Part shown: piece after piece, positions 1 to 40,955 of the stretch
How the letters are laid out: the number at the start of each line of letters is the position of its first letter
Position numbering within the stretch: position 1 is the first letter of the stretch
Assembly: GCA_002069885.1 (NCBI GenBank)
Contig: MWCD01000035.1
Location: forward strand, 1-40,955
DNA length: 40,955 nt
Origin: a bacterium ADurb.Bin236
GTDB taxonomy: Bacteria; UBP15; UBA6099
Direction: 5' to 3'
Position numbers and translations under genes: made by a program
Notes under the pieces: model-generated
The model's input: the letters and a program-made list of their open reading frames with translations, nothing else
Database searches by the model: none
Told to the model about the DNA's origin: nothing

Positions 1-505
1 CGTTGCCAAGCACGCGCTCGGCCATGAAGGCGGTCTTGCCGAACAGGCCGAACGGGATCAGCACGAAGCCTGCCAACGTGCTCAATTTGAACTCGATCAG
101 CGTCACGAAAAGCTGGATCGCCAAAATGAAGAAGGCGAGGATGACGAGCGCCCAGGCGAACAGCAGGCACGCGATCTGGATGAAGTTCTCGAAGAACGCG
201 ACCCAGCCCATCAGGTCGGAAATGGAATCGAGCAGCGGACGCGCGGCGTCGAGGCCGGTTTGCGCCACCTTGTTCCAGTTGCCGATGAGATAGGCGAAGA
301 CGCCGACGAACAGCGTCTTCTTCACCAGCCGCGCAATGATGTCGTCGTCCGCGCTCCAGCTCCAGAACAGCGCCGCGAGCGTCACGTCGATGACGATGAG
401 CGTGGTGGCGATGAACGCCACCTCGCCACCCAACAGGCCGAAGCCAGAGTCGATGTATTGCGTGAAGGTGCCGAGAAAATTGTCGATGACGCCTGCGCCG
501 CCCAT
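1..505 (-). CDS. trbL: TrbL-type conjugative transfer membrane protein, 3' end cut by window edge
   Basis: This is an inner-membrane component of a P-type (trb) type IV secretion system for conjugation. The visible 168 residues begin MGGAGVIDNF and contain several hydrophobic helices, including VAFIATTLIVIDVTLAALFW and a second cluster around CLLFAWALVILAFF. They end in the conserved run FVLIPFGLFGKTAFMAERVLGN, broken by the window edge. The start lies 3 bases after the stop of the TrbK-like gene, as in a tight operon. Compared with TrbL proteins I remember, about 30 residues between GNWN (around residue 82) and KVAQTGL seem to be missing in frame. The gene is far more GC-rich than the phage genes that follow. 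The family call is firm; the deletion is from memory. Confidence 0.85.
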   Translation of the reverse strand, partial: MGGAGVIDNFLGTFTQYIDSGFGLLGGEVAFIATTLIVIDVTLAALFWSWSADDDIIARLVKKTLFVGVFAYLIGNWNKVAQTGLDAARPLLDSISDLMGWVAFFENFIQIACLLFAWALVILAFFILAIQLFVTLIEFKLSTLAGFVLIPFGLFGKTAFMAERVLGN

Positions 506-508
506 GCG

Positions 509-784
509 TCACCGCCCTTCCGGTGCGGCCGGCGCGCGCGTCCGGCCGAGAAAGCGGTCACGGGTTTCGGCCCATACACGCAGGCATTCCGCGTCGTCGG
601 CGGCCTGCTGGCCAAGCTGCTGGCACCGACGCTGCCCTTCGCGCAGCGGGTCGCGTTCGGGCTGGAGAAGACGCGGCGGTGATGCCGGCGCGTCTTCCTT
701 GCGGGTCATTTCGATGGCTGTCGCCGTGATGGCGATGGCCACGAATACGATTGCGCCCAGCCGGGCCAGCATCTTGCCGTCCAT
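509..784 (-). CDS. trbK: TrbK-alt family protein (putative entry exclusion)
   Basis: This 91-residue protein has one N-terminal membrane segment (about residues 8-24) followed by a charged tail with RRCQQLG and a late WAETRDRFLG motif. That layout matches TrbK-alt proteins, which sit between trbJ and trbL in many proteobacterial trb operons and are thought to act in entry exclusion. The two cysteines (in RRCQ and AECLRVW) are typical of the group. It lies 10 bases after the TrbJ-like stop and 3 bases before trbL, so gene order and spacing support the call as much as the sequence does. A GAGGG purine run precedes the ATG. Confidence 0.75.
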   Translation of the reverse strand: MDGKMLARLGAIVFVAIAITATAIEMTRKEDAPASPPRLLQPERDPLREGQRRCQQLGQQAADDAECLRVWAETRDRFLGRTRAPAAPEGR

Positions 785-794
785 GGCCGCGCCC

Positions 795-1223
795 TCAATT
801 GCCGTTGTTGAACATTTGCGCGTTGCCGGGCTGGTAGCCGTTGCCGGGCGTGAGGAAGCGACGGCGCTGCTCGCGCCCCTGTTCGGCCGCCGCTGCGCGT
901 TCGGCCTCGGTCAGCGCGCCCGCCCGGCCGTTGGCGGCCAGCAACGCAACAAGGTCGGAAAGCTGCTCGGCTGTGAGCTGTGTGTTTTTCGCGGCCTCGG
1001 CCACGACGGCCTCTTTGACGGCCTCTGCGGGCACGGTGGTTGAACCGGAGTCTTTCAGCAGCGAGCGGGCCGAAGCGGCGGCGGTGAGAACCGCGCGCAG
1101 GACGTCCTCCGCCTCTGTGAGTTTTCCGGCGCGCTTAGCCAGCGATAAAACAAGGGCGACAGCTAACACGGCGAGCAGGTCGGCGTGTTCCATCGCGAGT
1201 CCGATAAGGTTTGTGAGTTGCAT
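795..1223 (-). CDS. Fusion ORF: phage late membrane protein joined to TrbJ C-terminus
   Basis: The reading frame starts at an ATG with a clear GGAGG seven bases upstream and gives 142 residues. The first part, MQLTNLIGLAMEHADLL with a hydrophobic helix at about residues 10-27, follows the phage Mor gene and a terminator-like hairpin, where a Mu-like phage would begin its late operon. A small membrane protein or holin is possible but not shown. The last 50 or so residues (SDLVALLAANGRA through RRRFLTPGNGYQPGN to the end) are the recognisable C-terminus of TrbJ, a conjugative transfer protein normally around 250 residues long. The switch lies near 960-985, with a rise in GC content. The product lacks most of TrbJ, so it is unlikely to work in conjugation. 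A deletion join and an assembly chimera are both possible. Confidence 0.6.
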   Translation of the reverse strand: MQLTNLIGLAMEHADLLAVLAVALVLSLAKRAGKLTEAEDVLRAVLTAAASARSLLKDSGSTTVPAEAVKEAVVAEAAKNTQLTAEQLSDLVALLAANGRAGALTEAERAAAAEQGREQRRRFLTPGNGYQPGNAQMFNNGN

Positions 1224-1348
1224 TTTTTTGCCTCCGCAAGTTTCTTTTCTGCAATTATGCGGCGGCAATTTCGGGGTTGCTAAGGAACGAATAATAGGTT
1301 TTATTGCGACGCGTATTTGTCAGTGAAAAAGTGGTTTAAACGAAACAC

Positions 1349-1367
1349 GCCCCTTTGTAAAAGGGGC
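1349..1367 (-). terminator. Hairpin, likely terminator of the phage early/middle operon
   Basis: GCCCCTTT, a three-base loop and AAAGGGGC form a perfect 8-bp stem. On the minus strand it is followed by GTGTTTCGTTT, a weak U-rich tract. It lies between the Mor gene and the first late gene, where transcription of the middle operon should stop. Confidence 0.5.
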
Positions 1368-1400
1368 GGCTTTTCGAGGTTCCTGCAACGAATCTTTTAA

Positions 1401-1451
1401 TTTGGAGTGCGACAATTCATTGTCGCTTTGCCTTGACGGGGATTCATCCCC
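1401..1451. repeat. Double-hairpin palindromic element, copy 1
   Basis: The element begins TTTGGAGTGC and holds two hairpins: GCGACAAT/ATTGTCGC at 1409-1426 (2-base loop) and GGGGAT/ATCCCC at 1438-1451. It lies directly after the stop of the Mor gene. A second copy is at 3550-3602, after the GemA-like gene, with paired base changes that keep the stem. Confidence 0.7.
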
Positions 1452-1454
1452 TGC

Positions 1455-1754
1455 TCAGCCTCCACTCAATATCCTCCGTATGTGCGGCAAGCTTAGTTGT
1501 TTCTCTCTGGCGATGCTGCGCAACTGATCCGGGTCTCCTGTGTGTGACGCCTTGATAGCTCTATCCCTAGCAGCCCGCGTCAGACTCGACTGACTCTGGA
1601 AGTACACCTGCTGACCGCCGTAGTGCTCAGCTAGCCGCGCGATAACTGTCAACACCGCGTTCTCTCCGAGGTCTTCCACAAGAAGGTCGAAGACTTCACG
1701 GTAGGTTTCCGTGAGGTCTTCAACCCGTATGTCGATTCCCTTTAGCGCGCTCAT
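1455..1754 (-). CDS. mor: Mor-type transcription activator
   Basis: Mor proteins of Mu-like phages activate the middle promoter and so switch the phage towards late expression. The 99-residue product begins MSALKGIDIRVEDL, has a dimerisation-type acidic N-terminal half (about 10-50), and ends with a helix-turn-helix region around RDRAIKASHTGDPDQLRSIA and the closing LSLPHIRRILSGG, a strongly Mor-like end. Its ATG overlaps the stop of the preceding gene by ATGA, so translation is probably coupled. Transcription comes from the early operon upstream. Confidence 0.8.
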   Translation of the reverse strand: MSALKGIDIRVEDLTETYREVFDLLVEDLGENAVLTVIARLAEHYGGQQVYFQSQSSLTRAARDRAIKASHTGDPDQLRSIAREKQLSLPHIRRILSGG

Positions 1755-2131
1755 TGTGCCCTCGGTATAAAAAACTTGCACGGGTCCGTCGTGTTCGACG
1801 ACAGCCGCCTATAGGCTGTTGACGCGGCTTTTCTCGGAGACATGCCTGCGTTAATGAGCATCCACTCTCCCGCTATAACCGCCGCGCACGTGTTCAACAC
1901 GGCGCAGTCCGGGCAAACGCCTTGCTCTCTTTCAAACGCCCTTCCTCCGCATCCATCAGCCGCAGCCTGTTCGTTATCTGAAACGCTTCCTCCGCGTTCT
2001 CCGTATCCTCCGGGTCCGCTTTCAGCAGAAGCATCAGCGTGTCTAGCCGTCTCAAAAGCGCGGTTTTGAACGCCGTTCTCTTTCCCGCCATTCTCGGCTG
2101 TATCGTTGCTATTCGTTCGCTCATCAGTCAT
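1751..2131 (-). CDS. Phage protein of unknown function with CPDC motif; overlapping-frame region
   Basis: I do not recognise this protein. The frame starts at an ATG with GGAGG six bases upstream and ends in an ATGA overlap with the Mor gene. The first 70 or so residues are glycine-, serine- and glutamate-rich with almost no hydrophobic core, which looks like a non-coding frame. The C-terminal 55 residues (CPDCAVLNTCAAVIAGEWML onward, with a further Cys near the end) look like genuine protein with possible metal-binding cysteines. Over the first part another frame (1894-2124) looks more protein-like. Either two overlapping genes exist, the second with an internal start, or one gene carries a frameshift near 1900. 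Confidence 0.45.
   Translation of the reverse strand: MTDERTNSNDTAENGGKENGVQNRAFETARHADASAESGPGGYGERGGSVSDNEQAAADGCGGRAFEREQGVCPDCAVLNTCAAVIAGEWMLINAGMSPRKAASTAYRRLSSNTTDPCKFFIPRAQ
1894..2124 (-). CDS. Small helical phage protein overlapping the CPDC frame
   Basis: This 76-residue product, MSERIATIQPRMAGKRTAFK and onward, is rich in leucine and charged residues with heptad-like helix (LLRRLDTLMLLLKADPEDTENAEEA), unlike the low-complexity translation of the same DNA in the other frame. Its ATG overlaps the neighbouring start region and shares its GGAGG. It stops at 1894, just where the other frame becomes protein-like, which suggests either a gene pair or one gene split by a frameshift. Function unknown. 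Confidence 0.45.
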   Translation of the reverse strand: MSERIATIQPRMAGKRTAFKTALLRRLDTLMLLLKADPEDTENAEEAFQITNRLRLMDAEEGRLKESKAFARTAPC

Positions 2132-2159
2132 GTTCTCCCTCCGTCAATTTTTTAATGTC

Positions 2160-2197
2160 TTTCCGGGTGGCACGCACAAACTTGTTTGTGCGTGTTC
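2160..2197. repeat. 11-bp-arm palindromic element, copy 1
   Basis: Inside a 38-bp unit beginning TTTCCGGGTGG lies CACGCACAAAC, a 2-base centre and GTTTGTGCGTG (2171-2194). The same 38 bp recur at 5782-5819 with one change in the loop. It sits four bases after the amidase stop. No T-run follows, so it is not a typical intrinsic terminator. Confidence 0.7.
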
Positions 2198-2200
2198 GTT

Positions 2201-2764
2201 TCAGACTTGTGGTACTCCCTTGATCCGCAACCATGCGTTCGTCAGTTTTTCGTACACCTCTCCGGAACTCTGTATAAGGCTTCCGGTGTATCCGAAGAAT
2301 TTACCCGGACAACTCTTAGGCCCTGCGTTAGGTTTCCCTGCGTTCATCAGTCTCCGAACCATCTCCCCGTGACCGTGCACGTTCGCTGTGTAATCCAGCG
2401 AATACTTCGTTACCCAGTGTTTGACGAGGTCCCACAGTTTAAGATACTGCTGAGCTGTGGGTTCGGTCAAGTCAATATTGCCTATCAGGCACACGTGCAG
2501 GCTGTGAGCGTTCGCGCCGTAGCACCCGTTCGCCACCGTCTCCTCGCTGACCAGCCGGTACACTTTCCCGTCTGCGCCGGCCACAGGTTTACGCGCGGAG
2601 TACGAGCTATAGTTCGGGTACTGATTCCCGATGACAACGTGATAGCCGGGAACCTTCCAGCCGTTGCCCTTCGGACGCGGGGCCGTGTGCCACCGCACTA
2701 TCTCTGGCCCGTCTCCCCAGTGCGACGCGCTATGGTGTATAATGATTGCGTTGATTTTTCTCAT
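2201..2764 (-). CDS. N-acetylmuramoyl-L-alanine amidase (phage endolysin)
   Basis: The 187-residue protein is a single Amidase_2/PGRP-type domain that cleaves the bond between N-acetylmuramic acid and L-alanine in peptidoglycan. Visible features are the N-terminal IIIHHSAS (first zinc histidine), GYHVVIG, a VHGHGE stretch and PKSCPGKFF near residue 160, holding the last zinc-side residues. There is no signal peptide, so release probably needs a holin. Its ATG overlaps the stop of the upstream small gene. An endolysin ahead of Mor is compatible with Mu-like phages outside the enterobacteria. Confidence 0.85.
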   Translation of the reverse strand: MRKINAIIIHHSASHWGDGPEIVRWHTAPRPKGNGWKVPGYHVVIGNQYPNYSSYSARKPVAGADGKVYRLVSEETVANGCYGANAHSLHVCLIGNIDLTEPTAQQYLKLWDLVKHWVTKYSLDYTANVHGHGEMVRRLMNAGKPNAGPKSCPGKFFGYTGSLIQSSGEVYEKLTNAWLRIKGVPQV

Positions 2765-2964
2765 CCTAGCATCCCCCTGTCATTCGCCGCCTTCAAGGCT
2801 CTTTCGTTAAGTTCCTCTTTCCTACATTTCGCGTCTGTGCAGTTCCTTCGGTCGATGCACATCAGGCACATCCGCAACGCGGACGTGTCGTAACCGCCGA
2901 GGGAGTTCCTCGGCGGATCTGTCAGCCGAGGCAGTCCGCGCAACGTCGCTTTCCGTCCGGGCAC
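2761..2964 (-). CDS. Small Cys-rich phage protein
   Basis: A 67-residue product with CLMCIDRRNCTDAKC at about residues 33-47, a compact four-cysteine pattern that could bind zinc. It overlaps the end of the gene upstream by 43 bases and its stop overlaps the amidase start. The start is uncertain because no clear ribosome site is visible. Function unknown. Confidence 0.5.
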   Translation of the reverse strand: MPGRKATLRGLPRLTDPPRNSLGGYDTSALRMCLMCIDRRNCTDAKCRKEELNERALKAANDRGMLG

Positions 2965-3521
2965 TTTGTCAGGCGGGAGTAGTGGGGAAACATCTTCCCG
3001 CAGTCCGCGCAGCGCGCTCCTCTGCCGCGCGGTTTCCCCTTCGTGGCTTTGTGACTTTGTGGTTTCTTCTTCATCTTTTCGAGGGCCCTGTCGGCCATCG
3101 CCTTCACCTTCTCCCGCCGCGCGGCCTGCTCTCTCCCAGCTTTCATCACGTCCGCCTCGTTCACTCCGCGATTGCGGAGTATCAACTCGCTCGCGTCCGG
3201 GATGTCCTCCGGCGTCTCCTGCCCCGCAGGGCGCGGGGCGTCTCCCCGCTGAGCTTTTTTTGACGACATAATCTCCGCCAGTTCCTCCGCCGTGTAGTCG
3301 TCTGCGTCTGTTGTAGACGGCGGCGTCTCTTCTATCTCCCCTCTCTGCGCGGGTATCTCCGGCAAAGCGCTTCCGCCGTTGCCGCCCACAACAACCACGT
3401 GACTCTTCACTCTCTCCCTCAGTCCGAACACCCCGGCCACCGCCGCCGCTCCGCCTGCCTCCCGGATTTCTTCCAGCGTTCCGTCCATCTCTGTAAATTC
3501 AGTCCGTCTCACAATTTTCAT
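2922..3521 (-). CDS. Phage protein with C-terminal zinc ribbon
   Basis: I do not recognise the family. The start chosen (MKIVRRTEFTEMDGTLEEI) has GGAGGGG six bases upstream; a longer frame reaches 3569 but has no such site. The 199-residue product has an acidic, low-complexity middle, a basic helical stretch (REQAARREKVKAMADRALEK) and a C-terminal CADCGKMF-x-CADC zinc ribbon in the last 25 residues. A nucleic-acid-binding role is possible but not shown. It lies in the early/middle operon between the GemA-like gene and the endolysin. Confidence 0.6.
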   Translation of the reverse strand: MKIVRRTEFTEMDGTLEEIREAGGAAAVAGVFGLRERVKSHVVVVGGNGGSALPEIPAQRGEIEETPPSTTDADDYTAEELAEIMSSKKAQRGDAPRPAGQETPEDIPDASELILRNRGVNEADVMKAGREQAARREKVKAMADRALEKMKKKPQSHKATKGKPRGRGARCADCGKMFPHYSRLTKCPDGKRRCADCLG

Positions 3522-3546
3522 TTCTATCCCCTCCTTAGGGTTGTTG

Positions 3547-4071
3547 TTATTTGGAGTGCGGCGATTCATCGCCGCTTTGCTTTACCGGGGATCCATCCCC
3601 GGACTTCTTCTTTCCGTCCATCCGGTAATTCGGGTCTCTCTGCCTAATCGCCTTCAGGGAGTTCAAGATTGTCTGAGCCTCCCCCACAGTCTGCGGCCAC
3701 GGACGTTTTATCTGCCGCGTGTTAAACGTTCTCTGCGCTTCGAGGTCTGCGCCCATCGCCGCATACGCGAGCCTTATCTGCTCGATTTGCCACCCGCTCA
3801 CGCTGTCCGTTTTACGCCGCCGCTCCCGCGCCGCCCGGTGGGGATGCGCTCTGACAACGTGGCTCTCCGCTCCGCTCTCTACCGGAGCCTCGCCCGCGCG
3901 CCGCATAAGTTCCTCTATGAGCCGGACTCCGTCCGACGCGGTGAGTTCCCGCAGTGATTCCTTCCCGACTATCGCCGCTGTGGTCTCTCTGCGATATCCT
4001 TCCTCTGTAATCCCCAGCGACTTAAACAGCCTGAAGATGTTTCGCCGCTGGTCATCGGATAATGGTTTCAA
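3547..4071 (-). CDS. gemA: GemA/gp16-like phage regulatory protein
   Basis: The N-terminal 80 residues (KPLSDDQRRNIFRLFKSLGI, then TASDGVRLIEEL) match the gp16/GemA family (DUF1018) of Mu-like phages; Mu GemA alters host gene expression and DNA supercoiling. The start is a TTG with GGAGG six bases upstream. A second helical domain (about 95-150) contains IEQIRLAYAAMG and WPQTVGEAQTILNSL. The last 20 residues (SGDGSPVKQSGDESPHSK) are encoded by the palindromic element at 3550-3602, so the insertion of that element seems to have lengthened the C-terminus. Confidence 0.75.
   Translation of the reverse strand: MKPLSDDQRRNIFRLFKSLGITEEGYRRETTAAIVGKESLRELTASDGVRLIEELMRRAGEAPVESGAESHVVRAHPHRAARERRRKTDSVSGWQIEQIRLAYAAMGADLEAQRTFNTRQIKRPWPQTVGEAQTILNSLKAIRQRDPNYRMDGKKKSGDGSPVKQSGDESPHSK
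3550..3602. repeat. Double-hairpin palindromic element, copy 2
   Basis: It begins TTTGGAGTGC like copy 1 and folds as GCGGCGAT/ATCGCCGC at 3558-3575 and CCGGGGAT/ATCCCCGG at 3585-3602. Against copy 1 the first stem differs at two base pairs, both A-T replaced by G-C, and the second stem is two pairs longer. It overlaps the 3' end of the GemA-like gene. Confidence 0.7.
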
Positions 4072-4094
4072 TTTCTTCCTCCTTTCGTTTGCGA

Positions 4095-4369
4095 CGTCCG
4101 GGGCTTGAACCCGGATGCCTGCCAGTCGCCGTACCCTCTGAATTGCTACGCTCTGCTCCGCTCTGCTCCGCTTCGCTATACTACGCTCGGCTAGGCTCTG
4201 CTTTTTACAGCGTCCGGGGCTTGAACCCGGATGCCTGCCAGTCGCCGTACCCTCTGAATTGCTACGCTCTGCTCCGCTCTGCTCCGCTTCGCTATACTAC
4301 GCTCGGCTAGGCTCTGCTTTTTACAGCGTCCGGGGCTTGAACCCGGATGCCTGCCAGTCGCCGTACCCT
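4095..4369 (-). repeat. 116-bp tandem repeat with tRNA T-arm-like core
   Basis: Two apparently identical 116-bp units (4095-4210 and 4211-4326) are followed by the first 43 bases of a third (4327-4369). On the minus strand each core contains TCCGGG TTCAAGC CCCGGA, a 6-bp stem with a 7-base TTC-type loop exactly like a tRNA T-arm. No cloverleaf could be completed around it. The rest of each unit is a run of about twelve AGCNN pentamers on the minus strand. The block fills the roughly 317-bp gap between the genes at 4389-4961 and 3547-4071 and has no convincing gene in it. Confidence 0.85.
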
Positions 4370-4388
4370 TCGACTTGCTTTGCTCTGC

Positions 4389-4961
4389 TCAGCTAAACTC
4401 GGCTTCGCTATGCTTTGCTCCGCTTTGCTGCGCTTGAATGTTTTTGTTTTTATCCTTTCTAAATAGCGCCACGATCTGGCTCTGCGTCGGTAGTAAATGA
4501 CTGTTGCCAGTCTCTTCGATTTTCTTGACGGTCTTGGGCTTGGTGAACATGTTTATCACGCCCAGCGCTGCGGCGGTCGCCTCCGCTTTGCGGGACTCTT
4601 CGGGCGTTAATGCTCCTCTGTCTATCGTGCTGGCCACCCGAATGTTTTTCCTAGTCCGGCGTCGGATGCCGCACAGCCCCCGCGTCATGGTGTTTATCTT
4701 CTCGCGGGACGATATCATGCGAATTCGCTTTTGCCCTCTCTCGCGTTCCCACACCAAATCATAATTTTGCATGACGTAGTTAATCGCGCTCTGCAAGTTT
4801 CCATATCCCTCGCCGCCCGGCGCGGTGTCTTTTCCGCAAATCTTTTTAAGCTCTTCATCCGTATACACCGCGCCTACGCCGCCCTCCTTCAGGGCGTCTA
4901 TCAAGGCTCGCGTTGCCAGCGCAAACCCGTCGTAATAGGCAATTGTTTTTACGTTGTCCAT
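4389..4961 (-). CDS. Phage early protein of unknown function with repeat-derived tail
   Basis: A 190-residue soluble protein, MDNVKTIAYYDGFALATRAL at the start. The first 90 residues hold an acidic helix and VMQNYDLVWERERGQKRIRMI, which resembles a winged-helix wing; the middle is basic (RRRTRKNIRVAS). I do not recognise it. Its start directly follows the stop of the upstream gene with GGAGG inside that gene's end. The last 15 residues (AQQSGAKHSEAEFS) are encoded by the AGCNN pentamer run that also makes up the neighbouring tandem repeat, so the C-terminus looks acquired. Confidence 0.65.
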   Translation of the reverse strand: MDNVKTIAYYDGFALATRALIDALKEGGVGAVYTDEELKKICGKDTAPGGEGYGNLQSAINYVMQNYDLVWERERGQKRIRMISSREKINTMTRGLCGIRRRTRKNIRVASTIDRGALTPEESRKAEATAAALGVINMFTKPKTVKKIEETGNSHLLPTQSQIVALFRKDKNKNIQAQQSGAKHSEAEFS

Positions 4962-5534
4962 TTACGCAACCTCCGATATCTCAATATTCTTGACAGTGAA
5001 TCTGCCGTTCATTCCTCCCTTGCGAGCGCGCCATCTGCCCAACCCGATAAACTGTCCGGCTTTTTCCAGATATTCAATTACCTTTTCCGGGTGATCCATT
5101 AGCACGGGGTCTACAAGCGTAAGCGTTATCTGCGTTTGCCATTTTGGGATTATTGGAAAATACTTCAACACTCGCGATCCTCCGCCTTTCTTACCGTCTG
5201 ACGGAACGTATTGCGCGTGCGCCTCCACCGTATCAGGATCGACTCCGAGATCGGCGTCATCGAAAACCATCAATCCAGCGTCAATGAATTTCGTGTATGT
5301 CGCGTTTCGTTTGCCCGGCACGCTTTCAGACAAAAACTGCGAGATGTCCGTCATCATGTTTTTGATGGCGTTGCCCGGTATGATTACGTTGCCGTTCGCT
5401 CCCACGTGCATCCTCTCGCGCCATGTCCGCAACTCGAAAGCGTCATGGGTCTCTCCTGAGTCCTTCTTCGTCGTAATCATTCTGTTAAAACTGATTGGAG
5501 CCGCTCCGACTAGCGTTGCATTGATTTGTTTCAT
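4962..5534 (-). CDS. Conserved-looking phage early protein, function unknown
   Basis: The 190-residue product begins MKQINATLVGAAPISFNRMI and has GAGGGG upstream. It ends with a glycine- and basic-rich run around residues 163-180 (GLGRWRARKGGMNGRF), a pattern I associate with phage proteins of unknown function that have a RAMP-like glycine-rich loop; this resemblance is weak. The middle (VIIPGNAIKNMMTDISQFL) suggests a globular alpha/beta fold. It lies downstream of Gam among replication-stage genes. Confidence 0.65.
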   Translation of the reverse strand: MKQINATLVGAAPISFNRMITTKKDSGETHDAFELRTWRERMHVGANGNVIIPGNAIKNMMTDISQFLSESVPGKRNATYTKFIDAGLMVFDDADLGVDPDTVEAHAQYVPSDGKKGGGSRVLKYFPIIPKWQTQITLTLVDPVLMDHPEKVIEYLEKAGQFIGLGRWRARKGGMNGRFTVKNIEISEVA

Positions 5535-5562
5535 TGTGTTTCCCCTCCATTTGGGATTATTT

Positions 5563-5751
5563 TTACGCGCTCTCTCGGACGAGCTTCTCTCTCTCGTCCG
5601 CCGCGCGCTTGCACGTCGGACACATCAGCCGGTTCTTTAAATTGAATCCCCAGCCTTCTTGCTGCAACCGTGTGACGTCTTCCCGGATCGGCGTCTGGTC
5701 GCTGAGCTTTTCTTCTCGTCCACAGCCCAAACATTTAATCGAGTATTCCAC
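5563..5751 (-). CDS. Small zinc-ribbon phage protein
   Basis: A GTG start at 5751 with AGGAGG seven bases upstream gives 62 residues. Two CxxC pairs, CLGC near the N-terminus and CPTC about 35 residues later, form a zinc ribbon. A longer frame to 5799 would run through the palindromic element and is less likely. Function unknown; nucleic-acid or protein contact is the usual role of such ribbons. Confidence 0.6.
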   Translation of the reverse strand: MEYSIKCLGCGREEKLSDQTPIREDVTRLQQEGWGFNLKNRLMCPTCKRAADEREKLVRESA

Positions 5752-5781
5752 TTCCGCCCCTCCTTTCGTTTCGCTTTTCTT

Positions 5782-5819
5782 TTTCCGGGTGGCACGCACA
5801 AACTCGTTTGTGCGTGTTC
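5782..5819. repeat. 11-bp-arm palindromic element, copy 2
   Basis: It is the same 38-bp unit as at 2160-2197, with CACGCACAAAC/GTTTGTGCGTG at 5793-5816 and a TC instead of TT centre. It lies four bases after the Gam stop, as copy 1 lies four bases after the amidase stop. Confidence 0.7.
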
Positions 5820-5823
5820 CCGC

Positions 5824-6315
5824 TCACTTCGCCTCTGCGATTTTCTGTATGTCAGGCTCGCAGCGCGGCTTGTCTTTGATTTCCAGCCACGCTCCGACTC
5901 TGGTCAGAGTGTTTGCGTCGAGCTTCTTGAGTTCATCTTTGTCGGGCGTCTCTTTGACTTTCACGCACGCGCTCATCCCCGCTGACTTCAACGCCTTGAT
6001 CACCGCTTCGGCGTTCTTCCAACTTACGGAGGTCACCACCTTGAACGCGACATAGCCGAACGTAAGTTCTTTTTTCCTCGCTCCGGTGAACTCTTCTTTG
6101 CGGCTCTCGGCGTATTCCAGCACGGCCTTCTCCAACTGCTTGCGCTCCACCGTCTCCGCCGCTGTCAGCCGCTCGGCTTCTTCTTTTGCGGCGTTTATCT
6201 TCAGGTTCATGTCGCCCTCGACTTTTGTCTTCAGGATGTCGATCTCCCCCATCCGCCGCAGGGCTTTGTCCACGTCGTCCCAACTCTCAAACTGAATCGC
6301 TTTTTTCTTTGCCAT
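5824..6315 (-). CDS. gam: Mu Gam-like host-nuclease inhibitor
   Basis: Mu Gam binds the ends of linear double-stranded DNA as a dimer and blocks exonuclease attack; it is related to bacterial Ku. The 163-residue product shows the family layout: WDDVDKALRRMGEIDILKTK at the start, a long coiled coil (about 25-75, DMNLKINAAKEEAERLTAAE), the conserved LTFGYVAFKVVTSVSW strand region near residue 85-105, and a C-terminal WLEIKDKPRCEPDIQKIAEAK. It lies shortly after the B-type ATPase, close to its place in Mu. Confidence 0.85.
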   Translation of the reverse strand: MAKKKAIQFESWDDVDKALRRMGEIDILKTKVEGDMNLKINAAKEEAERLTAAETVERKQLEKAVLEYAESRKEEFTGARKKELTFGYVAFKVVTSVSWKNAEAVIKALKSAGMSACVKVKETPDKDELKKLDANTLTRVGAWLEIKDKPRCEPDIQKIAEAK

Positions 6316-6343
6316 TTCTGTCGTTCCTCGCTCTCTCGTTTTT

Positions 6344-6778
6344 TTACTTGCTTTCTATCAACTCTTTTTTAACGCCTTGCGGCAGCAGACCTCGAAGGTC
6401 TTCTCCGCTCATCTGCTCGAAATCCGCTATCAGTCCCTGTAACGCTCCCCTCAGATTCGTCCGCTTGCCGACCGCCAGATTCAACGCGGCGGTGTACGCC
6501 CGCGCTGTGAACTCGTCTATGTGGGGTTTGGCGGACGCCGCGCTGCACGGCAACCAGTATCCGCCGGCGCGTGAACTGCTGGCCACCGGGATGTTGTGCG
6601 CAAACCTCAAATGCAACACTACTCCCCGAAGCTCTCTCTCGCTCAGTCGGCACTCTGCCGCTAGTTCCCGCATCCCTATGGCGTCCGCTGGCGTCGGCCT
6701 GCCGAGCAGGGCTTCGTACACCCGCCGCTCTTCGCTGTTCAAATCGTCAAACAGTTCAATCTGCCGTCCGCCGCTCAT
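6344..6778 (-). CDS. Winged-helix-like phage early protein
   Basis: The 144-residue product has GGAGG upstream. Residues 15-75 (SEERRVYEALLGRP, MRELAAECRLSERELRGVVLHL, and a GGYWLP wing) fit a winged helix-turn-helix DNA-binding domain of the kind seen in phage early operons. The C-terminal half is helical. Neighbours are the MuB-type ATPase and Gam, so a role in replicative transposition or early control is possible. The exact family is not recognised. Confidence 0.6.
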   Translation of the reverse strand: MSGGRQIELFDDLNSEERRVYEALLGRPTPADAIGMRELAAECRLSERELRGVVLHLRFAHNIPVASSSRAGGYWLPCSAASAKPHIDEFTARAYTAALNLAVGKRTNLRGALQGLIADFEQMSGEDLRGLLPQGVKKELIESK

Positions 6779-6799
6779 AGGGGTTGCCTCCTTTTCTTC

Positions 6800-7813
6800 T
6801 TACGCGCTTCGCTTCTTCGCTTTTTCCGTTCCGCCCAGCGCGTCTAACAAAACGTCTCTCACCTGTCCCTCGGCTTCATTTCGCCCGCAGTAATCGCCTT
6901 TCAACACGCTATGCACTGTCGTCTTCTGATAATCAGTTCGCTCCGCCACCTGTTCTAAAGTCAAACCTAGCGCCGCTTTCATCTCCTCCAGACTGTGATT
7001 CGCCGCCACATGCTCCAGCTTCACTGTCTTCGAACCGTTCGAGAACGCCACGTCCAGCGCGTCCCAACACTCCGTGTTAATATCAATCGGCGTCCGCGCC
7101 AGCGCCGCAATCGCGTTCTTTGCTTTCTCTTCGAACAACCTTCCATTCCCCGCCGCAGCCGTCCTGTGCGCTATGTACTCTCGCGCGCTGGACGCCATCA
7201 GTTCTTGCGCGTCTATAACCTTTCGCCCCGTGCGAAGCCGACGGTAAATGTCAGGAGCGTATCTGGCGCAGTTGTCCAGAAAGCCTCTCCACCCCACAAA
7301 CAGCACCCCTAGCAAATCAACCCGCTCCGCGTACGCCGCCTCGCTGAACTCTTTCATCCCTCGCATGAACTCCGACCTGTATCTGTGCGCTTCGTCCAGC
7401 ACCAACCCCACATGCCGACCCTTCATCGAATACAACCACTCCCGCAACTGCGCGAATCGTATCTGGTTGCTCCTCTTGAACACTATCCCGCTCTCAGCCA
7501 ACATCGGCTGCAACGCGTCGTACACGCACGCGAAATACACCTCACGCCGCCCCGGATGCCCCACATGCACCAGCGTCAAATCGTGTGTCTTCCCCGCGTG
7601 CTCGGTTAAGTCGTTTATCAGCGTCGTTTTCCCTGCGCCCGGTGGCCCGACAATCGCTCCCATCTCTCCCCGGTACAACCACCCGCTCACAAGGTCTAAA
7701 CTCTTTAGGTAGTTCTTTGACCTGTATATCTCTTCCTTCAACGGCTTCCCGAACGGGTCGCTCTTCAATCCGAAGTGATCCATCAACTCGATGATGTTTA
7801 TAAACTTCTTCAT
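6800..7813 (-). CDS. MuB/TnsC-like AAA+ transposition ATPase
   Basis: MuB-type proteins bind target DNA, stimulate the transposase and give target immunity. The 337-residue product has Walker A GPPGAGKTT at 56-64, Walker B VGLVLDEAH with D140-E141, and a sensor-like GVLFVGW. The C-terminal part (about 275-325) reads as a helix-turn-helix, LGLTLEQVAERTDYQKTTVHSVL. Phage Mu MuB carries its HTH at the N-terminus, so the order is reversed here unless this HTH has another role. It starts 25 bases after the transposase stop with GGAGGGAC upstream. Confidence 0.85.
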   Translation of the reverse strand: MKKFINIIELMDHFGLKSDPFGKPLKEEIYRSKNYLKSLDLVSGWLYRGEMGAIVGPPGAGKTTLINDLTEHAGKTHDLTLVHVGHPGRREVYFACVYDALQPMLAESGIVFKRSNQIRFAQLREWLYSMKGRHVGLVLDEAHRYRSEFMRGMKEFSEAAYAERVDLLGVLFVGWRGFLDNCARYAPDIYRRLRTGRKVIDAQELMASSAREYIAHRTAAAGNGRLFEEKAKNAIAALARTPIDINTECWDALDVAFSNGSKTVKLEHVAANHSLEEMKAALGLTLEQVAERTDYQKTTVHSVLKGDYCGRNEAEGQVRDVLLDALGGTEKAKKRSA

Positions 7814-7838
7814 GCTGTCCCTCCGTTTTGTGTTTTAG

Positions 7839-9509
7839 TTATACTGCCTGCGCTCTTGCCCGCCTCACGTTCGCCGCGAGTTCCGCCACCGCTCTCATAT
7901 CCCCCATCTTCTCCGCAACCAACTGCCGCGCGAGCCTCTCGTTCTCCGCGCCCAGCTTCCACACCGGCGTGCCCGACTCCTCCGCGAAAAACGCCAAAGC
8001 CTCTTCTATGCTGTCGAATCCAGCCTCCGGCGCGTCCTGCTTTATCTCCACCGTCCTCGCCCTCTGTAGCCCGGCCCCCACTGCCGCCCCCTCTGTCCTC
8101 GTCTCGTACAGGAACCTCTCAAGCGGCGGCAACTCAGACGCCATCTTCTTCAATTCCTCATTAATCCCATGCTTCTCCGCTCTGTATGTCCCGTCCATCT
8201 GCGGCGCGAAATCTCTCGTCGGCAACCACGCCATCGTCCTCGGATGCCTCACTTCCACTTCTCCGCTCCGGTTCCTCTGGCACAATACTTTCTCTCCTAT
8301 CAACGCCGCCGGGCGTCCGCAAATCTCATAGTATCTGTTGTCAATCTGCACTCTCACCGACGCGTCAACCACTCTCTCAAACGTCCGCAGCATCGCGTCT
8401 CTCAGGTCGCAGCCCTCCGGCAAATCTCTCGCTTCCTGCTCCCTCATCGACGCCGCGTACACCTCGGCCCGACTCCGCCCGAATGCGTTGGCGCAGGATG
8501 ACTTTTTGGCGTTGTAGGCGATAACGTAGTTTTTCAGAATCTCTTGCCACTCGTACAACTCTATGTGCCGCCGCCGGTTGACCAACAGTTGCTTTTCCAG
8601 CGAGGCCCACGCCGTCCGAAACGGCCTTTCTACCGCGCCCTTCGACTGCGAATTCCTCGCCTTATGCACGTCCAGCTTCACGCCCAGCAACTCAAGCATG
8701 CACCGCCCGCCCTCGCTGTTCGCCAGCGGCCCTTTGTCCGTATATACGATTTCCGGTAGCCCTCTCATCGGATGCCACGTTTTCGGTCTCCACGCCGCCT
8801 CTAACGCCTGCGCCGCTCCGTCGCTCTTTTCTCCCGGCGCTATTAAGCAGTACATGAAACCTAACCGACTGTAATGGTCTACAATTGAGTAGTAATAAAG
8901 TAGAAACCTCCCGGCGGGCGTTATCGCTTCTCCGTTGTCTCTCAGTCTCAGGTTCTTTACCCCTGATTCCTCTCTCTCCCTTATCCCCATTAGCCAGTTG
9001 CCCGGCTCTTCGAGTGGCCGTATCGGGTACAAATACTTGCTCCCAGAGCCGTCAAACATGTGCTTGTAATTCGCGAACGGAGACTCCACTCGCGCACAAC
9101 ATTCCTTCGAGGTTATACCAAGCTCTCTCGCTATCCTGTTCGCCGTCGTCTCGCTCACCGCTCCGGGCGGCAACAACCCGTTCAACTCCAGCAGCGCTAT
9201 CGCGTCGCTCGTTGCCAAATCCGCCCGATCCTTCTCTCGCGTCGCCACCTTCAACGCAAACACAGTCTTCACATGATGCATTGTGTGCTCGCTCTTCTGC
9301 TCTCCCGCGTCGGCTCTTATTCCCCTCGCTCGCCCCCGGTGCGCCATCATCAGCCTCTCAAGCTGCCTCCGCGTCACACCCAACGTAAAAGCCCAATCAT
9401 CCTTCACTCGCGACTTGTCGCCGCGCGGAGCCGCGCCAACCTCTTTTATCGCGGACGACACCATCTGCTCTCGCGTCAATATCCCAGTGCTTGTCTTTGC
9501 GCTCGACAT
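7839..9509 (-). CDS. MuA-like DDE transposase (integrase-core)
   Basis: This 556-residue enzyme would join phage ends to target DNA. An N-terminal HTH-rich half (GVTRRQLERLMMAH; TANRIARELGITSKE) precedes an rve-type integrase core. The likely catalytic residues are D153 (MFDGSGS), D258 (IVYTDKG) and E294 (SKGAVERPF), with 35 residues between the last two, as in D,D35E enzymes; D211 in SIVDHYSR is the usual secondary conserved Asp. A C-terminal beta-barrel and basic tail follow. It is more like the IstA/TnsB side of the family than enterobacterial MuA, as the E lies in a GAVER motif. It appears intact. Confidence 0.9.
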   Translation of the reverse strand: MSSAKTSTGILTREQMVSSAIKEVGAAPRGDKSRVKDDWAFTLGVTRRQLERLMMAHRGRARGIRADAGEQKSEHTMHHVKTVFALKVATREKDRADLATSDAIALLELNGLLPPGAVSETTANRIARELGITSKECCARVESPFANYKHMFDGSGSKYLYPIRPLEEPGNWLMGIREREESGVKNLRLRDNGEAITPAGRFLLYYYSIVDHYSRLGFMYCLIAPGEKSDGAAQALEAAWRPKTWHPMRGLPEIVYTDKGPLANSEGGRCMLELLGVKLDVHKARNSQSKGAVERPFRTAWASLEKQLLVNRRRHIELYEWQEILKNYVIAYNAKKSSCANAFGRSRAEVYAASMREQEARDLPEGCDLRDAMLRTFERVVDASVRVQIDNRYYEICGRPAALIGEKVLCQRNRSGEVEVRHPRTMAWLPTRDFAPQMDGTYRAEKHGINEELKKMASELPPLERFLYETRTEGAAVGAGLQRARTVEIKQDAPEAGFDSIEEALAFFAEESGTPVWKLGAENERLARQLVAEKMGDMRAVAELAANVRRARAQAV

Positions 9510-9518
9510 ATCCCCTCG

Positions 9519-10424
9519 TTATCCTTCCGTTGTCTCTGCCGCCGCCTTCTTCTCCGCCTTCTCTTTCTCCATCTTCGCCAGCATCTCAGGGATAAATATC
9601 GGCTCCTGATAATCCTCTCCGTATTTCTCGTTGAACGCGTACACCACGTTCATGCACACCGTCTGCAGATACTCCACGCACTGCAGCCTTATTCGCCTGT
9701 GCTGCTCGGCGTCCAACTCCCAATCGTCCCCCGCGATCCTCACCAACAGAATCCCCACCTCTGACGCCAAATCTATCGCGGTGTTTATCTGCGCGTTCAG
9801 AGCCTCTTCGCTCTTCGTGACCAGCGCCCTCAGTTTTTTCTCTAGCTCAAGATTCTGCTGGTTTGTTTCATTCACTTCCTTTGTTCGCTTCGCGTCCAAT
9901 TCGTTCATTTGATTCTGGTGCGCCGCCACTTTCTTTTGCAGCTTCTGGTGGCTAATCAACAGTTCCGTGAGAACGCCCGTATCCACTCCCGCGCTCAAAT
10001 CCACCTCTCGCCCGTCCTCGAATTTCAGAACGTTCTTTTCAACCGACAAGGTTCCGTCGTCGAGCATCTTCATGGTCTTGTATGCGGTCGTCAACGACAG
10101 CCTTTGCAGCAAGTCTCTGTTCGGGTTTTTTACCAGATTGATGTAGTTGTCTGCCGAGCGCTGTGAAATCCCGATGTTTTCGCAGAAGCTTAACATCGCT
10201 TTTCGTCCGAACTTTTCAACAAGCGCCAGCAACACGCCCCCCTGATTGATCCGACACACAGTCACAAAGTCAAACGCCTTCTGCGTGATTCCCGTCTTTA
10301 AAGCCTCATACTGCTCCCAAAGATTCGTGGCTTCTTCTTGTGCCTCCGCTGGTGTTGTCGAACTCAGTGCCTTCGCTGGTGTTACAATCGCAAGCTCCAT
10401 CGTGTTTGTCGCCCCTTCGTTCAT
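9519..10424 (-). CDS. Phage early coiled-coil protein, possibly DUF3102-like
   Basis: The 301-residue product has an N-terminal helical domain with ISQRSADNYINLVKNP at about residues 85-105, which resembles the plant-homeodomain-free, HTH-like region of DUF3102 and related phage proteins. A long coiled coil (about 150-215, QKLQKKVAAHQNQMNELDAK) and a conserved-looking helical C-terminus follow. It overlaps the XRE gene by ATGA and lies just ahead of the transposase, where Mu has no equivalent. Function unknown; DNA binding or partition is possible. Confidence 0.55.
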   Translation of the reverse strand: MNEGATNTMELAIVTPAKALSSTTPAEAQEEATNLWEQYEALKTGITQKAFDFVTVCRINQGGVLLALVEKFGRKAMLSFCENIGISQRSADNYINLVKNPNRDLLQRLSLTTAYKTMKMLDDGTLSVEKNVLKFEDGREVDLSAGVDTGVLTELLISHQKLQKKVAAHQNQMNELDAKRTKEVNETNQQNLELEKKLRALVTKSEEALNAQINTAIDLASEVGILLVRIAGDDWELDAEQHRRIRLQCVEYLQTVCMNVVYAFNEKYGEDYQEPIFIPEMLAKMEKEKAEKKAAAETTEG

Positions 10425-10744
10425 TTCTCGTCTCCTTTTGTTTTTTTGATTTTTTTGGAATCTGATATCTGTTTTTTGAGGGTCTCTATGCGCTTACTAT
10501 CCCATCGTATTTCTTCGATATCCACCCCCAAATAACCTGCCATGTAAACATGCGTGAGCGGCGGGACTTTAGTTCGCCCGGCCTCGTAATTGCGCATAGT
10601 GGCCTCTGTGCATAAAAGCACGTCGGCGAGATGCTTCACGGTAATGTTCTTTTCTTTCCTACAGTTTTTGATGCGAATCCCTGTCATTTGATTCACGAAT
10701 CTCTTTTCATACTTCAACTGTTCTTTCAACGGCCACTCAGCCAT
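10421..10744 (-). CDS. XRE-family HTH regulator
   Basis: The start MAEWPLKEQLKYEKR has AAAGGGG upstream; the longer frame has no such site. The 107-residue protein contains a Cro/C1-type helix-turn-helix at about residues 25-75 (IRIKNCRKEKNITVKHLADVLL, MRNYEAGRTKVPPL). A basic tail ends it. It lies directly downstream of an array of six palindromes, which could be its own operators or those of another phage regulator. The gene is part of the early operon. Confidence 0.7.
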   Translation of the reverse strand: MAEWPLKEQLKYEKRFVNQMTGIRIKNCRKEKNITVKHLADVLLCTEATMRNYEAGRTKVPPLTHVYMAGYLGVDIEEIRWDSKRIETLKKQISDSKKIKKTKGDEK

Positions 10745-10766
10745 GCTCTTTCCCCTTTCTATTTTT

Positions 10767-10960
10767 TTGCAAGCCCCTTGCAATTACGGATTTCCCAAAT
10801 TGCAAATCGTTGCAACGGTGTCACTCCTTCACTTTTTTTTTTGCGGCAAGCCCCTTGCCGTTCTTTTGAAATCGCGGCAAACATTTGCCGTAACCGCACA
10901 CCTTTACTTTGTTGCAAGCCCCTTGCAATTACGGATTTCCCAAATTGCAAATCGTTGCAA
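10767..10960. promoter_or_regulatory. Array of six 16-17-bp palindromes upstream of the XRE gene
   Basis: Six short palindromes follow one pattern: TTGCAA-N5-TTGCAA at 10767-10783 and 10912-10928, TTGCAA-N4-TTGCAA at 10800-10815 and 10945-10960, CGGCAA-N5-TTGCCG at 10844-10860 and CGGCAA-N4-TTGCCG at 10875-10890. The outer pairs lie inside a 69-bp direct repeat (10767-10835 and 10912-10980). They occupy the gap between the small membrane gene and the XRE gene and look like an operator array. Confidence 0.7.
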
Positions 10961-10973
10961 CGGTGTCACTCCT

Positions 10974-11144
10974 TCACTTTGTCGTTCTTTTGCTCCATTC
11001 TAAATAACTGCTTTCATTACTGGCTTTTTTCTGTTCGGGCTTAATAAGCAACATCCAGCACGACAGCCCTAACACCCCGATGCCACCCAAGAAACAGACA
11101 AAACCGCCATCGCTCGTCATTAAATCAACTATCGCACTGAGCAT
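10974..11144 (-). CDS. Small phage membrane protein
   Basis: An ATG at 11144 with GGAGG seven bases upstream gives 56 residues, MLSAIVDLMTSDGGFVCFLGG and onward, with one membrane helix (about 12-33) and a basic tail. A longer frame to 11279 lacks such a site. The start lies inside the end of another small membrane ORF in a different frame. Function unknown. Confidence 0.5.
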   Translation of the reverse strand: MLSAIVDLMTSDGGFVCFLGGIGVLGLSCWMLLIKPEQKKASNESSYLEWSKRTTK

Positions 11145-11299
11145 GTCGGAGCCTCCAGAATCGGATTCGGGCGCGGTTCGCTCATCCGCCCCACCACCAT
11201 CGGCCTCGGCTCCGTCACTCGCCCCGACGCCGCCGAGGAACACGTCCCGCCCTGTATCTGAATCAAAAAACACAGCCACAGCATCACGAAAGAGTTCAT
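11129..11299 (-). CDS. Small ORF with hydrophobic N-terminus
   Basis: The ATG sits in TAGTATG, two bases after the stop of the HTH gene, with GAGGGGG six bases upstream. The 56-residue product starts MNSFVMLWLCFLIQ, a signal- or membrane-type stretch, followed by a polar, proline- and arginine-containing tail. Its end overlaps the next small membrane gene. Supported only by position, ribosome site and the hydrophobic start. Confidence 0.4.
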   Translation of the reverse strand: MNSFVMLWLCFLIQIQGGTCSSAASGRVTEPRPMVVGRMSEPRPNPILEAPTCSVR

Positions 11300-11300
11300 A

Positions 11301-11645
11301 CTACGCCCCCTCAGTGTTTTTTCTCACAGACTCGAACGGCCTGTCCGGGTCGCCCGTCCAGCGGAGCTTCGCCCGCTGACGCAACCGCCACGCCTGTTCA
11401 GGCGTCGGTTTCGGCGCGGGCCGTCCCCACAACCACTCATGCGACTTTCCTGTGTAGTGCGTCACCGCGCACTCCACCGCATGACCGCTCCGCTCCCCGG
11501 CGACAACCTTCCACACCCACGTCCGGCTGATCCCTAGCATGTCCGCAAGCTGAGTCCTCGTAATCCCGGCCTCTGCCAACGCGCCGACCCTCCGAGCGTG
11601 CAGGCTGTCCAGTCCATCCCTGTTCACTGTGTTAATCGCAGGCAT
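11301..11645 (-). CDS. HTH regulator of the phage early operon
   Basis: The 114-residue product contains GITRTQLADMLGISRTWVWK, a clear helix-turn-helix at about residues 27-47, followed by EWLWGR and a basic tail. GGAGGGG precedes its ATG by five bases. Small HTH proteins in this position in Mu-like phages act as Ner-type negative regulators of early transcription; I infer, but cannot show, that role. It overlaps the upstream CII-like gene by 22 bases. Confidence 0.65.
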   Translation of the reverse strand: MPAINTVNRDGLDSLHARRVGALAEAGITRTQLADMLGISRTWVWKVVAGERSGHAVECAVTHYTGKSHEWLWGRPAPKPTPEQAWRLRQRAKLRWTGDPDRPFESVRKNTEGA

Positions 11646-12082
11646 TTTTGCCCCTCCTCCAAATTTAATTCGCTGCCTCGTTCCAATATCCGATCCACCG
11701 CAAGCAGCAACTCGACCGTCTGGTACACGGCCTCTCTCGCCTCATCGCGGGTAATCTCCCCCGCGTTCCTCTGAATCAGAGCCTGCGCGCATTTCGCAAA
11801 CTGGCTCTGCGCGTCCGCCACCGTCCTCGTTCCCAGCCGAGGTATCCGCGCCGGCAGCTTTAATAGCGCGTGTCCAGTCGCCCTCGCAAACCACCTTAAA
11901 ACCCGATAGTCTCCTGTCGCCCGCATAAGCGGTAACAGCTCAGGCAACGGTGGCCACGACTCTTCGTTCGGGTTTCCCCAGCGATACACCGTGCTCCCCG
12001 CGCGCCCCAGCGCGGCCGCTAAATCTTCAACCCCGGCTTTGTGGCCGAGCACCGTTTTTTGTATCTCGATTTTGAGAGTCAA
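11624..12082 (-). CDS. CII-like phage regulatory protein
   Basis: The first early gene after the control region. A TTG at 12082 preceded by GGAGGA at six bases is a better start than the TTG at 12112. The 152-residue product matches the phage CII/CP76 layout: an HTH (VEDLAAALGRAGSTVYRWGNP), PLPELLPLMRATGDYRVLRW and ATGHALLKLP. A helical C-terminal region follows. It is transcribed from the promoter at 12222-12249. Confidence 0.65.
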   Translation of the reverse strand: MTLKIEIQKTVLGHKAGVEDLAAALGRAGSTVYRWGNPNEESWPPLPELLPLMRATGDYRVLRWFARATGHALLKLPARIPRLGTRTVADAQSQFAKCAQALIQRNAGEITRDEAREAVYQTVELLLAVDRILERGSELNLEEGQKCLRLTQ

Positions 12083-12205
12083 GGATAATCCTCCGTATTC
12101 GCTATCAGTCAACTAATTGTTTAGGGTGTTTTTCACAGAGAAAAATAACAGCGTTTATCGTTGTGTTTTTCTTGGTTTTGTGTATAATGTTTTTGCGCGG
12201 TCGTG

Positions 12206-12235
12206 TTGACATGGTAAGACTATTTTACCTATTTC
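12206..12235 (+). promoter_or_regulatory. Candidate repressor promoter
   Basis: TTGACA at 12206-12211 and TATTTC at 12230-12235, 18 bases apart, face the repressor gene. It overlaps the divergent early promoter, as expected of a lysis-lysogeny switch. Confidence 0.4.
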
Positions 12236-12249
12236 TGAATAGCAGTCAA
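12222..12249 (-). promoter_or_regulatory. Candidate early promoter with internal operator
   Basis: On the minus strand TTGACT (12249-12244) and TAAAAT (12227-12222) are 16 bases apart and point at the CII-like gene. Between them the palindrome CTATT-TCTG-AATAG (12229-12242) fits an operator that a bound repressor would use to block polymerase. Confidence 0.55.
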
Positions 12250-12274
12250 GACATATCTGAAATAATTTTTAGAC

Positions 12275-12814
12275 ATGGCTAAAACAAGCAAATCGTATAA
12301 TCCGGGAATAGGCCAGCGGCTTGAATTAGTTATTGATAAAAAATGTAGTAATAACAAAAAGAATTTCGCTAAATTACTTCATATGAGTCCTTCTCAGCTT
12401 TCACAATTGTTTGCGGAAGATTTGCCCGTGCCGCAGAAAAGAATTTCAGAATTAACTAAACTTTTCGATGTGAACTTAAACTGGTATTTTACGGGCGAAG
12501 GCGAGCCATTTAATGAACACGCCAGCTCGATGCGCGTCGCGGATCGGGCGGCTGTCTATCTCGTAAATTCTCTCGCAGCTTCTCAAAAACAGCATAGACT
12601 TCTTCGCGACAATGCCTCCAAACTCCTTCCCGGCCTCGTTCGCGAAGCCGCCGCTCTCAATAAACTCTTCTCTCTCATGGACTCCGACCCCGACCTTAAA
12701 GCCCTCATCCTCAACACGTCCCCCGAACTCGCCGACGCCTACGACTACTATCTCCACAACTCTATCCCTAATCTCAATCCCCACCCAACTAAACAAGATA
12801 AAAATAATCCCTAA
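12275..12814 (+). CDS. Phage repressor (XRE-type HTH)
   Basis: Facing away from the early operon, this is the likely phage repressor. The 179-residue product has an N-terminal HTH at about residues 10-65 (IGQRLELVID, NFAKLLHMSPSQLSQLF, LFDVNLNWYFTGEGEP), typical of C1/XRE-type repressors. No S24/LexA-type peptidase domain is present; the C-terminal half is helical (ASKLLPGLVREAAALNKLFS), so induction by RecA cleavage is not expected. The start lacks a strong ribosome site. The codon pattern is AT-rich at first and C-rich later. Confidence 0.75.
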   Translation: MAKTSKSYNPGIGQRLELVIDKKCSNNKKNFAKLLHMSPSQLSQLFAEDLPVPQKRISELTKLFDVNLNWYFTGEGEPFNEHASSMRVADRAAVYLVNSLAASQKQHRLLRDNASKLLPGLVREAAALNKLFSLMDSDPDLKALILNTSPELADAYDYYLHNSIPNLNPHPTKQDKNNP

Positions 12815-12913
12815 CCCCTTGCCATCTCGCCCCTCCCGCTGGTACTCTTTGTCTATCTTCTTTCGCCAATTACGACTGCGCTCTTATTAATAGATATATA
12901 TAAGGAGGCTCCC

Positions 12914-13402
12914 TTGAAAACCGATGACATCTCAAAAGCAATAGGAAAATTTATTATTTTGGTTTTTATCGCCGCTTCCATCGCCGGTGGCATTTTCCTA
13001 TCTGTCCACCTCTATGAGAATTCCTCCTACGCCGAAAACAAACGCGAACAAGTCCGCATCGCCGAACAAAGAAAGATCGACGCCGAACAAAAAAAACTTG
13101 ATCGCGAACTCGAAAAACATCGTATTGAAAATGAAAAAAGAAAATACCGGAAAGAAAACCCCACCAGCGGCGACCTCGTCGTCATAGCTCAACGCTGGCT
13201 CCGCGACAACCTCGATGACCCTCGCGGCCTTGACGTCCTCGAATATTCCGCAACACCCGGCATCAGCAACATCGACGGCGAAAAAACGTTCGGCATAGTT
13301 GTGAACTTCCGCTCTAGGAACGCATACAACGCTTTTGAAAAACACTCCGTTAAATTCTTCATCCGCGACGAACAAGTCGTCAAAGTCGTCCCCATCTACT
13401 AA
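12914..13402 (+). CDS. Membrane-anchored coiled-coil protein, unknown
   Basis: A TTG start with AGGAGG five bases upstream gives 162 residues. One N-terminal membrane helix (about 13-31, IILVFIAASIAGGIFLSVH) is followed by a charged coiled coil (about 40-78) and a C-terminal domain (about 82-162) with QRWLRDNLDDPRGLDVLEY and a final VKVVPIY. I do not recognise it. It lies between the repressor and the candidate phage left end, so it may be a lysogeny-expressed accessory (moron) gene. Confidence 0.6.
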   Translation: MKTDDISKAIGKFIILVFIAASIAGGIFLSVHLYENSSYAENKREQVRIAEQRKIDAEQKKLDRELEKHRIENEKRKYRKENPTSGDLVVIAQRWLRDNLDDPRGLDVLEYSATPGISNIDGEKTFGIVVNFRSRNAYNAFEKHSVKFFIRDEQVVKVVPIY

Positions 13403-13706
13403 CCCCTGCCGCACACTTCATCCCCCTCAAACCCGCCCTTCATCACCACGCCACCCTCGCTCTGTTTAATGTTTCGCAGCCCTCGCTCTCACCCTTCAAA
13501 AACCTCTAACTCATCACCCCACTAGATAACACAATAAAAATATATTTTTGTTTTTAAGCCTCTAAGATTGGTTGCCGAGGACTTGTCATTCCGCCCGTAT
13601 TTCCAACTCCTTCCAATTTTTTCCAACCCAATTACGACATTTCAAGCCTCCATTTACGACACCCCCAGACAAGGGCGCCGCTGGATAACACAGACAGGAG
13701 GACTTC
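13403..13706. other. Intergenic stretch with the candidate phage left end
   Basis: No gene is visible. The stretch holds a C-rich segment, an AT tract at 13530-13560, three TTCCAA repeats at 13598-13626 and the candidate phage terminus at 13661. Only about 45 bases remain between that terminus and the cstA start. Confidence 0.5.
13632..13661 (-). mobile_element. Candidate Mu-like left end with two transposase sites
   Basis: TTACGACA occurs at 13632-13639 and 13654-13661, exactly 22 bp apart. Read from the chromosome inwards this is TGTCGTAA, giving a terminal TG as in Mu-family ends, and 22 bp is the spacing of MuA sites at the Mu right end. CCCCC at 13662-13666 would be the 5-bp target duplication. 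A third GTCGTAATTGG lies at 12866-12876. No matching right end was found. Confidence 0.5.
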
Positions 13707-15356
13707 ATGAACTCGCTTCTGGTTGCAGCGCTGGCTTTCTTCGGTTTCATTCTGGCTTACAGGTTCTATTCCCGGTTTCTGAGCGACAAGATATTCGGGC
13801 TTCGAGCCGATGCCGTCATGCCCGCCCATAAATACGAGGACGGGGTGGACTTTGTGCCCACCAACACGCATATACTCCTCGGACATCACTATACGTCCAT
13901 CGCGGGCGCGGCGCCAATCGTAGGCCCGGCTATTGCCATATTCTGGGGATGGCTGCCCGCTGTCCTTTGGGTCGTCTTCGGCTCCATTTTCATCGGAGCG
14001 GTGCACGACTTCGCAGCCCTCGTAATCTCGGCGCGCAACGAAGGCCGTTCTATCGGCGAAATCACCGAAGACATCATCGGTCCCAATGCCCGCACTCTTT
14101 TTCTCCTAATAATATTCTTCCTACTGCTAATGGTCATCGCGGTTTTTTGCCTCGTGATAGCGAAGCTGTTCACCCTCTTCCCGGCTTCGGTTTTTCCAAT
14201 ATGGCTTGAGATTCCCATTGCGATTACTCTCGGCTACTTCGTGTACGCCCGCAAAGGCAACGTGGCATTGTGGTCGATTATGGCTGTAATCATTATGTAC
14301 GTTTCCATTTACATTGGAACGAAACTCCCGTTAGGGTTAGACATGCTTGGCGTGAAACCGGAAAATGTAATACTGGTTTGGATAATCATCCTTCTCGTTT
14401 ACTGCTACATTGCGTCTATTCTTCCGGTGCAGTACCTTCTGCAGCCGAGAGATTTTATCAATTCGCACGAGTTGTACGTCGGGCTTGTTATTTTGTTTGC
14501 GGCTGTGGTTTATGTGAGTTTCAACGGAGGAGGCAACTTCGTGGCTCCCGCCATCAACAATGACCTCGCCGGAGCGCCTTCGATGTTCCCGTTGCTGTTC
14601 ATAACGATAGCGTGCGGCGCGATTTCCGGATTCCACAGTTTGGTGTCCAGCGGCACGACGGTCAAGCAGATGGACAAGGAGACGGACGCGCGCCCCATAG
14701 GATACGGCTCCATGCTGCTCGAAGGCGCGCTTTCGGTGATGGCAATTATCATGGTAGGGGCCGGGTTCGCGAACTTTTCGGCGTGGCGCGAGGTTTACAA
14801 TGGTTGGGAAGCCGCGCAGGGAGCCGGAATCGGCGTCTTCGTAAAAGGCTGCGGTTTCTTCATGGAGCAAATGAAAATCGGCAACATGCAGATGATCTCT
14901 CACGACTTGGCGGTTGCCATCGCTGCTGTGATAGTACGCTATGTGGTTGAGGAACTGGCAGGAGATTTCAACGTGAAATTCCTGACCAAAAGACATCCGG
15001 CGACATTCGTGGCGGCGGGCACGGCGGGACTGCTCGCGCTCGCAAAGGGCGGCGGCGCGGGCGGCATGATTCTCTGGCCCGTGTTCGGCACAACAAACCA
15101 GCTTCTCGCCGGCCTCGCTCTCATGGTTATCACTGTGTATCTTTTCCGCAAAGGCAAAGGCGCCGTCTACACCTTCATCCCGATGGTTTTCATGATGTTC
15201 GTCACGGGATGGGCTGGGATTGTCGGGCTGAAAAACTTCATAGGCAAGCAGGATTGGCTGCTGACGGGCATATCAGGAGCTATCATGCTCCTTGAGGTAT
15301 GGCTGATTATCGAGGCCGTCAAGGTGTTCGTCAACCTTAAAAAGGGCAAGGCCTGA
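13707..15356 (+). CDS. cstA: CstA-family carbon starvation transporter
   Basis: A polytopic inner-membrane protein of 549 residues, close to the usual short-type CstA length. CstA-family proteins import peptides or pyruvate during carbon limitation. Family marks are YRFYSRFLSDKIFGL at the N-terminus, HHYTSIAGAAPIVGPAIA near residue 60, GAVHDFAALV, and later ISGFHSLVSSGTTVKQ and ILWPVFGTTNQLLA. GGAGG stands six bases before the ATG. The gene is intact, but the prophage seems to have inserted about 45 bases upstream and may have displaced its promoter. Confidence 0.9.
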   Translation: MNSLLVAALAFFGFILAYRFYSRFLSDKIFGLRADAVMPAHKYEDGVDFVPTNTHILLGHHYTSIAGAAPIVGPAIAIFWGWLPAVLWVVFGSIFIGAVHDFAALVISARNEGRSIGEITEDIIGPNARTLFLLIIFFLLLMVIAVFCLVIAKLFTLFPASVFPIWLEIPIAITLGYFVYARKGNVALWSIMAVIIMYVSIYIGTKLPLGLDMLGVKPENVILVWIIILLVYCYIASILPVQYLLQPRDFINSHELYVGLVILFAAVVYVSFNGGGNFVAPAINNDLAGAPSMFPLLFITIACGAISGFHSLVSSGTTVKQMDKETDARPIGYGSMLLEGALSVMAIIMVGAGFANFSAWREVYNGWEAAQGAGIGVFVKGCGFFMEQMKIGNMQMISHDLAVAIAAVIVRYVVEELAGDFNVKFLTKRHPATFVAAGTAGLLALAKGGGAGGMILWPVFGTTNQLLAGLALMVITVYLFRKGKGAVYTFIPMVFMMFVTGWAGIVGLKNFIGKQDWLLTGISGAIMLLEVWLIIEAVKVFVNLKKGKA

Positions 15357-15412
15357 CTAATCGACTCTGCCTGTGCCGCTATGCGCAATCGGCTCCGACT
15401 TTGAGATTCAAA

Positions 15413-15577
15413 TCATTTTGAACAGTCGCCGGAGTTTTCTTTCGATTTGCATTCATTGCACAATTCGCCGTTTGTCGGCTTCGTCGCGGAATGGATGTAA
15501 TTGGCAGTAGGCCATTTGGAACAGTTTTTACACCAATGCCAAGTGTCGCTGTAGGTTAATCTTCGATATGCAGGCAT
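15413..15577 (-). CDS. Small conserved Cys-rich protein
   Basis: An ATG at 15577 with AGGGGG upstream gives 54 residues: MPAYRRLTYSDTWHWCKNCS and then KPTNGELCNECKS. The two CxxC pairs suggest a zinc-binding knuckle. I recall short bacterial proteins with the same YRRL..DTWHWC..C.NWP pattern, so it is probably a real gene of unknown function. It stands alone between cstA and the acyltransferase. Confidence 0.6.
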   Translation of the reverse strand: MPAYRRLTYSDTWHWCKNCSKWPTANYIHSATKPTNGELCNECKSKENSGDCSK

Positions 15578-15769
15578 TTTATGGTTCCCCCTGTCGCTTA
15601 TTTTAAACCACACGCTTTCAATATATCTGAAATATTGCCGACAACAAGACGCAAAAAAGCAACTAAATTAATAACAAATGCTGCACGGCAACGAAGTAGC
15701 AAAGCCGAATTGCAAGACGAGTCTTTCGCTGGCAAAATCACCTAGTTGTTGTAATAGAAAAAAGAGGCA

Positions 15770-16465
15770 TTATTGAGCGTAAGCTTTGGGGCGGTCGTTT
15801 TGCAGCAGTTGAAGAACCGCTGTCCGGATTTTTTCGGTTTCGGTCCGCAACGCGTCTTTGTCTTCAATCTGTTCCGGGCGCAGTTTGACGTCAATAGGAT
15901 TTCCTATCCGCACTGTGACCTTCGTGGGAAAGAGCGCGGGCAGGGCGAAAAGCTCTGAAGGAGCCTCGCCGTCAGCTTCGCCGATCCAGAAGAGAGGGCT
16001 TGCTTCCTCGACCCCGGCGACCGAAACGGGAAGTATGGGCGCGCCGGCCATTGCGGCAAGTTTCACGCATCCAGGGATGAATGGCCTCAGTCTGTACCAG
16101 TCGAAAACCGTGTTGTTGGAGCCTTCGGGGAACATTCCGACCACGCCGCCGCCGGAAACTTCGGAGCTTATTTGCTCGTATGGAAACTTCATTTTTTTGT
16201 TGTGGACAATGCAATCGAACGCAACGACCTGTTTATGCCAGCCCGGCATTTTTTCAGGGTCGCTCCATGCGACCCACTTGATTTTCCGGTCGGGCATGGA
16301 GGCGCTTATCATCATCGCGTCCCAGCCGAACCAGTTCGTGTGGTTGGCGGCGATGACGAACCCTGTTCCATCTGCGGGGATGTTCTCCACTCCGCGCGTT
16401 TCCAGTCTGTGATAAACCTGAGCGAAAGGTTTGATGATTTTGACGGCTGTTTCATAAACGCTCAT
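15770..16465 (-). CDS. PlsC-like 1-acylglycerol-3-phosphate acyltransferase
   Basis: A 231-residue lysophospholipid acyltransferase-type protein. The second of two adjacent ATGs has GGAGG at the better distance. Motif I reads NHTNWFGWD, so histidine and aspartate are six residues apart instead of the usual four; motif III is GMFPEGSNN and the later GAPILPVSV fits motif IV. It would acylate lysophosphatidate or a related lysolipid at the membrane. No membrane segment is obvious apart from amphipathic N-terminal helices. The altered motif I leaves activity and substrate open. Confidence 0.75.
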   Translation of the reverse strand: MSVYETAVKIIKPFAQVYHRLETRGVENIPADGTGFVIAANHTNWFGWDAMMISASMPDRKIKWVAWSDPEKMPGWHKQVVAFDCIVHNKKMKFPYEQISSEVSGGGVVGMFPEGSNNTVFDWYRLRPFIPGCVKLAAMAGAPILPVSVAGVEEASPLFWIGEADGEAPSELFALPALFPTKVTVRIGNPIDVKLRPEQIEDKDALRTETEKIRTAVLQLLQNDRPKAYAQ

Positions 16466-16510
16466 CATCTGCCTCCAGAATTCAAGCTCTGCGCGCGGAC
16501 TGCGGAAGAA

Positions 16511-16780
16511 TCACCTTTCGCCTCGACCGGATTTTTTAAGCGCGTCGAGGAGGACTTCCAATTTTCCTTTTGCGGGCGCGCCGAAAGCTTTTTGAAGCTC
16601 TTCGGCGGCGTAGTTGTTCGTCAGGAATCCGGGCGCGTCTAAGATGCTTTCCCAGCAGACAAGCAATTTAGGGCAGGGCAGGGAGTCGTTCGCCTTGCGG
16701 CAGTGCTTGAAAGTGACAGGGCCGCCCAGAGACGGACAACGCCAGTGGGTCATCTCATCATGTTCTGAAATATCGGGCAT
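16511..16780 (-). CDS. Conserved small Cys-containing protein, unknown
   Basis: The chosen ATG has GGGGA upstream and gives 89 residues. The N-terminal half (MTHWRCPSLGGPVTFKHCRK, then LPCPKLLVCWES) has four cysteines in a pattern I think I have seen in short proteins of anaerobes, possibly metal-binding. The C-terminal half is helical (AAEELQKAFGAPAKGKLEVL). It lies between the acyltransferase and the deacylase on the same strand and may be co-transcribed with them. Function unknown. Confidence 0.6.
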   Translation of the reverse strand: MPDISEHDEMTHWRCPSLGGPVTFKHCRKANDSLPCPKLLVCWESILDAPGFLTNNYAAEELQKAFGAPAKGKLEVLLDALKKSGRGER

Positions 16781-16812
16781 AGCTTTCCCCATTTGCTCGC
16801 GGGAACGCGGAG

Positions 16813-18540
16813 TTATCTTTTAAGCGTCCTTCCCGGCATAGCGTCAGGAAGCAATTCGCCGTCTTTCACTGTATGGCAACCGTTTATAAACACGTGTTCG
16901 ACGCCGGAGGGATTTCCTGTCGGGTTTACGAACGAGCAGTTGGGAGCGATGGTGTTCAAATCCATCACCAGAACGTCCGCGAACCATTTTTCTTTCAGCA
17001 GTCCGCGGTCCTTGAGTTGGAAGTGTTCCGCCGCAAGCCCGGTCATTTTCCTCACGCCCAGTTCGAGGGGGAGCAGCTTCATGTCCCTTACGTACCGGCT
17101 GATGAATTTCGGGTAACAGCCGTGGAATAGGTATGAGGGTTTGCCGAAGCCCATCAGGATGGTGTCCGTGCTTATCGAGACGTTCGGGTCTTTCAGAGCG
17201 GCGAAGAGGGAGCGCTCGGTGAACCTGTCTTCGGGTTCTCCCATAGACTCGAATACCAGCACGCAGCCGTCTTCTTCGACAAGCAGGTCGCACGCGGCGT
17301 CGAACGGGTGTTTGCCCTGTTCGCGGGCGATGGTCAGAAGCTGCATGCCCTCGTATCTCTTGTTCTTTTCAGAGACGACAGCCATAATGCGGGCGCAGCC
17401 CCAGCCCATTATTTTAAATAGGTTGAGAGACCATGTGTTCTTGCCGGTGTGCGGCCATATCAGTTTGCCGTGAGTGATGTCGTAAAGCATTTCTTTTCGG
17501 GTTTCGGGGTCTTTGCAACGTTTTATAATCTCCTCTTTGCCGCCTGTCAAAGCCCACGGCGGGAAGAACGCGAAAAGGTGGGTGAATCCGGTTGTGGTCG
17601 GCATGGCGTCCACGCTTATTTTCACGCCCTGTTCCCGCAGCTTGTCCAGTTTCTTGAACTGTTTGCCCTCCTCGCCGTCGAGCGGGATAGGTAGAGACCA
17701 GTATTTCGACATCTTTATGAGCGCGCCTGCGAACATCCTGAAGACGCCGCCGAACCATCCCATGTCAGGGACCCAGAATATATGAGAAATCTGAGCGCGG
17801 ATGTCGTTCGTCCGGGCGACTTCCACCACTTCATCCACAGCTTCCGGAAGGGTGTTCATATAACTGCGTAGGTGGCTGGTGAAAATGCCGTCGTATTTGG
17901 AAAGAACCTTTCCGAGCGCGACCAATTCGCGGGTGTCGCTCTGGAGGCCGGGCATGTATTGAAGTCCGGTCGAAAGCCCGATTGCGCCCTCTTCGAGCGA
18001 TTTTTCGAGCGTGCGCGACATCTTTCCCACCTCGTCGTCGGTGGCGGATCTGGTGTCCATCCCCATAGCGTCGATGCGGAGCAATCCGTGAGGGGCCAAC
18101 AGGCCCATGTTGAGCAGCATCCCGTTTTTCTCTATGTGGGAGATGAATTCGCCCGTGCTGTTCCACTTGACTGCCGCCTCGATGTCCATGCCGGTGAAAG
18201 CCGCCAGATAGTCTCTGATCAGGTTCTGGTTTTCGCCGCCGTACGGGGCCATGGACATTCCGCAGTTTCCGCCGATGAATGTGGTGATTCCCTGTTTGAC
18301 CAGCGGCGCGAGTATGTCCCGGTGGTCTTCCCGGAATATCGTCATATCCGCGTGAGAGTGCGGGTCGACTATCCCCGGACACACAATTTTTCCGGTGGCG
18401 TCTATGGTTTTGCAGCCGTTGACCTTTTCAAATTTTCCTATAGCCTCGATTTTATCTCCTGTGATAGCGACGTCCGCGACGAACCCCGGCGCGCCCGTTC
18501 CGTCCACAACTGTTCCATTCTTGATGATGATGTCAGGCAT
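16813..18540 (-). CDS. N-acyl-D-amino-acid deacylase / D-aminoacylase family amidohydrolase
   Basis: A 575-residue metal-dependent amidohydrolase. The small beta-sandwich start (IIIKNGTVVDGTGAPGF) is followed by the metal site DPHSHADM (H61, H63), the GGNCGMS motif with C93 typical of D-aminoacylases, FTSHLRSY, QISHIFW and ISTDTILMG for the remaining ligands. These enzymes remove the acyl group from N-acyl-D-amino acids or act on related dihydropyrimidinase-like substrates. The long insert after residue 270 (FAGALIKMSKYWSLPIPL) differs from characterised enzymes, so the substrate cannot be named. The gene has no obvious partner here. Confidence 0.85.
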   Translation of the reverse strand: MPDIIIKNGTVVDGTGAPGFVADVAITGDKIEAIGKFEKVNGCKTIDATGKIVCPGIVDPHSHADMTIFREDHRDILAPLVKQGITTFIGGNCGMSMAPYGGENQNLIRDYLAAFTGMDIEAAVKWNSTGEFISHIEKNGMLLNMGLLAPHGLLRIDAMGMDTRSATDDEVGKMSRTLEKSLEEGAIGLSTGLQYMPGLQSDTRELVALGKVLSKYDGIFTSHLRSYMNTLPEAVDEVVEVARTNDIRAQISHIFWVPDMGWFGGVFRMFAGALIKMSKYWSLPIPLDGEEGKQFKKLDKLREQGVKISVDAMPTTTGFTHLFAFFPPWALTGGKEEIIKRCKDPETRKEMLYDITHGKLIWPHTGKNTWSLNLFKIMGWGCARIMAVVSEKNKRYEGMQLLTIAREQGKHPFDAACDLLVEEDGCVLVFESMGEPEDRFTERSLFAALKDPNVSISTDTILMGFGKPSYLFHGCYPKFISRYVRDMKLLPLELGVRKMTGLAAEHFQLKDRGLLKEKWFADVLVMDLNTIAPNCSFVNPTGNPSGVEHVFINGCHTVKDGELLPDAMPGRTLKR

Positions 18541-18697
18541 GGTTGCTCTCCCGATTCAATTAAATTCAATACATTATCCATCATTAATGTATAAACATAA
18601 GCCTTTTTTTCAAATAATGAGGGAAAAGCGAAGATGTCTGGCGACGGACGCTGACTGTCCGGGATGGGGCGCGGCAGGGTCAAAAATATCGCCGATG

Positions 18698-18725
18698 TTG
18701 GATTTTATATTAATTGGACTAATAT
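18698..18725 (+). promoter_or_regulatory. Candidate promoter of the PBP1A gene
   Basis: TTGGAT (18698-18703) and TAATAT (18720-18725) are 16 bases apart, about 40 bases before the ATG. Confidence 0.4.
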
Positions 18726-18764
18726 GTATGTCTGTAGTGAATATATGATGGAAGCGGGAGAAAT

Positions 18765-21053
18765 ATGGGAAAGAAACCGACAGGCGGCGCAGGACCGGCG
18801 AAAAGGCCGGTGAAGAAAGCGGCGGCGGGCCCGGCAAGAAAACCGGCAAAACGCGCTCCTAAGAAAAAACTGGGCGGCGGCCCTTCCTGTTTTATGATAG
18901 CCGCCGGATTCATAGTCACACTCATTGTTTTCATCATCACTATGGCATTTGTGGTGGTCGGCGTGGTGGCGAAATACACCCGCGAACTGCCTGAACTTCA
19001 GCAGATTGTTATGCCTGACGTCAAAAAAACGTCCATCGTGTACGCGTCCGGCGGAGAAGTGCTTGCCGAGTTATACGAGGAAAACAGGGAATACGCTCCG
19101 TTGTATGAGATACCCGACAGCGTGAAACTCGCGTTCATAGCGACTGAGGACGAGCGTTTCTTCTCCCACAGAGGGTTGGATCTCAAGGGACTGGTTCGCG
19201 TGGGAACGAATTTCATAACGTCTTTTGGCAGAAAACGCCCCGGAGCGAGCACGATAACACAACAGCTCGCCCGCAACACCTACCTCACTCAGGAACTCAA
19301 GATGGAATCCTCCCTGAGCGACAAGATAACAAGGAAAATCAAAGAGATTCTGCTGTCGATAACGATTGAGAAGAAATATTCCAAAGAAGAGATACTTGAG
19401 CAGTATTTGAATCTGATATATATGGGCAACGGGGCGCACGGGGTGAAAACGGCGAGCAGAATCTATTTCGGCAAGCGCATGGAAGATGTCACTCTCGCTG
19501 AAGCGGCCATGCTCGCGGCGACGATCAAGGCTCCGACCATCTACAATCCTTACAAACATCCTGAACGCGTGGTTAGAAGGAAAAACGCGATTCTTGGCAA
19601 CATGAGGCGGCTGCACTTCATCACAGAGCAGGAATACAACAATTCAGTTGCTGAGGACATAAAACTGGCAAAGCGCACAGGCCCCGGATACGAGAATTAC
19701 CGCGCGCCGTGGTTCGTCACGTATTTGCTTGAACAGCTTCAGGACCCGAACGGGCCGTATCCGATGACCGCGACGCAGATATACCGGGGCGGGTTCAGGA
19801 TATACACCACGTTGGATATGAAGACGCAGAACTACGCGGATGAAGCGGTGGCGCACGGGTTTGAGCTTGCTTCAAAGAGAGGCAAGCAGGGATGCAACAT
19901 GACGCAGGGCGCGCTTCTGGCTATGCGTCCGCAGACGGGCGAAATCCTCGCGATGGTAGGCGGCAAGGACTATAAACAGTCGAAATTCAACCGCGCGTGG
20001 CAGGCCCTTCGCCAGCCTGGATCTTCGTTCAAGCTCTTTGTCTATGCCACAGCTCTTAAAAAAGGCTTTTCGATGGAAAGCAAGATATCAGACACTTCGA
20101 TTTGCTATAAACCGGACGGATACAACTTGCTCAAGATGTATTGTCCCGGCAACTACGACAACAAATATCATGGCACGATGACGTTGCACCGGGCGCTAGT
20201 GATGTCGCGGAACATCCCGGCGGTGAAGATAGGCCGGATGGTCGGCGAGAAGAATGTGGCGGAAACCGCCAGAGAAATGGGCATAACAACGAATATGTAC
20301 ATAGGTCCGTCGCTGTCTCTCGGAACGGCGGAAGTGACAATTCTCGACATGGCGGTCGCCTACTCGACAGTCGCCAACAACGGGTTCAGAAACACCCCGA
20401 TAGCAATAAAAAGAATCGAGACGCACGACGGCAGGGTGGTGTACCAACACAGAATAAAAACCGGTGTAAAAGTGTTGGGAGACAACGAGATAGCTCGATT
20501 AGTGCCGTCGCTGAAGGGCGTGATCAATGAGTCGGGCGGCACGGGCGGACGCGCGCGCATCGACCGGCCCGCCGCCGGTAAAACTGGAACCACCAGCGAC
20601 TACCGCGACGCTTGGTTCTGCGGCTTCGTTCCTCAGATGACGGCTATCGTTTGGGTTGGAAACGACAACAACTCGCCCCTTCGCGATTTAGTGGGCGGAA
20701 AACCCACAGGCGCAGGCATAACAGGCGGCGTTCTTCCCGCTCCAGTTTGGGCGTATTTCATGAAGAAGGCTCTGAAAAACGAGCCGGTCAGGGATTTCGT
20801 TCTGCCTGATGTCTCTCCGCTGAAAGGCATTCAGCTTGACTCCGCCGCGCGCGCTTCCGGAACGACTTATCTCGATTTTCTGGATTCAAAAGAGAGTTCC
20901 GGCAAGACGTCGAAACCTTCTTCAGACAGAAACCTAGAACCGGAATTCTTCGAATTCGAGGAAAGAGAAAAGAACCGTCAAAGAGGCGGCGGCGGTCTTC
21001 TTCTTGAACCCGAAGTAGTGTCTCCCGACGATAGTCAAGACAATCTATTCTAA
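18765..21053 (+). CDS. Class A penicillin-binding protein (PBP1A type)
   Basis: A bifunctional peptidoglycan polymerase and cross-linker of 762 residues. A lysine/proline/alanine-rich cytoplasmic tail (1-40) leads to one membrane helix (about 43-69). The glycosyltransferase (GT51) domain shows EDERFFSHRG (128-137) and GASTITQQLARN (160-171). The transpeptidase has SSFK with active serine S420 and K423, SRN at 481-483 and KTGTT at 606-610. An acidic C-terminal tail follows. All catalytic motifs are present and the length is usual. GGGAG precedes the start. Confidence 0.93.
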   Translation: MGKKPTGGAGPAKRPVKKAAAGPARKPAKRAPKKKLGGGPSCFMIAAGFIVTLIVFIITMAFVVVGVVAKYTRELPELQQIVMPDVKKTSIVYASGGEVLAELYEENREYAPLYEIPDSVKLAFIATEDERFFSHRGLDLKGLVRVGTNFITSFGRKRPGASTITQQLARNTYLTQELKMESSLSDKITRKIKEILLSITIEKKYSKEEILEQYLNLIYMGNGAHGVKTASRIYFGKRMEDVTLAEAAMLAATIKAPTIYNPYKHPERVVRRKNAILGNMRRLHFITEQEYNNSVAEDIKLAKRTGPGYENYRAPWFVTYLLEQLQDPNGPYPMTATQIYRGGFRIYTTLDMKTQNYADEAVAHGFELASKRGKQGCNMTQGALLAMRPQTGEILAMVGGKDYKQSKFNRAWQALRQPGSSFKLFVYATALKKGFSMESKISDTSICYKPDGYNLLKMYCPGNYDNKYHGTMTLHRALVMSRNIPAVKIGRMVGEKNVAETAREMGITTNMYIGPSLSLGTAEVTILDMAVAYSTVANNGFRNTPIAIKRIETHDGRVVYQHRIKTGVKVLGDNEIARLVPSLKGVINESGGTGGRARIDRPAAGKTGTTSDYRDAWFCGFVPQMTAIVWVGNDNNSPLRDLVGGKPTGAGITGGVLPAPVWAYFMKKALKNEPVRDFVLPDVSPLKGIQLDSAARASGTTYLDFLDSKESSGKTSKPSSDRNLEPEFFEFEEREKNRQRGGGGLLLEPEVVSPDDSQDNLF

Positions 21054-21079
21054 AGCCGACGCGCTGCAGACCCGATTCT

Positions 21080-21104
21080 TCCCTTCGTCATAGTGACGAA
21101 AGGG
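21080..21104. terminator. Bidirectional hairpin between convergent genes
   Basis: CCCTTCGTCA, a three-base loop and TGACGAAAGGG pair with one bulge between the stops of the PBP1A and DUF2059 genes. TCATTT follows on the plus strand. Confidence 0.5.
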
Positions 21105-21109
21105 TCATT

Positions 21110-21733
21110 TCACTCTGCATTCAATTCCTTGAGAAGGGATTTGTAATCTTCGTCGTCGAGGTTCATCGTTTGGCGCAATTCCTCGGCGAACTCTTTGTTC
21201 AGCTCTTTCATTTCATTGATCATATCAGGAACGTATAGCTTCATGATAATGCCCATCGCTTCCGCAGTAATGGCAGGAGTAGTCTCAATGGTTTTCTTCC
21301 CTGCAGGCGACTTGTAAAACTCATTTATCGCTTTTATGTCTTCAAGTGTGAAGTATTTTGCGTACAGCGGAACGTATACTTCATCGACCATCTTGTTTAT
21401 ATTGAAAACGCTCAACGCTCTTTTCATAACTTTTTCCATGTAGTTCGGCATTACTTCTTCGAACAGTACGGACTTCTGTTTTTCGGACAAGGCAGATGAA
21501 TCTCCCATGTCCTTTGCAATGCTTTCCATTAAGGCCGGCAATTGCGTTTTGAAGTTCCCAACCATCATAGTCGTCATCTGCTCGAACATTTTATCCATTT
21601 CCATCAGGTCGAACATTTCTTTTATAAGGGCGTTTTTTTCCGAGTCGATTTTTTTGCTCTGCGCAGAGGCCCCTATTTGAAACCCGCAAACCAAAAGGAA
21701 CATCGCCGCAAACGATATCGTCGTCTTTTTCAT
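21110..21733 (-). CDS. Secreted DUF2059 family protein
   Basis: Start chosen at the ATG with GGAGG six bases upstream. The 207-residue product has a signal peptide (MKKTTISFAAMFLLVCGFQI, cleavage likely after ASA) and a helical mature part. FYKSPAGKKTIETTPAITAE is the hallmark of DUF2059, a family of periplasmic proteins without known function. A long helix MGIIMKLYVPDMINEMKELN precedes the acidic end. It is convergent with the PBP1A gene. Confidence 0.8.
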   Translation of the reverse strand: MKKTTISFAAMFLLVCGFQIGASAQSKKIDSEKNALIKEMFDLMEMDKMFEQMTTMMVGNFKTQLPALMESIAKDMGDSSALSEKQKSVLFEEVMPNYMEKVMKRALSVFNINKMVDEVYVPLYAKYFTLEDIKAINEFYKSPAGKKTIETTPAITAEAMGIIMKLYVPDMINEMKELNKEFAEELRQTMNLDDEDYKSLLKELNAE

Positions 21734-21834
21734 GATTTGCCTCCGTGGCACAAAATGTTTGTTGAAATATATCACTTGAAAAACTGAAAAGCAACGTTAT
21801 AAAGCCGTCAATAGAGACTTGTTCTCCGCTTTTA

Positions 21835-22473
21835 TTAGAAGAAGCTGAATCCGCCGGTGAGGAACGGGTTGTGCGCTTTTTCGTGCCCGATGGTGGTGGC
21901 GGGGCCGTGGCCGCAGTACACCACCGTCTGCGGGGGCAGCGTCAGAAGCTTGTTCTTTATGTTGTCCAGCAGCAACTGTTGGCTGCCGCCGGGAAGGTCT
22001 GTTCGTCCTATCGAGCCGTTGAAAAGCGTGTCTCCCGCGAACACCCTCTCTCCGAAATCGAAGCAGAGACCTCCGGGCGAGTGGCCGGGGGTGAAGATAA
22101 CTGTCGCTTTGAGATTGCCGACCTCTATGATGTCTCCATCTTTGAGGAAGCCGTCAATCTCCGGCTTGTCGCCGAACCTTACTCCGAAGAACTGGCATTG
22201 CCTTTCATAGCCTTCCACAAACGGGGCTTCGGTTTCGTGGAGCAGAAATTTTGCTCCTTTGGCGACCCGGATCGCCTGAACCGCGCCGATGTGGTCTATG
22301 TGCGCGTGCGTGTTGATTATGCGGGAAACGTTCAGTCCCCGCTTGTCGATGGCGGCCAATATACGCTCCGGCTCCGCTCCGGGGTCTATCACAACTGCTT
22401 CTTTGGTCTCTTCGCAACCGACGACGAAGGTGTTTTCCATGAACGGCCCGACTTCAAGCGTCTCTACTATCAT
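21835..22473 (-). CDS. Metallo-beta-lactamase-fold hydrolase (glyoxalase II-like)
   Basis: A 212-residue cytoplasmic MBL protein. It contains the metal motif THAHIDHIG (about 55-63), TPGHSPGGLCF and AGDTLFNGSIGRTDLPGG, then CGHGPATTIGHEK. This fits the short hydroxyacylglutathione hydrolase-like group, which acts on thioesters or similar substrates; most members are uncharacterised. It lacks the C-terminal extension of true glyoxalase II. The gene is divergent from the FAD oxidoreductase. Confidence 0.85.
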   Translation of the reverse strand: MIVETLEVGPFMENTFVVGCEETKEAVVIDPGAEPERILAAIDKRGLNVSRIINTHAHIDHIGAVQAIRVAKGAKFLLHETEAPFVEGYERQCQFFGVRFGDKPEIDGFLKDGDIIEVGNLKATVIFTPGHSPGGLCFDFGERVFAGDTLFNGSIGRTDLPGGSQQLLLDNIKNKLLTLPPQTVVYCGHGPATTIGHEKAHNPFLTGGFSFF

Positions 22474-22535
22474 TTAGCGTCCTCCGGGGCGGGCGGCGGC
22501 CCTTCGCTGCCGCCTCGTCCTTGCTCGTTGTATGA

Positions 22536-22544
22536 TGCTATAAT
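22536..22544 (+). promoter_or_regulatory. Extended -10 promoter for the FAD oxidoreductase
   Basis: TGCTATAAT is a perfect extended -10 element about 70 bases before the oxidoreductase start. No good -35 is visible. Confidence 0.5.
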
Positions 22545-22610
22545 AATGACAGGGCATGGATGAGTCAAACTGTGGGATAGCGGCGTCGGCCCTGAAAGGC
22601 GGATGACGCC

Positions 22611-23999
22611 ATGTCTGTGGGACACAAAATGAAAGTTGACGTTTTAGTTCTTGGTGGCGGATTGTCGGGAGCGGCGGCGGCTTTCGAGGCGGCTCGTAAC
22701 GGCGCCACTGTCGCTCTGGCGGAGCGCTCCTTCATGCTCGGCGGCGCGGCAACTCTGTCTCTCGTCAATCCGTGGCAGACGTTCCACTCGCCCTCAGGCA
22801 GGGTCATCGGCGGCTTCGCTCAGGAACTGACCGAGAAGTTGCGCGCGCGCGGCCACTCCCTCGGCCACTTGCCCGACCCGGTGGGTTTTGCAACATCGGT
22901 CACGCCGATTGACCCTGACGGCTTGCGCTCGGCTCTCGACGAAGAGGCGAAGGAGCGCGGAGTCGCCGTCCTTTACGGGCACAGGCTGCGCGACGCGGAG
23001 ATGGTTGAAAATCGCTTGCGCTCCGTCACCCTCGAAGACGAACACTTGGGAACTATCTGTGTCAGGGCGCCCGTATTCATAGACGCTACCGGAAACGGAG
23101 ACCTGTCGAACATGGCGGGTTGCCGGATGGAGATTGACTCCGACTGCCAGCCGATGACGCTCATATTCACGATGGACGCCGTGGATTTCGAGGCGGTGGC
23201 GGCGTATCATCGGGCGCGCCCTGAAGAGTTCTACGAGGGCGCGGCGAAAGACGGCCCGCTCAGGGGCGGCTACATCGGCGTGTCCGGCTTCTTCGAGCAT
23301 GTCCGCCGCGCGCGCGAGTCAGGCCGCCTGATGGTTCCGCGAGACCGCGTTTTGTTCTTCGGCAACACTCGCCCCGGCCAAGTCGTCGTCAACGCCACCC
23401 GCGTTACCGGGAAACACGGCGCGTCGGGAACCGAACTTTCTGAAGCTATGCGCGAGGGGCTTGAGCAGACAAAGAACCTTGCCGACTTCATGACTTCCGA
23501 ACTTCCCGGTTTTGCGCGCGCGCGCGTCGTCCGCATAGCCGACCAGATTGGAGTGCGCGAAACCCGGCGGCTCATCGGTCGCTACGTGATGGACGAAAAC
23601 GACATTCACGCCAACGCGAATTTCGACGATGCCATCGCAAAAGGCGCTTTTCCTCTCGACATCCATTCCGGCGCGGACGCCTCCCTTTCCTATGAAAAGG
23701 TGTCCGGCAAGGGCCGTTACGACATACCACTGCGCTGCCTTCTCAACTCGGAGGTAGAAAACTTGTTGACGGTCGGAAAATGCATATCCGTCACGCACAA
23801 AGGTTTTTCGTCAACGCGCGTGATGCCGACATGCATGGCGGTCGGCCAAGCCGGAGGGGCGGCGGCCGCGCTCTCCGCCAAGATGAAGCGAGACCCGGAG
23901 GAAATCTATCCGCTCATCAGAGACGCGCTCAGGTCCGCCGGAGCCATCATCTCAGAGGAGGATATCGTTAACGACATCGACGCTCTCGCGCTCGGTTAA
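22611..23999 (+). CDS. FAD-dependent oxidoreductase
   Basis: The 462-residue protein opens with the dinucleotide-binding motif VLVLGGGLSGAAAAFEAARN, followed by ALAERSFMLGGAATL, and later FIDATGNGDLSNMAG and the closing CMAVGQAGGAAAALS. This matches the FAD_oxidored family, often found in anaerobes next to polysaccharide or amino-acid genes; the substrate is usually unknown. The ATG at 22629 is an equally possible start, six codons later. Its end lies close to the HemW gene, which follows on the same strand. Confidence 0.8.
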   Translation: MSVGHKMKVDVLVLGGGLSGAAAAFEAARNGATVALAERSFMLGGAATLSLVNPWQTFHSPSGRVIGGFAQELTEKLRARGHSLGHLPDPVGFATSVTPIDPDGLRSALDEEAKERGVAVLYGHRLRDAEMVENRLRSVTLEDEHLGTICVRAPVFIDATGNGDLSNMAGCRMEIDSDCQPMTLIFTMDAVDFEAVAAYHRARPEEFYEGAAKDGPLRGGYIGVSGFFEHVRRARESGRLMVPRDRVLFFGNTRPGQVVVNATRVTGKHGASGTELSEAMREGLEQTKNLADFMTSELPGFARARVVRIADQIGVRETRRLIGRYVMDENDIHANANFDDAIAKGAFPLDIHSGADASLSYEKVSGKGRYDIPLRCLLNSEVENLLTVGKCISVTHKGFSSTRVMPTCMAVGQAGGAAAALSAKMKRDPEEIYPLIRDALRSAGAIISEEDIVNDIDALALG

Positions 24000-24064
24000 A
24001 TCATATGGAGGGCGCGCGAACCGGCTATTTATCGCGCCGCGCTCCGAACACGGTTTGCTCTGAT

Positions 24065-25198
24065 ATGTTTTCTATCTATATCCATTATCCTTTCTGCGCG
24101 AGCAAATGCGCGTACTGCGATTTTGTGTCCCGCCCCGGAGCTTCTCATGAAGAGCGCGCGGCTTACGTTGATCTTGTTATGACGGAAATCGCAGGCGCGG
24201 CGGAGCGCGCACCTATTTCGTCGCGACACGCGGCGGACACCCTTTTCTTCGGCGGCGGAACTCCGTCTTTGATGGAGCCTCGCGAGATCGGGCGGATTAT
24301 CAAAGAAATTGATTTGCGCTTCGGCATACGGCAGGGCGCGGAAATATCCATGGAGAGCAATCCTGCCGCGCGCAACGCTGACGTGTGGCTGAACGGCGCG
24401 CGCGAGGCGGGCGTGAACCGGCTGGTCGTCGGCGTTCAATCCCTCGATGATAAAGAACTTGCTTTTTTGGGCAGGGCGCACAACGCGCGGCAGGCCTCCT
24501 CGTTCTTTGCCAAAGCGCGCGCCGCAGATTTCCATTCCGTCGGCATCGACTTGATTTACGGTCTGCCCGGACAGCGAGCGCGGGACTGGGAAATTACTCT
24601 TGAACAGGCCCTCGACATGAATCCCGACCATGTCTCTCTTTATTGCCTCGAAGCGCCGCCGGGGACGAGGCTTGCCGCCGATATCGAAGCTGGTAAAATT
24701 AAACCTCTCGACGGGGACGCTCAGGCGGATATGTATTTCGCCGCCGCTCGCGCTCTCGAATCGTCCGGACGGGCGTGTTATGAAATCTCAAACTTCTCGC
24801 TCCCCGGACACGAATGCCGCCATAATCTGGTTTACTGGCTCGGAGGCGACTATCTCGGAGTCGGCATATCCGCCTGCTCTTACATAGACGGCGAGCGCTT
24901 CGATAACGAGAGGGACTTCTCAAGATATAAAGAAAAAGTTGAACGCGGCGAACGCCCCGCGCGCTGCTCCGAACGGCTCAGTTATCCTCGGCGGATCAGA
25001 GAGTCGGCGGCTATGGCGTTGCGGACTTCGGCGGGCTTTGTTTCGCCGGACATCCACTCGTTTCACGGGCGCGCCCTTGAAGCTGACCTAGCCGCTTTGG
25101 AGCGAGACGGGTTCATCGAAACGAAGCCCTCCGGCGCTCGCGCTCTTTTGCCGGATAAGCGTTTTGTGAGCGACACCGCGTTTTCCCGCCTGATATGA
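24065..25198 (+). CDS. hemW: HemW-like radical SAM protein
   Basis: Formerly annotated as anaerobic coproporphyrinogen III oxidase, HemW is a haem chaperone. The product (377 residues from this ATG; the frame is open upstream to 24005) starts MFSIYIHYPFC and has the radical SAM cluster CASKCAYCDF, then FFGGGTPSLM, SMESNP, VGVQSLDD, GIDLIYGLPGQ and CRHNLVYWLGGDYLGVG. The HNxxYW motif is the haem-binding mark of HemW proteins. The C-terminal HTH-like domain is complete. The start lacks a good ribosome site. Confidence 0.85.
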   Translation: MFSIYIHYPFCASKCAYCDFVSRPGASHEERAAYVDLVMTEIAGAAERAPISSRHAADTLFFGGGTPSLMEPREIGRIIKEIDLRFGIRQGAEISMESNPAARNADVWLNGAREAGVNRLVVGVQSLDDKELAFLGRAHNARQASSFFAKARAADFHSVGIDLIYGLPGQRARDWEITLEQALDMNPDHVSLYCLEAPPGTRLAADIEAGKIKPLDGDAQADMYFAAARALESSGRACYEISNFSLPGHECRHNLVYWLGGDYLGVGISACSYIDGERFDNERDFSRYKEKVERGERPARCSERLSYPRRIRESAAMALRTSAGFVSPDIHSFHGRALEADLAALERDGFIETKPSGARALLPDKRFVSDTAFSRLI

Positions 25199-25304
25199 GC
25201 GCGCCTGCTCTTGACGCGGACTCCCTTTTGCGGCGAAACTTGTTTGTGGCGGCTATGCTCGGCTGGGCGGACCCGCGACGATACATCGAAATCGGAAATC
25301 GATT

Positions 25305-26012
25305 ATGGCTCAAAAGAAAAAACTCTCCGTCGTCATCCCCGTTTACAATGAACGCGACACCCTGCGGGAGATTGTTTCGAGAGTCAAATCCGTCGCCGTC
25401 GATGGCGTGGACATCGAAATCGTACTTGTAGATGACTTTTCCACAGACGGCACAAGAGACCTGATAAAGAATGAGATAGCCGGCGAAGTCGGCGCTGTGG
25501 AGTTCCATGACAAGAACATGGGGAAAGGCGCGGCGCTCCGCACAGGCTTCAAACGCGCCTCCGGCGATTTCATCATAGTTCAGGACGCCGACCTCGAATA
25601 CGACCCTTCCGAATATCCCAAACTGCTCGCCCCTCTGCTCGACGGACGCGCCGATGTCGTTTACGGCTCCCGCTTCAAAGGCGAGGGCGCACACCGCGTC
25701 CTTTACTTCTGGCACTACGTCGGCAACGTCGCCCTCACTCTCATCTCTAACATGTTCACCAACCTCAACTTGTCCGACATGGAAACCTGCTACAAGGCGT
25801 TCCGCGCCGAAGTCATAAAAAAAATCGACATCGAACAGAATCGGTTCGGCTTCGAGCCTGAAGTCACCGCCAAAGTTGCGAAGATGAAATGCCGCGTGTA
25901 CGAGGTTGGCATTTCCTACAGCGGGCGCACCTATGAAGAGGGCAAGAAAATCGGCTTCAAGGACGCCGTCGTCGCCCTCTGGTGCATCGTCAAATATAGA
26001 TTCAAGAAATGA
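25305..26012 (+). CDS. GT2 glycosyltransferase, dolichyl-phosphate mannose synthase-like
   Basis: A 235-residue soluble GT-A enzyme with [47 protein letters not shown] and YGSRFKGE, the standard set for the DPM1-like branch that transfers a sugar from a nucleotide donor to polyprenyl phosphate. There are no C-terminal membrane segments, unlike the longer bacterial enzymes of this group. It begins about 106 bases after hemW on the same strand and is followed by a VOC-type protein, which gives little functional context. Confidence 0.88.
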
Positions 26013-26055
26013 GCGTCGCAACCGGCCCGCTTTTTCAGTCTCCGGAGAACAAGAC

Positions 26056-26475
26056 ATGAAAACGGAATCGAATACCGAATCGGCGGAACTCCTCCACTGC
26101 GCGGTCGCGACAAGCTCGGAAGAAAACGCCGACGCGGTGTTCAGGCGGCTGTTCGGGATGAGCGTGGTAAAGGAGTTCATGGTCGGCGAAGAGCTTGGCC
26201 GGGCTTTGTTCGGGTTCGGCGGGCAGGCCAAAGTCATTGTCTATTCGGCGGGCGGCGCGACCATCGAGGCGTTTATCAGTCCCGAACGTTCCGGCGCTCT
26301 CGACCGCTACGACCATATTTGCCTTGCGACGCGAAACAGGCTCGACCTCATTGAGCGCGCATCCCGGATGGGAATGAGCGTCTCCTCGTTCGCTCGCGAG
26401 GGCGGCGACGTGGTTTTTATCAGAGATTCAGACGGCAATTTCTACGAGATTAAAGAAAAAGAAGGAACAGGCTGA
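26056..26475 (+). CDS. VOC/glyoxalase-fold protein
   Basis: Start chosen at the ATG with GGAG upstream. The 139-residue product has the repeated beta-alpha-beta-beta-beta pattern of VOC proteins: LLHCAVATSSEENADAVFR, then GATIEAFISPE, RYDHICLATRN and VFIRDSDGNFYEIKE, the last typical of the second metal side. Substrate unknown. It follows the glycosyltransferase by 43 bases and precedes the GDT1-like gene, so the three may share a transcript. Confidence 0.6.
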   Translation: MKTESNTESAELLHCAVATSSEENADAVFRRLFGMSVVKEFMVGEELGRALFGFGGQAKVIVYSAGGATIEAFISPERSGALDRYDHICLATRNRLDLIERASRMGMSVSSFAREGGDVVFIRDSDGNFYEIKEKEGTG

Positions 26476-26537
26476 ATCCCGGCGGCGCGCAGCCATCGGG
26501 CTTCGGCTATTTCGGACTATCAGGAGCGGAGGCGGCT

Positions 26538-26828
26538 ATGGACTGGAAAATATTCGCAATGTGCTTCGGCGCGGTGTTCCTCGCCGAACTGGGAGACAAA
26601 ACGCAACTCGCAACCATGATGTTCAGCGCGCAGGTCAAAAGCCCGTGGCTCATATTCGCGGCGTCATCTCTGGCTCTCGTGACTTCAAGCCTGATAGCTA
26701 CCACAGTCGGCTGCGCCGCCGGCAGATGCCTTCCCGAGACGCCGATAAAGATTGCCGCGGGCGCGTTGTTTCTGATAATCGGCGCGGTAATGCTCTACAC
26801 CGCATTCGCGGGCGGACGCGCGGCATGA
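26538..26828 (+). CDS. Half-size GDT1/TMEM165 (UPF0016) cation transporter
   Basis: A 96-residue, three-helix protein with the family motif ELGDKTQLA (about 17-25). Full-length GDT1 members carry two such repeats; single-repeat bacterial members are thought to pair as homo- or heterodimers and to move Ca2+ or Mn2+. No second half-gene is next to it. GGAGG lies five bases before the ATG. Its stop overlaps the start of the next gene (ATGA). Confidence 0.8.
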   Translation: MDWKIFAMCFGAVFLAELGDKTQLATMMFSAQVKSPWLIFAASSLALVTSSLIATTVGCAAGRCLPETPIKIAAGALFLIIGAVMLYTAFAGGRAA

Positions 26829-27202
26829 GCGCAGAAGATAAAATCGCCCTCCTCTGCGACGAACTTCAGGTTCTCGCCTTCAACATGGCTGAGGAAGTGG
26901 ACACTCTCAACTTCCATTCCCAGAGAGAAGCCGCCGCGGATATGCGCCGCCGAGGCGTCTTCGACTCTCTGGATGAAATGAGAGACAAAATACGAAGGCT
27001 CGAACGCGAATTGCGCTCCTGTGGCCGCGACGCCCAAGCGGAAGACGTCGTCGAGATGGACGCCCTGCTGGAAGTAATGCATAAATGCGGCGGCGAGCCG
27101 GACAACTTCCGCCAGTTCGTTTCCGAGCTTATCCCTCTAATAAGAATGCTCGACAAATGGGGTGAACGCGGCCCCATCGACGGCTGCGGCTCCCCTTTGT
27201 AA
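26825..27202 (+). CDS. Helical protein of unknown function
   Basis: A 125-residue soluble protein translated from an ATGA overlap with the GDT1-like gene, so the two are coupled. It is all-helical with heptads (DEMRDKIRRLERELRS) and four cysteines spread through it. I do not recognise a family. Coupling to a cation transporter may be meaningful, but nothing in the sequence shows how. Confidence 0.6.
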   Translation: MSAEDKIALLCDELQVLAFNMAEEVDTLNFHSQREAAADMRRRGVFDSLDEMRDKIRRLERELRSCGRDAQAEDVVEMDALLEVMHKCGGEPDNFRQFVSELIPLIRMLDKWGERGPIDGCGSPL

Positions 27203-27451
27203 TCCGCGTCGCGTTGCTTTGCCCTCTTTGCTTCTTTATATTTATCACGCGGGCGTTTGATGATCCTGTTCACCGAGTGAACAGGCAATTGACGGAATAT
27301 TTCGTCGAACCTGCGGAACTTGGCTTAGCAAAAATGTTCTACCAAATTTGTTTGGCACGAATGTTGCCGCCCTTCTTTTAAATCTTAACTTTTGTGCTTT
27401 ATAGCAGGTGTGTGATAAAATCCACGTAATTCTGTTGATTGCCGTATAGAT
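27203..27451. other. Intergenic stretch with one perfect hairpin
   Basis: CCTGTTCAC, a 3-base loop and GTGAACAGG (27265-27285) form a 9-bp stem not followed by a T-run. It could be an operator or an RNA hairpin. Nothing else is visible before the next gene. Confidence 0.4.
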
Positions 27452-28096
27452 ATGAGCAAAAACGAGAAACGAATAATTATAGCGGCATCCGCAGTATATT
27501 GCTCGTTGGCATTTATCGCGCATTTAGGTTTTTCACATCCCGGTTTTTATGATGAATCGCTATTTGTTGAATTTTCATCGTACATGATAGTATTAGTGGT
27601 TCTTCCATTGCTGATAATAATGCCGTTTGCCGGATTGCTGCTAATTATCGCTTCTGTTTTCGTTGGAAGGAAAAGAGGAAATGCGACAATGCTGTTTTTT
27701 GGTTGCGTTTTTCTTATAAATGCTATTGTCACGCTTGTTGAACTTGGGATTTGCGACGAGTTAAGGAATCCATATCTTAGACGGACTGCGATTGTCGGAG
27801 ATCAATTGATTGACGCAATAGAGAAATATAAGAATGACGTTGGAGACTATCCTGATTCCTTCAGCGAATTGACACCACGCTATATGAAAAATATTCCCAA
27901 GACGGGAATGACAAAATATCCTGAATTTAAATACAAAAAGTTGCCGAGAAAAAATGGAGACACATATGAGATCAGTGTGATTACGACTTCCGGCTTTGAG
28001 TATTGGACATACTTAATATATATGCCCAGCATGAAGTATTCGATAAATTGCGAAAAGAGATTTGGCAAGTGGGCGTATTGTCACGAGTCTGGTTGA
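27452..28096 (+). CDS. AT-rich membrane protein of unknown function
   Basis: The 214-residue product has three or four hydrophobic segments in the first 105 residues (for example MIVLVVLPLLIIMPFAGLLL) and a soluble C-terminal half. IEKYKNDVGDYPDSFSELTPRY there resembles the start of type II secretion pseudopilin-like domains, but the resemblance is weak and it is not a pseudopilin. Base composition is clearly more AT-rich than the neighbours, which suggests recent acquisition. Confidence 0.55.
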   Translation: MSKNEKRIIIAASAVYCSLAFIAHLGFSHPGFYDESLFVEFSSYMIVLVVLPLLIIMPFAGLLLIIASVFVGRKRGNATMLFFGCVFLINAIVTLVELGICDELRNPYLRRTAIVGDQLIDAIEKYKNDVGDYPDSFSELTPRYMKNIPKTGMTKYPEFKYKKLPRKNGDTYEISVITTSGFEYWTYLIYMPSMKYSINCEKRFGKWAYCHESG

Positions 28097-28283
28097 ATAG
28101 TGTGAGCAATCATGCTTTGTCCGAATTGAGCTTCCACCCTGATATCGGATTCCGCAAGCAATAAACATCTGTAAGGGCGAATGTTTAAGTTGTGGCAATT
28201 ATCCTTTATTGGGTTTGTCAGAAAGGCGGTTAGTCCATCTGACCTATGATATTCCCAAATTTTGCGTTTTTGATATGGTAGAG

Positions 28284-29519
28284 TCAGTCATTAAGAATAT
28301 TCGGCGACTCCTCTTGCGCGCCCGGCTCAGGCATATTCGCGCCATCCTTGAATCGGGGCAAATCGTAATGATGGGGCGGCGGACCCTGTGGCATGTCCGG
28401 GTAACGCTCTCGGAATTCCGGGAGGTCGTAGTGATGCTCAGGTAGGCCCTCCGGCATCTCAGACGGAAGACCGCCTACTCCCGGATGGCCTATATTTCCC
28501 ACGATGCTGTTCAACTGCCGGTACATCTCCGGCGTTGTCTCCGGTCTCCAGTAATTGAACGCGGACGCCGCGTTTGCCGCCACGATGAACGCCGCCACTG
28601 TGATGAAACCGTAAACCGCCGCGCTTATCGGCTTTGGAACAAACGCCGCGCGAACCCTTAGCGCGTTCTTCACCCGGCACGCGCCGACGCAACTGTAGCA
28701 CGCCATACACTCCGGGGCGTTAACTCTTCTTTTTTTATCAACCTTTATCATGTTCGGGCAAGCGGCCGCGCATTTGCCGCAACCGACGCATTTTTCCGCG
28801 TCTCTGCTCACCGCAGTAGGACTCGCCAGCGAGACCAACCCCAGCAGCGCACCGTACGGACACAGATATCTGCACCAGAAATTCTTAAAAACCACCGACA
28901 ACGCGAAAATGACGAATACCACTATCAACGCGGTACGGCTGATGTTTGCGAAAAACAGATACATCTTTACATCCGCCATCCGGTTGTACGGACTATGAAT
29001 GAAAGACTCCAAACCTCGCAAAGGCATTCGCAGAATGTGAAAGGCGAAAAAACCTAGCAGAAAATACTTCAAACCCTGAAGGGGAACATCAAGCCACGCC
29101 GGAATTCGCGGATTGCGGCCGAATATCCACTTGCCCAATTTGTGCGCCCACTCAGACGCGAATCCGATAGGGCACACCCATGAGCAGAACCCGCGCCTCA
29201 ACGCCAGCGCGAGAAACAGCGTCAGCGAGAATATCACAAGCCCCGCCGGATGAATCCTGTTGGCGACCCCGCTCTTAGCCAGATAAACCAAGCTCATCAG
29301 AGAGCTTATCGGAAGAAACCCCTCCACGCCCGGAGGACGCGAAGCCACAGCTTCTGCCGGAGACCCGGACAATGATTTTACAAACGCCCCGAATTCAATC
29401 CCTATCAGGATGATGACAACCGCGAATAGAGACTGGACGGCAGGGCGCAGCCATCGCAAACTATTTGAGCGCGATGTCTTCGCATCGGCCGTCTCGCCGT
29501 TGTTGTTATTCTCTGCCAT
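28284..29519 (-). CDS. NapH-like polyferredoxin membrane protein
   Basis: The 411-residue product starts at the ATG with GGGGGGC upstream. It has an N-terminal helix (about 27-47), further helices, and two membrane-associated Cys pairs (CSWVCPIG and CRYLCPYGALLG) of the NapH/CcoG type, then two 4Fe-4S motifs (CVGCGKCAAACP; CMACYSCVGAC, with the last Cys replaced by a spaced pattern). A C-terminal tail rich in proline and histidine (GLPEHHYDLPEFRERYP and a near repeat) is unusual. Such proteins pass electrons from quinol or ferredoxin to a periplasmic or flavin partner. No partner gene adjoins it. Confidence 0.8.
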   Translation of the reverse strand: MAENNNNGETADAKTSRSNSLRWLRPAVQSLFAVVIILIGIEFGAFVKSLSGSPAEAVASRPPGVEGFLPISSLMSLVYLAKSGVANRIHPAGLVIFSLTLFLALALRRGFCSWVCPIGFASEWAHKLGKWIFGRNPRIPAWLDVPLQGLKYFLLGFFAFHILRMPLRGLESFIHSPYNRMADVKMYLFFANISRTALIVVFVIFALSVVFKNFWCRYLCPYGALLGLVSLASPTAVSRDAEKCVGCGKCAAACPNMIKVDKKRRVNAPECMACYSCVGACRVKNALRVRAAFVPKPISAAVYGFITVAAFIVAANAASAFNYWRPETTPEMYRQLNSIVGNIGHPGVGGLPSEMPEGLPEHHYDLPEFRERYPDMPQGPPPHHYDLPRFKDGANMPEPGAQEESPNILND

Positions 29520-29566
29520 ATAAGCCCCCCGGCGCCACGACAATAATAAACAAGTACCACAATGCC

Positions 29567-29595
29567 ATTATACCGGGCCGATACGCCCGCGTCAA
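29567..29595 (-). promoter_or_regulatory. Strong sigma-70-type promoter of the NapH-like gene
   Basis: On the minus strand TTGACG (29595-29590) and TATAAT (29572-29567) are exactly 17 bases apart. Confidence 0.65.
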
Positions 29596-29694
29596 GTCAT
29601 TCAAACATGTGTAAATGATCGTCAGTTCTTCCATCAGCAATCTGATAAACATTCGGGTTGGCAGACGAAAAACCGCGCAGTCGCCGCCGCCGCT

Positions 29695-29723
29695 TTTTCA
29701 AGTTGCGGAACTTCGTTTATAAT
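29695..29723 (+). promoter_or_regulatory. Candidate promoter of the E2-type acyltransferase
   Basis: TATAAT at 29718-29723 with a weak TTTTCA at 29695-29700, 17 bases apart. It faces the acyltransferase. Confidence 0.4.
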
Positions 29724-29774
29724 GAACATTGACGCGAAGGGAGTTCGGTATGGTTCCGCCGCCGGAGGGATACG

Positions 29775-30575
29775 ATGGCTGCTGACAGCCGCAAAGGATA
29801 CACGCTTGAGCGCTTTCCGAGCGTGCGGCGCCTGACCGTTGACGCCGGATGGATAGTTTCGCGCAGGCACAACGTTCACGGCTTGTTCGAAATAGACGTC
29901 ACGGAAGCGCGAAAGATAATCAAGGAGCGGCGGGCGGCGACGGGCGAGTCGATTTCGTTCACCGGAATCATGGTTCACTGCATAGCGCGCGCGGCGGCGG
30001 ACACTCCTCACATTCACGCTTGCCGCGATTGGCTGGGCCGTCTGGCGGTGTTTCATGACGTTAATGTGAACACGATGATCAGCGCGGAGATAGACGGCAA
30101 TCTGACGGTAATCCCCCTCATCATCCGCGCGGCGGACAAGAAGAGCGTCAAGCAGGTCAGCGACGAGATTCGCGCGGCGCAGGAAAGCCACAAGTCGGGG
30201 CGCGGCGGGCCGGAAGCAAAATACATTAGCCGATTCGTGACGCTTCCCTCGGCGTTGCGGCGCTTGTTCTACCTGTATCTTTATAAGAAGCCCGCGATGT
30301 TGCATGAAATGTTCGGGACGGTCGCCGTGACCGCGGTCGGCATGTTCACGGGCGGCGGCGGCTGGGGCATCCCTTTCGGCAACCACACCCTGAGCGTCGC
30401 GCTGGGCGGCATAGCAAGAAAGCCCGGCGCAGTCGGCGACGAAATACAAATCCGCGAATACCTGTCCGTGACGATTACCATAGACCACGACATTGTGGAC
30501 GGCGCGCCCGCCGCGAGGTTCGTCAGCCGTCTCAGGGAATCGATCGAATCCGCAAGCGGCCTCAGCGAAATATAA
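29775..30575 (+). CDS. Stand-alone E2-type (2-oxoacid dehydrogenase) acyltransferase domain
   Basis: The 266-residue product contains only the catalytic domain of the dihydrolipoamide acyltransferase family, without lipoyl or peripheral-subunit-binding domains. The active-site motif is DHDIVDGAPAARF near the end (catalytic His and Asp kept; the usual DHRxxDG has R replaced by D). Other family features are SFTGIMVHCIARA and NVNTMISAEIDGN. GGAGGG precedes the ATG. Such orphan domains occur in several anaerobes; an acyl-CoA-dependent transfer is likely, the acceptor unknown. Confidence 0.75.
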   Translation: MAADSRKGYTLERFPSVRRLTVDAGWIVSRRHNVHGLFEIDVTEARKIIKERRAATGESISFTGIMVHCIARAAADTPHIHACRDWLGRLAVFHDVNVNTMISAEIDGNLTVIPLIIRAADKKSVKQVSDEIRAAQESHKSGRGGPEAKYISRFVTLPSALRRLFYLYLYKKPAMLHEMFGTVAVTAVGMFTGGGGWGIPFGNHTLSVALGGIARKPGAVGDEIQIREYLSVTITIDHDIVDGAPAARFVSRLRESIESASGLSEI

Positions 30576-30660
30576 ACCGCCTCAAAGCTCGGCCCCAATC
30601 CGATATTATCATTGAAGAAAAATGTCAATACCGCGCGCCTCTCCGCGACAAAATATATTT

Positions 30661-30689
30661 TTGCCATTGGGAGAGTTTTGCCATATAAA
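30661..30689 (+). promoter_or_regulatory. Promoter of the lipid-kinase-like gene
   Basis: TTGCCA (30661-30666) and TATAAA (30684-30689) are 17 bases apart, 90 bases before the ATG. It supports the downstream start. Confidence 0.5.
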
Positions 30690-30779
30690 TATGCGGTCGC
30701 GCGAAGCGGCTCCGGCGGCGGAGCAATCGCGAAATGCGGCCGGCTCGGACTATTTGGGAAAAGGGAGCGACTTGCGGCT

Positions 30780-31754
30780 ATGGCGGAAATGATTGTTTTG
30801 CACAGCATGGTTTCAGGCAAAGCTGGAGCGGATGCCGGAATGAAAAGAATCTCCGACATCGTAAAAAAAGCGCTCGGTCTCGACACGCTCATTGAAAACA
30901 CCACAATCGCGTGCGTTTCGACCGTTGAGGAAGTCAAGGCCGCGTTGACCAAGATGATAGAGACCCGCGCTCCTAAAATCGCCATCAGCGGCGGCGACGG
31001 CTTTTCCGCTTTGTTCGCGAAGTGTTTCTTCCAGATAAGGGAATCGATGAAGAGGGACGATTACAATCCCGACGTGCTTTTTCTGGCGAGCGGCACCGGC
31101 AATGCCATATCATATTGCGCCCGCTTCAAAAACCCGATTGTCGCATTGAGGAACTTCTACGAGGGCCACTATAAGACCGAAAAACTCAACATGCTCGAAG
31201 TGTCGTTCAACAAACTCAAAGAGATAACCCATTTCGTGAGTTTCGGCGCGGACGGGGAGATTCTTGAGATATACAAGAATCAGCAGCGCAAGGGGCTTAT
31301 CGGCTACATCGGAGCCGTGTTGAAATACTCATTCAGCCGCAAGCTTTACAACCCGTTCAGCAAGAACGACGCGAACTACACGCTCGACATAGCCAGCGAC
31401 GGCAAACACATATTCAGAGGCAGATACGAAGGCGGAGGCGTTTCCAGCATTCCGTATGTCGGCTACGGGTTCAGGCCGTACCCGCTCGCGACAGGGGGCG
31501 ACGCCCACATGCGGTTTGTTCTATTCGGCGCCATACTCATGCCAACATTGTTCAAGTTCACCAAACTGGCGTTTCCGAAACGCCCCAACCGTTTGATATA
31601 TGACAACAAGTTGAACGTCCCGGCGGTGCTGGATTTCGCCTTCGACCGGGACGTCCACGTACAGACATCAGGAGACAACATCGGGAAACAGTCCCGCGTC
31701 CGCGTGGTGTTCTCCAAAAAACTAACCCTCAACATCGCCACAAGAGCGAAATAG
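30780..31754 (+). CDS. Diacylglycerol-kinase catalytic-domain protein
   Basis: The start MAEMIVLHSMVSGKAG is chosen because the promoter lies inside the longer frame. The 324-residue product has HSMVSGKAG in the NPxSG position, ISGGDGF for the GGDGT nucleotide-binding motif and LASGTGNAIS for the following glycine-rich loop. This is the fold of diacylglycerol and sphingosine kinases; the lipid substrate cannot be read from the sequence. The C-terminal half (SFGADGEILE, GRYEGGGVSSIPYVGYG) matches the beta-domain of the family. Confidence 0.75.
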   Translation: MAEMIVLHSMVSGKAGADAGMKRISDIVKKALGLDTLIENTTIACVSTVEEVKAALTKMIETRAPKIAISGGDGFSALFAKCFFQIRESMKRDDYNPDVLFLASGTGNAISYCARFKNPIVALRNFYEGHYKTEKLNMLEVSFNKLKEITHFVSFGADGEILEIYKNQQRKGLIGYIGAVLKYSFSRKLYNPFSKNDANYTLDIASDGKHIFRGRYEGGGVSSIPYVGYGFRPYPLATGGDAHMRFVLFGAILMPTLFKFTKLAFPKRPNRLIYDNKLNVPAVLDFAFDRDVHVQTSGDNIGKQSRVRVVFSKKLTLNIATRAK

Positions 31755-32163
31755 TGGTGCGGCGGCATCGACAGAATCGCAATGACTAAAGCCTCACAGG
31801 AATCAGACGCGGCAAGGAACGAACTAAGCCGGATTTGAACATCTCCGCGATTCTGTCCGTTATAACTGTTGCTGATAATATCTGAGCGACTCACATAGGA
31901 ATCATAAATGCAACGCTAGAGATCGGATGAATTTGTTATTGCTTGAGAAGAAAATAGCAATTTGTTTTTCAGTCAAGGAAACGAGATCAAAACCCACTAA
32001 AAGAACTACATCTAGTACCTGAATTACGCCGTCTAGCTTTTTGACCGCATATCAGCCTGATGGTCAGGCAAAGACGCGGCTGTGAAAATGTTGTGTAATG
32101 TGATGCAAGTGAGGTTGACTCGCATAGATTAGAATAATATCATCTGTGAGCAAGGTGTTATAA
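31755..32163. other. Intergenic stretch without recognised features
   Basis: About 410 bases that pass from the GC-rich lipid-kinase gene to the AT-rich AbiV-like gene. I see no gene, tRNA, terminator with T-run or repeat. A poorly matched TAGAATAATAT lies just before the AbiV start and could be its -10 region. Confidence 0.4.
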
Positions 32164-33711
32164 ATGGATGAATTCGTTTCTAAAAAGATTCAAGACTGTA
32201 TTAATCGCGCCGAAGATCTGATTCGCTCAGCGAAAAGAGTTTTAATAAGCGAGGATCTTCCGAATATCTCTTTTTTCCTGTCAATATTAGCGTTGGAGGA
32301 AATTGGCAAAGCAGAAATACTTGCGATGTGTGCGATTTTCAAGGCGGTAGGAAAACCTTATGATAATCAGCTGAAACGCACACATGATCATGTTGGTAAA
32401 ATATTCTGGGCATTATGGCATCCAAGCATCTCAAGCGAGCACATAACAGGCGAACAAATTGGATATTATCAAGGACTTGCAAGAGATCTGTTTAAAAGAA
32501 GAAATCTTGCATTGTACGTTGATTGCTATGAAGGCAAAGTAAACGGTGGCTCACAATCAACCGAGGATATTGAAAAAGAAGAGGCCGAGAGCATGATCGA
32601 TCTTGTGCAAGCCAGAATTAGCCTCGCTAAGGAAAAGGACATCGCATTTATTGATTCAGAGCCAGATGAACTGATTGAGTGGTTTTTTATGATCACCGAG
32701 GACGATAGGAAGAGAAACCAAATATTTGGTGATTTCTATTTGTCGAAGCTTAAAGAACTTGGCAGCGTAAGAGAGTGGTTGGGTTGGTTAAAAGATTGGT
32801 TAGAAAAAGAAGAAGAAGCTGTAAGACAGGTTCTGGTTAAAGAGATTAACAGAAAAGCACCTCAAAAGGGTGAAGGAATATCGAACAAATGGGAAATAAC
32901 GATACGTCTTCAAACACTTTCACACTCAATCAGGCCGAAGACATTGAAACTATGGAACGACAAAGTGGATTCGATACAAATTGCGCCCGTTAGGAGCGGC
33001 AAGAATGAGATCGACGTAAAGTTCATTCTGAGAGAAGATATCACGGTGGACTCTCTCTACTATGCAGGATGGGGTATGGCACGCATGTTCGTAACTGCTA
33101 TCAACATAGGCACGATGGGATTGTTCTGGTGGTATGTGCCAAGAGATATTGATAGGTATTTTATAAAAGTAAAGGATCTACAGTTAATGCATGAAATAGA
33201 AATGGGGATACGGCCAAAGCTTCAGTTGGATTGGGAAAAACATCAAAGAGCATTTTCTGAACAGGATATTGAAAACACGATTTTGAGTTTCATTTTTATT
33301 CCTAGCTCAAATGAAAGGAACCAGCAAGAGCCATTCACTCATTACATAAATGGATTGGCATTTATGTGCAAAAACGATATTTATTTGCGGTTTGAGGCTA
33401 ATGCATATTTTGAATTCTACAAATCTCTAAAAAAAGGAATGGAGTTATATGCAGACTGGAATCCAAGTGAGGATTATTTAAAAGCGTTCACTAAGTTTAT
33501 GTTTGATTTGAAGCCAGATGCTTCTGATTTTGAGAAGTATGTTGCATATGGCGAATTACTCGAAAAACAAGTCGAGACGCCTCAATTAACTCTCGAAGAT
33601 GTGGCAATGATGAAGGCACTATGCGACTGGTATTTTATGAGACAGTTTATGAGAATGGCCGAAGATAGGGCCCTGCAGGAAATCAGAACCGACGATAATG
33701 ACAACTCTTGA
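32164..33711 (+). CDS. AbiV-like abortive infection protein with long C-terminal extension
   Basis: The N-terminal 150 or so residues (AEDLIRSAKRVLISEDLPNIS, LSILALEEIGKAEILAM) match the AbiV pattern, in which a repeated helix pair ends with the LALEEIGKA signature. AbiV of Lactococcus (about 200 residues) binds a phage protein and stops phage translation. This protein is 515 residues, so over 300 residues are extra: an alpha/beta region with FILREDITVDSLYYAGWGMA and a later DIYLRFEANAYFEFYKSL. It is AT-rich against its neighbours and stands alone, as expected of a recently acquired defence gene. The N-terminal match is by eye only. Confidence 0.55.
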   Translation: MDEFVSKKIQDCINRAEDLIRSAKRVLISEDLPNISFFLSILALEEIGKAEILAMCAIFKAVGKPYDNQLKRTHDHVGKIFWALWHPSISSEHITGEQIGYYQGLARDLFKRRNLALYVDCYEGKVNGGSQSTEDIEKEEAESMIDLVQARISLAKEKDIAFIDSEPDELIEWFFMITEDDRKRNQIFGDFYLSKLKELGSVREWLGWLKDWLEKEEEAVRQVLVKEINRKAPQKGEGISNKWEITIRLQTLSHSIRPKTLKLWNDKVDSIQIAPVRSGKNEIDVKFILREDITVDSLYYAGWGMARMFVTAINIGTMGLFWWYVPRDIDRYFIKVKDLQLMHEIEMGIRPKLQLDWEKHQRAFSEQDIENTILSFIFIPSSNERNQQEPFTHYINGLAFMCKNDIYLRFEANAYFEFYKSLKKGMELYADWNPSEDYLKAFTKFMFDLKPDASDFEKYVAYGELLEKQVETPQLTLEDVAMMKALCDWYFMRQFMRMAEDRALQEIRTDDNDNS

Positions 33712-33843
33712 TTTGGTGAAGCTTGAGGAGCTGAAAAAGATATTAAACTTGAATTGCTTTGGAAAATACAGTGTATTTATCTCCTAATTAGGCCAACCTT
33801 GTTTCCTCTGTAGCTTTGTCACAAAAGTTCAGATAGGCAGGGG

Positions 33844-35757
33844 TCACCATTCGGCTTTGAGGCCGAAGAAGAGGGGGCCGCCGACCCGGATGTGGTTGTG
33901 CCTCTTCTGGATGAAGTCGTACGCGGCGTCGGGTATCTTGACGTTTATCTGCTGTGGCCGTTTGGCTATTTTCCAGCGCTCTTCGAGCGGGGCTTGTTTG
34001 CCGTCGCGGACGGCGGACTCGACGTCGGCGGCGAATCCGGCGATGACGGCGTCGATGAAGCGAACGCCTGAGCGCGCGCCTTCGTCGTATATCGGCGCGT
34101 ATTTGTCGCCGAGCGCCATCCTGTCCTGCGGCAAGCCGAGGACTTCTCCTTCGTGCGCGTAGATGGTGTTCATGGCGGCCAAGCTGAGCATGGGTTTGCC
34201 GGCGTCCCAGTTGAAGACGGATATTTTTACGTTTTTGCCGAGGACGTCTCCGTCGAAGAGGGGGACTTCTGCGGGGCCGGGGGTGTCTTTGGCGGCGATG
34301 GCTTTTGCGGTCATGGATTCGAGGGCGGAGGCGAGGGCGGAGGATTCGGGCCGCCGGTCGAACGTTATCATGGCGGCGATTTCGGCGTCCGTGAACTCGA
34401 CTTCCTCGTAGAACTGCGGGAACACGAGCGCCCTGAGGTCGGACGCGCCCGTGAGTATCATCGCCATCCGCTCGACTCCGAATCCGATGTTGAAGACGGG
34501 GAGGTCGATGTTGTAGTTGCGGAGCGCGGCGGGGGCGTAGAAGCCGAGGTTTCCGACTTCGATCTGTTCGCCTTTGTATTTGACGAACACTTCGGTGTCC
34601 GTTTCGGGGTCGTAGTATCTGCTGGCGATTTTTTTCTTCTGGAAGTTGCACTCGTCGAAACCGAGGCGTTTGAGGACGTCGATGGTTAGGCGTTTGCCGT
34701 CTTCCATAGTGAGTTTTTCGTCCATGACGACGACGGAGGCGGATGTGCTTTCGAATAGGTGGCGGGGGTCCTGCCGTTGTTCGCGCCTGAAGCGGGAGCC
34801 GACGGAGAACAGCCTGACTGGCAGGGGCATCTTGTGGCGCATGCGTTCGAGAACGGGGAACCAGTTGCTGGTCATGTGCGAGCGCAGGGTTTTCTTGGTG
34901 ACGACAGGCTTGAGTTCCTTGAATTCCGGGAAGACGCGTTCGAGGATTTCCGCGGCTTGGTCGCCGGTGATTTTCAGCCTGAGGGCGAGTTCTTCCAAGA
35001 AGTCGTCGGCTTCGATAGCGGCCTCTTTGTATTCGCGAAGGAGTATGCGGAGGTCTTGTTCGCGGTCGAAGCCGGGGACGATTGCGTTGATGAGTTCGAG
35101 TTTGGGTTTGCTGAGTCCGATGTCCGCGCGGTCGAGTCCGGCGATGTAGAAAACGCGGTCGAGGATGAGCGGGGCTTCGGGGCCGTATTGTTTATAGACG
35201 TGTAGGTCGTCGACGATGGCCGGGTTGATCATTTCGTCGAGGCCGAGGTCGAGGAAGGCTTCGCGGAAGCGCTGGTTGAGGGCGGCGACGGGGTGCTCGC
35301 GCCCGGTTTTCATCGCGAACGCGAGGGCTTCGGCGGCCCCGATTTCGATGGAGCGGCTCAGTTCGCTCATGGGGTGTCCGCGCCCGGCCATCTCGAATGA
35401 TTTGTACCAGCCGAAGGGACACCGGATGATGGGTAGGTCTTCCATGGCGGCCCTCATCATGCGTATGATGCGCAGCGAGTTTTCGGGGCGGCCGAGGTTG
35501 TTCGACAGATGGGAGTATGGATATAGGACGATGGATTTCGCGCCTGTCTGCTGGAATACTTTTTGGATTTCCTCTCGGGCGCGCGCGACCACCGCGTCGG
35601 CGGTTTTCTCGTCGTTCTTTTCGGCGGCTATCATGACCACCAGAGCGTCGTCTACGGCTGCTTCGCGGACGACGGGCGGCTCTATTTTTTCAGCGAACTT
35701 CGTCTGTTCGGTCGCCCTGAAGGAAAACGGGGCGGAATGTATCATAAGCAGTTTCAT
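33844..35757 (-). CDS. sepS: O-phosphoseryl-tRNA synthetase with fused archaeal ThrRS-type editing domain
   Basis: The 637-residue protein joins two parts. Residues 1-140 are an archaeal-type ThrRS editing domain (MKLLMIHSAPFSF; YPYSHLSNN with H83; PFGWYKSFE with Y118 and K119; GHPMSELSR with E132), which in archaea removes serine from tRNA-Thr. Residues 155-637 are a class II SepRS, which loads phosphoserine on tRNA-Cys: LRSHMTSNWF (289-300), FRREQRQD (motif 2, 323-330), STSAS (337-341), YYDPETDTEVF (381-391), NIGFGVERMAMIL (motif 3, 423-435) and a C-terminal anticodon-binding part. Residues I remember as binding phosphoserine in archaeal SepRS (HMT, SAS, TxT, N of NIGFG) are all kept. GGAGG precedes the ATG. 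SepCysS, the partner that turns Sep-tRNA into Cys-tRNA, is absent here. Confidence 0.9.
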   Translation of the reverse strand: MKLLMIHSAPFSFRATEQTKFAEKIEPPVVREAAVDDALVVMIAAEKNDEKTADAVVARAREEIQKVFQQTGAKSIVLYPYSHLSNNLGRPENSLRIIRMMRAAMEDLPIIRCPFGWYKSFEMAGRGHPMSELSRSIEIGAAEALAFAMKTGREHPVAALNQRFREAFLDLGLDEMINPAIVDDLHVYKQYGPEAPLILDRVFYIAGLDRADIGLSKPKLELINAIVPGFDREQDLRILLREYKEAAIEADDFLEELALRLKITGDQAAEILERVFPEFKELKPVVTKKTLRSHMTSNWFPVLERMRHKMPLPVRLFSVGSRFRREQRQDPRHLFESTSASVVVMDEKLTMEDGKRLTIDVLKRLGFDECNFQKKKIASRYYDPETDTEVFVKYKGEQIEVGNLGFYAPAALRNYNIDLPVFNIGFGVERMAMILTGASDLRALVFPQFYEEVEFTDAEIAAMITFDRRPESSALASALESMTAKAIAAKDTPGPAEVPLFDGDVLGKNVKISVFNWDAGKPMLSLAAMNTIYAHEGEVLGLPQDRMALGDKYAPIYDEGARSGVRFIDAVIAGFAADVESAVRDGKQAPLEERWKIAKRPQQINVKIPDAAYDFIQKRHNHIRVGGPLFFGLKAEW

Positions 35758-35859
35758 CGAAGCTCTCCTCCGCCGGGCCGACTGTGGTTTCTGCGTCCGG
35801 CGTTCCAATAATGTTAATACATAAGGGCGAAGAATTAAAGGCGCGCGGGCGCTCGCGGC

Positions 35860-35936
35860 GTCGCGTGGCGGGGGGCTGCGGGTTTTCGGGCGGAGCGCGG
35901 CGGGTCTGCGGCGACCGCAGAGCGCGCGTCTTCAAG
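35860..35936. other. GC-rich divergent intergenic stretch with hairpin
   Basis: Between the SepRS and glycyl radical enzyme starts lies a block almost entirely of G and C. It contains TCTGCGG-CGA-CCGCAGA (35905-35921), a perfect 7-bp stem with 3-base loop. No tRNA cloverleaf fits. It could be a leader RNA or a protein site; nothing decides this. Confidence 0.4.
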
Positions 35937-35965
35937 TTGTGATTTGCGGGAGCCATATATATAAT
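35937..35965 (+). promoter_or_regulatory. Promoter of the glycyl radical enzyme operon
   Basis: TTGTGA (35937-35942) and TATAAT (35960-35965) are exactly 17 bases apart, with the ATG 28 bases after the -10. Confidence 0.6.
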
Positions 35966-35993
35966 CAGAAATAACATATTTTGGGAGACGGAT

Positions 35994-38390
35994 ATGGACT
36001 GCGATTGCGGCTCGACCGGAACGATGATATGGAAAGAGGCGGATACGCTTCCTCCGCGCGTCAAAAGGCTCCGGGACGAGTATTTCTCGTTCTACGAGCG
36101 GGACTATTTCCGCAACGAGGCGCTCGGGTTCTCCACGGGCGCGCAATGGGACGTGCTGTGGCGGTCATATAACTGGGGCATCAATCCTGAAATTTTTCCG
36201 TTTTTCGCGGCGATTGAGGACTCTCTGCTCGCGTCGGCGGTCATTGTGAAAACGCCTGAAAGTTTCTGGAAGCTGCCGCTTGTCCGTCGGCGGTCGCTGT
36301 TCTTTTCCGAAGTTTTAAGAAAGCATTTGCCGGCGCAGATACTTGAGGGCGAGTTGATTGTGGGCGCGCAGTTCAACAACGCGATGTCCCTGTGCCTGAA
36401 CAAGGCGGAGGCGAAGGGGTTCCGGGCGGCGCAGAAGAAGTGGTGGGACGCCGCGCAGGTTCTGAACGACACCGGTGTGGGCAACTGCGGGGCGGTGCCG
36501 GGGCATCTGATTCCGAACTACAAAAAAGCCGTTGAGATAGGATTCGCCGGGTACGCCGAGGAGATAAAAGCGGAACTGAGGAAGCAGCCGGATGAGAGGA
36601 AGCGGGCGCAGTTGCAGGCGATGTTGGAGTGTTGCGAGGCCGTTCCGGATTTCACGTCGCGGTATGCGGCGGAGGCGGAAAGGCTGGCGGCAGCCGAGGG
36701 CGACGCGGCGCGCCGCGCGGAGCTTGCCGAGATAGCGCGAGTCTGCCGCAAGGTTCCGTGGAACCCGCCGGAAACGTTCGCGGAGTCCCTGCAGGCGGTG
36801 TGGTTCACGCACATGCTGGCGATGTTCTCCGAGTCCTATCCGGGGCCGGGCGTCTCGCACGGGCGCATCGACCAGTACCTGTTCCCGCTGTACAAGAAGA
36901 GCGTCGAGCAGGGAATGACGAGGGAGCAGGCGCGCGAGTTGCTGATGTGTTTCTGGATAAAACACAATTATGCTTATGATTTCATGGGCCGCGTCGGGGC
37001 CAATCAGGGAATAAATTCAGGGTTCGGGCAGTTGGTCACGTTGAGCGGGTGCGGGCCTGACGGCTCAGACCTGACGAACGAGCTGACGATGCTCATGCTG
37101 GACGTTATCGAGGAAATAAACATGCTGGAGCCGAAGCCGAACGTGAGGCTGCACAGGAACTCGCCGCCGGAGCTGGTGGAGCGGGTGGGCGGGATGCTGT
37201 CCAAGGCGCAGGGCGCGCCCGTGCTGCTCAACTTCGACGAGGCGTCCATGCGCGGCCTCAAGTGGCAGGGCATGCCGGAGGGCGAGCTGTGGGACTACGC
37301 GCCCGTCGGATGCCTAGAAAACGCGTTTCAGGGCTGCGATCGCTCCGGCACGGTGGACGTCAACCTCAACTTGGCCAAAGCGGTTGAACTTACGCTTAAC
37401 GACGGTTGCGATTTGGCTACCGGACGGCGAATCGGCCCGAAGACGGGCGACCCGGCGGCTTTCGACTCGTTCGACAAATTCTACGCCGCCTTCAACGCGC
37501 AGCTTGACGCCCTGCTGGACGTCATCTGCGAGTGCGTCGAGACGGCGGACTTCGTCCGCTCCAAATACGAGTTCATCCCTTATCTGTCCGTCCTTGTGGA
37601 CGGCTGCATGGAGAACGGCAGGGACATCAACGAGGGCGGCGCGAAATACAACTACATAACCGTCGAGGGCATCGCGTTCGGCACGACGGTGGACTCCGTC
37701 GCGGCTGTGAAGAAGGTGGTGTTTGAGGAGGGCAGGGTGTCGATGCCCGACCTTGTGGCGGCTATCAAGGCCAACTACGAAGGACACGAAAAGACGCGCC
37801 AGTTCATGATGAACCGCGCGCCGAAATACGGCACGGACGACAACGAGGCCGACGCGCTGGCGGCTGAGATTAACAAGAGGTGGACGGAGCGGGCGTTCGC
37901 TCGCGTCTCCCCCCACACCGGCAAACGGTTCCGGGGCGGCTACCTTTCTTGGAACTACTGGATAGCGTACGCGCCTTTCACAGCCGCCACGCCAGACGGC
38001 AGAAAGCGCGGCTCGTTCCTGTCCAACGGCATAGGCCCGGTGAACGGGATGGACCGCAAAGGGCCGACCGCCAACATCCGCTCCGTAGGCAAGGTCGGGC
38101 TTGAGTCCGCTCCCAACGGGGCGTCGCACACCATCAGCGTCAGCCCGTCGCTGTTGCGCGACCCCGAACACGTGACGAAACTTTCGTCCATGCTGCGGGC
38201 GTACGCGCTCGAAGGCGGCACCGCGCTTCAGGTGAATGTGCTCGACCCCGACACTCTCCGGCGCGCTCAGAAAAATCCAGAAGAATACCGCAACCTGCTG
38301 GTCAGGGTCACCGGCTACAACGCCTATTTCGTGAACCTCGGCAGAGAGATTCAGGACGAGATAATCGCGCGCGAGGCGGGGGTTCTCTGA
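35994..38390 (+). CDS. Glycyl radical enzyme of unassigned substrate
   Basis: The 798-residue cytoplasmic enzyme has the ten-stranded PFL-type fold marks: SHGRIDQYLFPLY, the thiyl loop APVGCLENAFQG (C440, E442) and the C-terminal radical loop RVTGYNAYFVNLGREIQDEI with G774 as radical site. A Cys-x-Glu thiyl motif separates dehydratases, lyases and decarboxylases from pyruvate formate-lyase, which has two adjacent cysteines. The residues after the glutamate (Asn, not Pro as in choline lyase or glycerol dehydratase) and NVNLNLAK fit no group I can name. GGGAG precedes the start. The activase follows 48 bases later. Confidence 0.85.
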   Translation: MDCDCGSTGTMIWKEADTLPPRVKRLRDEYFSFYERDYFRNEALGFSTGAQWDVLWRSYNWGINPEIFPFFAAIEDSLLASAVIVKTPESFWKLPLVRRRSLFFSEVLRKHLPAQILEGELIVGAQFNNAMSLCLNKAEAKGFRAAQKKWWDAAQVLNDTGVGNCGAVPGHLIPNYKKAVEIGFAGYAEEIKAELRKQPDERKRAQLQAMLECCEAVPDFTSRYAAEAERLAAAEGDAARRAELAEIARVCRKVPWNPPETFAESLQAVWFTHMLAMFSESYPGPGVSHGRIDQYLFPLYKKSVEQGMTREQARELLMCFWIKHNYAYDFMGRVGANQGINSGFGQLVTLSGCGPDGSDLTNELTMLMLDVIEEINMLEPKPNVRLHRNSPPELVERVGGMLSKAQGAPVLLNFDEASMRGLKWQGMPEGELWDYAPVGCLENAFQGCDRSGTVDVNLNLAKAVELTLNDGCDLATGRRIGPKTGDPAAFDSFDKFYAAFNAQLDALLDVICECVETADFVRSKYEFIPYLSVLVDGCMENGRDINEGGAKYNYITVEGIAFGTTVDSVAAVKKVVFEEGRVSMPDLVAAIKANYEGHEKTRQFMMNRAPKYGTDDNEADALAAEINKRWTERAFARVSPHTGKRFRGGYLSWNYWIAYAPFTAATPDGRKRGSFLSNGIGPVNGMDRKGPTANIRSVGKVGLESAPNGASHTISVSPSLLRDPEHVTKLSSMLRAYALEGGTALQVNVLDPDTLRRAQKNPEEYRNLLVRVTGYNAYFVNLGREIQDEIIAREAGVL

Positions 38391-38437
38391 GAGATGCGCC
38401 GAACCGCCACCATGACCGCGCTTCCGGCGGCGCGCCG

Positions 38438-39373
38438 ATGAGCCGCGAAGCTGTCATCTTCAACGTCCAACGCTTTAGCACCGAGGACGGCCCCGGCATC
38501 CGCACCACATGTTTTCTCAAAGGCTGCCCCCTCTCATGCGTGTGGTGCCACAACCCCGAAGGCATATCTCCGCGCCCGCAGACGATGTGGTACGACGTCA
38601 GGTGCATCGGCTGCCGCAGTTGCGTGGACGTCTGCCCGGTGGGCGCGCTCACGGCGGGCGACAAAGGCATTAAGATTAACCGCTCCACATGTTCGGCGTG
38701 CGGCAAATGCGCGGACGCCTGCCCGGCGGCGGCCATCGAGATTATCGGCAAGAGCTGGACGCCGGAGGCTCTTACGGACGAGGTTCTGCGGGACTCCGCG
38801 TTCTATGAAACATCGGGCGGCGGGGTGACGATATCCGGCGGCGAGCCTCTGGCGCAACACGAGTTCGTTATGGATTTCATCAGCAGATGCAAAGGGGCCG
38901 GACTGCATGTCGCGCTGGACACCTCCGGCTACGCCGCCCCCGCCGTGTTCGACCCCGCCGCCGACGCCGCGGACATGGTTCTGCTTGACCTCAAAACGAT
39001 GAACCCCGCCGCGCACCTCGAACTCACAGGCGTCCCCCTTGAACCAGTGCTGCGCAGCGCCCGCAGTCTCGGAGAAACCCGCAAACGCGTGTGGATCCGC
39101 ACCCCGGTTATCCCCGGCGCCACGGATTCAGACGAGAACATAACCGCTGTCGCCCGCTTCATCGCGGACAACATTCCCGGCTGCGACCGCTACGATATAT
39201 TGCCGTTCAGCAATATTTGCGCGTCCAAGTACGAGAGGCTGGGCATGGAGTTCAGGTTCAAGGAAACCCCGCTAGTGCCGATGGAAAGGATGGAAGAGTT
39301 AAAAGCCGACGCCGAACGCGCCGGCGCCCCCAACGTCGTCATTCAAGGCCTCACCACAAGAAAACCCCAATAA
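38438..39373 (+). CDS. Glycyl-radical-enzyme activating protein (radical SAM)
   Basis: The 311-residue activase abstracts the hydrogen from the glycine of its partner using S-adenosylmethionine. Marks are FSTEDGPGIRTTCFLKGC, the radical SAM cluster C30-x3-C34-x2-C37 (CPLSCVWC), two 4Fe-4S inserts (C56, C59, C62, C66 and C85, C88, C91, C95) and TISGGEPLAQ. The two extra clusters are usual for activases of non-PFL glycyl radical enzymes. It directly follows the enzyme gene on the same strand, so they form one operon. Oxygen sensitivity of both implies anoxic growth. Confidence 0.92.
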   Translation: MSREAVIFNVQRFSTEDGPGIRTTCFLKGCPLSCVWCHNPEGISPRPQTMWYDVRCIGCRSCVDVCPVGALTAGDKGIKINRSTCSACGKCADACPAAAIEIIGKSWTPEALTDEVLRDSAFYETSGGGVTISGGEPLAQHEFVMDFISRCKGAGLHVALDTSGYAAPAVFDPAADAADMVLLDLKTMNPAAHLELTGVPLEPVLRSARSLGETRKRVWIRTPVIPGATDSDENITAVARFIADNIPGCDRYDILPFSNICASKYERLGMEFRFKETPLVPMERMEELKADAERAGAPNVVIQGLTTRKPQ

Positions 39374-39645
39374 TGCCGTTAAAATCTTTGTATTGTTAAA
39401 TCGAACAAGGCTGCCTTAGTATTTCTACAGCAATATTTGTCGCATAAACTGCGCTTCCCCGCCCAATGACGTTTGCACAAAATCTGTTTTTTAATTAACA
39501 CTAAAACTGACACGACCGTCACGGCTAGACTCAAAACTACCACCCAAAACCACTCAAACATTACAAAATACAGACCTGACCCCTCATTCCCCAAACACCG
39601 TGACCACAAACGTGCTATGGATCCCAAACTCGTGAATCCTACTTT

Positions 39646-40410
39646 CTAAAGTTCAAAGGTACGCACAAAACCCCATTTCTTCCATAACACAATATAGGCA
39701 ATGTGTTGCTTGTTGTGTCTGATTAATCTTCCCATAAATATCTCGGCATATTTTGTAATGTCATCGTACAATATCTCAATACCATCAACGGGCTTGCCAA
39801 ATAATATATTCGCTGAGTCCAAATCTTCTTTTGACATCCGAATAGTATCAAAATCAATCTTTTTATATTCTAAGTTTGGCAAGCACATGCCATCGGTCCC
39901 AATATAATACATACCTTTGACTATTTTCCAAATAACATTGTCTTTCATATCACGAACTCGCTTATCATTTGAATATGTGCCATCTAAATTGAGCACAATG
40001 TCATCGTTGGGATAATACAAATCAGATTTGCAGCACGTAAGTATTGTTTTCAATTCTTTCTTGTCTATGAGTCTATTATTTATCTCTTGTTTTGTTGCGT
40101 TATGTTTTATTAATAGTTTTCTATCTAAATCGTTAAGAATAAAATCATTTCCTGGCACTTCACTGCTTAGGCCACCAAAGAAATAGTAAAAGTTTTTTTC
40201 CTCATTTGAAAATGAATTGTTGCAATTATGACATGCGGGTAGAGTTCTAAGCTGGACATTCTTTGCTATTTTATAATCAATCGGAAAAAATGTGCGCGGT
40301 ATAAAATGTTCCTTACAAGCAAGCGATAAATTCTGCTGTTTAAGAAGGGTTTTATTCTTTGTTATTCTTTTGCCACATAAATAGCATTTATAAATCTGTC
40401 TCATTACCAT
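39646..40410 (-). CDS. HNH-type nuclease-like protein
   Basis: The 254-residue, AT-rich protein starts with CYLCGK (C9, C12), continues with KEHFIPRTFFP (His of the HNH-like site) and LPACHNCNNSFSNEEK, the CxxC and N of an HNH/treble-clef nuclease. The rest is of unknown fold. No adjacent methylase or integrase shows a system. Codon and base use differ from the glycyl radical operon, suggesting acquisition. Nuclease activity is inferred only from the motif. Confidence 0.6.
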   Translation of the reverse strand: MVMRQIYKCYLCGKRITKNKTLLKQQNLSLACKEHFIPRTFFPIDYKIAKNVQLRTLPACHNCNNSFSNEEKNFYYFFGGLSSEVPGNDFILNDLDRKLLIKHNATKQEINNRLIDKKELKTILTCCKSDLYYPNDDIVLNLDGTYSNDKRVRDMKDNVIWKIVKGMYYIGTDGMCLPNLEYKKIDFDTIRMSKEDLDSANILFGKPVDGIEILYDDITKYAEIFMGRLIRHNKQHIAYIVLWKKWGFVRTFEL

Positions 40411-40641
40411 ACCTTGCTAACATTATTCTTGAACTCCATCGGATAATTGAATGATTGTTAATAATATAATCAAGCTCCGGATAATAAGGATTTGAGGGCA
40501 TAGAGACAATTCACAGAATGATATTTACTCTCGGATCGGATATTCATCATGATGTTCTCTATCGCTTTTCAAATCTGTTAACGTAAGAATTATCCGGCAA
40601 TGGTCTCGGCTTGACCAATGCCCTCACGAATCGTGAAACTT

Positions 40642-40878
40642 CTATGCGGCTTTGCCAAAATAGAACTTCTTATGGTGCCATAAATCATAAAGCCATAGCA
40701 AAATACCTATAATAACGAATGCATATATCAAATTATCGCCTAAAGTTTTCAATTCCGGTAGTTTCATAAATAAACGAATTGCTAACGAGGCTGATATAAG
40801 AATAAGATTTTGAACTATCCAGCAACAATACAAATTGTTAATAACTTTATTGCCATTACACTTGATTGATAAAAGCAA
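40642..40878 (-). CDS. Small membrane protein, possibly cut at its 5' end by the IS edge
   Basis: The 78-residue frame has two hydrophobic helices (NLILISASLAIRLFM; LIYAFVIIGILLWLYDLW) and a basic tail. It would start with TTG directly against the IS3-like end, so its true start was probably removed or replaced. An internal ATG gives a product with one helix. Function unknown. Confidence 0.4.
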   Translation of the reverse strand: MLLSIKCNGNKVINNLYCCWIVQNLILISASLAIRLFMKLPELKTLGDNLIYAFVIIGILLWLYDLWHHKKFYFGKAA

Positions 40879-40955
40879 TGTGAGCTTCCCCCCGAAAACT
40901 GGACAGAGGTTTAAGGTGGAAAGAGGGGTGGTGTAGAATCCAGTTTTGGAGGAAC
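40879..40955 (+). mobile_element. Left edge of an IS3-family-like insertion sequence, cut by the window end
   Basis: A sequence that begins TGTGAGCTTCCCCCCGAAAA and continues ACTGGACAG resembles the terminal repeat of IS3-family elements. AAAACTGGA (40895-40903) recurs inverted at 40939-40947, and GGAGGA (40948-40953) stands where the ribosome site of the first transposase ORF would be. The transposase itself lies outside the window. Confidence 0.5.

Follow-up and report, generated by a model that had tools for sequence, protein, structure and literature searches.

A conserved fusion of a tRNA-Thr editing domain to SepRS in a bacterium that also encodes CysRS

Introduction

A single gene of the bacterium ADurb.Bin236 encodes a threonyl-tRNA synthetase (ThrRS)-type editing domain and a complete SepRS, joined in one reading frame. 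The gene lies in the window, by which we mean the whole stretch of DNA analysed (40,955 nucleotides; assembly GCA_002069885.1, contig MWCD01000035.1, positions 1 to 40,955). An earlier reading of this DNA from its letters alone, the sequence-only reading, had recognized both halves and was aware of no earlier description of such a fusion. Such fusions were, however, already in the literature: Mukai et al. (2017) reported bacterial SepRSs with an N-terminal fusion to tRNA-Thr-ED, including OQA87054.1 of bacterium ADurb.Bin236 itself (PMC5424206), and bacterial SepRSs N-terminally fused to tRNA-Thr-ED are described again in Mukai et al. (2022) (PMC8762117, section 3.2.2). The fusion is therefore of an already published kind; it is well conserved here, and its function is predicted.

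Both papers propose that the fused SepRS edits Ser-tRNA-Cys, and explain the fusion as a restraint on the domain, given that tRNA-Gly of bacteria carries U73 (PMC5424206, PMC8762117); the later one asks where Ser-tRNA-Cys comes from (PMC8762117). Our literature search found no paper testing the activity or the proofreading substrate of a fused SepRS. Here, we describe the architecture and conservation of the fusion, the fate of related editing domains, and the cysteine genes and tRNAs that accompany it, and we weigh what these imply for its function.

Materials and Methods

The genome of the window, G000, is a 3.87-Mb assembly that is 92.6% complete. The phylum sample comprised seven genomes including G000, all in draft form; those with named records were assembled from metagenomes. 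G005 is a sister species in the genus of G000, and G002 belongs to another family of the same order. Profile matches were judged by curated cut-offs, a gathering score of 30.2 bits for PF08915 and an equivalog score of 380.65 bits for TIGR00470. Genome contigs were scanned with two exact peptide patterns, a search that divergent fusions, such as the published Nitrospirae case, would escape. The full-length AlphaFold model is poor (pLDDT 61.7, pTM 0.35), too poor to judge whether the CCA end reaches both sites, and was used for domain folds only.

Results

The fused gene occupies 33844..35757 on the (-) strand and is one unbroken open frame of 637 aa plus stop, with orthologues of equal length in G005 and G002. 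A Shine-Dalgarno-like GGAGGAG is read from the sequence at 35765..35771 (-), 7 bases before the ATG at 35757. Residues 1-137 (35347..35757, (-)) form the editing domain and match PF08915 (tRNA-Thr_ED) over its full length, model positions 1-137 of 137, with 133.2 bits and an E-value of 8.7e-39; the best PDB match of this part is the M. jannaschii ThrRS editing domain, 4rrf (107 bits). A linker of residues 138-151 (35305..35346, (-)) leads into the SepRS body, residues 152-637 (33847..35304, (-)), where NCBIfam sepS (TIGR00470) matches residues 149-636 with 456.6 bits, above its cut-off, and where the top PDB matches are the SepRSs of M. jannaschii, M. maripaludis and A. fulgidus (E 1e-101 to 1e-110). 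The Pfam SepRS_C model gives a weak C-terminal match, 15.4 bits against a cut-off of 26.9. Another class II enzyme was ruled out as the identity of this half, PheRS and PylRS scoring far lower.

The PF08915 and TIGR00470 matches, both above their curated cut-offs, confirm the fusion that the sequence-only reading had named, with coordinates, strand and frame exact. It had suggested profile searches and structure prediction as checks: the first assigned residues 1-137 to tRNA-Thr_ED and 149-636 to SepRS rather than to another class II synthetase, and in the second, despite the poor full-length model, the N-terminal domain superposed on 4rrf (TM 0.87-0.88) and the remainder retrieved SepRS first.

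Around the gene, Rfam and tRNA scans found nothing, a promoter scan gave matches at chance level, and a plasmid search gave no match. Beside it, at 32164-33711 (+) of the window, is a gene whose product has an AbiV-type HEPN domain (PF18728, 56 bits) and which may act in abortive infection against phages. Divergent from it, at 35994-39373 (+), are a pyruvate formate-lyase-type glycyl radical enzyme and a radical SAM activating enzyme; G005 has the same neighbours.

The class II motifs and Sep pocket residues of the SepRS half are kept. Class II motif 2 (RFRREQ, residues 322-327, 34777..34794, (-)) and motif 3 (GFGVER, residues 425-430, 34468..34485, (-)) align with archaeal SepRS. The HMTS segment (residues 294-297, 34867..34878, (-)), which is part of the Sep pocket in SepRS structures, is identical in the M. 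jannaschii and M. maripaludis enzymes, and S339-A340-S341 (34735..34743, (-)), presumably a contact to the Sep phosphate, corresponds to an identical SAS in M. jannaschii SepRS. T388 is conserved alongside them in the alignment, as is the Asn-X-Gly motif, N423-I-G425 (34483..34491, (-)), which marks genuine SepRS; SepRS-like proteins that have lost it possibly do not use Sep (PMC8762117).

In the editing domain, alignment with characterised archaeal domains places H83 (35509..35511, (-)) at PabNTD H83, Y118-K119 (35401..35406, (-)) at Y120-K121, and E132 (35362..35364, (-)) at E134. The pocket and synthetase residues that the sequence-only reading had reported as kept are indeed kept. K119 is the informative one, because the archaeal domains PabNTD and ApNTD tolerate loss of the Tyr and Glu, and the 2'-OH of A76 participates in the chemistry, while a Lys to Met change severely compromises activity (PMC4491819).

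Orthologues show that the two halves belong together. That of G005 is an intact fusion of equal length and 99% identity; that of G002 is likewise intact, with 637 aa and 64% identity; and that of G003 is in frame and 72% identical over the part present, its contig stopping within the editing domain. The scan of genome contigs returned only three close fusions, in USMO_maxbin.112, RA.bin91 and Dive96_bin1.91, which are probably those of G005, G003 and G002, respectively. Joining of two genes by misassembly or a frameshift, which the sequence-only reading had held would undo its proposal, might be suspected in draft and metagenome-assembled genomes. It is refuted by three related genomes, independently assembled, that hold both halves in one frame, and independent cases of the fusion are published (PMC8762117); its probability is negligible.

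Between G000 and G005 we counted 2 replacement and 10 silent changes in the editing domain and 4 replacement and 31 silent changes in SepRS. The few replacement changes relative to silent ones argue that the editing domain is kept by selection, and, judged by such counts, both halves are under purifying selection. The linker is the fastest-evolving stretch: against G002 its pN is 0.67, compared with 0.32 and 0.21 on its two sides.

Editing domains of the same family also occur as stand-alone proteins, in G002 (L132, C22:42346-42771, about 20 kb from the G002 SepRS gene) and in G001 (L128, C261), where a DsrE-like ORF follows. In the alignment, both free copies have the pocket Tyr replaced by Phe, the Lys by Asn and the Glu by Arg. 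This pattern bears on the proposal that the fused domain is an acceptor-stem-binding or oligomerisation module that replaces the usual SepRS N-terminal extension, its hydrolysis being weak or irrelevant. Archaeal editing domains dimerise, both monomers supplying residues to the pocket (PMC4491819), and the domain could thus help assembly; the fused copies, however, keep four of four pocket residues including K119, whereas the free copies of the order have lost Y, K and E, and such retention would be unexpected in a pure binding module. We consider this proposal rather unlikely. The Lys to Asn change in the free copies is compatible with activity of the domain being restricted to its tethered form, though it is no proof of this.

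The tree places the free copies, those fused to SepRS and those in the ThrRSs of the group in three separate clades. Recent capture of the editing domain of the cell's own ThrRS was considered as an origin and is not supported, the fused domain and the G000 ThrRS domain being 38% identical and lying in separate 100/99 clades. For a grouping of the SepRS-fused domain with bacterial ThrRS copies, the AU p value is 0.46, on few sequences with long branches.

The partner enzyme of SepRS is encoded elsewhere in the genome. SepCysS is found at G000:C99 (TIGR02539, 502 bits) and in every genome with the fusion it scores above the family cut-off. Directly before it in G000 (L088) and overlapping its start is a 65-aa ORF that, from its size, its position and the published arrangement, we read as a putative SepCysSn. 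The same genome encodes CysRS (504 bits) and adjacent cysE and cysK genes. The suggestion in the sequence-only reading that the bacterium may make cysteine on tRNA thus holds in so far as SepCysS is present, but with CysRS, cysE and cysK also encoded, tRNA-dependent synthesis would be an additional rather than the only route. Both charging systems co-occur in other organisms (PMC8762117).

This redundancy raises the question of whether the fused enzyme still charges tRNA-Cys for translation or serves another role, cysteine being supplied by CysRS and tRNA-independent synthesis; the two kinds of tRNA-Cys described below would also accommodate such a change. Nevertheless, the enzyme has retained its Sep pocket and Asn-X-Gly motif, SepCysS scores above cut-off wherever the fusion occurs, and other organisms hold both systems, so we regard a change of role as very improbable.

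On the SepCysS contigs lie open-ended reading frames for cysteine-rich repeat proteins, of at least 495 aa in G000 (L088:4557-6044) and at least 1941 aa in G005 (L089:12175-18000); such very cysteine-rich proteins would increase cysteine demand. Second SepCysS-like proteins that score below the family cut-off are encoded in G002 (L100:5752-6945, G002:C121; 339 bits) and G001 (L101:3116-5269, G001:C2; 319 bits), and the G002 gene adjoins a TusA-like and a threonine-synthase-like ORF, both named by eye from the sequence.

G000 encodes two tRNA-Cys(GCA) bodies that are about 75% identical. Type A, with the acceptor strand GGCGACG (L066, G000:C2:147987-148058), is also present in G001, G002, G005 and G006. 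Type B, with GGCCGTG, is present in two identical copies (L083, L084; G000:C3:55647-55718 and C24:30864-30935); it occurs in all genus-mates, being multi-copy in the genus, and in diverged versions in G001 and G003, that of G003 standing directly upstream of cysE. In G002, only type A was found, and the CysRS there is 36% identical to that of G000. Type B co-occurs with one CysRS type across four genera represented by incomplete genomes, which weakly suggests that it belongs with CysRS. Assignment of one body to SepRS by sequence was attempted and rejected: both have the GCA anticodon, U73 and A37, and offer no discrimination. The tRNA-Cys shares U73 with all tRNA-Thr and tRNA-Gly genes read in G000; the archaeal editing domain is believed to depend on this base for recognition (PMC11295145).

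Discussion

What we observed here comprises the fusion architecture and how it is conserved, the partner genes, the retained pocket residues and the U73 pattern; from these we infer the enzymatic steps, the substrate, the direction of editing, its benefit and the reason for the fusion as follows. The SepRS half would load phosphoserine onto tRNA-Cys, and SepCysS would convert the resulting Sep-tRNA-Cys to Cys-tRNA-Cys. Ser-tRNA-Cys may arise by dephosphorylation of Sep-tRNA-Cys or by mischarging, and the N-terminal domain would hydrolyse it as the CCA end leaves the synthetic site for the editing site. Attachment to SepRS would at the same time confine a hydrolase otherwise able to attack U73-bearing Gly-tRNA-Gly. 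The reading we favour, and consider moderately probable, is Sep charging of tRNA-Cys by the fusion together with removal of Ser from this tRNA by editing in cis; Ser clearance is in itself a reasonable hypothesis that is already published. The presence of CysRS, cysE and cysK in the same cell counts against cis-editing to the extent that it makes the weight of editing here less certain.

The sequence-only reading had named Thr beside Ser as a residue that might be cleared. Clearance of Thr is unlikely, since the characterised archaeal domains reject Thr-tRNA even when pocket side chains are removed (PMC4491819). The domain might instead edit something other than Ser on tRNA-Cys, such as Gly, a small non-cognate or a D-amino acid, or might act in trans on Ser-tRNA-Thr as a backup to ThrRS. 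Its fold is that of D-aminoacyl-tRNA deacylases, archaeal members accept Gly-tRNA-Gly (PMC4491819), and U73 is also found on tRNA-Thr. The archaeal-type ThrRS of this genome (L001, G000:C7), however, has its own DTD-like editing domain with the same pocket residues, and action in cis is simpler than action in trans because SepRS binds tRNA-Cys. We judge these other substrates unlikely and retain Ser-tRNA-Cys as the predicted one.

Archaeal domains cleave Gly-tRNA-Gly even better than Ser-tRNA-Thr (PMC4491819), which makes the U73-bearing tRNA-Gly a plausible off-target; harm to Gly-tRNA-Gly would be curbed by tethering or, in the free copies, by the missing Lys. A broader and more speculative proposal, to which we assign a low probability, is that in this order only domains attached to ThrRS or SepRS stay competent, the free copies having lost the crucial Lys because U73 on tRNA-Gly makes a free active domain harmful, and that in parallel the two tRNA-Cys bodies split labour between CysRS and a self-editing SepRS. 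The lineage offers a compact natural test set: the domain as fused to SepRS, as part of ThrRS and as a free protein with an altered pocket, along with two tRNA-Cys bodies and a U73-bearing tRNA-Gly. Should editing of Ser-tRNA-Cys prove true, it would be an instance of proofreading within a pathway that makes an amino acid indirectly, on tRNA, and would shed light on how a tRNA-bound phosphoserine intermediate is tolerated by cells.

The closest known systems each share part of this design. Archaeal SepRSs (M. jannaschii 2du7, M. maripaludis 2odr and A. fulgidus 2du3) resemble the G000 protein in the whole SepRS body, the class II motifs and the Sep pocket, but are without an editing domain. 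The archaeal ThrRS editing domains MjNTD (4rrf, 41% identity) and PabNTD (1y2q, 35%) match its N-terminal domain over the full length with four of four pocket residues kept; there the domain is joined to ThrRS, whereas here it is joined to SepRS. The archaeal stand-alone tRNA-Thr-ED found beside clade VII SepCysS (Mukai et al. 2017, PMC5424206) belongs to the same family and is likewise tied to the SepRS/SepCysS route, yet it is a separate gene, while the G000 domain is in cis with SepRS. The published bacterial tRNA-Thr-ED-SepRS, compared by description rather than by sequence identity, shows no essential difference: domain content and order agree, the linker is short, the residues for Ser editing are kept, the host is a bacterium, and SepCysSn-SepCysS, of which SepCysSn is putative in G000, lies at another locus. 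What is new here is the genomic setting, in which both charging routes, cysE and cysK, and two tRNA-Cys bodies accompany the fusion, and relatives carry a free domain with an altered pocket.
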